From an uncultured Roseburia sp. (GTDB taxonomy: Bacteria; Bacillota; Clostridia; Lachnospirales; Lachnospiraceae), in NCBI GenBank assembly GCA_947088345.1, contig CAMUGE010000024.1, positions 1 through 49,131 of the forward strand: a stretch of 49,131 bases of DNA. The letters are read 5' to 3'. Both the position numbers and the translations under genes were made by a program. Under the pieces are notes generated by a model. It made no database searches, was not told the origin of the DNA, and saw only the letters and a list, made by a program, of their open reading frames with translations. Below are positions 1 to 49,131 of the stretch, in pieces; within the stretch, counting starts at the first letter, position 1; every line of letters starts with the position of its first letter.

Positions 1-4
1 AACA

Positions 5-46
5 AGCCCTTATAGGGCTAGAGCAAGCCACCGGCTAAGCCGGTGG
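5..46. other. Two tandem hairpins at the left edge; possible terminator or right end of an IS200/IS605-type element
   Basis: Two adjacent perfect inverted repeats are visible: AGCCCT-TAT-AGGGCT (5-19) and CCACCGGC-TAA-GCCGGTGG (28-46). Neither has a T-run, so a simple Rho-independent terminator is not a good fit. GC-rich hairpins with TAA or TTTA loops are typical of the right ends of IS200/IS605 TnpB elements, where they form the 3' part of the reRNA/omega RNA. The transposase gene would lie to the left, outside the window, so this is only a hypothesis. The nearest gene is the chemotaxis gene on the minus strand, which ends at 86. Confidence 0.4.
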
Positions 47-85
47 TCTTGACTTATCAGATGCATTCTGTTCGTGTCAGGCTAA

Positions 86-2059
86 TTAATCAGACGCAAG
101 CGTAAACTGATCCACCATTTCTTTCAGGCAGGCAGCCGCCGCGGAAAGCTGTTCACTTGCAGCTGCGCCTTCCTCGGCCGTAGCGCTGTTGTTCTGTACA
201 ACAAGTGAAATTTGATTGATACCCTCGGAAACCTGCTCAACTGACGCTGACTGTTCGTTGGATATGATTGCAATATGGTCAATGGATTTCACCACAGACT
301 GGATACTGTCGACGACGCCAATCAGAACATCAGCCGTATTTTGCGCAATTTCTGTACCGAGATGTACTGCGTCTGCAGAATGTGCAATCAGTTCCGATGT
401 ATTTTTAGCCGCCTCTGCAGATTTGCCGGCCAAATTGCGAACTTCCTCTGCAACAACGGCAAATCCCTTTCCGGCGCTGCCGGCTCTCTCTGCTTCTACT
501 GCCGCATTCAGGGCGAGTATATTTGTCTGGAAAGCGATGTCGTCTATAGTTTTGAGAATTTTTTCTATTTCATCGGAACTGGTCCGAATCTTTTCCATGG
601 CCTCCACCAGATTCTGCATTTTTTGATTACACAGGAAAACTTCTTCGCCGGTGTGGTGTGTCTGGCTCCTGACATCCAGCGCTCCGTCCGCCGTATTTTT
701 TACTTCTTCGGAGATCAGGCTGATACGCGCTGCCAGTTCCTGTACTGCGCTGGCCTGTTCTGTGGTACCCTGACTGAGCGTCTGTGCGCTTGAGGATAAT
801 TGACTGCTGGCATTTGCCACTTCTATCGCTGAATGATTGACCTGATGCATGGCGCTGTTTAGTTCAATTCTCATATTGCGCATGGAGTGCAAAATATCCT
901 GAAAACTGCCGACATAAACGTCCTTGTGTTTTGTATGAACATCCAGGTTTTGATTTGCCATCTCGTTGAGCAGATAACTGATGTCTTTGATGACGGTACG
1001 CAGCCCTTCCACCAGAGATTCGGTTGATCTGACAAGCACGCCGGTTTCGTCTTTTGTGTTGATTTTTGGCATCGGCGTATCCAAATCACCCTCCACAAGC
1101 AGCTTCATACGAGTCACACAAGCTTTCATAGGTTTGCCGATATGGACAGCCAAAATCAGAGCAACAATAACGGAGAGCAGAATGGAAACCACAATTACTG
1201 CGATATTAATCACCATTGCGTCCCTCGTGGATGCCAGATAATTGATCTGCGGAGCGGTTACCGCGATGCTCCAGCCGTCTGTATCCTGTACGGGAGCATA
1301 GGCGGCAAACATTTTTTCATCTTCGTATATGTAGCTTCCGAATCCGTTTTGCCCCTGCCGCATCTGGTTGTGGATAGCGGCCAGCTGCTGCAGCGAAGAA
1401 TCGTTTTGCGACTCCGCTTCTATGTTCTGTACGGTGATCGTATCCAGCGTAATGTCGGCTATCGTGTCGCCGGACTTGTTAATCATGTAAGCACGGCTGT
1501 TTTCGCCGAGCTGGATGGCCGATACGATATCATTCAGAAAAGTCTCGCGGGGAACAAAATATACGACGCCGACAATGGATTTCTCCTGGTTTCCATCAGA
1601 ATAAAGAGGCGCCGCTACCATAATGGACAGCTCACCCGTGATCTTGCTGATCAGCGGTTCCGATACAAAAATATTTCCCTCCATAGCCTGGCGTACATAT
1701 TCGCGGTCTGAATAGTCATTTCCGTCAAAAATACTGATACCGTCCGTACCCACAATATTTCCTCTCCGGAAACCATGCATGGAAACGCGTTCATCAATGA
1801 TAGCCTGTTTTTCTTCTACCGGCACTGTGGGATTGGACAGCTGCGGAATACATCCGACTTCCATGACAACGTTTTTGTATGCATCCAGTTCCTGTTGTGC
1901 ACGCCCTGCCGCCAGAACTGCCGTCTGGCTCATCATCTGTTCCACGGTAGACATTGTGTTGTTGTAATTTAGCATGATGCTTGAAACACCGGATGCGAGT
2001 TGTCCGATCAGAACAGTCAGAATAAGACTTAGAGTGATTTTGGTTCGAATACTTTTCAT
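86..2059 (-). CDS. Methyl-accepting chemotaxis protein with double-Cache sensor
   Basis: A 657-residue transmembrane chemoreceptor. The N-terminus has a membrane segment (about residues 8-29), then an extracytoplasmic region of about 250 residues with Cache-type features (for example [11 protein letters not shown] and [11 protein letters not shown]). A second membrane segment (about 284-306) precedes a HAMP linker and a long cytoplasmic signalling helix. The conserved hairpin tip is plain: [20 protein letters not shown] followed by [16 protein letters not shown], near residues 505-550, which binds CheA and CheW. The ATG is preceded by a GGGGGG-containing ribosome binding site. The ligand cannot be told; the Cache fold often binds amino acids or carboxylates. 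No chemotaxis or flagellar genes are adjacent, so it is an orphan receptor locus. Confidence 0.95.
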
Positions 2060-2264
2060 TTCAATGTTACCCCCCTGTTAAGCTGGCTGAAATTTGTGTG
2101 ATTTTAATATGTATATTCAGCCATTATTTCTCAATGTTGTAATAAATGCCGTCGATTGACGACAAAAAGCGCCTGAACAGCCGGTATGTAGTTCAACCGG
2201 CGTTTATCAGGGCTTTCCATATGGTTCCGGTATTGGAAGTATGCGTAAATAACAGAATAAATCA

Positions 2265-2612
2265 CTAAGTAAGATAATCTTCGATATGTTCGGGCGTTGT
2301 CGTAAAATGGCACCCGTAGCGGTAATGAGTCGGGTCGATTGCCGTGGAGCGGACAATTTTAACTGTTGTAAAAATTGCATTTTTTTGTTCGCTTCCATCA
2401 AACGCAAGCGCTGCGTCAAAATAGTAACCGATGGGGAAGATTCCCTCCGTGACAAAACACAGGCCGCTTTCTGAGATATTTTCTACTTCAATTGGCGTGT
2501 CAAGATTGTGGATACCGCTGTAGTCCTGACGGTATAAGTCGGATACGCTCAATTTAATACTGACCGGGAAGCGAACGCTGTCTCTTCGCTCTATGTCTCT
2601 TTTTTCTGGCAT
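2265..2612 (-). CDS. PilZ-domain protein, probable c-di-GMP receptor
   Basis: A 115-residue protein that is essentially one PilZ domain. The N-terminal RRDSVRFPV fits the RxxxR c-di-GMP-binding motif and ENISESGLCF fits the (D/N)xSxxG motif. The C-terminus (YRYGCHFTT) matches the last strand of PilZ. The ATG has an AGGAG site eight bases or so upstream. It lies upstream of, and in the same direction as, the chemotaxis gene, with about 205 bp between them, so a motility or surface-behaviour role is plausible. It has no partner domain, so it probably acts by binding another protein. The GGDEF protein at 7199-8740 is a possible source of its ligand. Confidence 0.85.
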   Translation of the reverse strand: MPEKRDIERRDSVRFPVSIKLSVSDLYRQDYSGIHNLDTPIEVENISESGLCFVTEGIFPIGYYFDAALAFDGSEQKNAIFTTVKIVRSTAIDPTHYRYGCHFTTTPEHIEDYLT

Positions 2613-2800
2613 GTTTTTCTCCTATCTGCGTTGTTCATCAAGAAATCATATGTATTCTGGTTCTGCTCTTTTTCTCTGATACCATTATATAGCAAAATCC
2701 ACTGAAATTCAAGACTGGCAATGAATTTTAGCCTGTCTTATTATGGTTTAACCAAAAGAACCGGTGTCCGGATAAGATTTTTCTTGTCTGAGCTTTGGGA

Positions 2801-2829
2801 TTGCATTTCGATGGAAAAACCGGTAAAAT
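2801..2829 (+). promoter_or_regulatory. Predicted sigma-A promoter for the aldo/keto reductase gene
   Basis: TTGCAT (2801-2806), a 17-bp spacer and TAAAAT (2824-2829). It lies about 50 bp upstream of the start at 2882. Confidence 0.6.
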
Positions 2830-2881
2830 GAATAAAACAAAGTATGCCGGTTTTGGCGGAATCCAGAGAGGAGCGTTGTTT

Positions 2882-4024
2882 ATGAGATATCGGAAATTGG
2901 GGAAAACAGGTTTGGAGGTCAGTGAAATCGGACTCGGCGGGGAATGGCTGGAGCGCATGGACGAAAATGGCTGCAAAGAAGTGGTACATGCCTGTACAAA
3001 GCATGGGATCAATATTTTAGACTGCTGGATGTCGGAGCCAAATGTGCGCACTAACATAGGAAAGGCGATCGCGGGTGAGCGTGACAGATGGTATATCCAG
3101 GGGCATATCGGTTCTACATGGCAGGACGGACAGTATGTGCGCACAAGAGAAATTCCTCTGGTAAAAGAGGCTTTCGAAGATCTTTTGGATCGTCTTGCCG
3201 CCGATTATATTGATTTTGGCATGATTCATTATGTGGATTCTGAAAAAGAATGGGACGAAATTGTATCCGGCCCTTTCCTTACCTATGTAAAAGAACTGAA
3301 AAAAAACGGTATGATCCGCCATATCGGACTTAGTTCGCACAATCCGAAAGTGGCGAAATTGGCAGCGCTTTCCGGAGAAGTGGAAATGATCCTTTTTTCG
3401 GTGAACCCGGCATTTGATATGATGCCTCCGACTGAAAATATTGATGATTATTTTGCGGAAAAATATGATGCGTCTCTGGGAGGGATAGACAGAGAACGTG
3501 CAGAATTGTATCAGCTCTGCGAACAGCGTAAGATAGGGATTACCGTGATGAAAGGCTATGCCGGCGGGCGTCTGCTGGATGAAAAAGCATCGCCGTTTGG
3601 CGTTGCGCTGACACCTGTTCAGTGTATTCACTATGCATTGACAAGGCCGGCCGTTTCAAGCGTAATGGTAGGGTTTTCCGATCCCCGGCATGTAGAGGAG
3701 GCGGTGCGCTATGAGAATGCATCAAAAGACGAGCTTGATTATGCGTCTGTTCTTGCAGCCGCGCCGCACCATGCCTACAAAAACCAGTGTACATACTGCG
3801 GTCACTGCAGGCCATGTCCGTCGGGGATTGATATTGCAATGGTAAATAAATTATACGATCTTGCCGCGATGCACAATGAGGTTCCAGCATCCGTAAAATC
3901 ACATTATCAGGCATTGGGAAAAAATGCGGCGGACTGTGTGGCATGCAGGGGCTGCGAGACGAGGTGCCCGTTTCATGTTCCAATTGCCGATCGGATGAAA
4001 AAGGCAGAGAAGCTGTTTGCGTAA
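2882..4024 (+). CDS. Aldo/keto reductase fused to a ferredoxin-type domain, with degenerate catalytic residues
   Basis: A 380-residue protein with an aldo/keto reductase barrel (residues 1 to about 290) and a C-terminal domain with two cysteine motifs, CTYCGHCRPCP and CVACRGCETRCP, expected to hold [4Fe-4S] clusters. The start at 2882 is chosen because AGAGAGGAG ends eight bases before it and because MRYRKLGKTGLEVSEIGLG is the normal family N-terminus. The catalytic set is unusual. The Asp is present (LDCW), but the Tyr expected in DTAxxYG is absent (DCWMSEPNVR), and the Lys is replaced (WYIQGHIG where IATK is usual). The His is kept (GMIHYVD). Classical carbonyl reduction is therefore doubtful. 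tatD follows 18 bp downstream and is probably co-transcribed. Confidence 0.88.
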   Translation: MRYRKLGKTGLEVSEIGLGGEWLERMDENGCKEVVHACTKHGINILDCWMSEPNVRTNIGKAIAGERDRWYIQGHIGSTWQDGQYVRTREIPLVKEAFEDLLDRLAADYIDFGMIHYVDSEKEWDEIVSGPFLTYVKELKKNGMIRHIGLSSHNPKVAKLAALSGEVEMILFSVNPAFDMMPPTENIDDYFAEKYDASLGGIDRERAELYQLCEQRKIGITVMKGYAGGRLLDEKASPFGVALTPVQCIHYALTRPAVSSVMVGFSDPRHVEEAVRYENASKDELDYASVLAAAPHHAYKNQCTYCGHCRPCPSGIDIAMVNKLYDLAAMHNEVPASVKSHYQALGKNAADCVACRGCETRCPFHVPIADRMKKAEKLFA

Positions 4025-4042
4025 TCCGGACGGGAGGGGAAT

Positions 4043-4828
4043 ATGGCTATAAAATATTATGATATCGGGCTGAATCTATTTTGCAGACAATTTCCGGACC
4101 CGGAGAAGATTGTCAGGGATGCGGCAGAGCATGGTGTCTGCTGTATCCTGACAGGCACAGATCAGAAAGAAAATCATAAAATCGACGCGTTTGTGCGCGC
4201 ACATTCTGTTTACGGGACAGCAGGCATTCATCCGCACAATGCTGACCGTGCAGAACGGGAAGATTTTATGCAGATTGAACGAATCCTGACTGAAAATCCG
4301 AATATAGTCGCAGTCGGAGAGTGCGGACTTGATTACGACAGAATGTTCTCCTCAAAAGAAAATCAGGTTCGCTGTCTGGAAAAACATATTGTGATTGCCG
4401 AGAAGCTGCAAAAGCCGCTGTTTCTGCATGAGCGCAGCGCATCGGAGGATTTTGTCCGCAGATTCAAAAAACATCAGAATATCTGTGAAAAGTCCGTTGT
4501 GCACTGTTTTACCGGAAATAAAAAAACATTGGATCAATATCTGGAAATGGGATTTTCGATTGGCATTACCGGGTGGATCTGTGACGACAGGAGAGCGAAA
4601 GATCTGCGCGAGGCGGTAAAGCTGATTCCGCTTGATAGAATTTTGATTGAAACGGACGCTCCCTACCTGGCGCCGAAAAATGTCAGAGGGATTGACAGAA
4701 CGAATGTCCCGCAGAATATTGTTTATGTGGCGAGAGAACTGGCGCATTATAGGAATGTTTCCGAGGAGGAGCTCGCGGAACATGCGAGAGAAAATACGAG
4801 GCGGCTGTTTGGTCTGAAAGAAGAGTAA
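4043..4828 (+). CDS. tatD: TatD family metal-dependent hydrolase / DNase
   Basis: A 261-residue TIM-barrel metallohydrolase. The N-terminal YDIGLNLFCRQF and the GITGWICDDRR segment match E. coli TatD itself (DIGVNL, GITGWVCDERR) rather than the YcfH branch with its DxHxH opening. Metal-binding and catalytic signatures are visible: AGIHPHNA, GECGLDY, PLFLHER, VVHCFTG and LIETDAPYL. Family members are 3'-5' exonucleases linked to DNA repair and DNA turnover. The ATG at 4043 follows a GGGAGGGG site. The gene follows the ferredoxin-tailed reductase closely and probably shares its transcript. Confidence 0.92.
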   Translation: MAIKYYDIGLNLFCRQFPDPEKIVRDAAEHGVCCILTGTDQKENHKIDAFVRAHSVYGTAGIHPHNADRAEREDFMQIERILTENPNIVAVGECGLDYDRMFSSKENQVRCLEKHIVIAEKLQKPLFLHERSASEDFVRRFKKHQNICEKSVVHCFTGNKKTLDQYLEMGFSIGITGWICDDRRAKDLREAVKLIPLDRILIETDAPYLAPKNVRGIDRTNVPQNIVYVARELAHYRNVSEEELAEHARENTRRLFGLKEE

Positions 4829-4869
4829 CAATTAACGTCCGATTCGTCTGTAGATTCTTATTTTTCTGC

Positions 4870-4899
4870 TAGACAAAATATGAAAGTATAGTATATAAT
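4870..4899 (+). promoter_or_regulatory. Predicted sigma-A promoter for the second chemotaxis receptor
   Basis: TAGACA (4870-4875), an 18-bp spacer and TATAAT (4894-4899), upstream of an AAGAGGAGG ribosome binding site and the start at 4973. Confidence 0.55.
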
Positions 4900-4972
4900 A
4901 ATAAAGCGGTAAGAATGATACAGAGAAAAGCGGGGATGGGGCATATATCCTGCTTAAGAGGAGGAAAAAGAA

Positions 4973-6709
4973 ATGATGTTTTTTAAGAATCTGAGTATCA
5001 GATACAAAATTTTGATTCCGGTTGCTCTTTTGGGATGTCTGATGCTCATACTTGGATTGAGCAGTATTCAAAGCGTCAACCAGATTATGTCGGCAAGCGA
5101 AGAAATTTCCGACAACTATGCGGTGAGCATAGAGCGGCTGGACGAGACTGCAATTGCATACCAGACGTTGCGGCGCGTTGCATTTGCGCATATTGTAGAA
5201 GATAATGTAGACTCAAAAAAAACATTGGAAGATGAAGCGGATTCTCTGAAAGCAGAGATAGAAGCGTTATGTACGGAATATAACGGGATGCTTACATTAG
5301 AAGAGGAGAAAGAGGCATTTGAAAAATTTAAATCCGATTACGTAAACTATCTTTCTGTCTACGATCAGATCTTACAGTTTAGTGCAGAGGGTAAGAAAGC
5401 TCAGGCATCCAAACTGGCAAATTCTGATTTGAGGGAAGCGGGCACGGCGCTTACGAATGAAATGGATGCCATGGTCGCCGCCAATAAAGAGGGAATGGCA
5501 AATGCGGTTAAGAGACAGGACGATGTACATAAAAAAGTTGTGCGCACGATTATCATCTTAATCGTGCTGGGTATTGCAGTGCTGCTCTATGTTGTGTTTA
5601 TCTGCTGGAAGTGGGTTTGCAAGCGCCTGATCAATATCAATGCGCAGTTGAGAGGCGTAATCGCATCCATTGAAGCCGGTCAGGGAGATCTGACGCGTCG
5701 CGTGCAGTGCTTTTGTACCGATGAGATCGGCACACTGGCGGCCGGGATCAATACGTTTATTGAAACATTACAGGGTATTATGGAGCAGATCAATTCAAGT
5801 TCCGGTCAGCTTGGCACAATTGTAACGATTGTATCCGATAAGGTCTCTACGGCAAACAGCAATTCTTATGATATTTCGGCCGTTATGGAAGAATTATCCG
5901 CTTCCATGGAAGAGATTTCCTCTACCATCACGGATATTAATGAGAATGTCGGCACAGTGGATGCAAATGTGGTTGAACTGTCCGATACTTCGCAGGGGCT
6001 TTACGATTATGCGGAGGAAATGCAGAAGCGTGCGGAAAAACTTGAGAAAAATGCAATTGAAAACAGACAGCATACCAGTGATATTATCAACAATATTATC
6101 GATAAATTAAAACGCGCGATTGAAAACAGCAAGAGCGTAGACCGTGTTAATGATCTGACAGATGAGATTTTAAGTATTTCCAGCCAGACAAACCTGTTAT
6201 CTTTAAATGCTTCGATTGAGGCGGCCAGAGCAGGCGAAGCAGGCCGTGGGTTCGCAGTTGTGGCGGACGAGATCAGCCAGCTTGCAAATTCCAGCAGGGA
6301 GGCGGCAAACAATATTCAGACCATTAACAACATGGTTGTGGAGGCGGTTAATGAATTGATTGACAGTGCCGACACGATTGTAAAATATATCAATGAAAAC
6401 GTTTTACCAGATTATGAGGGATTCGTCAGCGCAGGAAAACAATACAATGACGATGCGGTACATATTAACGAGGCCGTAACCCGTTTTAACGATATGTCGG
6501 TAAATTTAAAAGAGCTGATCCGCAATATTACAGAGTCGATTGACGGTATCAATTCTGCAGTAGGCGAGAGTGCGAAAGGGGCTACCAATGTAGCGATGAA
6601 CACATCAAGCCTTGTGAAAGATATCAGTGAAATTTCGGATGCAATGGATGACAACAGAAAAGTTGCAGGAAGTTTGACCAGTGAAGCAGACCGCTTTGTG
6701 AATTTATAA
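4973..6709 (+). CDS. Methyl-accepting chemotaxis protein with four-helix-bundle sensor
   Basis: A 578-residue chemoreceptor. After a short cytoplasmic start ([12 protein letters not shown]) comes membrane segment 1 (about 11-31), then about 155 helical residues resembling the 4HB_MCP ligand-binding bundle. Membrane segment 2 (about 188-212) and a HAMP domain follow. The cytoplasmic signalling tip reads [20 protein letters not shown] then [15 protein letters not shown] (about residues 402-440). The sensor is much smaller than that of the receptor at 86-2059, so the two should sense different cues. The start uses the first of two tandem ATG codons behind AAGAGGAGG. A strong terminator follows at 6721-6757, so it appears monocistronic. 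Confidence 0.95.
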
Positions 6710-6720
6710 CAGTTTCGAAC

Positions 6721-6757
6721 GTAAAAACCCTTTACCATAACAGGAAAGGGTTTTTAC
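6721..6757 (+). terminator. Rho-independent terminator after the chemotaxis gene
   Basis: Perfect 13-bp stem GTAAAAACCCTTT (6721-6733) and AAAGGGTTTTTAC (6745-6757) with an 11-base loop. The 3' arm supplies a run of five T. It begins 11 bp after the stop codon. Confidence 0.85.
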
Positions 6758-6796
6758 TTATCGTCATAAAACAGTAAACGGAAAGGAGCATACAAA

Positions 6797-7204
6797 ATGA
6801 GAATTGCAGTTACTTTTGATAATGGAGAGATCTTCCAGCATTTCGGACATACGGCACAGTTTAAATTTTATGATGTCGAGAACGGGAAGATTGTAAAAGA
6901 ACAGGTGGCGGATACGTCAGGTCAGGGACATGGAGCATTGGCCGGTTTTCTCGCGGAAGCGCATGCGGACGTTGTGATCTGCGGCGGAATCGGAATGGGC
7001 GCAAAGATGGCGCTGGATAACGCCGGGATCAGAGTTTTTGGCGGTGTTGTGGGCAGCGCCGATCAGGCGGCGGCAGATTATCTGGCAGACAATCTTTCCT
7101 ATACGCCGGATGCAGCCTGCAGCCATCATGGACAGGAACACGCCTGTGGAGGGCATTCCTGTTATGAAGACAAGCAAGGCTGTGCGGGGTCTCACTGCCT
7201 ATAG
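6797..7204 (+). CDS. NifX/NifB-type dinitrogenase iron-molybdenum cofactor domain protein with Cys/His-rich tail
   Basis: A 135-residue protein. Residues 1 to about 105 form a Nitro_FeMo-Co domain (MRIAVTFDNGEIFQHFGHTAQF, VVICGGIGMGAKMALDNAGI, VFGGVVGSADQAAADYL). Related small proteins in anaerobes are thought to bind or carry iron or iron-sulfur species; most are not involved in nitrogen fixation, and no nif genes are seen here. The last 25 or so residues are rich in Cys and His (CSHHGQEHACGGHSC and so on), a likely metal-binding tail. It starts behind GGAAAGGAG. Its stop codon sits directly against the stop of the convergent GGDEF gene, so the two coding regions overlap by six bases. Confidence 0.88.
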   Translation: MRIAVTFDNGEIFQHFGHTAQFKFYDVENGKIVKEQVADTSGQGHGALAGFLAEAHADVVICGGIGMGAKMALDNAGIRVFGGVVGSADQAAADYLADNLSYTPDAACSHHGQEHACGGHSCYEDKQGCAGSHCL

Positions 7205-8740
7205 GTCTGCGACGACGATTTTAGCCCTGCCGTCTGTTTTTGCCTGATACAGCGCACGGTCGGCAGCGGCAAACAATTGTTCGAAGTTTAGATATTTGCC
7301 GGAGGAAAATGCAATCCCGATACTTGCCTGTGTCGAGACTGCAATTTTTTTTTCGGTATTTTTTAAATAAATTTCCTGGAGCAGTATTTCAGCCTGCAGC
7401 TGCACAAACGGCGGGTCCGATACCGGACTGATATATACGAGAAATTCATCGCCGCCGACGCGTCCGCATAGGGCGGTATCTTTGTAATAATTCTGGATGA
7501 CGGCTGCAGTCTGACAGATAAAAGCATCGCCCATAAGATGCCCCATCGTATCATTGACCTGTTTAAAATGATCCATATCAATCAGTAAGAGAGCTGCTGT
7601 ATTCTGTGTATTTTTTTTCGCCAGGTCTTCTTCAATTAAAAACTGAATGGTATATTTATTTAGGAGTCCGGTCATCGGGTCCAGCTGGCTTTTTTCCTGA
7701 AAATTTTCGGAAGCGATTTTAGTCTGGCGCAGCAATTCAATATAGGAAAGGTTGTACAGGCGGGCGTTTCGCTGTTCATCCTCAAAAGCCGGCAGCATGG
7801 AGATATATTGACTGCATATTTCCGGATAATGCTGCTGGTCAAATATTTTTGTAAAATTAGCTTTGATGTGCATCAATTCATGTTTCAGGAAAAACAGGGG
7901 ACAACGATTAATATAGGGTTCTATATAGTGGAGCAGTCGTAAAGTTTCTTTTTGCAGTTTATGGTTTAACAGAAATTTTAAAATGTCAAAATAAAAATAG
8001 GACAAAGGGATAAAATCCTGTTTGATGGTAAAGCAGTTGATTACGGCATTGATGTGTTCTTCCAGTAAGGAAGTATTTTTATTATATTCATACAGCCATA
8101 TTTTTAGGTTCAGCATACACAGTTGTGAGAGAGGGTCGCTGTGCTCGGAGACAAAGGAGGACAGCTTTTGCTGAATGGAAACTGCAAGGTACCATCTTCC
8201 CGTTTTGCAGTATAATGTGCCGCGCAGCGCTTCGCAAAGGATATAGAGCGCATCAAATCCGTCCTCAAGTCCGTTGACATGTTCAAATGCTGTATTCAGG
8301 CTGTCCAGGGAGTTATCGTAATCTTCCAGCAGAAAATAATAAATAAATCCCTGATCTATATAGGAAGAGATCAATTCTTTTTTCAGGTGAAGTTCTTCGC
8401 TGACGCTGCGGCACTGTTGAATATAGCTGAGCGCAATTGTCTCGCTGCCCAGATAACAGTTGATCATACCCATAATACGGTAAGAGAGCGCGTCCAGATG
8501 CTTGAACGATTCTTTTTTTGGCGCTTTTAAACATCGAGTCAGAAAGCGCAGAGATTTTTTAAAGTTGCCAAGGCGGTAATAACATTCTCCCTGATAAAAA
8601 AACAGCAGGCAAAGCTCGTTGGGATTGCGCGGGTCTATGAGATCCTGATAGGCCTGATATAAGGAGAACGTTTCCTCTGTGATGGGAAGCGTGCGCTGTT
8701 GTTCCATTTGTTCCAGTAAGTCTTTTTTATTAGCAGTCAT
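7199..8740 (-). CDS. GGDEF-domain protein with helical TPR-like N-terminus (probable diguanylate cyclase)
   Basis: A 513-residue soluble protein. Residues 1 to about 340 look like TPR-type helical repeats (for example CLLFFYQGECYYRLGNFKKS and SLDSLNTAFEHVNGLEDG), with no membrane segment. A short link leads to a GGDEF domain (about 355-510) opening with DPMTGLLNKYTIQFL and containing LLLIDMDHFKQVNDTMGHLMGD and the intact active motif GRVGGDEFLVYI. It should therefore make c-di-GMP from two GTP. No RxxD inhibitory site is visible just before GGDEF, which suggests little product inhibition. A PilZ candidate effector lies at 2265-2612. Confidence 0.9.
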   Translation of the reverse strand: MTANKKDLLEQMEQQRTLPITEETFSLYQAYQDLIDPRNPNELCLLFFYQGECYYRLGNFKKSLRFLTRCLKAPKKESFKHLDALSYRIMGMINCYLGSETIALSYIQQCRSVSEELHLKKELISSYIDQGFIYYFLLEDYDNSLDSLNTAFEHVNGLEDGFDALYILCEALRGTLYCKTGRWYLAVSIQQKLSSFVSEHSDPLSQLCMLNLKIWLYEYNKNTSLLEEHINAVINCFTIKQDFIPLSYFYFDILKFLLNHKLQKETLRLLHYIEPYINRCPLFFLKHELMHIKANFTKIFDQQHYPEICSQYISMLPAFEDEQRNARLYNLSYIELLRQTKIASENFQEKSQLDPMTGLLNKYTIQFLIEEDLAKKNTQNTAALLLIDMDHFKQVNDTMGHLMGDAFICQTAAVIQNYYKDTALCGRVGGDEFLVYISPVSDPPFVQLQAEILLQEIYLKNTEKKIAVSTQASIGIAFSSGKYLNFEQLFAAADRALYQAKTDGRAKIVVADL

Positions 8741-8792
8741 ACTTTTTCATCCTTATTTTCTGGTTTTGAATCAATAACAGATATCTCTCTCT

Positions 8793-8821
8793 ATTATAAG
8801 AGGAATTGTCCCATATGGCAA
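8793..8821 (-). promoter_or_regulatory. Predicted sigma-A promoter for the GGDEF gene
   Basis: Read on the minus strand: TTGCCA (8821-8816), a 17-bp spacer and a perfect TATAAT (8798-8793), about 50 bp upstream of the start at 8740. Confidence 0.7.
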
Positions 8822-9012
8822 GAAAAGAGGCGGGAATTTTTCATAAATTTGTATAAATACAATAAAACGAGTACACGAGCCGTATTTTATTTGTATTTTT
8901 TGTACAGATAAATTTTTTGAATTGTATATGCAATTAAAAAAAGAATTGTCCATACAACAAGATTCAAAAAAATAAAATGCACAAAATAGTCAATATGACC
9001 GTATCATAACAA

Positions 9013-9028
9013 TTGTAAGCGTTTACAA
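9013..9028 (+). promoter_or_regulatory. cre site (CcpA catabolite-responsive element)
   Basis: TTGTAAGCGTTTACAA fits the cre consensus WTGNAANCGNWNNCAW at every defined position. It ends five bases before the -35 box of the HPr-like gene. Binding just upstream of -35 is more typical of CcpA activation than of blocking, but the direction of control cannot be read from sequence. Confidence 0.7.
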
Positions 9029-9033
9029 AAAAT

Positions 9034-9062
9034 TTGACAAAGATGGAAAATTGTGTAATAAT
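9034..9062 (+). promoter_or_regulatory. Predicted sigma-A promoter for the HPr-like gene
   Basis: Perfect TTGACA (9034-9039), a 17-bp spacer and AATAAT (9057-9062), about 50 bp upstream of the start at 9114. Confidence 0.6.
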
Positions 9063-9113
9063 CGCCACAACACAAAGTTGATTTGTTTTATATATATGGA
9101 ATGGAGGATTGTG

Positions 9114-9341
9114 ATGACAGAAAAGAAAATCAGATTATCTGACACAGAGGAAGTGTTAGACTTTGTCAGGGCTGCCGGAAAATGTGATTTTGAAATTGAT
9201 GTATGTTACAATAGGGCAGTAATCGATGCAAAATCAATACTTGGGATGTTCTATATCGGATTGTGCAAAGACCTGACAGTCAAATATGGTGGAAACGATA
9301 CACGCTTTGAGCGCACGGTCAGAAAATATGCAGTTTGCTGA
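9114..9341 (+). CDS. HPr-fold protein lacking the active histidine (Crh-like)
   Basis: A 75-residue protein. FVRAAGKCDFEIDV, then a turn and DAKSILGMFYIGL, aligns without gaps to HPr from its first helix to the Ser46 region (in HPr, about LVQTASKYDADVNL and NLKSIMGVMSLGI). The serine in KSILG corresponds to the HPr kinase site Ser46. The loop that carries the phosphocarrier His15 (GIHARP in HPr) is shortened and contains no His. So it cannot pass phosphate to sugars but could still be phosphorylated on Ser and serve CcpA, as B. subtilis Crh does. The ATG at 9114 follows TGGAGG; an in-frame start further upstream lacks a site. A cre site lies in its promoter region. Related inactive HPr homologues occur in other Clostridia. 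Confidence 0.8.
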   Translation: MTEKKIRLSDTEEVLDFVRAAGKCDFEIDVCYNRAVIDAKSILGMFYIGLCKDLTVKYGGNDTRFERTVRKYAVC

Positions 9342-9381
9342 AAATTCTGATCAGACGCGTTACATTTCCTTTCGTGGGATT

Positions 9382-9417
9382 ATGCTGTGGGGACGAGAAT
9401 CCTCACAGCATTTTTTT
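9382..9417 (+). terminator. Rho-independent terminator after the HPr-like gene
   Basis: Twelve-base arms ATGCTGTGGGGA and TCCTCACAGCAT (one G-U pair) around a six-base loop, followed by a run of seven T. It starts 40 bp after the stop codon at 9341. Confidence 0.9.
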
Positions 9418-9596
9418 ATGCGCGCGGACGCGGAAAGGAAATGTACAGCGAAAGCTGCCCGCGTCCGGCGCATTCGCACGAAAGATCCTATGACATAAAG
9501 GCGGCGCACCCGGCGCGTCAATGCGTGCAATTCTCCCTTAAGACTGAGGGAAAAGCCGGCCTGGGAGTTGAAAAACAGTCGGGGGAAAGGTGTTTC

Positions 9597-9625
9597 TTGT
9601 TTTTGACAGGGTAACATAGTATAAT
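9597..9625 (+). promoter_or_regulatory. Predicted promoter for deoB
   Basis: TTGTTT (9597-9602), a 17-bp spacer and a perfect TATAAT (9620-9625). A closer TTGACA at 9603-9608 would leave only 11 bp, too short. Confidence 0.55.
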
Positions 9626-9679
9626 AAGGAAAAATCAGATAAAGGAGAAAGGCGTCGGTTCGTCCGGCGGGCAAAACAG

Positions 9680-10837
9680 ATGAAGCGAGTATTTTTGATA
9701 GTATTGGACAGCGTTGGAATCGGAGAGATGCCGGATGCCGCAGAGTACGGCGATGCGGGAAGCAATACATTAAAGGCGGTCTCAAAAAGCGCTTATTTTT
9801 CTATGCCGAATATGCGCAAACTCGGGTTTTTTAATATAGACGGCGTAGATATCGGAGAAAAGGAATGCAGGCCCGCGGGGGCTTTTGCTCGTATGAAAGA
9901 AGTATCCCGCGGGAAAGATACGACGATCGGACACTGGGAGATTGCAGGTCTGATATCAAAGCAGCCTCTGCCGACGTATCCGAACGGTTTTCCGGCTGAA
10001 ATAATTCGGTTATTTGAGGAGAGGACCAAAAGAAATGTTTTGTGCAATCGACCGTATTCCGGTACAAAAGTAATCGAAGATTACGGTGTGAGACATATGC
10101 AGACGGGGGATTTGATCGTTTATACCTCGGCAGATTCGGTCTTTCAGATCGCAGCGCATGAGGATATCGTTCCGGTCGAAAAACTCTATGAATACTGTGA
10201 GATTGCGCGAGAGATTCTGACAGGGGTTCATGGAGTCGGCCGTGTAATTGCAAGGCCGTTTACCGGCAGTGACGGGAATTTTGTGCGCACATCGCGTCGT
10301 CATGATTTTTCGTTGAAACCACATGGAGCTACAATGCTGGATCAGCTCTCCAAAGAGGGGTATGATGTGTTTTCAGTCGGAAAAATTGTAGATATTTTTG
10401 CAGGACAGGGGATCACCGGATTTGTCAGGACGGCAGGAAACGAAGAGGGAATCGACAAAACCATTTCCTATATGAAAAAAGATTTTTGCGGACTGGTATT
10501 TACGAATCTGGTGGATTATGATATGCTCTATGGGCACAGAAATGATGTGGACGGTTACGCAAGGGCGCTTACCCGATTTGACAGCCGCCTGCCGGAACTT
10601 TTGGGCGCAATGCGTCGGGAGGATATCCTGATGATTACGGCAGATCACGGCTGTGATCCGAGTACGTCGTCTACCGATCATTCCAGGGAATATACGCCGC
10701 TCCTTTTGTACGGAAAACCGGTCACAGCGGGAAAAAACTTTGGAACGAGAGACGGATTTTGTGATATTGCCGCGACAGTACTTGATTTTTTTGGCATAAA
10801 ACCGGAATGTGAGGGCAAGCCGCTTACATTGAGATAG
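9680..10837 (+). CDS. deoB: Phosphopentomutase
   Basis: A 385-residue alkaline-phosphatase-superfamily enzyme that interconverts (deoxy)ribose 1-phosphate and 5-phosphate in nucleoside salvage. Signatures are the N-terminal FLIVLDSVGIGEMPDAAEYG, the DTTIGHWEIAG segment carrying the phospho-acceptor threonine, and the metal-binding ITADHGCDPSTSSTDHSREY near the C-terminus. The length is normal for DeoB. The start is fixed by family alignment, but the only strong Shine-Dalgarno (AAAGGAG, 9641-9647) is about 33 bases upstream and no in-frame start lies between. prfC follows 19 bp downstream, probably in the same operon. Confidence 0.97.
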   Translation: MKRVFLIVLDSVGIGEMPDAAEYGDAGSNTLKAVSKSAYFSMPNMRKLGFFNIDGVDIGEKECRPAGAFARMKEVSRGKDTTIGHWEIAGLISKQPLPTYPNGFPAEIIRLFEERTKRNVLCNRPYSGTKVIEDYGVRHMQTGDLIVYTSADSVFQIAAHEDIVPVEKLYEYCEIAREILTGVHGVGRVIARPFTGSDGNFVRTSRRHDFSLKPHGATMLDQLSKEGYDVFSVGKIVDIFAGQGITGFVRTAGNEEGIDKTISYMKKDFCGLVFTNLVDYDMLYGHRNDVDGYARALTRFDSRLPELLGAMRREDILMITADHGCDPSTSSTDHSREYTPLLLYGKPVTAGKNFGTRDGFCDIAATVLDFFGIKPECEGKPLTLR

Positions 10838-10856
10838 AAAAGTTGGAGGATTTATT

Positions 10857-12446
10857 TTGGCTGATTTAAGAAAAGAGATTGAAAAACGACGCACATTTGC
10901 AATTATATCCCATCCGGACGCCGGGAAGACGACACTGACAGAAAAATTTCTGCTCTACGGGGGAGCCATTAACCTTGCCGGTTCAGTAAAAGGAAAGGCT
11001 ACGGCGCGCCATGCAGTTTCGGACTGGATGGAGATTGAGAAAGAGAGAGGTATTTCCGTAACTTCGTCTGTGCTTCAGTTTAATTACGGGGGATATTGCA
11101 TCAATATACTGGATACGCCGGGACATCAGGATTTCTCGGAGGATACGTACCGGACGCTGATGGCGGCTGACTCCGCAGTTATGGTGATTGACGGATCGAA
11201 AGGCGTTGAAGCGCAGACAAGAAAATTATTTAAAGTATGTGTAATGCGCCATATTCCTATTTTTACATTTATCAATAAGATGGACAGGGACGCAAACGAT
11301 ACATTTGACCTTCTCGATGAGATTGAAAAAGAACTTGGGATCGCAACCTGTCCGGTAAATTGGCCTATTGGATCAGGCAAGGCATTTAAAGGCGTTTATG
11401 ATCGTAATACAAAAAAAGTGATGACGTTCTCGGACACGCTGAAAGGTACGAAAGAGGGGAGCGAAAAGCAGATTGATCTGTCGGATACTGCGCTGAAAGA
11501 AGAAATCGGTTCAGAGGCGCTTCATAAACTGCTGGAGGAAATCGAACTTCTCGACGGAGCGAGCGCCGAATTTGATATGGAACTGGTCACAAAAGGGGAG
11601 CTCTCCCCGGTATTTTTTGGCTCTGCATTGACTAATTTCGGCGTGGAGACATTTTTGCAGCATTTTCTTCAGATGACATATTCTCCGCTGCCGCGCAGGG
11701 CGGATATCGGCGAAGTTGATCCGTTTAGCGCCGATTTTTCAGCCTTTGTATTTAAAATACAGGCGAATATGAATAAAGCCCATCGCGACCGTATTGCATT
11801 TATGCGCATCTGTTCCGGAAAATTTGAGGCCGGTATGGAGGTCGTGCATGTGCAGGGCGGCAATAAAAAAATCAAATTGTCGCAGCCGCAGCAGATGATG
11901 GCGCAGGAGCGCCATATTGTGGAAGAGGCATACGCAGGAGATATTATAGGCGTTTTTGATCCCGGTATTTTTTCGATCGGTGATACAATTACAACGGCAA
12001 AACCGTTTTGTTTCGAGGGGATTCCGACCTTTGCGCCGGAACATTTTGCGAAAGTCCGTCAGGTGGACACCATGAAGCGCAAACAGTTTATGAAAGGGAT
12101 GCAGCAGATTGCGCAGGAAGGCGCGATTCAGATCTTTCAGGAATATAATATGGGGATGGAGGAAGTGATTGTCGGCGTTGTCGGTGTTTTGCAGTTTGAC
12201 GTGTTAAAGTACCGATTGGAAAATGAATACAATGTGGAAATTCGCATGGATAATCTCCCATATGAACATATTCGATGGATTGAAAACGAAGCGATTGATC
12301 TCGATAAACTGACCGGGACTTCCGATATGAAAAAGATACAGGACTTAAAAGGACGGCCGCTTCTTTTGTTTGTCAATGCCTGGAGCGTGGGGATGGTGCT
12401 CGACCGGAATGAAGGATTAATTTTATCAGAATTTGGGAAAGAATAA
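10857..12446 (+). CDS. prfC: Peptide chain release factor 3
   Basis: A 529-residue translational GTPase that recycles RF1 and RF2 after termination. GTP-binding motifs are clear: SHPDAGKTTLTEK (G1), ERGISVTSSV (switch I), DTPGHQDFSEDTYR (G3) and NKMDRDANDTFDLL (G4). The middle and C-terminal parts (AHRDRIAFMRICSGKFEAGM, VVGVLQFDVLKYRLENEY) match RF3 rather than EF-G. The start codon is TTG at 10857, six bases after GTTGGAGGA; the next residues ADLRKEIEKRRTFAIISHP are the normal RF3 start. It sits between deoB and a thioredoxin gene on the same strand with short gaps. Confidence 0.97.
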   Translation: MADLRKEIEKRRTFAIISHPDAGKTTLTEKFLLYGGAINLAGSVKGKATARHAVSDWMEIEKERGISVTSSVLQFNYGGYCINILDTPGHQDFSEDTYRTLMAADSAVMVIDGSKGVEAQTRKLFKVCVMRHIPIFTFINKMDRDANDTFDLLDEIEKELGIATCPVNWPIGSGKAFKGVYDRNTKKVMTFSDTLKGTKEGSEKQIDLSDTALKEEIGSEALHKLLEEIELLDGASAEFDMELVTKGELSPVFFGSALTNFGVETFLQHFLQMTYSPLPRRADIGEVDPFSADFSAFVFKIQANMNKAHRDRIAFMRICSGKFEAGMEVVHVQGGNKKIKLSQPQQMMAQERHIVEEAYAGDIIGVFDPGIFSIGDTITTAKPFCFEGIPTFAPEHFAKVRQVDTMKRKQFMKGMQQIAQEGAIQIFQEYNMGMEEVIVGVVGVLQFDVLKYRLENEYNVEIRMDNLPYEHIRWIENEAIDLDKLTGTSDMKKIQDLKGRPLLLFVNAWSVGMVLDRNEGLILSEFGKE

Positions 12447-12474
12447 ATAAAAATATAGAAAGGGGAATACAATT

Positions 12475-12804
12475 ATGGCAGTAGTAAAAATTACGGACAA
12501 TAATTTTGAGGCAGAGGTTCTGGCGGCGCAGGAGCCGGTTGTGCTCGATTTCTGGGGGGAGGGATGCGCGCCCTGCATGATGCAGTCGCCGGTTATTGAC
12601 GCGCTTGCCGATGAGCTTGCCGGTAAAGTCAAATTTGGAAAAGTCAATGTACATGAGGAGGCTGCGCTTGCGCTTAAATACAGTATTATGAATATTCCAA
12701 CAATTATTGTGATGAATCGGGGCGTATTTAAAGAAAAGGTCATTGGATTGCAGGATAAAACGGCGCTTAAGGCATTAATCGAGCGGTGCAGCAAGGCGGA
12801 GTAA
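12475..12804 (+). CDS. Thioredoxin with a variant CAPC active site
   Basis: A 109-residue thioredoxin-fold protein. The redox centre reads FWGEGCAPCMM where classical thioredoxin has FWAEWCGPCKM: both cysteines are kept, but the tryptophan before the first Cys and the glycine between them are changed. The cis-proline loop (SIMNIPTIIV) is intact. These changes would be expected to alter redox potential and partner choice, so it may not be the main housekeeping thioredoxin. The start follows GAAAGGGG. It is the third gene in the deoB-prfC block. A hairpin without a T-run lies just downstream (12827-12862). Confidence 0.92.
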   Translation: MAVVKITDNNFEAEVLAAQEPVVLDFWGEGCAPCMMQSPVIDALADELAGKVKFGKVNVHEEAALALKYSIMNIPTIIVMNRGVFKEKVIGLQDKTALKALIERCSKAE

Positions 12805-12826
12805 CCGGTTTTGTGAACAGTAATAT

Positions 12827-12862
12827 CCCTCCTGAAAATGCGGTATGTATTTGGCAGGAGGG
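12827..12862. other. Hairpin after the thioredoxin gene
   Basis: Perfect 8-bp arms CCCTCCTG and CAGGAGGG with a 20-base loop, 22 bp past the stop. No T-run follows, so it may stabilise an mRNA end or act as a weak terminator. Confidence 0.4.
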
Positions 12863-13388
12863 TGATTACGCGCAAAAATCCGAAAGGAACCTGGACACTC
12901 GAAAAACACAGTAAAATGTAAAAAAGTATTGCATTTTGTAGTCTGTTATGTTATCCTATTTCTATAGTTTTATGATTCTAAATTTATATTCCATTCAAGT
13001 GTCTGTCGCCGGATCGGCAAATTTTATCCAAATAGATGAAAGAACGCAAACTGATATTGGAATTGTTCGTAAATATGCATTGTACTTAAAATACGAAAAG
13101 TTTGCCTCAGTTAAAAAGAAAAGTTTTATGGTTCAAAGTAATGTCAGGAGTAATCTGATGATCAGTGAACATCAGTATCCGCAATTGACAATGTCATATG
13201 TGGTCAAAGCAGATGATACAATTGTATCCTGCATTGTTATTTTTTCTGTGTTCCTCCTGTAGGTATGATTTCAGCGGCTTGCAGTCCACAAAATTTATTT
13301 CCGCATGACTCTTCGAACTCAAGTGGAAAAACTTCCGGCATTTTCGAGGCAGACGATTGCTGGGGATTGTGTAAAAATAAAATTAGTA

Positions 13389-13417
13389 TTGACATTTGGA
13401 TCTATTTATAATACTAT
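13389..13417 (+). promoter_or_regulatory. Predicted sigma-A promoter of recA
   Basis: Perfect TTGACA (13389-13394), a 17-bp spacer and TACTAT (13412-13417), with the LexA box 13 bp downstream. Confidence 0.65.
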
Positions 13418-13430
13418 TAGAACATGAAAA

Positions 13431-13444
13431 CGAACATAAGTTCG
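13431..13444 (+). promoter_or_regulatory. LexA (DinR) SOS box in front of recA
   Basis: CGAACATAAGTTCG fits the Gram-positive LexA consensus CGAAC-N4-GTTCG exactly. It lies just downstream of the predicted promoter and two bases before the GCGGAGGG ribosome binding region of recA, where bound LexA would block transcription. Confidence 0.9.
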
Positions 13445-13459
13445 CGCGGAGGGTAAAAG

Positions 13460-14608
13460 ATGGCAAGAGAAGACAAGTTAAAAGCATTGGATGCAGCAAT
13501 TTCACAGATTGAGAAACAGTACGGAAAAGGTTCTATCATGAAGTTAGGGGACCATTCGAACCAGATGAACGTGGAGTCCATTCCCACAGGATCATTAAGC
13601 CTTGATATTGCGCTGGGGATCGGAGGTCTTCCCAAAGGCCGTGTTGTTGAGATATATGGGCCGGAATCGAGCGGTAAGACGACAGTAGCGCTTCATGTGG
13701 TTGCGGAAGTGCAAAAAGCAGGCGGTATCGCCGGTTTTGTTGATGCAGAACATGCGCTTGATCCCGTATATGCAAAAAATATCGGGGTCAATATAGACGA
13801 TTTGTATATTTCACAGCCGGACAGCGGAGAGCAGGCATTGGAGATCACGGAGACGATGGTGCGCTCCGGAGCCATAGATGTACTGATTGTCGACTCGGTT
13901 GCCGCGCTTGTCCCAAAGGCGGAGATTGACGGGGATATGGGAGATTCACATGTCGGCCTGCAGGCACGTTTGATGAGTCAGGCACTTCGTAAACTCACTG
14001 GTGTAATAAGTAAATCGAACTGCGTTGTTATTTTTATCAATCAGTTAAGAGAAAAAGTGGGCGTTATGTTCGGAAATCCGGAGACGACGACAGGAGGCCG
14101 CGCATTAAAATTTTATGCTTCGGTTCGTCTTGATGTTCGTAGAATTGAAGCGTTAAAACAGGGCGGAGAAGTAGTCGGAAACCGCACCAGGGTGAAAGTT
14201 GTGAAGAATAAAGTAGCGCCGCCGTTTCGCGAGGCCGAGTTTGACATTATGTTTGGAAAGGGAATCTCGCGCGAAGGAGATATTCTTGATTTGGCTGTCA
14301 ATTTTGGCATTGTCAATAAGTCGGGAGCATGGTATGCGTATAATGGGGATAAAATTGGTCAGGGACGTGAGAATGCAAAGCAGTATTTAAAGGAAAATCC
14401 GTTAATCTGCGAGGATGTCGAAGCGAAAGTGAGGCAGAAGAGCTCCTGTGACGAGACGGACGATCAGGAAGATACAAAGCAGAAAGTATCTGCAGCAAAA
14501 GAAAAGAGTACCGCGAAATCAAAGGGAAAAGCTGAAAAAGAGGCGGAAGAAAATAACACGGACAACGACCCGAAGAAAGCGGCAGAGAGCAAAACAAAAG
14601 AATCATAA
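13460..14608 (+). CDS. recA: Recombinase RecA
   Basis: A 382-residue RecA. The Walker A motif [13 protein letters not shown], the [21 protein letters not shown] stretch, loop 2 ([28 protein letters not shown]) and the C-terminal domain are all present. It binds single-stranded DNA, drives strand exchange and triggers LexA self-cleavage. After about residue 325 comes a low-complexity tail of some 55 residues rich in Lys, Glu and Asp, longer than in most RecA proteins. The ATG follows GCGGAGGG. An SOS box at 13431-13444 predicts LexA control. recX follows 44 bp downstream, the usual order. Confidence 0.98.
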
Positions 14609-14652
14609 CAGAAGATTTGTTATTTGAAGAAAAAGAAAAGGAAACGGCATAA

Positions 14653-15300
14653 ATGGATCAGATACAGGTGATTTCTGTCGAAAGGCAGGAGCGGGGCAAA
14701 TTCAGAATCGGGTTTGACAACGGAACATATCTGCTGCTGTATCGGGGAGAGATACGGAAACTCTCAAAAAAGGACAGCCAGGATTTGATGGAGGAGGGAA
14801 CATGTATTTCGGAGACACTTTATCAAAAACTATTGTATGAGATTGTCGGGGTGCGGGCCAGAAAACGAGCCGTTCATCTGTTGGAGCAGATGGACAGAAC
14901 TGAAAAACAGCTTTCAGAAAAATTAGCGCAAAATGGGTATCCAAAAGAGTGTATTGAAACTGCCATCGCATTTTTAAAGCAGCATCATTATCTGGACGAC
15001 GAGAGATATGCACAAAATTATATCCGCTGTCGTCAGAATAAAAAGAGTCGTCAGAGACTAAAAGCAGATCTTACGGCCAAGGGAATTGCAAGGGATGCAA
15101 TAGATAATGCGTTTGAGGAGGAATATGAGGCGGATGAGTCAGCCCAGATTCGGCAGCTGCTTGATAAAAGAAATTTTAAATACGGAAGCAGTGACAGGAA
15201 AGAGATTTTGCGCACATATCAGTTTCTGATGCGCAGAGGTTTTCGGTCCAGCGACATATTGCGTGAGATGCAGGCGGACATATTTCTTTATGAGGCATAG
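14653..15300 (+). CDS. recX: Regulatory protein RecX
   Basis: A 215-residue, mostly helical RecX. Family signatures are visible: ARKRAVHLLEQMDRTEKQLSEKL, then YLDDERYAQNYIRCRQNKKSRQRLKADLTAKGI and RKEILRTYQFLMRRGFRSSDI. RecX binds RecA filaments and limits their extension. It follows recA by 44 bp with AAAGGAAA before the ATG, so it should be induced together with recA by DNA damage. hisA begins 40 bp after its stop. Confidence 0.93.
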   Translation: MDQIQVISVERQERGKFRIGFDNGTYLLLYRGEIRKLSKKDSQDLMEEGTCISETLYQKLLYEIVGVRARKRAVHLLEQMDRTEKQLSEKLAQNGYPKECIETAIAFLKQHHYLDDERYAQNYIRCRQNKKSRQRLKADLTAKGIARDAIDNAFEEEYEADESAQIRQLLDKRNFKYGSSDRKEILRTYQFLMRRGFRSSDILREMQADIFLYEA

Positions 15301-15340
15301 TCTGCCGTACAGATTGAAAAGAGAGAGAGGGAAGTAAGGC

Positions 15341-16123
15341 GTGGAATTTCGGCCCTGTATAGATATACATAATGGAAAAGTTAAACAGATAGTGGGAAGC
15401 AGCCTTTTGGATCAGGGAAACCGCGCGCAGGAAAATTTTGTATCCGAAAAGGATGCCGCATATTATGCAAAACGGTATCAGAAAGACGGTTTGTCAGGCG
15501 GACATATTATTTTACTCAATGCAAAAGAAAGTGATTTCTATGAGGAGACAAAAAAACAGGCGTTGCTTGCTCTGAAGGCTTATCCTGGCGGAATGCAGGT
15601 TGGAGGCGGCATTACGCCGGAAAATGCAGATGAATTTTTAGCGGCGGGCGCAAGCCATGTGATTGTGACTTCCTATGTATTTCGTGATGGTAAGATTAAT
15701 TATGAGAATCTGCAGAAAATGGTACGTGCAGTCGGCTGCAAACATCTTGTTTTGGATTTAAGCTGCAGAAAGCGCGAAGGAAACTATTATATTGTGACGG
15801 ACCGCTGGCAGAAGTTTACTGAAGAGTCAGTTACGATTCCTTTACTGGACAAATTGTGCAGCTGCTGTGACGAGTTTTTGATTCATGCGGCAGATGTGGA
15901 GGGAAAAGCGGAAGGAATTGAGGAAGAACTGGTGTCTATTTTGGGAAGATGGAATAAAATTCCTGTTACATATGCAGGTGGGGTGGGAAGTTTTGAAGAT
16001 ATAAAAAAGCTGTATCGACTTGGCTGCGGCAGACTGCATGTCACAATCGGAAGCGCGCTTGATCTGTTCGGCGGCGCTATGTCGTATGAAAAGGTTTTGC
16101 AGATTGTAAGGGAGGGTAACTAA
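15341..16123 (+). CDS. hisA: Phosphoribosylformimino-AICAR ribotide isomerase, eukaryotic (HIS6) type
   Basis: A 260-residue TIM-barrel isomerase of histidine synthesis (ProFAR to PRFAR). The sequence resembles the yeast HIS6 type more than usual bacterial HisA: EFRPCIDIHNGKVKQIVGSS, NFVSEKDAAYYAKRY, LDLSCRKREGNYYIV, DEFLIHAADVEGKAEGIEEEL and LHVTIGSALDLFGGAM all have close HIS6 counterparts. Catalytic aspartates sit in CIDIHNG and VLDLSCRK (near residues 8 and 139). The start is GTG at 15341 behind GAGGGAAGTAAGGC. It is not next to other his genes; it lies between recX and glnA, and only one base separates its stop from the glnA start. Confidence 0.9.
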   Translation: MEFRPCIDIHNGKVKQIVGSSLLDQGNRAQENFVSEKDAAYYAKRYQKDGLSGGHIILLNAKESDFYEETKKQALLALKAYPGGMQVGGGITPENADEFLAAGASHVIVTSYVFRDGKINYENLQKMVRAVGCKHLVLDLSCRKREGNYYIVTDRWQKFTEESVTIPLLDKLCSCCDEFLIHAADVEGKAEGIEEELVSILGRWNKIPVTYAGGVGSFEDIKKLYRLGCGRLHVTIGSALDLFGGAMSYEKVLQIVREGN

Positions 16124-16124
16124 G

Positions 16125-17456
16125 ATGGTCAGATATACAAAACAGGACATTCTGCGTATAGTGGAAGAGGAAGATGTGGAATTTATCCGTCTGCAGTTTA
16201 CGGATATGTTTGGCGCATTAAAAAATGTGGCGGTGACAGCAAGTCAGATTGATAGAGTATTGAATAACGAGTGTATGTTTGACGGATCGTCCATTGAGGG
16301 CTTTGTTCGTATTGAGGAATCGGATCTCTATCTGCATCCCGATCTGGACACGTTTGTTATTTTTCCCTGGAGGCCTCAGCAGGGCAAGGTGGCCAGAATT
16401 ATCTGTGATCTCTATATGCCGGACGGAAGACAGTTTGAGGGAGATTCCCGCTATGTGCTAAGACGTGCGGTCGTACATGCACAGGAAATGGGATATGAAT
16501 TTTTGGTAGGGCCGGAATGCGAGTTTTTTCTGTTTGATCAGGATGAGTCCGGCAGGCCCACAACACAGAGCACAGACAATGCAGGCTACTTTGATCTTGG
16601 ACCGGTTGATCTGGGAGAAAATGCAAGGCGCGATATGGTGCTGACATTAGAGGATATGGGCTATGAAGTGGAGGCCTCCCATCATGAGGTTGCACCGGCG
16701 CAGCATGAGATTGATTTTCACTATGATAAAGCGATACATACGGCCGATCATATTATGACGTTTAAATTGACAGTCAAAACAATTGCGAAAAGGCACGGTT
16801 TATTTGCCAGTTTTATGCCTAAACCGAAGCAGGGTATCAACGGGTCCGGAATGCATGTCAATATGTCGCTGACGCGAGACGGAAAGAATATTTTTGTGGG
16901 AGAGCAGGAGGAAAACGGGCTCAGCCAGGAGGCATATTGGTTTATCGGAGGAATTATGAAACATATGCGCGCCATGACAGCCATTACAAATCCTCTGGTA
17001 AATTCTTATAAACGGCTTGTGCCGGGGTATGAGGCGCCGATTGATATTGCGTGGTCGGCGACAAATAGAAGTTCTCTGATCAGAATACCGTCTGCAAAGG
17101 GGGAGGGGACAAGAATTGAATTGCGGTGCCCCGATCCCGCGAGCAATCCGTATCTTGTGCTTGCAGTATGTCTGGAGGCCGGACTTGACGGCATACGAAA
17201 TCAGATCATGCCGCCCAAAGCTGTGACAGAAAATATATTTGAACTTTGCAAGGAAGAAAAAAACGAACTTGGAATTGAGAAACTGCCCACAGATCTTGGC
17301 GAGGCGCTGGCAGAACTGGAAGCATCCGAATTTGTAAAGAATGTGCTTGGCAATCATATTGCAGAAAAATATATCAAAGCGAAACATGCTGAATGGGACG
17401 AGTACCGTACGCAGGTTTCGAATTGGGAACTGGAACAGTACCTCTGTAAAATATAG
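16125..17456 (+). CDS. glnA: Glutamine synthetase, type I alpha
   Basis: A 443-residue GSI enzyme that makes glutamine from glutamate, ammonia and ATP. Motifs include MFDGSSIEGF, GPECEFFLF, the ATP site KPKQGINGSGMHVNMS and NRSSLIRIPSAKGEGTRIEL. The adenylylation-site region of GSI-beta is absent (PPKAVTENIFEL instead), as in the alpha type. The Arg of FVRIEESDLYL, used in feedback inhibition in Bacillus, is present. Its ribosome binding site (AAGGGAGGG) lies within the 3' end of hisA, so the two genes are surely co-transcribed. An ANTAR regulator follows 22 bp downstream. Confidence 0.97.
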   Translation: MVRYTKQDILRIVEEEDVEFIRLQFTDMFGALKNVAVTASQIDRVLNNECMFDGSSIEGFVRIEESDLYLHPDLDTFVIFPWRPQQGKVARIICDLYMPDGRQFEGDSRYVLRRAVVHAQEMGYEFLVGPECEFFLFDQDESGRPTTQSTDNAGYFDLGPVDLGENARRDMVLTLEDMGYEVEASHHEVAPAQHEIDFHYDKAIHTADHIMTFKLTVKTIAKRHGLFASFMPKPKQGINGSGMHVNMSLTRDGKNIFVGEQEENGLSQEAYWFIGGIMKHMRAMTAITNPLVNSYKRLVPGYEAPIDIAWSATNRSSLIRIPSAKGEGTRIELRCPDPASNPYLVLAVCLEAGLDGIRNQIMPPKAVTENIFELCKEEKNELGIEKLPTDLGEALAELEASEFVKNVLGNHIAEKYIKAKHAEWDEYRTQVSNWELEQYLCKI

Positions 17457-17478
17457 ATGGCGGACAGGAGGACACGTT

Positions 17479-18018
17479 TTGATTCCTATCATTATTGCAT
17501 TTCCAAGACGGGAGACGGCATGTGCAGTTAAAAAGATTTTACTGCAGAGCGGGTATCGAGTGGAGATATTGTGTGTGACGGGCGCACAGGTTTTGCAGAG
17601 TATAGACGGTTTGAGCGGAGGAATAGTCATATGCGGCTTTCGATTTGCAGATATGATATACGAGGAATTGTATGATTGTCTGCCGGATGGGTTTTCAATG
17701 CTATTGGTTGCATCTCCCTCTCATTGTAAAGAACGCGAGATAGAAAATCTGGTCTGTCTTACTACGCCGCTGAAAGCGAATGAACTTTTAGCGACGCTGC
17801 AGATGATGGAGTGTACGTTCGCACGTAAAAAGAAAAGGGTGCAAAAGAAAGAGCATACGAAAGAGGAAAAAACACTGATTTTAAGGGCTAAATCACTTTT
17901 GATGGATCGTAATAATCTTTCGGAGGACGAGGCGCACCGATATTTGCAAAAACGTAGTATGGAGAATGGGGTTAACCTGGTTGAGACGGCTCAAATGATA
18001 TTGAGCCTGTTTTCGTAA
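17479..18018 (+). CDS. ANTAR-domain regulator with degenerate receiver-like N-terminus
   Basis: A 179-residue protein. Residues about 125-175 form an ANTAR RNA-binding domain (LILRAKSLLMDRNNLSEDEA, HRYLQKRSMENGVNLVETAQ), which stops transcription termination by binding paired hexaloop hairpins in nascent RNA. The N-terminal 110 residues look like a receiver fold, but the position of the phosphorylated Asp reads GGIVICGFRFAD, with no Asp at the end of strand 3, so it is probably a pseudo-receiver. The start is taken as TTG at 17479, seven bases after AGGAGG (17466-17471); no other in-frame start is as well placed. Pairing with glnA suggests control of nitrogen genes. Confidence 0.82.
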   Translation: MIPIIIAFPRRETACAVKKILLQSGYRVEILCVTGAQVLQSIDGLSGGIVICGFRFADMIYEELYDCLPDGFSMLLVASPSHCKEREIENLVCLTTPLKANELLATLQMMECTFARKKKRVQKKEHTKEEKTLILRAKSLLMDRNNLSEDEAHRYLQKRSMENGVNLVETAQMILSLFS

Positions 18019-18047
18019 AAACGGTATTTGGGAAACAAAAGAAAAGC

Positions 18048-18076
18048 TTGCATGTCAAAATATGGAATGATATACT
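18048..18076 (+). promoter_or_regulatory. Predicted sigma-A promoter of dapL
   Basis: TTGCAT (18048-18053), a 17-bp spacer and TATACT (18071-18076), 36 bp before the start at 18113. Confidence 0.65.
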
Positions 18077-18112
18077 GTAGCTGATTCAGAAATGCAAAGG
18101 GAGGTACCTAAC

Positions 18113-19324
18113 ATGTTTCAATTAAATGAAAATTTCCAGAAATTACCGGGCAGCTATCTGTTTAGCACAATCGGAAAAAAGGTAAATGCTTATACACAGG
18201 CAAATCCGGATAAAAAGATTATTCGTCTTGGCATCGGGGATGTGACGCAGCCGCTTGCACCGGCTATTATTGAAGCGCTGCACAAAGCAGTGGATGAGAT
18301 GGCAGCAGCGGAGACATTTCATGGCTATGCGCCTGATCTCGGATATGAGTTTTTAAGAAACGCGATTGTCTCTGATTATAAAGAGAGAGGATGCGATATT
18401 TCACCGGATGAGGTGTTTGTGTCGGACGGGGCAAAAAGTGATTCCGGAAATATACAGGAGATTTTTTCAGTCAACAACAGGATTGCAGTCTGTGATCCCG
18501 TTTATCCGGTCTATGTCGATTCCAATGCGATGGCGGGCAGAACCGGTGACTATAACAAAGAGACAGAGATGTGGAGTAATGTAATTTATATGCCGTGCAC
18601 GATGGAAAATGATTTTGTTCCTGAGTTTCCAAAGGAAACGCCGGATATTATCTATCTGTGCCTGCCGAACAATCCGACCGGGACAACGATTACAAAAGAG
18701 CAGCTCTGCGAATGGGTGGATTATGCAAATAGAGTGGGAGCTGTCATTATTTATGACGCGGCGTACGAGGCTTACATTTCCGAGGATAATGTGGCGCACT
18801 CTATCTATGAGTGCGAGGGGGCAAAGACATGCGCCATTGAGTTAAAGAGCTTCTCAAAGAATGCGGGATTTACCGGAGTACGTCTGGGTTATACGATTGT
18901 GCCGAAAGAGTTAAAGAGCGGCGACGTATCTCTCAATGCAATGTGGGCGAGGCGTCATGGAACAAAATTTAATGGGGCGCCCTATATTGTGCAGCGTGCC
19001 GGAGAAGCAGTGTTCTCCAGGGAGGGAAAGGCACAGTTAAAGGAACAGGTAGCATATTACATGAAAAATGCGTCGGAAATTAAAACAGGATTAAAAGACG
19101 CAGGGTATACGGTGTTTGGCGGTGTGAATGCGCCATATATTTGGTTGAAAACACCAGAGCGTATGACTTCCTGGGAGTTTTTTGATTATCTGTTGGAGAA
19201 TGCAAATGTGGTTGGAACACCGGGGTCTGGTTTTGGCCCAAGCGGTGAGGGATATTTTCGGTTGACGGCATTTGGCAGCTATGAGAATACGCTGGCGGCA
19301 TTGGAGAGAATCCGTAAACTATAA
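18113..19324 (+). CDS. dapL: LL-diaminopimelate aminotransferase
   Basis: A 403-residue class I/II PLP aminotransferase that converts tetrahydrodipicolinate directly to LL-diaminopimelate, giving lysine and peptidoglycan precursors. The N-terminus [20 protein letters not shown] is typical of DapL, as are [39 protein letters not shown] and the PLP lysine in [18 protein letters not shown]. The ATG at 18113 is chosen over one 21 bases upstream because AGGGAGG (18098-18104) lies at the right distance. It has its own promoter, so it is probably separate from the glnA operon. Confidence 0.96.
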
Positions 19325-19366
19325 TTTCATTAGATATAATTAATTGTTTTGGCATGGGGTAAGGCG

Positions 19367-20119
19367 ATGAATCATCAGTTTGTGCGGACAGAAATGTTGT
19401 TGGGGAAAGATGCGATGAATATTCTGGCAAGTTCTCATATTGCCGTATTCGGAGTCGGCGGGGTTGGGGGATATGCAGCTGAGGCTTTTGCAAGAAGCGG
19501 TGTTGGCAGTATTGACCTGATTGACCCTGATAAAATAAGTATCACTAATTTGAATCGTCAAATAATCGCTACACATAATACAATTGGAAAATATAAAGTA
19601 GATGTCATGAAAGAAAGAATGCTGGATATAAATCCAGATTTAAAGATTGACATCTACAAAACGTTTTTTCTTCCGGAAAATAAAGAAGAAATTAATTTTT
19701 CAAAATATTCGTATATTATTGATGCAGTGGACACAGTTGCAGCTAAAATTGCGTTGGCACAGGAAGCGCAGAAAATGAACATCCCATTAATCAGCAGTAT
19801 GGGGGCAGGGAATAAGTTGAATCCGCTTGCATTTGAAGTTACGGATATTTATTGTACTTCCGTATGCCCGCTTGCAAAAGTAATGCGGCGGGAATTGAAA
19901 AAAAGAGGGGTCAGACAATTAAAAGTAGTGTACTCAAAAGAACAGCCAGTTTGTCCTGATTCTGCTGCTGAGATAGAAATGAAAAATTCTGATTTATCCC
20001 AGGAAACAGAGTGCACAGTACAAAAGCGCCAGATCCCCGGATCTGTCGCTTTTGTACCATCTGTTGTAGGTCTTATACTGGCTGGAGAGGTTATAAAAGA
20101 TCTGACATCTGTCATGTAA
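19367..20119 (+). CDS. tcdA: tRNA threonylcarbamoyladenosine dehydratase
   Basis: A 250-residue ThiF/MoeB/E1-like enzyme that cyclises t6A37 of tRNA to ct6A using ATP. The N-terminus NHQFVRTEMLLGKDAMNILA matches TcdA (NQFSRTELLLG). The nucleotide-binding segment VAVFGVGGVGGYAAEAFARSG and the IIDAVDTVAAKIAL and LPLISSMGAGNKLNP-like regions are intact, as is PGSVAFVPSVVGLILAGEVI. The start at 19367 fits family alignment; a TTG 18 bases upstream lacks a site. The coding sequence contains a near-perfect palindrome at 20018-20057. Its stop lies four bases from the stop of the convergent asnA. Confidence 0.93.
   Translation: MNHQFVRTEMLLGKDAMNILASSHIAVFGVGGVGGYAAEAFARSGVGSIDLIDPDKISITNLNRQIIATHNTIGKYKVDVMKERMLDINPDLKIDIYKTFFLPENKEEINFSKYSYIIDAVDTVAAKIALAQEAQKMNIPLISSMGAGNKLNPLAFEVTDIYCTSVCPLAKVMRRELKKRGVRQLKVVYSKEQPVCPDSAAEIEMKNSDLSQETECTVQKRQIPGSVAFVPSVVGLILAGEVIKDLTSVM
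20018..20057. repeat. Near-perfect 40-bp palindrome inside tcdA
   Basis: Left arm GTACAAAAGCGCCAGATCC (20018-20036) and right arm GGATCTGTCGCTTTTGTAC (20039-20057) are reverse complements except at one position, separated by two C. It encodes the stretch around VQKRQIPGSVAFVP, which is conserved in TcdA, so the reading frame is kept. Confidence 0.9.
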
Positions 20120-20123
20120 AGAT

Positions 20124-21134
20124 CTATAATAACATAACTCCATTTTGTTCGCATACCATGCGTGTTTCTTCCGGCCAAAGCGAGGACTGAACTTCACCGA
20201 TATGCGCTTTTCTAAGGAAAAACATACAGATACGTGACTGTCCGATGCCTCCGCCGACTGTAAAAGGAAGTTTTTCCTCTATAATTGCTTTTTGGAATTG
20301 AAGCTGAGCGCGTTCTTCACATCCTGCTTTTTTCAGCTGGGATAAGAGAGAATCTCTGTCCACGCGAATTCCCATAGAAGAAAGTTCCAACGCGATATCT
20401 AACAGAGGGTAGTATACCAGGATATCTGCGTTTAGCGCCCAGTCGTCGTAGTCCGGCGCCCGTCCGTCATGTGGTTTTCCGTTTTCCAGCACATCACCAA
20501 TCTTTAAGATGCATGCGGCGCCTTTTTCTTTTGTAATCAGATATTCGCGCTCTTTTGGTGTGGATTCCGGATAAAGTTCTTTTAATTCCTGTGTTGTGAT
20601 AAAGAATATTTCCTGTGGAAGTATTTCTTCTATGTAATCATATTGGATCGCCATATATTTTTCTGTTTTGCGCAGGCATAGATAGACATTGCCCACAATG
20701 CTTTTTAATGTAGCAATGGTACGTTCCTCTTTTGCAATAATTTTTTCCCAGTCCCACTGATCAACAAAAATGGAGTGAATGTTGTCGGTATCTTCATCTC
20801 TGCGTATGGCATTCATATCTGTGTAGAGCCCTTCTCCAAGAGAAAAACCATATTTTTTTAATGCATATCTTTTCCATTTGGCAAGTGACTGAACCACTTC
20901 AGCCGTTTTGCCGTTCTGCTCTTTTATGTCAAAGGCGACGGGGCGTTCCACGCCGTTTAGATTGTCGTTCAATCCGGAAGCCGGATCGACAAAAAGAGGC
21001 GCAGAGACACGCGTTAAGTGCAGACGTAATGAGAGCTGGTTCTGAAAGAAGTCTTTGACAGTTTTAATTGCAATCTGTGTGTCATGCAGATTCAGCGCAG
21101 AGCGATAATCGTTTGGAATTGTTAACTTGTTCAT
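20124..21134 (-). CDS. asnA: Aspartate--ammonia ligase
   Basis: A 336-residue class II aminoacyl-tRNA-synthetase-like enzyme making asparagine from aspartate, ammonia and ATP. AsnA hallmarks are present: RLHLTRVSAPLFVDPASGLND, RPVAFDI, AEVVQSLAKWKRYAL, IFVDQWDWEKII, DIALELSSMGIRVD and the C-terminal GGGIGQSRICMFFL. The start is set at 21134 because CGGAGGATTTT directly precedes this ATG and MNKLTIPNDYRSALN is a typical N-terminus; the longer frame adds 11 unlikely residues. It converges on tcdA with four bases between stops. It uses free ammonia, in keeping with the glnA locus nearby. Confidence 0.96.
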   Translation of the reverse strand: MNKLTIPNDYRSALNLHDTQIAIKTVKDFFQNQLSLRLHLTRVSAPLFVDPASGLNDNLNGVERPVAFDIKEQNGKTAEVVQSLAKWKRYALKKYGFSLGEGLYTDMNAIRRDEDTDNIHSIFVDQWDWEKIIAKEERTIATLKSIVGNVYLCLRKTEKYMAIQYDYIEEILPQEIFFITTQELKELYPESTPKEREYLITKEKGAACILKIGDVLENGKPHDGRAPDYDDWALNADILVYYPLLDIALELSSMGIRVDRDSLLSQLKKAGCEERAQLQFQKAIIEEKLPFTVGGGIGQSRICMFFLRKAHIGEVQSSLWPEETRMVCEQNGVMLL

Positions 21135-21252
21135 AAAATCCTCCGTTTTTCCTGCGGAATACGCCATTTATTTTTCTTTGTTACTGTAATATCATTTTTA
21201 AATCGGCAGTTTTCCGCGAAATAATATCCGTATCAGAATACGGCCTTTGAGT

Positions 21253-21280
21253 ATTATAGCACAACTTCCATATTTGTTAA
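21253..21280 (-). promoter_or_regulatory. Predicted promoter of asnA
   Basis: On the minus strand: TTAACA (21280-21275), a 16-bp spacer and TATAAT (21258-21253). The leader of about 110 bases carries a 6-bp hairpin (21228-21243, CCGTAT and ATACGG). I found no T-box consensus in it. Confidence 0.6.
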
Positions 21281-21330
21281 TCAAAAATTTTTAAAGTAAA
21301 TCAAAAAAGTGTTTTTTCTTAGATTTTAAG

Positions 21331-21359
21331 TTGTAACATGACGGGAGTTGTGGTAAGAT
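21331..21359 (+). promoter_or_regulatory. Predicted promoter of the 1252-residue secreted protein
   Basis: TTGTAA (21331-21336), a 17-bp spacer and TAAGAT (21354-21359), with TGG just before the -10 (extended -10 form). Confidence 0.5.
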
Positions 21360-21414
21360 TCATAACAAGTATGGATATTTTGTTTGTTCCGCAGATCTTA
21401 AAAGGAGGATAATT

Positions 21415-24400
21415 ATGAGAATCAGAGAATTTATTCAAAAAAGCATGAGCGTAATGCTAAGCGCTGCTATGATTACAGGTTTGACGCCGGCTTTTTCAGA
21501 TTCCCAGCCAGTTTATGGAGCGTCAGATGAGGAGGCGCCAGTTACCCTGTTTGCAACGAAAGAACAGATTAAGACATCGTTTCAGCTGGACGGTAATAAT
21601 GATACTGTCGGAAAAATTTTCTTCGGAAAAAATCAGGACAAAGCGCAGGAATGGTATATTGTGGGGACGGAAAGTACAGACGAGGAAGAATCGGACAGTG
21701 TTGTTTTATTTGCGGCCTCTCCGTTAAAAGATAGAGCGGCGTACGAAGATGCATGGGATTCAAACAAAGAATATGAAGAAAAATGGGGATGCGTTTATGC
21801 GGACGGACAGCCTGACGAAGTATATCCGAATCATTATGGGGCAAGCGCTCTGAGGGCAGAATTAAAAGCAATGGAGAGTGACACGAAGATGTTTTCTTCG
21901 GCGGAACAGAGGATTATGCTGCCATCCCGTATTGTGGTGGAGGATGCATTAAATGAGACATCATATACGGTGTCGGATAAACTATATGCTGCATATGGCG
22001 TGCGAAATGGAATACAGGCAACAGTCGGAGCGTCTACCGGTGATTCTGAACAGGATAATGCAGGAGGCTTACGGATTCATAAAAAATACTGGAGCGACGC
22101 AATGTTCTGGCTGCGTTCTGCTTATGGAAGTATTGAAGATATGGCGTTGGCTGCGGATGCAGGGCGCCGCATCAGCATTTGTGATATTGACAGAGAGAAT
22201 GCGATTGTTCCGGCATTTGAACTGGATCTTTCTTCCGTATTGTTTGCATCTGCAGTTCCTGTTATGGCGGATCATGCGGATGTCATGGAAGAAAACAGCA
22301 CAATGGCGCTTCGCTTTGACGGCAGTAAAAAATTGTCGGATTCTTATGTGGGATATACAAAAGATAAGATTGAGATAAATGCCAGGACGGCGTTAACGCT
22401 TGTCGTACAGGGGAAGACGGAGAATACGAACTGGTATTATGCAGCGCCTGTAAACGCAGGATGGACAAAAATAACTGCTTCTGAAATCAGGGCGGCGCTT
22501 GAGACATACATTCTATCCGAGCCTGATCTCACGAAATGTCAGATTTGGATTGAGGCGGCTGATACTGCGGCAAATCTTACTTATGCAAGAATGGCCTCAC
22601 CGCTTACCGAGATTTTGCATACTGCGGTAACCGATATTACTCCGCCTGTTCCGGGAGAACAACTTGATACAACGGCGGTCTGTGTGACGGAAGGGATTGC
22701 AAATGCTGCACTGACTGTAACCTATACTTCGGAATATGTCGGAGAGGACGATGGAGACGAGGGGGAAGACCCGGATGATGGAGAGGATTCGGATAACGAA
22801 GACGAGGGGGAAGACCTGGATGATGGAGAGGATTCGGATAACGAAGACGAGGGGGAAGACCCGGATGATGAATCCGATTTGGATGATGAGTATGACACGG
22901 ATGAAGCCGTGTATGAAAGTAAGATAGAAAGCAGCTTTTGGCAAGACACAGCAGAGATTGAGAGTAAAATAATGAGAGAAAACGACGTAGCTGAATTTGA
23001 TACAAAATATACGGCTATGGTAAACCTGATTCCAACACAGGGTTATACTTTTCCTGAGAATGTGACATCGACTGTAAACGGGCAGGATGCAGATACTGAA
23101 CTCAATGAGGATGGATCGTTGACTGTCACATTCGAGTTTGAGGCGATTCTTCTCCGGCGTCTTACATTTACCCGTATATCCGAGGAGGCAATGCAGGAGA
23201 CTCTGGTAGAGGGGTATACACAGTCCAATACGGAGGTATTCCGTGTGGCGAACGGCACAGGGGTTAATATTAAAAATGTACATGTTATTCTGGAAAAGGG
23301 AGCGGCATCTGCGTTTGAAATTGTTGGTTATGGTTTTGATGCTGATTTGACGGTCGCTCCAAATCAGGCTGTCAATGCAGAGAATGCTCTGCTTCCAAAT
23401 GCTTCTGTTGATGTCAGTGTAAGATTAAAACACGGACAGGCGGCGTCAGAGGAACCATATGAGGATGTTTTGTATGTTACCGGTGATGGCACAGAGGGTT
23501 GCAGAATTGAACTTTCACAGGAAGTGGAGGAGCAGGAGGATGTCGGAAATTATGTGGAAGATCCGGAGGCGGATCTGGAAGAGGGAATTTATGCACAGAA
23601 TATTCGTGTTACATTGACATCTGAGACAGAGGGCGCATTCATTTATTATACATTAGACGGAACAACGCCAACCAGGGCAAGTAAGCTTTATACCGGTCCA
23701 ATTGCAGTAAACGGGCGTATGGGGGAATATGTGACAACGGTGATTACGGCAATTGCTGTAAAAGACGGCATGGATGACAGCGACGAGTCTGTATTTGAAT
23801 ATACGATCGCAATTCCAATGCCGACATATGAAGTAACCGTGGAGGACGGCAGAGGTTCCGGTATGTACGCGGCAGGGGAAGAGGTAGAGATCAGGGCGAA
23901 TGCGGCGCCTGCCGGAAAACAGTTTAAGATGTGGCGTGTTATTAGCGGGGGCGTGACACTGGAAGACACAAAAAGTTCTGCAACTTCGTTTGTTATGCCA
24001 TCCACAGCAGTAAAATTGAAAGCGGTTTTTGAAGAAATTCCGGAAAAAATGCCGATTATTGTTCAATGTACAATGCGGCGTATGATTATGGAAGGGCAGA
24101 CTGCTACCTTTGTGGTGGTCGCGAAAGGAAATCATTTAAATTATCAGTGGATGGTCAATCGCAATGACGGAAAAGGATATGTTGTAATTCCGCAGGCAGC
24201 GCAGTCTTCCTATACAACAGAAGCAGTCACAGTAAACTGCAATGGTTATAAATACAAATGTGTGGTATCAAACAGCGTCGGCAGTGTGCAGACGGCGGAG
24301 GCGCTGCTGGAGGTTGTAAAACCTCTGCCCAAATATTACGGTATTCATGTGTCGGAAGAAAAAAGTGGCGTGGCATTTGCAAGTAAATTGCAGGCAAACG

Positions 24401-25173
24401 AAGGGGAAACCATAACGCTTACGGCAGAGCCGGGAACCGGATATACGTTTCTGGAATGGCAGGTATTAAGCGGCGGAATCGTATTATCCGACGCAAAAAA
24501 TCCGGTTACAGCTTTTGTAATGCCGGCATCAGATGTCAGTGTAAAAGCGGTGTTTGAGAAAGAAAAAAAGCAGCCTGTTGTGAAAAAGCCATTGCCGGAA
24601 GTTGTGGAGGTATCGGCGGCGTGGAAAGACGATTATATACTGGTTCGCTGGGATGCTATAGAGGGCGCTGACGGATATGAAATCTATGCCTCGATCTGCG
24701 GAGAAAAGTCAAAGAAAGTAAAAACGATGCAGGCTTCGGCGCCGCGCTCCGTGAAAATAAAAAAGATTGAGAACAAAAAGATTTACAACAAAGGGCAGTA
24801 TAAAGTTGAAGTGCGTGCTTATAAAAACGTAAATAATAAGATTACGTATCTTTCAAATAGCTTTAGTATGCATTTGGTCAGTGAACATAATCCTGTCTAT
24901 ACAAATGTAAAGAAAATCAAAGTTGCCAAATCGTCCTATCAGATCAAAAAAGGCAAGACGTTAAAAATAAATGCCACGCTTGTAAAAGCAGATAAGAACA
25001 AGTCGCTTCTTAAAGAAGGACACGGCAATGTATTGCGCTATTATACATCAGATAAGAGAATTGCAACCGTTACCGAAAACGGAAAGATAAAAGCAAAAGC
25101 AAAAGGGAAGTGTACAATTAATCTCGTATCTATTAACGGAGTAAAGAAATCGGTGAGAGTAACTGTAGTTTAA
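21415..25173 (+). CDS. Large secreted multidomain protein (DUF6273-like, acidic repeat, Ig-like, InlB-like, Fn3, Big_2)
   Basis: A 1252-residue exported protein. A signal peptide ends near residue 36 (PVYGAS). Residues about 45-280 resemble the DUF6273-type region seen in Clostridial secreted proteins. Residues 443-500 are a highly acidic repeat. Then come a CHB_HEX_C-like domain (about 720-800, FIYYTLDGTTPTRASKLYTG), two copies of an InlB-B-type repeat (about 810-870 and 975-1050, each ending FVMP...VKAVFE), an Ig-like domain between them (YQWMVNRNDGKGY), an Fn3-like domain (about 1055-1150) and a C-terminal Big_2 domain (ITYTSDKRIATV-like). No LPXTG anchor is visible, so retention is unclear. 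The start follows AAAGGAGG. Function is unknown; adhesion or surface structure is a guess. Confidence 0.85.
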   Translation: MRIREFIQKSMSVMLSAAMITGLTPAFSDSQPVYGASDEEAPVTLFATKEQIKTSFQLDGNNDTVGKIFFGKNQDKAQEWYIVGTESTDEEESDSVVLFAASPLKDRAAYEDAWDSNKEYEEKWGCVYADGQPDEVYPNHYGASALRAELKAMESDTKMFSSAEQRIMLPSRIVVEDALNETSYTVSDKLYAAYGVRNGIQATVGASTGDSEQDNAGGLRIHKKYWSDAMFWLRSAYGSIEDMALAADAGRRISICDIDRENAIVPAFELDLSSVLFASAVPVMADHADVMEENSTMALRFDGSKKLSDSYVGYTKDKIEINARTALTLVVQGKTENTNWYYAAPVNAGWTKITASEIRAALETYILSEPDLTKCQIWIEAADTAANLTYARMASPLTEILHTAVTDITPPVPGEQLDTTAVCVTEGIANAALTVTYTSEYVGEDDGDEGEDPDDGEDSDNEDEGEDLDDGEDSDNEDEGEDPDDESDLDDEYDTDEAVYESKIESSFWQDTAEIESKIMRENDVAEFDTKYTAMVNLIPTQGYTFPENVTSTVNGQDADTELNEDGSLTVTFEFEAILLRRLTFTRISEEAMQETLVEGYTQSNTEVFRVANGTGVNIKNVHVILEKGAASAFEIVGYGFDADLTVAPNQAVNAENALLPNASVDVSVRLKHGQAASEEPYEDVLYVTGDGTEGCRIELSQEVEEQEDVGNYVEDPEADLEEGIYAQNIRVTLTSETEGAFIYYTLDGTTPTRASKLYTGPIAVNGRMGEYVTTVITAIAVKDGMDDSDESVFEYTIAIPMPTYEVTVEDGRGSGMYAAGEEVEIRANAAPAGKQFKMWRVISGGVTLEDTKSSATSFVMPSTAVKLKAVFEEIPEKMPIIVQCTMRRMIMEGQTATFVVVAKGNHLNYQWMVNRNDGKGYVVIPQAAQSSYTTEAVTVNCNGYKYKCVVSNSVGSVQTAEALLEVVKPLPKYYGIHVSEEKSGVAFASKLQANEGETITLTAEPGTGYTFLEWQVLSGGIVLSDAKNPVTAFVMPASDVSVKAVFEKEKKQPVVKKPLPEVVEVSAAWKDDYILVRWDAIEGADGYEIYASICGEKSKKVKTMQASAPRSVKIKKIENKKIYNKGQYKVEVRAYKNVNNKITYLSNSFSMHLVSEHNPVYTNVKKIKVAKSSYQIKKGKTLKINATLVKADKNKSLLKEGHGNVLRYYTSDKRIATVTENGKIKAKAKGKCTINLVSINGVKKSVRVTVV
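22756..22869 (+). repeat. 45-bp tandem repeat encoding an acidic stretch
   Basis: Two full 45-bp units (22756-22800 and 22801-22845) differ by one base (ccg to ctg, Pro to Leu) and a third partial unit (22846-22869) follows. Each full unit encodes DEGEDPDDGEDSDNE or its Leu variant. The unit length is a multiple of three, so copy-number change keeps the frame. Confidence 0.95.
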
Positions 25174-25187
25174 ATGAGGAGCGGATT

Positions 25188-25682
25188 ATGAAACCGGAAC
25201 ATCTGACACATACGTTTGAGCCAGTATTTAATAAAAAATCGAAAATATTGATTCTTGGATCGTTTCCGTCTGTCAAGTCCAGAGAAAATGAGTTTTATTA
25301 TGGGCATCCAAAGAATCGTTTTTGGAAAGTGCTGGCACAGATTTTGGATGAGGATGTACCGGAATCGATCGGGGAAAAAAAGGAATTTTTATTGTCGCAT
25401 CACATTGCGCTCTGGGATGTCATTGCTTCCTGTGACATTGAGGCGTCTTCCGACAGTTCCATACGCAATGTGACAGCGAATGATATGAACGTAATTCTTG
25501 CAAAAGCGCCGATAGAGGCAATTTTTACAAACGGGGCAAAAGCCCATGAGCTTTATCTGAAATACTGTAAAAAAGAAGGGACGCCCGGTCCGCAGAAACT
25601 GCCCTCTACAAGCCCGGCAAATGCGGCCTGGAGTTTGGAGCGGTTGGTGAAAACATGGGGGGAATCCATAAAATTAGTCTGA
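25188..25682 (+). CDS. DNA-deoxyinosine (hypoxanthine) glycosylase, uracil-DNA-glycosylase superfamily
   Basis: A 164-residue protein of the UDG superfamily. ILILGSFPSVKSRENEFYYGHPKNRFWKVL matches the opening motif of the hypoxanthine-DNA glycosylase branch, and LPSTSPANAAWSLERLVKTW matches its closing motif. It should remove hypoxanthine, the product of adenine deamination, from DNA. Assignment to this branch rests on motif memory and is not tested here. The start follows ATGAGGAGC, 14 bp after the stop of the secreted protein, so it may be transcribed through from that gene although the functions are unrelated. Confidence 0.82.
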   Translation: MKPEHLTHTFEPVFNKKSKILILGSFPSVKSRENEFYYGHPKNRFWKVLAQILDEDVPESIGEKKEFLLSHHIALWDVIASCDIEASSDSSIRNVTANDMNVILAKAPIEAIFTNGAKAHELYLKYCKKEGTPGPQKLPSTSPANAAWSLERLVKTWGESIKLV

Positions 25683-25772
25683 GAAAAGCTTCTGAACCTG
25701 CAGCGTGGTTTGATACGCTTGATCAGATAGAATGAAAGATCGGATGGAATGAAAGGACTGCTGGAGGATGGT

Positions 25773-26210
25773 ATGCGAAAAGAAGATATGAATACGGCTG
25801 AATTGTTTTTAGAGGCGGCGGGAATTGTGGCGATGTTGGCCTGTCTTGTTCTTCAGGTCTGCTATTGCAGTTTATATGGACTTTCTGCAGTTCCTGTTTT
25901 TATGAATCTTGCTGTGATGATTCTGGTCTATGCGGGACTTTGCCTGTTGCAAATTTATCCGGAGCGTGTAAATCGCCTGAAAAAAGAAGCCTGTACCGGT
26001 GACATTCGAATATACACAATCAGGATGGCGCGCACTGTCAAGCTAATCGTAGTGTTTTGCCTGCTCTTTACCAGTATATTGGATGTCATCGGACAGGAAA
26101 TATATAGTGGTAACAGTTTGATGGCTGTAGTTTGTATTCTGGCAGTTGTCTTTTATTACGAATCTAAAATTTACCGAATTATCAGGGACATATCAAACAA
26201 GAAAGATTAA
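25773..26210 (+). CDS. Small integral membrane protein of unknown function
   Basis: A 145-residue protein I do not recognise. It has about four hydrophobic segments (near residues 12-32, 40-62, 85-105 and 115-135), with a basic stretch between the second and third (PERVNRLKKEA). The start is placed at 25773 because CTGGAGGATGGT precedes it; an in-frame ATG 24 bases upstream lacks a site. Its stop codon overlaps the stop of the convergent reductase gene (shared TTAA, 26207-26210). It follows the glycosylase gene by 90 bp. Confidence 0.7.
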   Translation: MRKEDMNTAELFLEAAGIVAMLACLVLQVCYCSLYGLSAVPVFMNLAVMILVYAGLCLLQIYPERVNRLKKEACTGDIRIYTIRMARTVKLIVVFCLLFTSILDVIGQEIYSGNSLMAVVCILAVVFYYESKIYRIIRDISNKKD

Positions 26211-27748
26211 GCCGCATATTTTTTTATCAGTTCATTTAGATTTTCCTGATGATCAGGAATCCATTTCTCATAGGTAAGTCCGGCGGCAGCGACTGCATGT
26301 CCCAGTTCAATCAGAAAATTGGGGATGTCATCGGCGGCAATTGCTTGTCCTGTCTCTGCGATCACTTCCTGTCCCTGCAGCGGGCAGCCTCCGGTAAAAA
26401 TGGCGAATGCCGGTTTGGGTCCGTCCGGTGTCTGTTTGACGGCGCCCCGAAATCCGAGATCCGCAATCTGGTGTGTGCCGCATGACGACGGGCAGCCGGA
26501 TATATGGATTTTCGGCAGAACCCCATCGGCAAAGTTTTCTTTGCGCACTGCCTTTACACAGGACTTTAATAGTTCCTGGGAATTGCCGATGCCGACCTGG
26601 CAAATGCCGCTTCCGATACAGGCGATGGAAGTCTCAAAGAGATTCTGCGCGCCGTCATTAGTAATCTGTTGTATGGCCGCAGCTTCTTTTGCAGTGCAGT
26701 TAATGATATACAGTCCCTCTTCCGGTGTCAGCCTGATTTCAGCCTGTTCTACTTTTTGCAGGCAGTCGTATAATTCCTTTATTTTCTGTGGACTGATGAC
26801 GCCTCCGATCGGTTGATAGAATACGGCATACAGACCGCTCTGTTTTTGAGAGTAAAGACGTGTAAAATCGGTCGGTGTGCCGTCAGCTTCTTTCACTACT
26901 TTTGGTTCCGTCACTGAGATATCTAACTCTTCCGTCTGGAATACCTCGTTTAATTTTTCCTGATAAGCATGAATCAATCCGTCTTTTCCAAGCGTTTCCT
27001 GTAGAAATCGCGTTCTGGAGCGGCCGCGGTTTTCGTAGTTTCCATATGTGACAAAAGTGTTAACCATTGCTTTGATATAATATAAAATCTGTTCGGGTTT
27101 AATATGCGATGCGACACAAAGCCCGAGACTCGGTTTATTGCCCAGACCTCCGGCTGCATATACGTCAAATGTGCGGTCTGAATTTGCAGTAAATCCGAGG
27201 TCGCGGAAAGTGGCGTGTGTTTCGTTTTCCGGTGAGCCAGAAAAACACACTTTTAATTTTCGAGGAAATTTTACCGCTTTGATAAAGTTCATCATATATT
27301 CCCCGGCAGCTTCCGCATAGGGCATAACATTGAAGTGTTCATCTGTCGATACACCTGCAAGAGGGGATGCCATAACATTGCGCGGGAAATCGCCGCCGCC
27401 GCCCCGCGAAACCATGCCGGCTTTCCATGCTGCTTCCATTAGATCGCCAACATGTTCTGCTTCCAGATTGTGAAGCTGAATAGACTGGCAGGTTGTCAGT
27501 TTTATGAGATCAATCTGATATTTTTCTATACTGTCAACGATAAATTTTAAGCGTTCCATGGTGATCCTGCCGCCCGCAAGGCGCAGACGCAGCATATGTT
27601 TTTGTCCGCCGCGCTGAGCGTAGCTGCCGTATCCTCCCGAAAAACCTTTGTATTGCGGTACGGTCAGTTCTTTGTTGTGGAACTGCATTGTTTTTTCTCG
27701 AAACTCGTCCAGATCGGGAAGAAATTCTGTTAAAAAGTCTTTGCCCAT
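26207..27748 (-). CDS. Siroheme / [4Fe-4S] nitrite-sulfite reductase family protein
   Basis: A 513-residue protein with two ferredoxin-like half-domains and two siroheme-binding half-domains. The cluster and siroheme cysteines fit the family pattern: CIGSGIC (Cx5C) and GCPSSCG (Cx3C) in the C-terminal half. Basic residues for substrate and heme occur in GGYGSYAQRGGQKHMLRLRL and the TTCQSIQLHNL and RGGGGDFPRNVMASPLAG segments. It should reduce nitrite or sulfite by six electrons; which one cannot be told. The ATG at 27748 has GAAAGGAAA eight bases upstream, better than a TTG 27 bases earlier. No sulfate or nitrate genes are nearby; the electron donor may be a ferredoxin. Confidence 0.9.
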   Translation of the reverse strand: MGKDFLTEFLPDLDEFREKTMQFHNKELTVPQYKGFSGGYGSYAQRGGQKHMLRLRLAGGRITMERLKFIVDSIEKYQIDLIKLTTCQSIQLHNLEAEHVGDLMEAAWKAGMVSRGGGGDFPRNVMASPLAGVSTDEHFNVMPYAEAAGEYMMNFIKAVKFPRKLKVCFSGSPENETHATFRDLGFTANSDRTFDVYAAGGLGNKPSLGLCVASHIKPEQILYYIKAMVNTFVTYGNYENRGRSRTRFLQETLGKDGLIHAYQEKLNEVFQTEELDISVTEPKVVKEADGTPTDFTRLYSQKQSGLYAVFYQPIGGVISPQKIKELYDCLQKVEQAEIRLTPEEGLYIINCTAKEAAAIQQITNDGAQNLFETSIACIGSGICQVGIGNSQELLKSCVKAVRKENFADGVLPKIHISGCPSSCGTHQIADLGFRGAVKQTPDGPKPAFAIFTGGCPLQGQEVIAETGQAIAADDIPNFLIELGHAVAAAGLTYEKWIPDHQENLNELIKKYAA

Positions 27749-27826
27749 AATTTGATTTCCTTTCTTTATTTCCAATTTTTCTTATTATATAATACAGTAT
27801 GGCAAAATACCAGAAAAAAATAAGGA

Positions 27827-27854
27827 TTGAAAAAAACTTAATTTTCAGTATAAT
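27827..27854 (+). promoter_or_regulatory. Predicted promoter of the second aldo/keto reductase
   Basis: TTGAAA (27827-27832), a 16-bp spacer and TATAAT (27849-27854), about 105 bp upstream of the start at 27962. Confidence 0.6.
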
Positions 27855-27961
27855 TGATAAAGAATCATCAGAAGCAGACATGGATAAAACGGACAATCGT
27901 ATGATTTTTTATATGCATACATCGAGCCGGATCTGTTCTGTCAAAAGGAGAGGTGTTCCAT

Positions 27962-29140
27962 ATGAATTATCGTACAGATCAATATGGCAATAAGATTTCA
28001 ATTCTCGGATATGGGTGTATGCGTTTTACGCAGAGCGGCGGTAAAATCAATCTGGAGAAAGCCGAATTGGAAATTATGGAGGCGTATCGTAACGGGGTCA
28101 ATTATTTTGATACGGCCTATGTCTATTCCGGCAGTGAGGAGGCGCTGGGACGAATCCTTGCGAAAAACGGGATTCGGGATAACGTGTATATCGCTACAAA
28201 GCTGCCGCATTATCTGATTCGTAAATCAGACAGTATGGAAAAATATTTTTCCGAGCAGTTAAAACGGCTTCGCACCGATCATGTGGATTATTATCTGATG
28301 CATATGCTGACCGATGTAAAGACCTGGGAGCGATTGAAAGCGCTTGGCATTATAGAGTGGCTGGAGGAGAAAAAAAAGAGCAAAGCGATACGTCAGATTG
28401 GATTTTCCTATCACGGCAATTCCGAGATGTTTTGTGAGCTGGTAGATGCATATCGCTGGGATTTTTGTCAGATACAGTATAATTATATGGATGAGCATTC
28501 ACAGGCAGGTCGAAAGGGACTGATTTATGCGGCAGAAAGAGATCTTCCCGTGATCATTATGGAGCCGTTGCGTGGCGGCAAACTGGCAGGCCTTTTACCC
28601 GATGAGGCAAAGAAGATATTTAAAGAATATCCGATCAGGAGAAGTCCGGCAGAGTGGGCGTTTCGCTGGCTGTGGAACCAGCCGCAGGTTACCTGTGTTC
28701 TTTCCGGTATGAATACGATTGAGATGGTCAGGGAGAATGTTAAGACGGCATCGGAGGCAGAAGTCGGTGAATTTAGCCCCCAGGATGAGGCATTGCTGCA
28801 GAATGTGGCAAAGGCAATTAATGCAAAAGTAAAAGTGGGGTGCACAGGATGCCGTTACTGTATGCCCTGTCCCCAGAAAGTTGATATTCCGGGGACTTTC
28901 GCGGCGTATAACCGCAAATTTACGGACGGCGGCAAAGTGGCGTTAATGGAATATTTTATGTGTACGGCAATGCGAAAGGATTCCACTGCCGCATCAAACT
29001 GTATTGGATGCGGCAAGTGCGAGCAGCACTGTCCGCAGCATATCTCAATCCGCAGTGAGTTAAAAAATGCCGCGAAAGGGTTGGAGGGGCCGCTTTATAA
29101 GGCGGGGCGAAAGGCCGTACAGCTGTTTCATCTTTATTGA
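27962..29140 (+). CDS. Aldo/keto reductase fused to a ferredoxin-type domain (intact catalytic set)
   Basis: A 392-residue relative of the protein at 2882-4024. The barrel (residues 1 to about 285) keeps the full catalytic set: Asp and Tyr in FDTAYVYSGSEEALG, Lys in YIATKLP and His in YYLMHML. The C-terminal domain has CTGCRYCMPCP and CIGCGKCEQHCP, two [4Fe-4S]-type motifs that could feed electrons to a flavin or nicotinamide. The start at 27962 follows AGGAGAGG; a GTG nine bases earlier overlaps that site. It is transcribed divergently from the siroheme reductase. The substrate is unknown. Confidence 0.92.
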   Translation: MNYRTDQYGNKISILGYGCMRFTQSGGKINLEKAELEIMEAYRNGVNYFDTAYVYSGSEEALGRILAKNGIRDNVYIATKLPHYLIRKSDSMEKYFSEQLKRLRTDHVDYYLMHMLTDVKTWERLKALGIIEWLEEKKKSKAIRQIGFSYHGNSEMFCELVDAYRWDFCQIQYNYMDEHSQAGRKGLIYAAERDLPVIIMEPLRGGKLAGLLPDEAKKIFKEYPIRRSPAEWAFRWLWNQPQVTCVLSGMNTIEMVRENVKTASEAEVGEFSPQDEALLQNVAKAINAKVKVGCTGCRYCMPCPQKVDIPGTFAAYNRKFTDGGKVALMEYFMCTAMRKDSTAASNCIGCGKCEQHCPQHISIRSELKNAAKGLEGPLYKAGRKAVQLFHLY

Positions 29141-29147
29141 ACAGGCT

Positions 29148-29293
29148 GGCTTAAAATCAGAGGACACTGTTTTGGAAAACTCCCCTTTTATTGTCCGAAA
29201 TGCAAGCAGGAAACACTGATTGAAGTAAAAAATTTAAAGATGGCAGTCATCAGGAGAGCCAGACGCACAGATGCAGAGCCGATGAACAAGTGA
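29148..29293 (+). pseudogene. Remnant of a cysteine-rich KTR-type protein gene
   Basis: The last 34 codons (from TGT at 29192 to TGA at 29293) read CPKCKQETLIEVKNLKMAVI and on, the typical C-terminal half of small cysteine-rich KTR proteins found on Gram-positive conjugative elements. Upstream, the expected residues EDTVLENSPF are readable but in a different frame, so there is at least one frameshift. The N-terminal part with the first CPxC pair is missing. It looks like debris of an old insertion, next to the AT-rich TetR gene. Confidence 0.6.
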
Positions 29294-29409
29294 ACTGTCC
29301 GACCCTATATCGTGTTATTATCATTTGTCGTCTTTTTCTATTTTGAGCGCCCTTTTAGTTGCCTTGGCCATCATTTTTCCTATGAAAAGAGGATGTCGAT
29401 AAGAAAACT

Positions 29410-29940
29410 TTATTTGTGCTGCCTGACATGCAGAATGACAAATAGAAAAATTGGCGAATAAAATTTTATTGCCAAATACTTGCTGTTTGTCTGCTTGATA
29501 ATCCCTATTGACATTAACAAGGAGAATACTTTTTCTTGGAAATTTAATGGTCTGTCAAATATCCAATAATCATATGTTTTTTGTATTTCATTATTGCTGA
29601 AATGTTCAATGGAAAGTAATCTCATCATTTTGTTGCAATATTCGTCCATTAGATACTTTTCAAAAAAGTAATCGCAAGTTTTTTCAAATAAATCTCTTTC
29701 AATAGTTCTCGGTGTAGTCGCCAATGCCTGTTCCAACTGAGACATCAAATCATTTGCCTTTGTTTCAAAATTTTGCAATAGTTCGTCGAAAATAGTCTGC
29801 TTATTTTTAAAATGATAGTAGACAGAACTTTCCTTGATGTCTACAACCTTACATATATCTCTGATAGAAACCGCGGAAAAACCCTTTTGAGAAAATAAAT
29901 CTATTGCGACATGCAAAATTTTTTGTTTTGTAGCATTCAT
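29410..29940 (-). CDS. TetR/AcrR family transcriptional regulator
   Basis: A 176-residue repressor. The N-terminal helix-turn-helix is clear: KQKILHVAIDLFSQKGFSAV, then SIRDICKVVDIKESSVYYHF and KNKQTIFDELL. The C-terminal ligand-binding part is helical and ends abruptly at FLFVILHVRQHK, shorter than many relatives. A different frame stays open for about 35 codons past the end, so a truncation by frameshift or deletion is possible. Two operator-like palindromes surround its own promoter, which predicts autorepression. There is no adjacent transporter or enzyme gene for it to control. The gene is more AT-rich than its neighbours and beside a KTR remnant, which suggests transfer followed by decay. 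Confidence 0.88.
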   Translation of the reverse strand: MNATKQKILHVAIDLFSQKGFSAVSIRDICKVVDIKESSVYYHFKNKQTIFDELLQNFETKANDLMSQLEQALATTPRTIERDLFEKTCDYFFEKYLMDEYCNKMMRLLSIEHFSNNEIQKTYDYWIFDRPLNFQEKVFSLLMSIGIIKQTNSKYLAIKFYSPIFLFVILHVRQHK

Positions 29941-29950
29941 TTTTCCCTCC

Positions 29951-29964
29951 CTGACAGTTGTTAG
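29951..29964. promoter_or_regulatory. Putative TetR operator 1
   Basis: CTGACA-GT-TGTTAG, a 6-bp inverted repeat with one mismatch. Its centre is 26 bp from that of operator 2, and it overlaps the expected transcription start of the TetR gene. Confidence 0.6.
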
Positions 29965-29969
29965 ATTAT

Positions 29970-29998
29970 ATTATACCTAACAACTGTTAGGTTGCCAA
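29970..29998 (-). promoter_or_regulatory. Promoter of the TetR gene
   Basis: On the minus strand: TTGGCA (29998-29993), a 17-bp spacer and a perfect TATAAT (29975-29970). Operator 2 fills the spacer. Confidence 0.75.
29976..29991. promoter_or_regulatory. Putative TetR operator 2
   Basis: CCTAACA-AC-TGTTAGG, a perfect 7-bp inverted repeat lying between the -35 and -10 boxes, where bound repressor would exclude RNA polymerase. Confidence 0.75.
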
Positions 29999-30058
29999 CA
30001 GTAAAACTGTATGGACGCTATTTCAATTGCAGTGTGCCATTCTCAGCTCAAAGTATCA

Positions 30059-30928
30059 TCAGGAATTAAAATATTGTCGGTAGGAGAGCGGTTTTTGACC
30101 GGTGTGTTTCTTAAATTGTGCAATAAAATTACTTGTATCGGAAAATCCGCATTTAAGTGCAATTTCTCCGACTGACTGATCGCTTGTGCCCAGAAGAAAT
30201 TTTGCCGCGTGGATTCGCTGATTAATCAGATACTGATATGGGGTTGTGCCTGTCATACGTTTGAACAGACGGATAAAGTGGTATTTGGAGAGCGGGATAT
30301 CAGCCAGCAGGTCGTCGATGGAAAGCTGGCCTCCATAATTGTTCTCTATTTGCGCAATGGCACAGTCGATCAGAGCGGCATATCTGCCGTTGTTTTTTAT
30401 GTGTTCCTGCTGTATGCTGTTTTTGAGTAAAAAGTTGAGCAGTCCATGAAGAAGAACGGACAGTTCGACGGAGTGAACGATATCATTTTTTTTTGCATAT
30501 TCCATGATTTCATTTGTCTGGTTGATTAATAGGGCGGTATCCACAATAGGGATGGAAGACGGGCCGCCCGGAAAAAGAATTTGGAAAAATCCTTCTATGG
30601 CGGCGCCGCCTATATGCAGCCAGAGAAATTCCCATTCATTTTTTCCGGAATCGTAGCTGTGCGGAAAGTGACAGTCAATCAGGGCTGCGTGACGCTTTGG
30701 AAGTAAAAACTGCGCTCCATTGCTATTGATCTGGCCGCAGCCCGATCTGGTATAGAGAAAAAGAAAGCTGTCGTGAGCGGCACGGTCGATGCAGTAATCC
30801 GGGTCTGCATAAAAATGACCGGCTTCTGTGAGATAAAACGGCAGAGACAATGCGGTATCTGTCGGAGTTGCTGTAATCCACTTGGATAAATCAGAAATGG
30901 GCTCATTGTATTTTCTTGCATCTGGCAT
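30059..30928 (-). CDS. AraC family transcriptional regulator
   Basis: A 289-residue regulator with an N-terminal cupin-like sensing domain (about 20-170, for example LYTRSGCGQINSNGAQFLLPKR and WEFLWLHIGG) and a C-terminal double helix-turn-helix (about 190-287). The latter contains PLSKYHFIRLFKRMTGTTPY and IALKCGFSDTSNFIAQFKKH. Such proteins usually activate carbohydrate genes on binding a sugar. It is divergent from the DUF5107-TPR gene at 31201, separated by 272 bp, and that gene's -35 box is weak, which fits activator dependence. Confidence 0.93.
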   Translation of the reverse strand: MPDARKYNEPISDLSKWITATPTDTALSLPFYLTEAGHFYADPDYCIDRAAHDSFLFLYTRSGCGQINSNGAQFLLPKRHAALIDCHFPHSYDSGKNEWEFLWLHIGGAAIEGFFQILFPGGPSSIPIVDTALLINQTNEIMEYAKKNDIVHSVELSVLLHGLLNFLLKNSIQQEHIKNNGRYAALIDCAIAQIENNYGGQLSIDDLLADIPLSKYHFIRLFKRMTGTTPYQYLINQRIHAAKFLLGTSDQSVGEIALKCGFSDTSNFIAQFKKHTGQKPLSYRQYFNS

Positions 30929-30979
30929 GTTAGCTGACTCCTTACTTATTTAAAAAAGGTTGGTATCGTCTTTTGCAGC

Positions 30980-31008
30980 ACTATAACACAGGCGGTTTTT
31001 GTTTGCAA
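30980..31008 (-). promoter_or_regulatory. Predicted promoter of the AraC-type gene
   Basis: On the minus strand: TTGCAA (31008-31003), a 17-bp spacer and TATAGT (30985-30980). Confidence 0.6.
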
Positions 31009-31073
31009 TGTAGGGAGCAATAATTTCCTATTTTCTCGCAACTTTAATGAATGATTTTTTGCTTCGGAAGATA

Positions 31074-31079
31074 TATAGT
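31074..31079 (+). promoter_or_regulatory. Possible -10 box of the DUF5107-TPR gene
   Basis: TATAGT with no good -35 at the proper distance (ATGATT at 31051-31056). This fits a promoter that needs an activator such as the divergent AraC-type protein. Evidence is weak. Confidence 0.3.
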
Positions 31080-31200
31080 GGAACTATCGAAAACGGCCAA
31101 AACATGAGTTTTATGTAGGCTGTTACCGGAAAATACAGATAAATCAGATTTAGGTCTGCAGCTGAATGCTGCGGGCGAACGGAAAGGAAAGGTAACGTTT

Positions 31201-34200
31201 ATGGGAAAAGTGACGGTTCGGCAGGAGAAAGTGGTAATACCTACCTATGAGATTGCAGAGTATGACAAAAATCCAATGTTTCTCGAAAAACGAGTCTATC
31301 AGGGGTCAAGCGGGCGCGTGTATCCGCATCCGGTCTGCGAGGGCGTTTCGGATAAGAAAACGGACAGAGAGTATAACGCAATTTTTTTGGAAAACGATTA
31401 TATTCTGGTGATGGTGCTGCCGGAGATCGGCGGCAAAATCCAGCGTCTTTATGATAAGACAAACGGATATGACGCTGTGTATTACAATGAGGTCATAAAA
31501 CCGGCGTTAGTCGGGCTTGCAGGGCCATGGGTGTCCGGGGGGATAGAGTTTAACTGGCCGCAGCATCACAGGCCGTCTACTTTCGATCCGGTTGACTATA
31601 CGGTGACAAAAAATGAAGACGGATCGGTTACAATATGGGTGGGCGAGACGGAGAAAATGTTTCATATGAAAGGGATGGCCGGTTTTACGGTGTATCCCGA
31701 CAAAGCGTATCTGGAAATCAGGGGGCAGGTCTACAACCCGACCAGTCAGCCGCAGACGTTTCTCTGGTGGGCCAATCCGGCAGTTGCAGTTAACGATGAC
31801 ACGCAGTCTGTGTTCCCGCCTGATGTAAACGCCGTTATGGATCACGGAAAACGGGATGTGTCCAGGTTTCCGATTGCCGACGGTGTTTACTATAAAGTAA
31901 ATTATGCGCCCGGTACGGATATTTCCAGGTATAAAAATATTCCGGTGCCGACTTCCTATATGGCTTATCACTCTGACTATGATTTTATTGGTAATTATGA
32001 TCACGGAAAGAGAGCGGGACTTCTTCATGTTGCCGACCACCATATCTCTCCCGGGAAAAAGCAGTGGACATGGGGGAACGGAGATTTCGGAAAGGCATGG
32101 GACCGCAATCTGACAGACGAAAACGGACCTTATATTGAGCTGATGACAGGCATGTTTACAGATAACCAGCCTGATTTTACATACTTAAAGCCGTATGAGG
32201 AAAAACGATTCACCCAGTATTTTATGCCCTATAAGGAAGCCGGAGCTGTCAAAAACGCATCAAAGGATTTAGCTGCTAATCTGGAGCATCAGAACGGAAA
32301 GATTTTATGGACGCTGTACGCTTTTGCAGAACTTAAAGATATAAGCGTCTGTCTTATGTATCGTGGGAACATATTGTCCGAGAAGACAGTTAGTCTGCAT
32401 CCGACAGAGTTTTATAAAGGAGAGACATTCAAAGAAGATGCGGATGAAAGGGAGCTGATTCTAACTATAAGAAAAGAAGGGAAAGAAATACTTTCCTACC
32501 GTCCGTCAGTAAATACGGAGCCGACGCCGTCTGCTGCAGAAGAGATTCCCGCGCCTGGGGAGCTTGAAACAACGGAAAAACTATTTCTTGCGGCAGTACA
32601 TTTAGAACAGTACCGTCATGCAACTTATTCTCCAGAAGATTACTACCGGGAGGGATTGAGGCGTGATGCATCAGATCTGCGGTTAAACAACGGTTACGGC
32701 AAATATCTGTATCAAAAGGGACGGTTTGACGAGAGTATCCGCTATTTTCAGAGGGCAGTGGAAGCCGCTACATGGAAAAATCCAAATCCCTACGACTGCG
32801 AACCATACTACAATCTTGGACTTGCGCAAAAGGCTGCCGGGGAAACAGGTCTGGCGTTTGACGCATTTTATAAGGCGGTCTGGGACGGAAATATGCAGGA
32901 TAAAGCATTTTATCAGCTTGCCTGTATTGCGGCGGGCAAAGAAATAAGAGAAGCTGGCGGTTACGAGACGGCGCTTGAATTTGTGGAACGTTCACTGGAG
33001 CGGGGCGTTCGCAATATTAAGGCAAGAACTTTAAAATCGGCGCTTCTGCGGCTTTTGGGCAGGAAAGATGAGGCAATTGCTTTTGCAGAGCAGACGGCAG
33101 AGTTTGACCCGCTGGATCACGGCTGCCGGTATGAGTTATACCGGTTGACGGGCAGCGGATTGGAAGAATTAAAAGAGCGGATGCGAGGGGAAAACCATAA
33201 TTATATAGAGCTTGCTCTTTCTTATCTGGAAGCGGGACTTTTCCCGGAGGCCGATGAAATTCTTTCATTTGCGCCAGCAGACGATGAGCCTATGGTACAT
33301 TACTATCGCTATTATTGCACAAAGGACGGGGCGCATCTTGCGAAAGCGGAGCAGGCAGATCCGCGGTACTGTTTTCCGAACCGGTTAAGTGATATGGAGG
33401 TGCTTCTTGCGGCAGTAAAGGATGGCGGCAGTTTTGCAGCGTATTATCTGGGCAATCTGTTTTATGACAGGGGACGCTTTGAAGAGGCAATGCGTCTTTG
33501 GGAGGAGTGTAAAGAGAAGACGAACCTGCCGGTTGTCTACCGAAATCTTTCACTTGCCTGCTATAATAAAATGCAGGAAAAAGAAAAGGCGAGAGCGTAT
33601 ATGGAGCAGGCATTTTCTATGGATCAGACCGATGCGCGCATATTCTTTGAACTGGATTCGCTCTATAAAGCGCTGCAGATTCCGGTTGCCCAAAGGCTGT
33701 CTTATATGGAGGAGCATAAAGAGCTTTTAGAGCAAAGGGACGATTTGTATACGGAATATATCACGCTGTTAAACCTGAATGGAGAGTATGAAAAGGCATA
33801 CCAGTGTATTATGGATCACCGATTCCATCCGTGGGAGGGCGGCGAGGGCAAAATCCCGGCTCAGTACAGAAATGCTCTGATGCATCTGGCAAAAAAGGAA
33901 ACGGATCGAAACGAGGCGATCCGCTTTCTGGAGGAAGCGCTCCATTATCCGCATAATCTTGGGGAAGGCAAGCTTTGTGGAGCGCTTGACAATGATATTT
34001 ACTACATGCTCGGCTGTCTCTATCAGGAGAAAGAGAAAAAAGATAATGCGTTTATGCTGGCGGCAAGGGGAGAATTTTTGCTCACGGATGCAATGTATTA
34101 TAATGATCAGCCGCCTCAGATGATGTATTACGCTGCGCTTGCAGAAAAAATGCTCGGCAATTTTGCAGAGGCCCGGAGACGGTTTGATGCATTTTGTGAA

Positions 34201-34446
34201 TATGCGACGGCGCATATGGAAGATGTTGTGAAAATTGACTATTTTGCTGTTTCTCTGCCTGATTTTTTGATTTTTGAGGCTGATTTAAACCGGAAAAATA
34301 AGGTGCACTGCCTTTATATGGCGGCGCTCGGATGCCTGGGCAGACAGCAGGAAGAGCAGGCGGCCGAATATGCCAGAAAGGGGCTGATGTTGGAACCCTG
34401 TCACGGCGGATTTTTGGATATTTTGCATAAATCAGTGATTCTATAG
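31201..34446 (+). CDS. DUF5107-domain protein with C-terminal TPR repeats, probably acting on carbohydrate
   Basis: A 1081-residue cytoplasmic protein with no signal peptide. Residues about 30-350 match DUF5107, with a beta-sandwich of the galactose-mutarotase type (MVLPEIGGKIQRLYDKTNGYDAVYYN, GPWVSGGIEFNWPQHHRPST, FLWWANPAVAVND). From about residue 470 on there are many TPR-like units (NNGYGKYLYQKGRFDESIRY, YYNLGLAQKAAGETGLAFDA, YYLGNLFYDRGRFEEAM). Proteins of this architecture lie in sugar-utilisation loci; glycan handling or hydrolysis is inferred. The divergent AraC-type regulator supports that. The start follows AAAGGAAAGG. The stop is nine bases from the -35 box of the carB promoter. 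Confidence 0.85.
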   Translation: MGKVTVRQEKVVIPTYEIAEYDKNPMFLEKRVYQGSSGRVYPHPVCEGVSDKKTDREYNAIFLENDYILVMVLPEIGGKIQRLYDKTNGYDAVYYNEVIKPALVGLAGPWVSGGIEFNWPQHHRPSTFDPVDYTVTKNEDGSVTIWVGETEKMFHMKGMAGFTVYPDKAYLEIRGQVYNPTSQPQTFLWWANPAVAVNDDTQSVFPPDVNAVMDHGKRDVSRFPIADGVYYKVNYAPGTDISRYKNIPVPTSYMAYHSDYDFIGNYDHGKRAGLLHVADHHISPGKKQWTWGNGDFGKAWDRNLTDENGPYIELMTGMFTDNQPDFTYLKPYEEKRFTQYFMPYKEAGAVKNASKDLAANLEHQNGKILWTLYAFAELKDISVCLMYRGNILSEKTVSLHPTEFYKGETFKEDADERELILTIRKEGKEILSYRPSVNTEPTPSAAEEIPAPGELETTEKLFLAAVHLEQYRHATYSPEDYYREGLRRDASDLRLNNGYGKYLYQKGRFDESIRYFQRAVEAATWKNPNPYDCEPYYNLGLAQKAAGETGLAFDAFYKAVWDGNMQDKAFYQLACIAAGKEIREAGGYETALEFVERSLERGVRNIKARTLKSALLRLLGRKDEAIAFAEQTAEFDPLDHGCRYELYRLTGSGLEELKERMRGENHNYIELALSYLEAGLFPEADEILSFAPADDEPMVHYYRYYCTKDGAHLAKAEQADPRYCFPNRLSDMEVLLAAVKDGGSFAAYYLGNLFYDRGRFEEAMRLWEECKEKTNLPVVYRNLSLACYNKMQEKEKARAYMEQAFSMDQTDARIFFELDSLYKALQIPVAQRLSYMEEHKELLEQRDDLYTEYITLLNLNGEYEKAYQCIMDHRFHPWEGGEGKIPAQYRNALMHLAKKETDRNEAIRFLEEALHYPHNLGEGKLCGALDNDIYYMLGCLYQEKEKKDNAFMLAARGEFLLTDAMYYNDQPPQMMYYAALAEKMLGNFAEARRRFDAFCEYATAHMEDVVKIDYFAVSLPDFLIFEADLNRKNKVHCLYMAALGCLGRQQEEQAAEYARKGLMLEPCHGGFLDILHKSVIL

Positions 34447-34455
34447 TATTTTTGA

Positions 34456-34484
34456 TTGCCAGCCCGGACATTTTTCAGTATAAT
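34456..34484 (+). promoter_or_regulatory. Predicted sigma-A promoter of carB
   Basis: TTGCCA (34456-34461), a 17-bp spacer and a perfect TATAAT (34479-34484), 55 bp before the start at 34540. Confidence 0.75.
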
Positions 34485-34539
34485 AAGGAATCAGTATAAG
34501 GATTTCAAATATCTATCATTACTGACAGGAGGAGAGAGA

Positions 34540-37500
34540 ATGTCCCAGAGAAAAGATATCCATAAAGTACTGATTATTGGTTCCGGGCCGATTGTGATCG
34601 GACAGGCCTGTGAATTTGATTATTCCGGTACGCAGGCCTGTAAGGCGCTGAAAAAATTAGGTTATGAGATTGTGCTGGTCAATTCAAACCCGGCGACAAT
34701 TATGACAGATCCGGAGACGGCGGATGTCACCTATATTGAACCGTTAAATGCAGAGCGAATGGAACAGATTATTGCAAAGGAAAGACCGGATGCGCTGCTG
34801 CCGAACCTCGGCGGGCAGTCAGGTCTCAACCTGTGTTCGGAGCTTGCAAAAAGCGGCGTACTGGAAAAATATCATGTCCAGGTGATCGGCGTACAGGTGG
34901 ATGCCATTGAGCGCGGGGAAGACCGTATTGAATTTAAGCGGACGATGGACAGTCTTGGGATTGAGATGGCAAAAAGCGAAGTCGCCTATTCTGTGGAGGA
35001 GGCGATGCAGATTGCAGAAAAGCTCGGATATCCTGTTGTACTGCGCCCGGCCTATACTATGGGCGGCGCGGGCGGCGGCCTTGTGTATAATGTGGAGGAG
35101 TTAAAGACGGTCTGTGCAAGAGGGCTTGCGGCAAGTCTTGTCGGGCAGGTTCTTGTGGAAGAGTCGATTTTGGGCTGGGAAGAGCTGGAATTGGAAGTTG
35201 TTCGAGATGCAGACAACAATATGATTACGGTCTGCTTTATCGAAAATATTGATCCGCTCGGCGTGCACACCGGCGATTCGTTTTGTTCCGCGCCCATGCT
35301 TACGATTTCGCAGGAAGTGCAGAAACGTCTTCAGGAGAAATCTTATCGTATTGTGGAATCCATTCAGGTGATCGGCGGCACAAACGTACAGTGGGCGCAC
35401 GATCCGAAGACAGACCGGGATATTGTCATAGAGATCAATCCGAGGACATCCCGCTCTTCCGCACTTGCGTCGAAAGCAACCGGTTTTCCGATTGCGCTTG
35501 TGTCGGCAATGCTGGCGTCCGGACTTACGCTCGCAGAGATTCCATGCGGTAAATACGGTACGCTTGACCGCTATGTGCCGGACGGAGATTATGTCGTGAT
35601 TAAATTTGCGCGCTGGGCGTTTGAAAAGTTTAAAGGGGTAGAAGACAAACTGGGCACGCAGATGCGTGCAGTCGGCGAGGTGATGAGCATTGGAAAGACC
35701 TTTAAGGAGGCGTTCCAGAAAGCGATCCGAAGCCTTGAGACAGGGCGCTATGGGCTGGGCCATGCAAAGGATTTTAATCAGAAAACAAAAGAAGAGCTGC
35801 TGAAGCTTCTGATTACGCCGTCAAGCGAACGCTATTTCGTTATCTATGAAGCGCTTCGGAAAGGCGCATCGGTTGAGGAAATTCATGATATTACAAAGGT
35901 AAAACATTATTTTCTGGAGCAGATGAAAGAGCTTGTGGAGGAGGAAGAAGCGCTTTTGTCACAAAAGGGACGTCTGCCGTCGGATGAAGCGTTAGTCCGT
36001 GCGAAGAAAAATGGGTTTTCTGACAAATACTTAAGTCAGATTTTGGAGGTTACTGAGGACAGTATCAGGGAAAAACGTATTCTGCTTGGCGTGGAGGAAG
36101 CATGGGAAGGCGTGCATGTAAGCGGGACGAAAGACAGCGCTTATTATTATTCCACCTACAATGCGAAAGATAAAAATCCGGTAACAGACGGCAAGCCAAA
36201 GATTATGATCCTTGGGGGAGGGCCAAACCGTATCGGTCAGGGAATCGAATTTGACTACTGTTGCGTTCATGCTTCTCTTGCGCTAAAAAAACTTGGATTT
36301 GAGACGATTATTGTCAACTGTAATCCGGAGACAGTATCTACGGATTACGATACGTCCGACAAGCTTTACTTTGAGCCTTTGACGCTGGAAGACGTCTTAA
36401 GCATCTATAAGAAAGAAAAACCGGTCGGTGTGATCGCGCAGTTTGGCGGGCAGACGCCTCTTAACCTTGCGGCGGATCTTGAGAAAAACGGCGTCAGGAT
36501 TTTGGGCACATCTCCGTCGGTCATTGATCTTGCAGAGGATCGCGACCTGTTTCGTGCAATGATGGAAAAACTGGGCATTCCGATGCCGGAATCCGGCATG
36601 GCCGTCAATGTGGAGGAGGCGTTAGAGATTGCGGACCAGATCGGCTATCCGGTTATGGTGCGTCCGTCCTATGTCCTCGGCGGAAGAGGAATGGAGGTTG
36701 TCTATGATGAGGAGAGTATGGCCGGTTATATGGATGCGGCTGTCGGTGTGACACCGGATCGTCCGATTTTAATTGACAGATTTTTAGGTCATGCGACCGA
36801 ATGCGAGGCAGATGCAATCAGCGACGGAAGTCACGCGTTTGTACCGGCCGTGATGGAACACATTGAGCTTGCAGGCGTACATTCCGGAGATTCTGCGTGC
36901 ATTATCCCTTCCAAGCATATCTCGGAAGAAAATGTGGCGACAATCAAGGAGTATACCAGAAAGATCGCAGAAGAAATGCATGTGGAAGGCCTTATGAATA
37001 TGCAGTATGCAATTGAGAAAGGAAAAGTATTTGTCTTAGAGGCAAACCCGCGTGCATCGCGCACGGTTCCGCTTGTCTCAAAAGTCTGCGGGATTTCTAT
37101 GGTGCCGCTTGCAATTGAGATTGTAACGTCGAAACTGACAGGCCGTCCGTCTCCCGTGCCGGCATTAAAGGAGCGGAAGATTCCCTACTACGGAGTAAAA
37201 GAAGCCGTATTTCCGTTTAATATGTTTCAGGAAGTTGATCCGGTGTTAGGACCGGAGATGCGTTCTACCGGTGAGGTACTGGGACTTTCCGCTTCTTACG
37301 GGGAGGCCTTTTATAAGGCGCAGGAAGCGACGCAGATGAAGCTGCCGCTTGGCGGTACGGTCTTAATATCTGTAAGCGACAGGGATAAACCGGAAGTCGC
37401 CGAAGTTGCGGCAAAGTTTGCAAAAGCCGGATTTCACATTATCGCTTCTAAAAATACATGCGAAGTAATCAGGACAGCGGGAATTTCGGCGGAGATGGTA

Positions 37501-37761
37501 TACAAGCTGCATGAAGGCAGGCCGGATATGCGCGATCTGATTACAAACGGAAAGATTGACCTGATTATCAATACGCCGGTTGGACGCGAACGTCATGCCG
37601 ACGACAGTTATCTGCGCAAAGCAGCGATCAAAAAGAAAGTGCCGTATATGACGACGATGGCGGCTGCGAAAGCGACGGTGAGCGGAATCCTTTCGCTGCA
37701 GCAACATGGCAGCAGCGAGGTGAAACCGTTACAGAAGCTGCATGGACAGATCAAAGATTAA
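34540..37761 (+). CDS. carB: Carbamoyl-phosphate synthase large subunit
   Basis: A 1073-residue enzyme that makes carbamoyl phosphate for arginine and pyrimidine synthesis. It shows the internal duplication of CarB: two ATP-grasp halves opening with VLIIGSGPIVIGQACEFDYS and IMILGGGPNRIGQGIEFDYC, with RPAYTMGGAGGG and RPSYVLGGRGME loops, and a C-terminal MGS-type allosteric domain. The start at 34540 follows ACAGGAGGAGAG; the upstream in-frame codons overlap the promoter. The glutaminase subunit gene carA is not adjacent on either side, which is unusual, so it must be elsewhere. Confidence 0.97.
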   Translation: MSQRKDIHKVLIIGSGPIVIGQACEFDYSGTQACKALKKLGYEIVLVNSNPATIMTDPETADVTYIEPLNAERMEQIIAKERPDALLPNLGGQSGLNLCSELAKSGVLEKYHVQVIGVQVDAIERGEDRIEFKRTMDSLGIEMAKSEVAYSVEEAMQIAEKLGYPVVLRPAYTMGGAGGGLVYNVEELKTVCARGLAASLVGQVLVEESILGWEELELEVVRDADNNMITVCFIENIDPLGVHTGDSFCSAPMLTISQEVQKRLQEKSYRIVESIQVIGGTNVQWAHDPKTDRDIVIEINPRTSRSSALASKATGFPIALVSAMLASGLTLAEIPCGKYGTLDRYVPDGDYVVIKFARWAFEKFKGVEDKLGTQMRAVGEVMSIGKTFKEAFQKAIRSLETGRYGLGHAKDFNQKTKEELLKLLITPSSERYFVIYEALRKGASVEEIHDITKVKHYFLEQMKELVEEEEALLSQKGRLPSDEALVRAKKNGFSDKYLSQILEVTEDSIREKRILLGVEEAWEGVHVSGTKDSAYYYSTYNAKDKNPVTDGKPKIMILGGGPNRIGQGIEFDYCCVHASLALKKLGFETIIVNCNPETVSTDYDTSDKLYFEPLTLEDVLSIYKKEKPVGVIAQFGGQTPLNLAADLEKNGVRILGTSPSVIDLAEDRDLFRAMMEKLGIPMPESGMAVNVEEALEIADQIGYPVMVRPSYVLGGRGMEVVYDEESMAGYMDAAVGVTPDRPILIDRFLGHATECEADAISDGSHAFVPAVMEHIELAGVHSGDSACIIPSKHISEENVATIKEYTRKIAEEMHVEGLMNMQYAIEKGKVFVLEANPRASRTVPLVSKVCGISMVPLAIEIVTSKLTGRPSPVPALKERKIPYYGVKEAVFPFNMFQEVDPVLGPEMRSTGEVLGLSASYGEAFYKAQEATQMKLPLGGTVLISVSDRDKPEVAEVAAKFAKAGFHIIASKNTCEVIRTAGISAEMVYKLHEGRPDMRDLITNGKIDLIINTPVGRERHADDSYLRKAAIKKKVPYMTTMAAAKATVSGILSLQQHGSSEVKPLQKLHGQIKD

Positions 37762-37852
37762 GCGTCAGAATGCGAGAATATCAGGAAATATAAACAGTTA
37801 ATTGCACCGACCATCCCGGTTTTCAATATAATGGGGTAAGGGAGGTGCAAAA

Positions 37853-38635
37853 ATGAATCAACTTGTCTTAATGGCGCTTGCCGCGACGCTTGGAACATGG
37901 CTCATTACTGCTCTTGGCGCCGCGACAGTCGTCTTTTTTAAATCCCCGAATCCAAAAGCGATGAACTTAATGCTTGGATTTGCTTCCGGCGTGATGATTG
38001 CGGCAAGTTTTTGGTCGCTGCTTGCACCGGCAATTGAGCAGGCAAATGAGACGTCAAAAATTCCTGCATATCTTGTCGCAACGGCAGGTTTTTTATGCGG
38101 GGCATTGTTTATGTGGGGTTCAGATAAAATTGTAACGTTTCAGAGAGCGCGTGTGGATGAAAAAATCAACCGGATCTTTATGCTGATTCTTTCCATTACA
38201 CTGCACAACATTCCGGAGGGGCTTGCGGTTGGCGTTGCGTTTGGTTCGCTGCAGAACGGAAACCATACAGCGGAAGGATTGATGGGAGCGATTACAATCG
38301 CAGTCGGAATCGGCCTGCAGAATTTTCCGGAGGGAGCAGCCGTCTCTGTTCCTCTGCGCAGAGAAGGATACTCGAGAAAACGGAGCTTTCTGCTGGGGCA
38401 GGCTTCCGGAATTGTTGAGCCTGTGGCCGGAGTAATCGGCGCATGTCTTGTCGTCTATGTGGAGGCGGTTCTGCCGTATGCGCTTTCATTTGCAGCCGGT
38501 GCAATGATTCTTGTGGCTGTACATGAGTTGATTCCGGAATGTCAGAGGAATCAGGCAGCACAGCCATACACGGCGACTATGGGCATTATTAGCGGATTTG
38601 CGCTGATGATGCTTTTGGATGTGATGCTTGGATAG
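37853..38635 (+). CDS. ZIP family metal transporter
   Basis: A 260-residue membrane protein with eight or so hydrophobic segments. The metal-site motifs of the ZIP family are visible in the middle: LHNIPEGLAVGVAFG and GLQNFPEGAAVSVPLRREGY; a further HELIPECQ lies near residue 222. It probably imports zinc or another divalent metal (ZupT-like). The start follows GGGAGGTG. It has a TATAAT at 37827-37832 with a poorly spaced TTGCAC upstream. A strong hairpin follows the gene. Confidence 0.93.
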   Translation: MNQLVLMALAATLGTWLITALGAATVVFFKSPNPKAMNLMLGFASGVMIAASFWSLLAPAIEQANETSKIPAYLVATAGFLCGALFMWGSDKIVTFQRARVDEKINRIFMLILSITLHNIPEGLAVGVAFGSLQNGNHTAEGLMGAITIAVGIGLQNFPEGAAVSVPLRREGYSRKRSFLLGQASGIVEPVAGVIGACLVVYVEAVLPYALSFAAGAMILVAVHELIPECQRNQAAQPYTATMGIISGFALMMLLDVMLG

Positions 38636-38643
38636 TCCCATAC

Positions 38644-38677
38644 CGGAGAATCCCCAAAAAAAACAGGGGATTCTCCG
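38644..38677. terminator. Strong hairpin between the convergent ZIP and lipoprotein genes
   Basis: Perfect 12-bp arms CGGAGAATCCCC and GGGGATTCTCCG with a 10-base A-rich loop, nine bases after the ZIP stop. There is no T-run after it, so it may act as a bidirectional mRNA-end structure. Confidence 0.6.
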
Positions 38678-38753
38678 CGCCGTCCCAGGCTGCGGTATTG
38701 AAGCTTGTGGGTGAATCCTGTACAGAAAAAACGTTTTTTGCAGGTATATTTTT

Positions 38754-39932
38754 CTATTCTTCTGCCTCTTCTTCCAGATCGGTTTCGTCTGAATGTATGG
38801 CCGTGACATTTCGGATTGCGGCATGATCTTCCAGAAAATCAAGCACTTTGTCTTCGAAGATCCAGGAACGCACTGCATTTTCGTCATATTGATCCAAAAG
38901 GTCGTCGACTGATTCAAGTTCCATCTCCTGTGCATAACGGGCAAGTCCGTCATTATATTCTTCCTCGGAGAGAGAAAGCTGTTCCGCTTCGCCGATTGCC
39001 TGCACAGCGATCATGCGGCGCGCCAGATTCAGCGCTTCCTCGCGTACTTCGGAGGCTGTAATTCCAAAAAGTGTGTAAACTTCCTGAACGGTCTGGCAGC
39101 CAAACATGTCTGCATAGGAGAGATAAGATTCGTCAATGCTTCTCTCGCAGTAATTATAGAGGGCGTCAGATCCGCTGATAAATTCGGAATTATCTACAAC
39201 CTGCTGAATTAAGTTTTCGCGAAGTTCATATTCGCTTTCTGCGTCATAGGTGCTTTGCAGCTGTTCTGTGAGCTGTGTTCTCATGTCTTCCTGTGAGACA
39301 TAGTCAAGCGTACCTGTAATAAATTCATCTGTCAGTTCCGGCAGTATTTCTTCATATATATTAGAGACCGTGATATCATATTGAACCGTGAGTCCGGCAA
39401 GCTCAGCATCCTCATAGTCGGCGCCGTAGTGTATGGAAAAATTAAGTTTATCTCCGACGGAAACGCCTGTCAGCCGTTCGTCAAATTCAGCTCCAAATTC
39501 TTCCGCCCCAATAGACACGTCAAACGTTTCCTCAGTGTAATCGAACAGGATATTATCGTTTTCGGAACCTGTCATTGTGACGGAAACATAATCGCCGACC
39601 TGGGACGGCCTGTTTACATCCGCATATTCCACATAATCGTAGAGAAGTAATTCAACCTGTTCATCAATCTCACTTTCTGAAATCTGGTACTGTTTTCTCT
39701 CTGCAGCCAGATTTTTATAGTCGCAGAGATTGACTTCCCCATATGGTTCGTCAAATGAAAATTCTATTTCTTCTGTCTCTGCCATAAGCGGCATCTCCGT
39801 GGAGACAGCGGATTCTGTTGGATAAACGGATTCCATGGATTCGGTATCCTCGGAGAGCTTTTCATTGGCGCCGCATCCTGCGGCTACAGGGAGGAGTGTC
39901 AAAGCAAAAATCGCCCATATCCTTTTTTTCAT
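38754..39932 (-). CDS. Trigger-factor-like lipoprotein with an FKBP-type domain (extracytoplasmic foldase candidate)
   Basis: A 392-residue protein with a lipoprotein signal (MKKRIWAIFALTLLPVAAGC, predicted lipid-modified Cys20) and an acidic linker. Residues about 100-210 resemble the FKBP-type peptidyl-prolyl isomerase domain of trigger factor (GDYVSVTMTG, FDERLTGVSVGDKLNFSIHY). The remainder is helical like the trigger-factor C-terminal chaperone arms (LPELTDEFITGTLDYVSQED). The N-terminal ribosome-binding domain of true trigger factor is missing. It would help proteins fold outside the membrane. The two very large secreted proteins in this window are possible clients, but that is speculation. 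Confidence 0.85.
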   Translation of the reverse strand: MKKRIWAIFALTLLPVAAGCGANEKLSEDTESMESVYPTESAVSTEMPLMAETEEIEFSFDEPYGEVNLCDYKNLAAERKQYQISESEIDEQVELLLYDYVEYADVNRPSQVGDYVSVTMTGSENDNILFDYTEETFDVSIGAEEFGAEFDERLTGVSVGDKLNFSIHYGADYEDAELAGLTVQYDITVSNIYEEILPELTDEFITGTLDYVSQEDMRTQLTEQLQSTYDAESEYELRENLIQQVVDNSEFISGSDALYNYCERSIDESYLSYADMFGCQTVQEVYTLFGITASEVREEALNLARRMIAVQAIGEAEQLSLSEEEYNDGLARYAQEMELESVDDLLDQYDENAVRSWIFEDKVLDFLEDHAAIRNVTAIHSDETDLEEEAEE

Positions 39933-40110
39933 TCATAACCTCATTTCTGCACAGATGGTGCATTTGTCATTTTTGGTAATTGCCCGGTCTGCCCGAACTG
40001 CTTTTCATTGTAACATAAAATTGTGAGAATTAGGTGAAAAAATTTCACAGATTTTTAAATATGTGTTATATTATAGTAGATAGATTTTAAACAGTTTGGA
40101 AGTGGGAGAA

Positions 40111-42819
40111 ATGATTTTATTAAAAGCAAATCAGGAATTGAAACTGACGTTTGAAAAACTGATTGAGACAATGAAAGCGCCTGTCAAGTGGACCGGGATT
40201 TTCGCGGTTACGGATGATTATATGATTCTTCTGGGACAGGTGCGTTCGTTGTTTTTTCATTTTGACAGCAGGCGTGTACATACCAATATAATTGAGATTA
40301 CGGTAAAAGAGGACGAGGTATGGGAAATTTTAAATAACACAAGGGTTCGCAATTCTATCAATATGATTTTGTATGCATTCGGAAAATGGGGTACAATCGG
40401 CGGGCTGCGCGTAGACAAAGATTATGCGCAGTTAAACAGACTGTTCCGAAATATTATGGGGGAGATCGGTATCCGGATTGAATACACAAAAGAACATTTT
40501 CGCTTTTATAAGGATGGAATCCGTATAACCTATGAAGATGTGATACAGGCGGCGCTGGAAGAACCGAAAGAAGTGGTGATTGAGGAAAAGGAGCCGGAGA
40601 GCAGAGGGCTGTGGCATAAACTGATCTGGAAAAAGACGGCAGTCACATTTTCACGTGTCGAGACAACATGGATGGAGCGTATTAAGTCGCGCATTGGCAA
40701 TAATTTTTATATGGTCGGTTATCTTTGTCCGGAATGTAAAAAAAAGCTGCATATGGCAGTTTATCCAATGGAACGTGAGTTTCGGATTGAGACGGAGGAG
40801 GGAGGCGTGATGATGGCGCGCGTGTGCGCCTGCGATCAGTGCAATTGTTTTTATACGCCGCGTCCAAAGCGGCTGTTGATGGAAGGCGATGTCTATCTTA
40901 TGCCGTTTGGAGAAGACCGGAAAGCATATGAGGATTATCAGGAGCTGCTTGGACGTAACGCGCAGCGCGTCTCAAACAGCCATTTTAATGAATATGCGGA
41001 CAGAAGAAAAAAACGGCGGGAAGAGGAAGAATCGCTCGAGGAGCTGTACCGCAATATTGAACTTTTGTCTGAGGAAGAGCTGGAAGATGTGCAGTCGCGC
41101 ATGGACGAGTCGTTTTATCCGGACGAAATGACAAAAAAGTATGAGAAGAAAGTGCGCGACCATGTCCGGAAAATGAAAAAAGAGCGGGTAAAGCAGCAAA
41201 AGAAAGGCGCGACTTCATATAAAATAGAAAAAGATTCTGTTCAGCAGGAGCATAGGACGGGGGATCATCGGGAAACAGAAATGGATTTGGATGAACAAAG
41301 AAAAAAGAGAGTACGAAGTACAGTCCCCAGGAAACTTATGCCAAAAGAAGCGCCTGCGCAAAAGATTCAAAAACAGGACAGAAAAAAGGAAGAGATTTTT
41401 GAGGACAGGAGGAATGCGGACGAAAAAGAACGCAGTGTTTCTTCTTTGCAATCAGAAAAATATAAGGCCAGATTAAATGTGCTGGACAGGCTTTCGGACC
41501 GGCAGATGGGGGAACTGCAAAAGCAGATCGAGTCCGATTCGTCGCTTTTACCGGATGAGAAAGAAGATTTTATAGGAAGGATGAAAGCGAAAAAGCAAAA
41601 GCAGCGCGTCGCTCATTTCAAAAAGAAAGTGGACGACTGCGAGGATAAGCCGTATGCTGTGACAAAGAAAGTACAGACGCAAGTGCAGGAGGAAGAACTT
41701 CCGTCGGAGGAAAAGGAAAGTTTACTGGATAAACTTTCTCGTTTGCTGCGCCGCCAGGGAGAAAAAGAAGTACGTCAGTTGATGGAGCAGAGGCCTCGCA
41801 ATATGGACAGAGAAGAACATCTGCGCTTTCGCGAGCGTTTGAGCGCATATGAGGAGGTCGATTTATCTCCTTATGAGGAGGAACTTACGGCCGGTGAGGA
41901 GGAAGCCGAGCGTCGGGAGGTCGCGCATATTGTAAAGAGCGCGCGTAAAAAGAGCAGAGAAGATTATGCGCTTCTTGCCGAGCAGCTCAGAGAAGGCAGG
42001 TATAAACCGGATCTGGTACGGCCCTATCTGGAACAGATTCGCGATAAATTGCGTCAGATTGATCAGGCGGCGATTGATCAGATTCTTAACAATGCTGCTG
42101 CGGATTTGTCGGATATGTCATTTGCGGCAGGAAAAGAGGCGTATGACAGTATTTCACAGGGAGAATTTTTGCCGGAGCTAAAAATTGATGCATTAAAAAT
42201 GCTCGAAAAACGCCTGGAAAAAATTAAGGCGGATGAGAGTGAACTTTTAGTGAAGAAGTTTCAGACAGAATGCAAAGTGGCGGGAATTGCGGAGAATGCA
42301 AGACATTATTTTTATCCTGCAAGGAAAGTGCTGCTGGGGGAGACGAGGGAAGACGAGACAAAAGTAATTGATTACGCAATGGATACTTACGCGGTAGATC
42401 ACGGACAATTTGAATACCCGGTGCTTGTTGTCGACACATCTCGCAATGGCAGCGGAAAAGAGGGGATGATTTTAACGCCGGATCATCTGTATTACAGCAC
42501 GCTGCTTAGTGCATACGGTATGAATATCACATCAATTGATAAAGTAACAGCATCTACCGGACTGTTAAATAAGGGGCTTTATGTATATCAAAGCAATGGC
42601 ACAAAAACGAAGATTCCTTATGCAGTGGACACAAAAGAGCTCCCATTGTTCGCTGACGTACTGGATGGGTTTGTACGTTATCTCAAGGAGAAGCCGCAGT
42701 CAAGAGAAGTTTCTTACCTTGCGCAGGAGAAACACGAAAAAATTTGCTGTTTTCGCTGCGGAACGACCTATAAGGGTGGGGCGGTCTGCCCGAAATGTGG
42801 TTATAAGAATAATGTCTGA
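40111..42819 (+). CDS. Large uncharacterised protein with two zinc ribbons and a charged helical centre
   Basis: A 902-residue cytoplasmic protein I cannot assign. The N-terminal 150 residues look like a small beta-rich domain (TGIFAVTDDYMILLGQVRSL). A first zinc ribbon uses CPEC near residue 207 and CACDQC near 240. Residues about 295-690 are very rich in Lys, Glu and Arg and probably coiled coil. A second beta-rich, possibly PH-like domain lies about 720-870 (YYSTLLSAYGMNITSIDKVT). The last 25 residues form a zinc ribbon (CFRCGTTYKGGAVCPKCGYK). The start at 40111 is preferred over a TTG 15 bases upstream that lies in the ribosome binding region. The deacetylase gene follows 34 bp later. Confidence 0.8.
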   Translation: MILLKANQELKLTFEKLIETMKAPVKWTGIFAVTDDYMILLGQVRSLFFHFDSRRVHTNIIEITVKEDEVWEILNNTRVRNSINMILYAFGKWGTIGGLRVDKDYAQLNRLFRNIMGEIGIRIEYTKEHFRFYKDGIRITYEDVIQAALEEPKEVVIEEKEPESRGLWHKLIWKKTAVTFSRVETTWMERIKSRIGNNFYMVGYLCPECKKKLHMAVYPMEREFRIETEEGGVMMARVCACDQCNCFYTPRPKRLLMEGDVYLMPFGEDRKAYEDYQELLGRNAQRVSNSHFNEYADRRKKRREEEESLEELYRNIELLSEEELEDVQSRMDESFYPDEMTKKYEKKVRDHVRKMKKERVKQQKKGATSYKIEKDSVQQEHRTGDHRETEMDLDEQRKKRVRSTVPRKLMPKEAPAQKIQKQDRKKEEIFEDRRNADEKERSVSSLQSEKYKARLNVLDRLSDRQMGELQKQIESDSSLLPDEKEDFIGRMKAKKQKQRVAHFKKKVDDCEDKPYAVTKKVQTQVQEEELPSEEKESLLDKLSRLLRRQGEKEVRQLMEQRPRNMDREEHLRFRERLSAYEEVDLSPYEEELTAGEEEAERREVAHIVKSARKKSREDYALLAEQLREGRYKPDLVRPYLEQIRDKLRQIDQAAIDQILNNAAADLSDMSFAAGKEAYDSISQGEFLPELKIDALKMLEKRLEKIKADESELLVKKFQTECKVAGIAENARHYFYPARKVLLGETREDETKVIDYAMDTYAVDHGQFEYPVLVVDTSRNGSGKEGMILTPDHLYYSTLLSAYGMNITSIDKVTASTGLLNKGLYVYQSNGTKTKIPYAVDTKELPLFADVLDGFVRYLKEKPQSREVSYLAQEKHEKICCFRCGTTYKGGAVCPKCGYKNNV

Positions 42820-42853
42820 TGCATAAGATAGTAAAAAAAGCAGTGAGTAGAAT

Positions 42854-43699
42854 ATGCCAAAAAAGTATCGAAAAGGGATTGGGCTGCTGCTGGTGTTTGC
42901 ACTTATGTTTGCAGCGGGACGCGGCGCTGCCTGGCTGCAGATTTCCCGAAGCAACGCCGGTGAGTCAGAGGATGGGGCTGTTAGTACATTTTCGATGGAT
43001 AATCAGTCCGATAACTGGGGGCTTGGATTTGGAGAATCCGGTTCGCAGCCGACAGGGAATGTTTCCGCGGAAGAATTAAAACAGTATGACGCTTTTTATA
43101 TTGGAGCGCCAAACGAAAAAGTTTTGTATCTGACTTTTGACTGCGGATATGAAAACGGCAATACGGAGCCGATTCTTGCCGCATTAAAAAAGCACAATGC
43201 CAAAGCCACGTTTTTTGTTGTGGGACATTTCCTGGAAAGCGCGCCGGAACTCGTAAAGACGATGGTTGCAGAGGGTCATGCCGTAGGCAACCATACATAT
43301 CATCATCCGGATATGTCGTCGATTGCTGATCTTACCTCTTTCCAGAAAGAGATGGACGATGTGGCAAATCTCTTTCAAGAGGTGACCGGGGAAGCAATTT
43401 CCCCATATTACCGTCCGCCGCAGGGCAAATATAATGTGGAAAATATGAAGATGGCTCAGCAGCTTGGCTACCATACTATTTTCTGGAGCCTTGCCTATGT
43501 GGACTGGAATGCCGACGCGCAGCCGACAAAGGAGGAAGCGTTTGATAAACTGATTCCGCGTGTGCATCCCGGTGCGGTTGTGCTTTTACACAATACGTCT
43601 CAAACAAACGGAGAGATTTTAGACGAACTCCTGACAAAGTGGGAGGAGATGGGATATACGTTTCGTCCGCTGTCCGATTTGGTTGCAGCAGGGGAATAA
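42854..43699 (+). CDS. PdaA-like polysaccharide (peptidoglycan) deacetylase
   Basis: A 281-residue protein with an N-terminal membrane anchor or signal (KGIGLLLVFALMFAAGRGAAW), a short linker and a CE4 deacetylase domain (about 90-275). YLTFDCGYENGNTEPILAAL has the TFDxGYE form of PdaA rather than TFDD; the metal histidines are in GNHTYHHPDM; YYRPPQGKYN, WSLAYVDWN and VHPGAVVLLHNTS complete the site. B. subtilis PdaA deacetylates muramic acid residues to make delta-lactam in spore cortex. That role fits only if this organism forms spores, which is not shown here. The ribosome binding site is weak. A terminator follows at 43717. Confidence 0.92.
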   Translation: MPKKYRKGIGLLLVFALMFAAGRGAAWLQISRSNAGESEDGAVSTFSMDNQSDNWGLGFGESGSQPTGNVSAEELKQYDAFYIGAPNEKVLYLTFDCGYENGNTEPILAALKKHNAKATFFVVGHFLESAPELVKTMVAEGHAVGNHTYHHPDMSSIADLTSFQKEMDDVANLFQEVTGEAISPYYRPPQGKYNVENMKMAQQLGYHTIFWSLAYVDWNADAQPTKEEAFDKLIPRVHPGAVVLLHNTSQTNGEILDELLTKWEEMGYTFRPLSDLVAAGE

Positions 43700-43716
43700 G
43701 AAACAGGTGTAATTTG

Positions 43717-43755
43717 GACTGTCATACGAATTAAAATTCGTGTGACAGTCTTTTT
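43717..43755. terminator. Terminator between the deacetylase gene and the convergent 82-residue gene
   Basis: A long stem with one G-U or mismatched step, GACTGTCATACGAATT (43717-43732) against AATTCGTGTGACAGTC (43735-43750), followed by TTTTT. It starts 17 bp past the deacetylase stop. It may serve both strands. Confidence 0.85.
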
Positions 43756-43759
43756 ACGG

Positions 43760-44008
43760 TTAGAAAATAATACTCCAGGGGTTTTCTTCCTGTGCTTTTC
43801 TTTTTTCTTCATCAAAGCGCACGGCCGCCTGATATAAGGGGTCGTTCGGGTCGCTTAAGCGCTCGATAAATTCATCGAAATCTTTGATTGATTTCAGTTC
43901 TGCCATGGCCTGTTCCTCGGTTACAGTAGGCGTGTCGTCGTAACAGAAAATTTTGTTTGCCTGTGTTATGCCGGCCATATAACGTTGAAATATTTTACTG
44001 ATATTCAT
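43760..44008 (-). CDS. Small acidic protein of unknown function (82 residues)
   Basis: I do not recognise this protein. It has no signal peptide or membrane segment. The sequence MNISKIFQRYMAGITQANKI is followed by an acidic, helix-forming part (VTEEQAMAELKSIKDFDEFI). The C-terminus ends NPWSIIF. It has a good ribosome binding site (AAGGAGAT) and a textbook promoter, so it is very likely real. It is divergent from the XRE regulator at 44137, which may control it. Confidence 0.75.
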   Translation of the reverse strand: MNISKIFQRYMAGITQANKIFCYDDTPTVTEEQAMAELKSIKDFDEFIERLSDPNDPLYQAAVRFDEEKRKAQEENPWSIIF

Positions 44009-44063
44009 TTTGGGATCTCCTTATTATTTCCTGCTTGATTTAACAGTTGTAGTTTCATGTTCT

Positions 44064-44092
44064 ATTATAGTTACATTTTGAAGTATATGCAA
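44064..44092 (-). promoter_or_regulatory. Predicted promoter of the 82-residue gene
   Basis: On the minus strand: TTGCAT (44092-44087), a 17-bp spacer and a perfect TATAAT (44069-44064). Confidence 0.7.
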
Positions 44093-44136
44093 GGATTTTT
44101 TTATAGGTCATAATTTAAACGGATGAGGTAGGAATT

Positions 44137-44331
44137 ATGGTTAATTATGACCCACTTTGGAATATTATGAATGAACGGGGCGTTACAACGTATAAGTTAA
44201 TCCATTATCATGATATTAATCCCAGAACAATCAATAATTTAAAACATGGGAAAGGAATTACGGTTGATACATTAGAAAAATTATGCAAGGCATTGGAATG
44301 TACGCCCAATGATGTAATAAGATTTATCTGA
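44137..44331 (+). CDS. Small XRE-family helix-turn-helix protein
   Basis: A 64-residue protein that is one Cro/CI-type helix-turn-helix domain: LWNIMNERGVTTYKLIHYHD, INPRTINNLKHGKGI and VDTLEKLCKALECTPNDVI. Proteins of this size bind DNA as dimers and usually regulate their own or a neighbouring promoter. The start follows GAGGTAGGAATT. It is divergent from the 82-residue gene and is the last gene before the region upstream of the large Fn3 protein. The 18-bp palindrome at 44845-44862 is one possible target, without direct evidence. Confidence 0.88.
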   Translation: MVNYDPLWNIMNERGVTTYKLIHYHDINPRTINNLKHGKGITVDTLEKLCKALECTPNDVIRFI

Positions 44332-44407
44332 AATGGACAGGAGAAAACGCGCCTGATCAATCTGTTTCATTTTTAGAGCGAAGTGTTATACAAATATCGT
44401 GGAAGGA

Positions 44408-44436
44408 TGCCAAACATCACACGGAGACGTTTGGCA
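44408..44436. other. Hairpin after the XRE gene
   Basis: Perfect arms TGCCAAAC and GTTTGGCA with a 13-base loop, followed by a T-rich but interrupted stretch. It may be a weak terminator for the XRE gene. Confidence 0.4.
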
Positions 44437-44564
44437 GATTTGCAATTGTTATTATCTTTTACATGTCAGTCAATAAAAATGATTCATTTATCTCTTATAT
44501 CTGCAGCTTTTCTGTAAATTTCATTTTAACCTCCATTCCAAGAACGCATACGTTCCAAAAACCG

Positions 44565-44595
44565 CAGGAGAAACCTGCGAATGCAGCTTCTCCTG
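44565..44595. other. Extended hairpin in the intergenic region
   Basis: CAGGAGAA pairs with TTCTCCTG and, inside that, CTGC pairs with GCAG around a GAAT loop. No T-run follows. Role unknown. Confidence 0.45.
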
Positions 44596-44844
44596 TCAGA
44601 TCAGGACTTATTTGTGACGCTCCCGGCACAAACTGCCGTGTGATCGTTTTATACAGGGAAGTAACGACAGACAAATAACTTTTGGCATTTTATAAATTTA
44701 GTAGTATTAAAAATATAATTGGAAAAACATTATTTGGGTATTTTGCTGAAAAATATGCTAAAAATATTACAAAAATTAGCAGAATAGTATGAGGAAATGA
44801 GTGAGCAAGACAAAAAACAAGTTAAAATAGATAAAAAATCATAA

Positions 44845-44862
44845 AAAAATTGTGCAATTTTT
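44845..44862. promoter_or_regulatory. 18-bp palindrome beside the G tract
   Basis: AAAAATTG-TG-CAATTTTT, perfect 8-bp arms, ending one base before the G run. It could be an operator or a DNA structure that favours slippage. Confidence 0.55.
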
Positions 44863-44863
44863 C

Positions 44864-44876
44864 GGGGGGGGGGGGG
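44864..44876 (+). repeat. 13-base G homopolymer next to the Fn3 gene promoter
   Basis: An uninterrupted run of 13 G, followed by TA and then the -35 box TTGACA. Runs of this length slip readily during replication. No comparable run was noticed elsewhere in the window. The exact length in the cell population cannot be known from one assembled sequence. Confidence 0.9.
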
Positions 44877-44878
44877 TA

Positions 44879-44906
44879 TTGACAAATTCGAAGAAAGGGA
44901 TAAAAT
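44879..44906 (+). promoter_or_regulatory. Predicted promoter of the 1302-residue Fn3 protein
   Basis: Perfect TTGACA (44879-44884), a 16-bp spacer and TAAAAT (44901-44906). It lies about 125 bp before the start codon and directly downstream of the G tract. Confidence 0.7.
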
Positions 44907-44910
44907 AAAT

Positions 44911-44938
44911 CTGTGACTAATCTGTGACTAATCTGTGA
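44911..44938 (+). repeat. 11-bp direct repeats at the predicted transcription start
   Basis: CTGTGACTAAT occurs twice in tandem (44911-44921 and 44922-44932), followed by a partial copy CTGTGA (44933-44938). It starts five bases after the -10 box. Confidence 0.85.
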
Positions 44939-45031
44939 GGAAGTTATGAAAATGGGAGTTGCAGAGTAACAACGACATCGGAATATAGTGTGAGTTCCGG
45001 AGTCTGCAGGAAAAAGGAGGCGTAATTTACA

Positions 45032-48000
45032 ATGAAAAAAGTTGGAATTACAGCGCGTGTCGGAGCGATTATACTTGCCGCAGGCATGATTATGACGGAT
45101 ATTCATCCGGCAATGGCAGCGCAGACTGCAAATAATGGTGCAGTTGTGGAAATGGACGAGCAGGTCAGAGCGTCCGAAAATGGTATCTCAAAAGTCATCG
45201 GATTGAAAGGTCAGCCATATTCCCTTACAATCGTGGCGGATGACGGCAGGACAAAAGCAGATTATACGTATAGCAATCGTACGGATGACAGCGTTGTTTT
45301 AAAGGGACAAAAAGAGACTTTTTTGGACCCTGCTACAGGTCTTTACAAGAACGGAGCCGATTATTATGAATCTGCAGAGAATAAGACAGCTTCTCTGTGC
45401 GAATTATCAGATAAGGTACAGGTGATAGCAGCTGCGCCGCAGGGGGCAACCTGGCAGGAGATCAGTACGAATTATTCTCCCAAAAGAGATGAAAACGGCT
45501 TTTACCAGATGAACGGAAATTCTTATTTCCTGTCGTCTCTTTCCAAACAGAACGATACGACCTATACTTATGATTATTATGTATGGTATATCAGGCCGAA
45601 TGATGCCCTTGAAGTGACGGTGCTGCCGGTTGAGGCGGATGCGTATGCTACATATGGAAAGAAACTTGTACCGTCCGATCCGGTGAATTACAGTTCGGAT
45701 TACGACTGGTATGAGATGCCGAGCGGAAAACGTTATAAGAACATTAATTCACGGGTTGGGACAAACCAAAGAGTTGTATATGCGTATGCAACAAGTGAAA
45801 TTTCTTTTGAAAAAAAAGCAAAGCAGATTTCCTGGCAGTCTCTTTCCAACATTACGGAAATTGACAGCAACGGCAAACGTCTTTACATCGGATACCAGGT
45901 CAAGGCGGATGAACAGGCTGTAAATGATCTGGAGATGATTGGCGAAACGGCACAGGGAACAATCGAAAAATTTACCAGGAATAACAATGTTATCAGTTTA
46001 AAAACATATGCTGCCGGAGAATCCTCTGTTTATCAGGTAAGAGGCGTTTATTATACGGAGACGGAAAAGGCGGTTCCCGTTTATGAGACGGATGATAATG
46101 GCAGACCTGTGATTGATCCGGCTACGAATCAGCCGAAAGTTAAATATTACACAACAGAAACTGTCTATAATATCGTAAAAACAGGCGAATGGTCGGAACC
46201 TTATGCATATGCATGGACGCAGGCGACAAAAACGCTTCCACAGGTGACGGGCGTTTCCGTTAAAGCGACGAGCGCGAAAAATTATGAACTTACATGGGCA
46301 GCCGCAGCGGATGCCTATGGATATGAAATTGAGTACTATAGGAGCACGGCGCCGGTTGCCGACTGGACACCAGTTAAAGACGGTGACTGGACTGAGTTGG
46401 ATTATGTGTCTGCGGCAAAAACGTACTATGAGTTTTCCAGAGACGATCTGAATCTTTTTACAAAAACGGAATATGTGCAGGACGATGTAAACGGTAACTT
46501 ATATAAGACAGAAAAAGGCGAGTATGTAAGCGCCGCTTCTTCGCTCTATACATTCCAGTATGATGCGGAGAATGATGTTTATCTGAGATTTGCAAACGGC
46601 GTGCAGGATGGCACGGTCAGCTATTGGTCGAGCTGGTGGAGCGCCTTTGACGGATCAGCATCCTATGTATCGTATTATGATGACGATGATGATATTGTAT
46701 ACGCAAAAGTAGCGCCGGGCAAGTTTGCCGAAGTGAAGAAACCAGTTACAAATGTATATTTCAGAGTCTGTGCCACGGTGAATTCATCAGCGACAGAGTT
46801 TACAGCCCAGAAAGGCGCATGGTCCGCACCGGTTGAACTGACAGCGGGAATTGCAGAGGAAACACAGATTCTTCCGGATATCACAGGATTAAAAGTGGAA
46901 AAGAACGATGACGGCGGTTTTAATCTGGTATGGAACGCGGTGGATGAAGATACCAAAATCCGTGTGTATTATACAAAGGACCAGGGCGCATTCAATACCC
47001 CGGCCTATACCTATGAACTCGCGTCTCCCTATGCGGAAGTAAATGAAAACGGCAGCATGAAAACATACTACCTGACAGATGCGGATTCGCTGAAAGAGAC
47101 ATTGGGTATTCTGGAGAAAAAAGTTTTTTATCGCGATTATACAGGTGTTACGGAAGTAAGCAGCAGTGATTTTGGGCTGGACGTCAATGAAACCTATTAT
47201 TTCTCAGTTGTTGTCTATGACAGCACAAAGAGAGACGTACAGCATTCGGTTCCGTATACGGCAAATGTATTCGATTCTGCAACGGGCGGCATGAAGCAGA
47301 TTTCTTACCTTTATTATACAGATGTAAAAGAAGCGGCAAAGACGTCGGCAAAGCGCACAATGGTAAAGGCAATTAACCAGCCTTCCACAAAATCGGATAA
47401 GACAAGCATTACACTTACATTTGAAGACAAGACCAGCGCGATTACTGGATACGAAATTTCACGTGCAAACAAGAAAGGCAAATATACAAAGATTGCAACG
47501 ACAAATTCGGCACAGTTTGTAGACCGCGGTCTGGCGCAGTCTACCGTATATAGTTACCGTGCGCGCGCATACAACTACAATACGGTGACAAAAAAGACAT
47601 ATTACAGCGATTATGTTTATTTTCAGGCCGAGACAAGCGTCAACAATTATCTTGATTTAAAAGTAAAAGAGGCAAGTAAAAATTCCGTAAAGTTAAACTG
47701 GACAAAAGTTGCCAATGCAAAATCTTACGAGATTTACAGAACGTCTACAGTTTCTACAGATACGGATGTATCAAAAGTAAGCGGTTACGGTAACGGTATT
47801 ATCTATAGAAATCAAAAGTGGGAACTTGTAAAAACAATTAATAAGGCAAAGACGGTTTCCTATACGGATAAAAAGCTTACATCCGGCGTAACATATATCT
47901 ATAAAGTAGTTGCCAACTACAAGGAAGGCAAAAAGACAAAACAGATTTTCTCGACAGACGGTGTGACATTGAAACTTCAGACGCCGCGAAATCTGACGGC

Positions 48001-48940
48001 TGTCGGCGGCAAAGCGACAGTAAGCGTCACATGGGACGCTGATAAATATGCATCCAAATACGAAGTGCGTTATATCAAATACAGCGCGCAGGGTAAGGCG
48101 GAGACGACGGATTGGGTAAAGGCTTCGACAAAGAAAGCAAGCTACTCCATTAAAAATGTTGCGGACGGCGGCAGCGTAACCGTAAAAGTACGCGCATACG
48201 GCAGCAGCAAATGGACAGATTTTACAGAGGAAGTGCGCGCGTCCGGAAAATATCTTACAGCAGCTGGTTCTGTGACTGCAAAAAATACAACGGTAAAAGA
48301 TGGAAAGGGCGCTTCTCATGATGCCATCCAGGTAAGCTGGAAAAAGGTTTCCGGAGCCGCTTATTATCTGGTATACCGCTCTACAAGCCCGTCTGACGGA
48401 TATAACAATGTATACAAAAACAACTATGGGGCGATTGGAGACTGGGAGCTGATTTCAAAAGAGAGCAACGACGACGAGCGTAACCATTCCGTTCCGTATC
48501 GGGAATACAAAAATGTAAACGGATCTATCGTAGATACGAAAGCAGTAGACCGCGGCAATCTGTATCAGGGTGTGACCTATTACTATTATGTAGCCGCATA
48601 CGCTGCAAACGGTTCCAATATTTCGCTTTGGTTCACAGAGCCGGCAGCAGTCACGTTTAAGGCGACGCCCGGTATTAAGAGCGTGAAAGCAGCGAAAGGC
48701 AAAGTGACGGTAACGATCAATAAGGTGGCAGGAGCCAAATCTTATGAAGTTTACCGCTCTCTGAAAAAGGATAAAGATTATGAGCTGATCGGTACAACAA
48801 AGACTACAAAATATACCGATAAGAAAGTAAAGAAAAATAAAAACTACTACTACAAAGTAGTAGCATGCGGAACAAATGCATTAAAAGCAGATATGAAAAC
48901 GGAACTGTCTGCACCATCCAAAAAAGTAAAGGCAAAATAG
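45032..48940 (+). CDS. Large secreted protein with multiple fibronectin type III-like domains
   Basis: A 1302-residue exported protein. The signal peptide is clear (MKKVGITARVGAIILAAGMI, likely cleaved near HPAMAA at residue 29-30). Much of the rest is beta-rich and resembles repeated Fn3 units, recognisable by VSWK/ELTWAAAADAYGYEIEYYRS-type strands: about residues 405-450, 610-700, 770-860, 865-985, 985-1065, 1070-1200 and 1205-1300. The C-terminal third is Lys- and Tyr-rich and very regular. No LPXTG motif, SLH domain or transmembrane tail is seen, so it may be released or held by charge. Role unknown; an adhesin or matrix protein is a guess. The start follows AGGAGG. The promoter region suggests phase variation. 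Confidence 0.88.
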   Translation: MKKVGITARVGAIILAAGMIMTDIHPAMAAQTANNGAVVEMDEQVRASENGISKVIGLKGQPYSLTIVADDGRTKADYTYSNRTDDSVVLKGQKETFLDPATGLYKNGADYYESAENKTASLCELSDKVQVIAAAPQGATWQEISTNYSPKRDENGFYQMNGNSYFLSSLSKQNDTTYTYDYYVWYIRPNDALEVTVLPVEADAYATYGKKLVPSDPVNYSSDYDWYEMPSGKRYKNINSRVGTNQRVVYAYATSEISFEKKAKQISWQSLSNITEIDSNGKRLYIGYQVKADEQAVNDLEMIGETAQGTIEKFTRNNNVISLKTYAAGESSVYQVRGVYYTETEKAVPVYETDDNGRPVIDPATNQPKVKYYTTETVYNIVKTGEWSEPYAYAWTQATKTLPQVTGVSVKATSAKNYELTWAAAADAYGYEIEYYRSTAPVADWTPVKDGDWTELDYVSAAKTYYEFSRDDLNLFTKTEYVQDDVNGNLYKTEKGEYVSAASSLYTFQYDAENDVYLRFANGVQDGTVSYWSSWWSAFDGSASYVSYYDDDDDIVYAKVAPGKFAEVKKPVTNVYFRVCATVNSSATEFTAQKGAWSAPVELTAGIAEETQILPDITGLKVEKNDDGGFNLVWNAVDEDTKIRVYYTKDQGAFNTPAYTYELASPYAEVNENGSMKTYYLTDADSLKETLGILEKKVFYRDYTGVTEVSSSDFGLDVNETYYFSVVVYDSTKRDVQHSVPYTANVFDSATGGMKQISYLYYTDVKEAAKTSAKRTMVKAINQPSTKSDKTSITLTFEDKTSAITGYEISRANKKGKYTKIATTNSAQFVDRGLAQSTVYSYRARAYNYNTVTKKTYYSDYVYFQAETSVNNYLDLKVKEASKNSVKLNWTKVANAKSYEIYRTSTVSTDTDVSKVSGYGNGIIYRNQKWELVKTINKAKTVSYTDKKLTSGVTYIYKVVANYKEGKKTKQIFSTDGVTLKLQTPRNLTAVGGKATVSVTWDADKYASKYEVRYIKYSAQGKAETTDWVKASTKKASYSIKNVADGGSVTVKVRAYGSSKWTDFTEEVRASGKYLTAAGSVTAKNTTVKDGKGASHDAIQVSWKKVSGAAYYLVYRSTSPSDGYNNVYKNNYGAIGDWELISKESNDDERNHSVPYREYKNVNGSIVDTKAVDRGNLYQGVTYYYYVAAYAANGSNISLWFTEPAAVTFKATPGIKSVKAAKGKVTVTINKVAGAKSYEVYRSLKKDKDYELIGTTKTTKYTDKKVKKNKNYYYKVVACGTNALKADMKTELSAPSKKVKAK

Positions 48941-48958
48941 ACCGTTTTGATACAAAGC

Positions 48959-49013
48959 CGGGCCGGAGGAAATATTTCTTCCGGCCCGCTTCCTATTATA
49001 AATAGGAAGCGGG
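48959..49013 (+). terminator. Two overlapping hairpins after the Fn3 gene
   Basis: Hairpin A pairs CGGGCCGGA (48959-48967) with TCCGGCCCG (48980-48988). Hairpin B pairs CCCGCTTCCTAT (48985-48996) with ATAGGAAGCGGG (49002-49013). They share CCCG at 48985-48988, so both cannot form fully at once. Neither is followed by a T-run. Confidence 0.6.
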
Positions 49014-49056
49014 TGGAAATTCAAAAAAGAAATCAATGAAAAAATACTTTTTTTAG

Positions 49057-49085
49057 TTTTCAAAACGGGAATAGTCTGTTATAAT
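49057..49085 (+). promoter_or_regulatory. Predicted promoter for a gene beyond the right edge
   Basis: TTTTCA (49057-49062), a 17-bp spacer and TATAAT (49080-49085) preceded by TGT (extended -10). Short arms ACGGGA and TCCCGT flank the -10, so an operator is possible. Confidence 0.5.
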
Positions 49086-49131
49086 CCCGTCTTTGACAGT
49101 TAGCAAAAGAAAAAATCGCTGTATCCCTTGT

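Follow-up and report, generated by a model that had tools for sequence, protein, structure and literature searches.

The question raised by this locus is whether a run of 13 consecutive G residues, lying just in front of a promoter, could act as a length-variable switch for the gene behind it. The window, that is, the whole stretch of DNA analysed here, is the complete contig C24 (49,131 bases) of the genome G000, a 3.05-Mb draft in 80 contigs that is 90.5% complete. By sequence count the tract, presumed to be the length-variable element, occupies 44864..44876 on the plus strand. The dinucleotide TA, a gap of 2 nt, separates it from the -35 box TTGACA (44879..44884, plus strand; sequence inspection, pattern count and promoter scan), and a 16-nt spacer leads to the -10 box TAAAAT (44901..44906, plus strand; sequence inspection and promoter scan). 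This order had been described in an earlier note, and each element was recovered at its position. On the other side a single C (44863) joins the tract to an AT-rich palindrome, AAAAATTG-TG-CAATTTTT, at 44845..44862 (no strand assigned), which is a candidate UP-like element or operator. It had been called an 18-bp palindrome; the 18 bp are there, but only the 8-bp arms are symmetrical and the central TG is not. Transcription is predicted to start near 44913; counted from there, the tract would span about -49 to -37 and the palindrome, farther out, about -68 to -51. Three 11-bp direct repeats of the AATCTGTGACT type, the third diverging at its end, lie at this predicted start (44908..44940, plus strand); they are a possible operator or leader element, and the sister species discussed below also has three.

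The combination TTGACA-16..18-TA[AT]AAT occurs once on both strands of the window, and that single occurrence is the promoter at 44879-44906. A general promoter scan of 44300-45100 gave it the top score, 11/12. The scan returned 5 promoter-like sites as against 3.3 in shuffles, so the number of sites carries little information. The promoter stands 126 nt before the open reading frame of a 1302-residue protein (45032..48940, plus strand), which begins with ATG and has GGAGG upstream. Pfam, sequence search and a crude signal rule describe an apparently exported protein with fn3 (residues 787-851) and GH85_C (Fn3-like, residues 1219-1288) domains and an N-terminus resembling a signal peptide, and its earlier description as a giant secreted Fn3 protein is a fair one. 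The sole solved relative found by sequence at E 0.01, the Fn3-like 3mpc, covers residues 1214-1283; NCBIfam has no family for the protein and no wall anchor was seen by eye at its C-terminus. It is probably a large exported protein of the Fn3 type, adhesive or glycan-binding by inference. Further upstream, 44137..44331 (plus strand) encodes a 64-residue Cro/C1-type HTH protein (HTH_26, PF13443, 2.9e-16). The sister species has its gene in the corresponding position, 179/195 nucleotides being identical, and the protein is a possible regulator. The region 44300-45300 had no match in a phage collection.

The tract is well beyond what composition would give. It is the only G/C run of at least 8 in the 49,131 bases. 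A first-order Markov model trained on the composition of the window itself predicts 0.0006 G/C runs of at least 13 per window. Scaled to 3.05 Mb it predicts 0.04 runs of at least 13, 0.61 of at least 11 and 9.9 of at least 9, and the genome has 2, 3 and 3 respectively. The 23 runs of at least 7 in this genome comprise sixteen of 7, four of 8 and one each of 11, 13 and 15; lengths 9 and 10 are absent. The excess over the model is thus restricted to long runs, the runs of 9 and 10 falling below it. The 13-G tract is a pure repeat far above chance length, as expected of a contingency locus.

The tract was compared with that of a sister species (G032, locus L032). The ortholog there is 87% identical in amino acid sequence, and the gene is a single open frame in both species. 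The sister has a pure tract at the same place, of 23 G as compared to 13 in the window; this is one cross-species comparison with one genome per species, and the length of 23 in a metagenome-assembled genome may be inexact. The palindrome with its adjoining C is identical at 19/19 positions, whereas the flank at 44701-44838 agrees at only 88/138. On the other side of the tract the core promoter is identical at 23/28 positions with a 16-nt spacer in both, the sister boxes being TTGACG (-35) and TATAAT (-10). The sister tract is followed by TTTCAA where the window has TA, which makes the gap to the -35 box 6 nt instead of 2 nt. Thus the purity and position of the tract are kept between the two species and its length is not. 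The earlier claim of a tract against the -35 box is borne out, and the box is conserved. Length that differs among relatives between conserved flanks, as seen here (13 and 23) and at a second tract of the genome (15 and 9), is another property of contingency loci. Anatomically, at 2 nt from a conserved -35 box, a change in length would be able to affect expression.

More distant homologs were located in five further genomes (G042, G015, G026, G052 and G047). The promoter comparison took in G015 and G042; the contigs of G026 and G047 hold no DNA upstream of the homolog. The proteins of G015 and G042 are 52% and 55% identical over the best segment and their genes have the promoters TTGACA-17-TATAAT and TTGACA-17-TATGAT, respectively, with no G/C run longer than 5 in the 11 kb covered at these loci. 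Since these homologs have a TTGACA promoter and no tract, the promoter probably predates the tract, unless there were two separate losses of the latter. It was seen by eye that G015 carries AAAAAATGTGCGATT upstream of its -35 box, similar to the left part of the palindrome. The palindrome followed by CG, with at most one mismatch, was found in 2/62 genomes of the genus, presumably Roseburia; the two are G000 and G032, with one copy each (the reversed-pattern control gave 3/62), and a repeated module of palindrome plus tract is thus rejected.

The two other long tracts of this genome were examined in the same way. The second, of 15 G near 75965-75979 of contig C7 (L160; gene on the minus strand), has a TATAAT box on one side and on the other the start codon of a secreted LRR_5 (BspA-type LRR) protein, so that it probably lies in the leader of this gene. 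The corresponding run in the sister is 9 G long, and the 20 or so nt on either side of it differ at one position each; the sister has a further run of 14 G (L164) inside the same LRR_5 gene. Inverted arms, ATACGC and GCGTAT, were noted by eye around the 15-G tract. The third tract, 11 G at C40:14420-14430 (L161), separates two parts, in different frames, of a glycosyltransferase-like gene; our guess that the gene is of a surface-sugar type comes from its sequence, and Pfam gave no family for the downstream part. The sister contigs C71 and C103 end on opposite sides of this place. A tract that interrupted the assembly would have this result, but such a break is no more than indirect evidence.

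A control was made with the 20 runs of 7-8 G in the genome, of which 16 could be aligned to the sister and 4 had no counterpart. None of the 16 kept a run of at least 7 in the sister (the longest was 6), mostly through substitutions, as compared to 2/2 alignable long tracts that stayed pure (Fisher p 0.0065, with small numbers and both sets picked for length in one genome). It should be noted that all 16 aligned short runs sit in a stop-free frame of at least 145 residues and both long tracts compared are non-coding. Most of the short runs are therefore probably coding, where third-position changes are possible, and the control is confounded. It can be taken as a hint, not more.

From the tract, the promoter-like sequence, the conservation on both sides, the divergence in length and the sibling tracts, a scheme can be put forward. 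We consider it fairly probable that the tract is a simple-sequence contingency element which tunes the strength of the promoter of the 1302-residue protein gene. On this view the 13-G run separates an AT-rich palindromic element from a vegetative (sigma-A type) promoter downstream that is otherwise strong and presumably the one in use. Replication slippage, presumed to occur within the species as the length difference between the two species suggests, would change the number of G. As the -35 box, the 16-nt spacer and the -10 box are intact, a change in length would leave the promoter unbroken. It would move and rotate the palindrome, with anything bound to it, be it polymerase or a regulator, relative to RNA polymerase. 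It could also alter the local shape of the DNA, and promoter output would be graded up or down. Cells within one population would then export differing amounts of the 1302-residue protein. The earlier interpretation of the tract as a length-variable switch is thus plausible and partly supported.

For one part of that interpretation, the shifting of AT-rich upstream DNA against the -35 box, sabA of Helicobacter pylori is a close precedent in the literature (PMC4081817). According to the available text of that report, a T-tract adjoins the -35 box of sabA, AT-rich UP-like DNA lies at -95 to -50, and changes in tract length alter polymerase binding. With T13, A13 or C13 as the tract, the AT-rich DNA upstream of it is protected by polymerase (PMC4081817). 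At five further H. pylori loci, of which four are named as outer-membrane protein genes, a tract is reported to precede the -35 box by under 20 nt; the A-tract of hp_0350, 3 nt from its -35 box, changed activity, and the tract of pyrG, 30 nt away, had no effect (PMC4081817). The present locus resembles sabA, a surface adhesin gene, in that a homopolymer stands shortly before a -35 box that is intact, with AT-rich DNA beyond it and an unchanged -35/-10 spacing. A rheostat of the sabA type calls for a tract no more than 20 nt before such a box; the gap is 2 nt here and 6 nt in the sister with the 16-nt spacer in both. On the far side of the tract the AT-rich palindrome, which polymerase alpha subunits would contact in a sabA-type rheostat, is present and conserved in the sister. 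By analogy with sabA, this palindrome (about -68 to -51) would be what the tract acts together with. On the other hand, sabA belongs to another phylum, its tract is of T and that here of G, and its output was measured. Scrambling of the AT-rich elements at sabA is reported to raise output, which means that such elements can inhibit (PMC4081817), and thus the sign of a length effect here is not predictable.

Other systems share some of these features. Poly-G or poly-C at surface-protein promoters is known from Neisseria porA and opc and from Treponema tprL, where output is reported to depend on length, although no clear correlation between length and expression was reported for tprL in vivo (PMC7864442). 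The porA tract lies between the -35 and -10 boxes, that of opc covers the -35 box and that of tprL spans part of the -10 box, whereas here the tract is upstream of an intact -35 box (PMC7864442). A spacer tract of the porA type is excluded for the 44879-44906 promoter, because the tract ends 2 nt before TTGACA and touches neither the -35 box, the spacer nor the -10 box. Among Gram-positive bacteria, the length of a homopolymer beside a surface-protein gene is reported to alter transcript levels at Spy1336/R28 - Spy1337 of Streptococcus pyogenes; unlike here, the tract is of T, has R28 on one side and the gene of a regulator on the other, and affects the transcripts of both (PMC7098570). In the gut commensal Bifidobacterium breve, poly-G slippage is described in the surface-structure genes for sortase-pilus, but within the coding region, where it acts on/off by frame, and not at a promoter as here (PMC9187656).

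The idea that the tract belongs to the leader or the reading frame of the 1302-residue protein gene was rejected, since the conserved promoter comes after it and the gene is an uninterrupted frame in either species. In gut bacteria, phase variation by promoter change is reportedly also brought about by invertible promoters, as in the work of Jiang et al. 2019. These switch by DNA inversion between inverted repeats. No inverted pair of at least 10 nt was found in 44700-45040 (the 8-bp palindrome arms are under that length), and an invertible promoter was rejected for this range.

It could be argued that the tract varies strongly in length without consequence for expression, growing and shrinking as a by-product of mutation next to a promoter that works equally well at any length. 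G runs followed by T are reported as hot spots for run-extending T-to-G changes in other bacteria (PMC12344412), and 35/57 of the tracts kept in the genus survey below are followed by T. Such lengths are very rare, and in this genome they are found at a promoter, in a leader and in a frame-split gene; the palindrome beyond the tract is identical in the sister, and short runs were lost there, a control confounded by probable coding location. On balance a neutral tract is rather unlikely. That the tract is an artefact of assembly or sequencing is hardly credible, although both genomes are drafts and G runs at contig ends elsewhere look artefactual (46 G at the end of L165). The tract is inside a 49-kb contig and not at its end. 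A separately assembled sister genome carries a tract at the same place with an identical flank, which makes an assembly error, the possibility left open earlier, unlikely.

Two more readings take the palindrome or the tract for something else. The palindrome could be the operator of a dedicated regulator, for example the HTH_26 protein, the tract then tuning the action of this regulator and not polymerase contact. The dyad symmetry, the 19/19 identity and the conservation of the gene at 44137-44331 in the sister speak for this, and the tprE/G/J promoters of Treponema, which have a poly-G tract, are also bound by a CRP homolog (PMC7864442). Against this, the palindrome is equally a plain A-tract/T-tract element, and the HTH gene ends about 500 bp upstream. 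Self-regulators usually bind the promoter of their own gene, but the palindrome occurs once per genome and hence is absent from that of the HTH gene. We regard the operator as quite improbable. The tract could also be the spacer of a separate upstream promoter, TTGTGC-N8-G13-TATTGA, similar to porA and to the sites found across the order; by eye, the layout of TTG, T-run, C, G-run and TAT is that of several of these sites. TTGTGC and TATTGA each match the consensus at 3/6 positions by eye, and the sister has no -10-like box after its tract (TTTCAATTGACG). With weak hexamers that are not conserved, this promoter was rejected as highly improbable.

It was found that runs of at least 10 G occur at 71 places in 26/62 genomes of the genus, of which 57 were kept after dropping duplicates and those less than 100 nt from the end of a stretch. 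Some G runs at contig ends, such as the 46 G closing L165, look like sequencing artefacts, and a stretch of 17 G running straight into 12 C (L178), some 70 nt inside the end of G045:C7, is probably an assembly artefact. Four of the 57 lie exactly between TTGAC[AG] and TA[AC]AAT. These spacer-placed tracts precede a sortase (L120), two related exported proteins (L122 and L128, the latter with no Pfam family) and a LytR_cpsA_psr protein (L142). In the 569,420 strand-bases of loci L120-L185, all 4 occurrences of TTGAC[AG]-N20-21-TA[ACT]AAT are at tracts, a count that is descriptive as the pattern was defined after the four sites had been seen. Pfam was run on 20 hand-chosen ORFs at 17 tract loci, and 3 had no family. 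Type I restriction specificity domains flank the tract at L121 on both sides. Other loci gave glycosyltransferases (L141, L173), a sugar transferase (L147), a hexapeptide transferase (L127), an epimerase-type polysaccharide-biosynthesis protein (L140), a GDSL lipase (L138), DUF6273 (L144), DUF1919 with an MptE-like protein below the cut-off (L163) and an NAD_synthase type (L132). Several of these we take to be classic contingency-gene types. The single-contig genome G035 has both the 13-G promoter spacer before the sortase gene (L120) and the 10-G tract between restriction specificity domains (L121). In G042, paralogous genes for exported-looking proteins (L153, L154) have tracts of 13 and 11 G about 10 nt before the ATG. 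T-rich DNA tends to precede the 57 tracts, and T follows in 35/57 and then A in 30/57. This T/A may come from promoter boxes or from mutation bias at borders between G runs and T.

Across the order, the spacer-type pattern TTGACA-N3-12-G8+-N0-8-TA[AT]AAT was found at 29 sites (L219-L247) in 26/392 sampled genomes and 16/173 genera, and its reversed form in 0/392; none of the 3 Roseburia-genus genomes in this sample had it. The tract abuts the -10 box in 24/29 sites. The spacers range from 14 to 20, with one of 27, and thus fall on both sides of the usual 17. Spacers before a LytTR regulator in two genomes are 20 (L226) and 18 (L227), those before an ABC transporter 20 (L235) and 19 (L236), and those of the related loci L222 and L224 are 14 in both. 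An ORF begins within 250 nt at 25/29 sites; Pfam, run on 23 of these 25, gave no family at E 0.001 for 12. By the crude rule 16/25 of the ORFs are export-like as compared to 10/28 controls, and with a Fisher p of 0.056 no enrichment is claimed. The spacer-type sites are possibly an undescribed class of switchable promoters, to judge by their sequence. The strict pattern with the tract upstream of the -35 box was found in 2/392 genomes including the window, and its reversed form in none; the sister lies outside this sample and its TTGACG would miss the pattern. The second case (G394) stands before a glutathione peroxidase gene (PF00255), which is no surface gene, and this together with the rarity of the type counts against a general rule.

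No description of poly-G phase variation in Roseburia or Lachnospiraceae was found in titles and abstracts of open-licence PMC papers, among the matches listed, and the available portions of PMC2831843 and PMC11868660 do not mention Roseburia. Whether Lachnospirales, Roseburia included, have a widespread and so far undescribed poly-G promoter contingency system is to us an evenly balanced proposition. One class, like porA, would have the tract within the spacer and directly before the -10 box; the other, like sabA and the window, would have it next to the -35 box. Together they would govern exported proteins, a sortase, regulators and signalling proteins. If so, gut Clostridia would diversify their surface by homopolymer slippage and not by DNA inversion alone. 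The locus itself belongs to a known phenomenon; what merits attention is the group of bacteria in which it occurs, and the collection of poly-G promoters across the order. If the tract does switch, differences between single cells and between strains in what is presented to host and phages would get a simple, countable genetic cause in a common butyrate-producing genus. Since long-read metagenomes record how long such a tract is, samples that already exist would allow the idea to be tested at once. Further test cases are plentiful at the spacer-type sites of 26/392 order genomes, and for either position of the tract there are precedents in the literature.

A minor observation concerns the end of the contig. 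The stretch 48856-49131 contains CCCGTCTTTGACAGTTAG, and 11 sites of the genome have CCCGTCTTTGACAGTTAG or its partner sequence, which suggests that they are ends of a repeated insertion element. Ahead of CCCGTCTTTGACAGTTAG, 230 bp also occur unchanged in the region where contig C12 starts.
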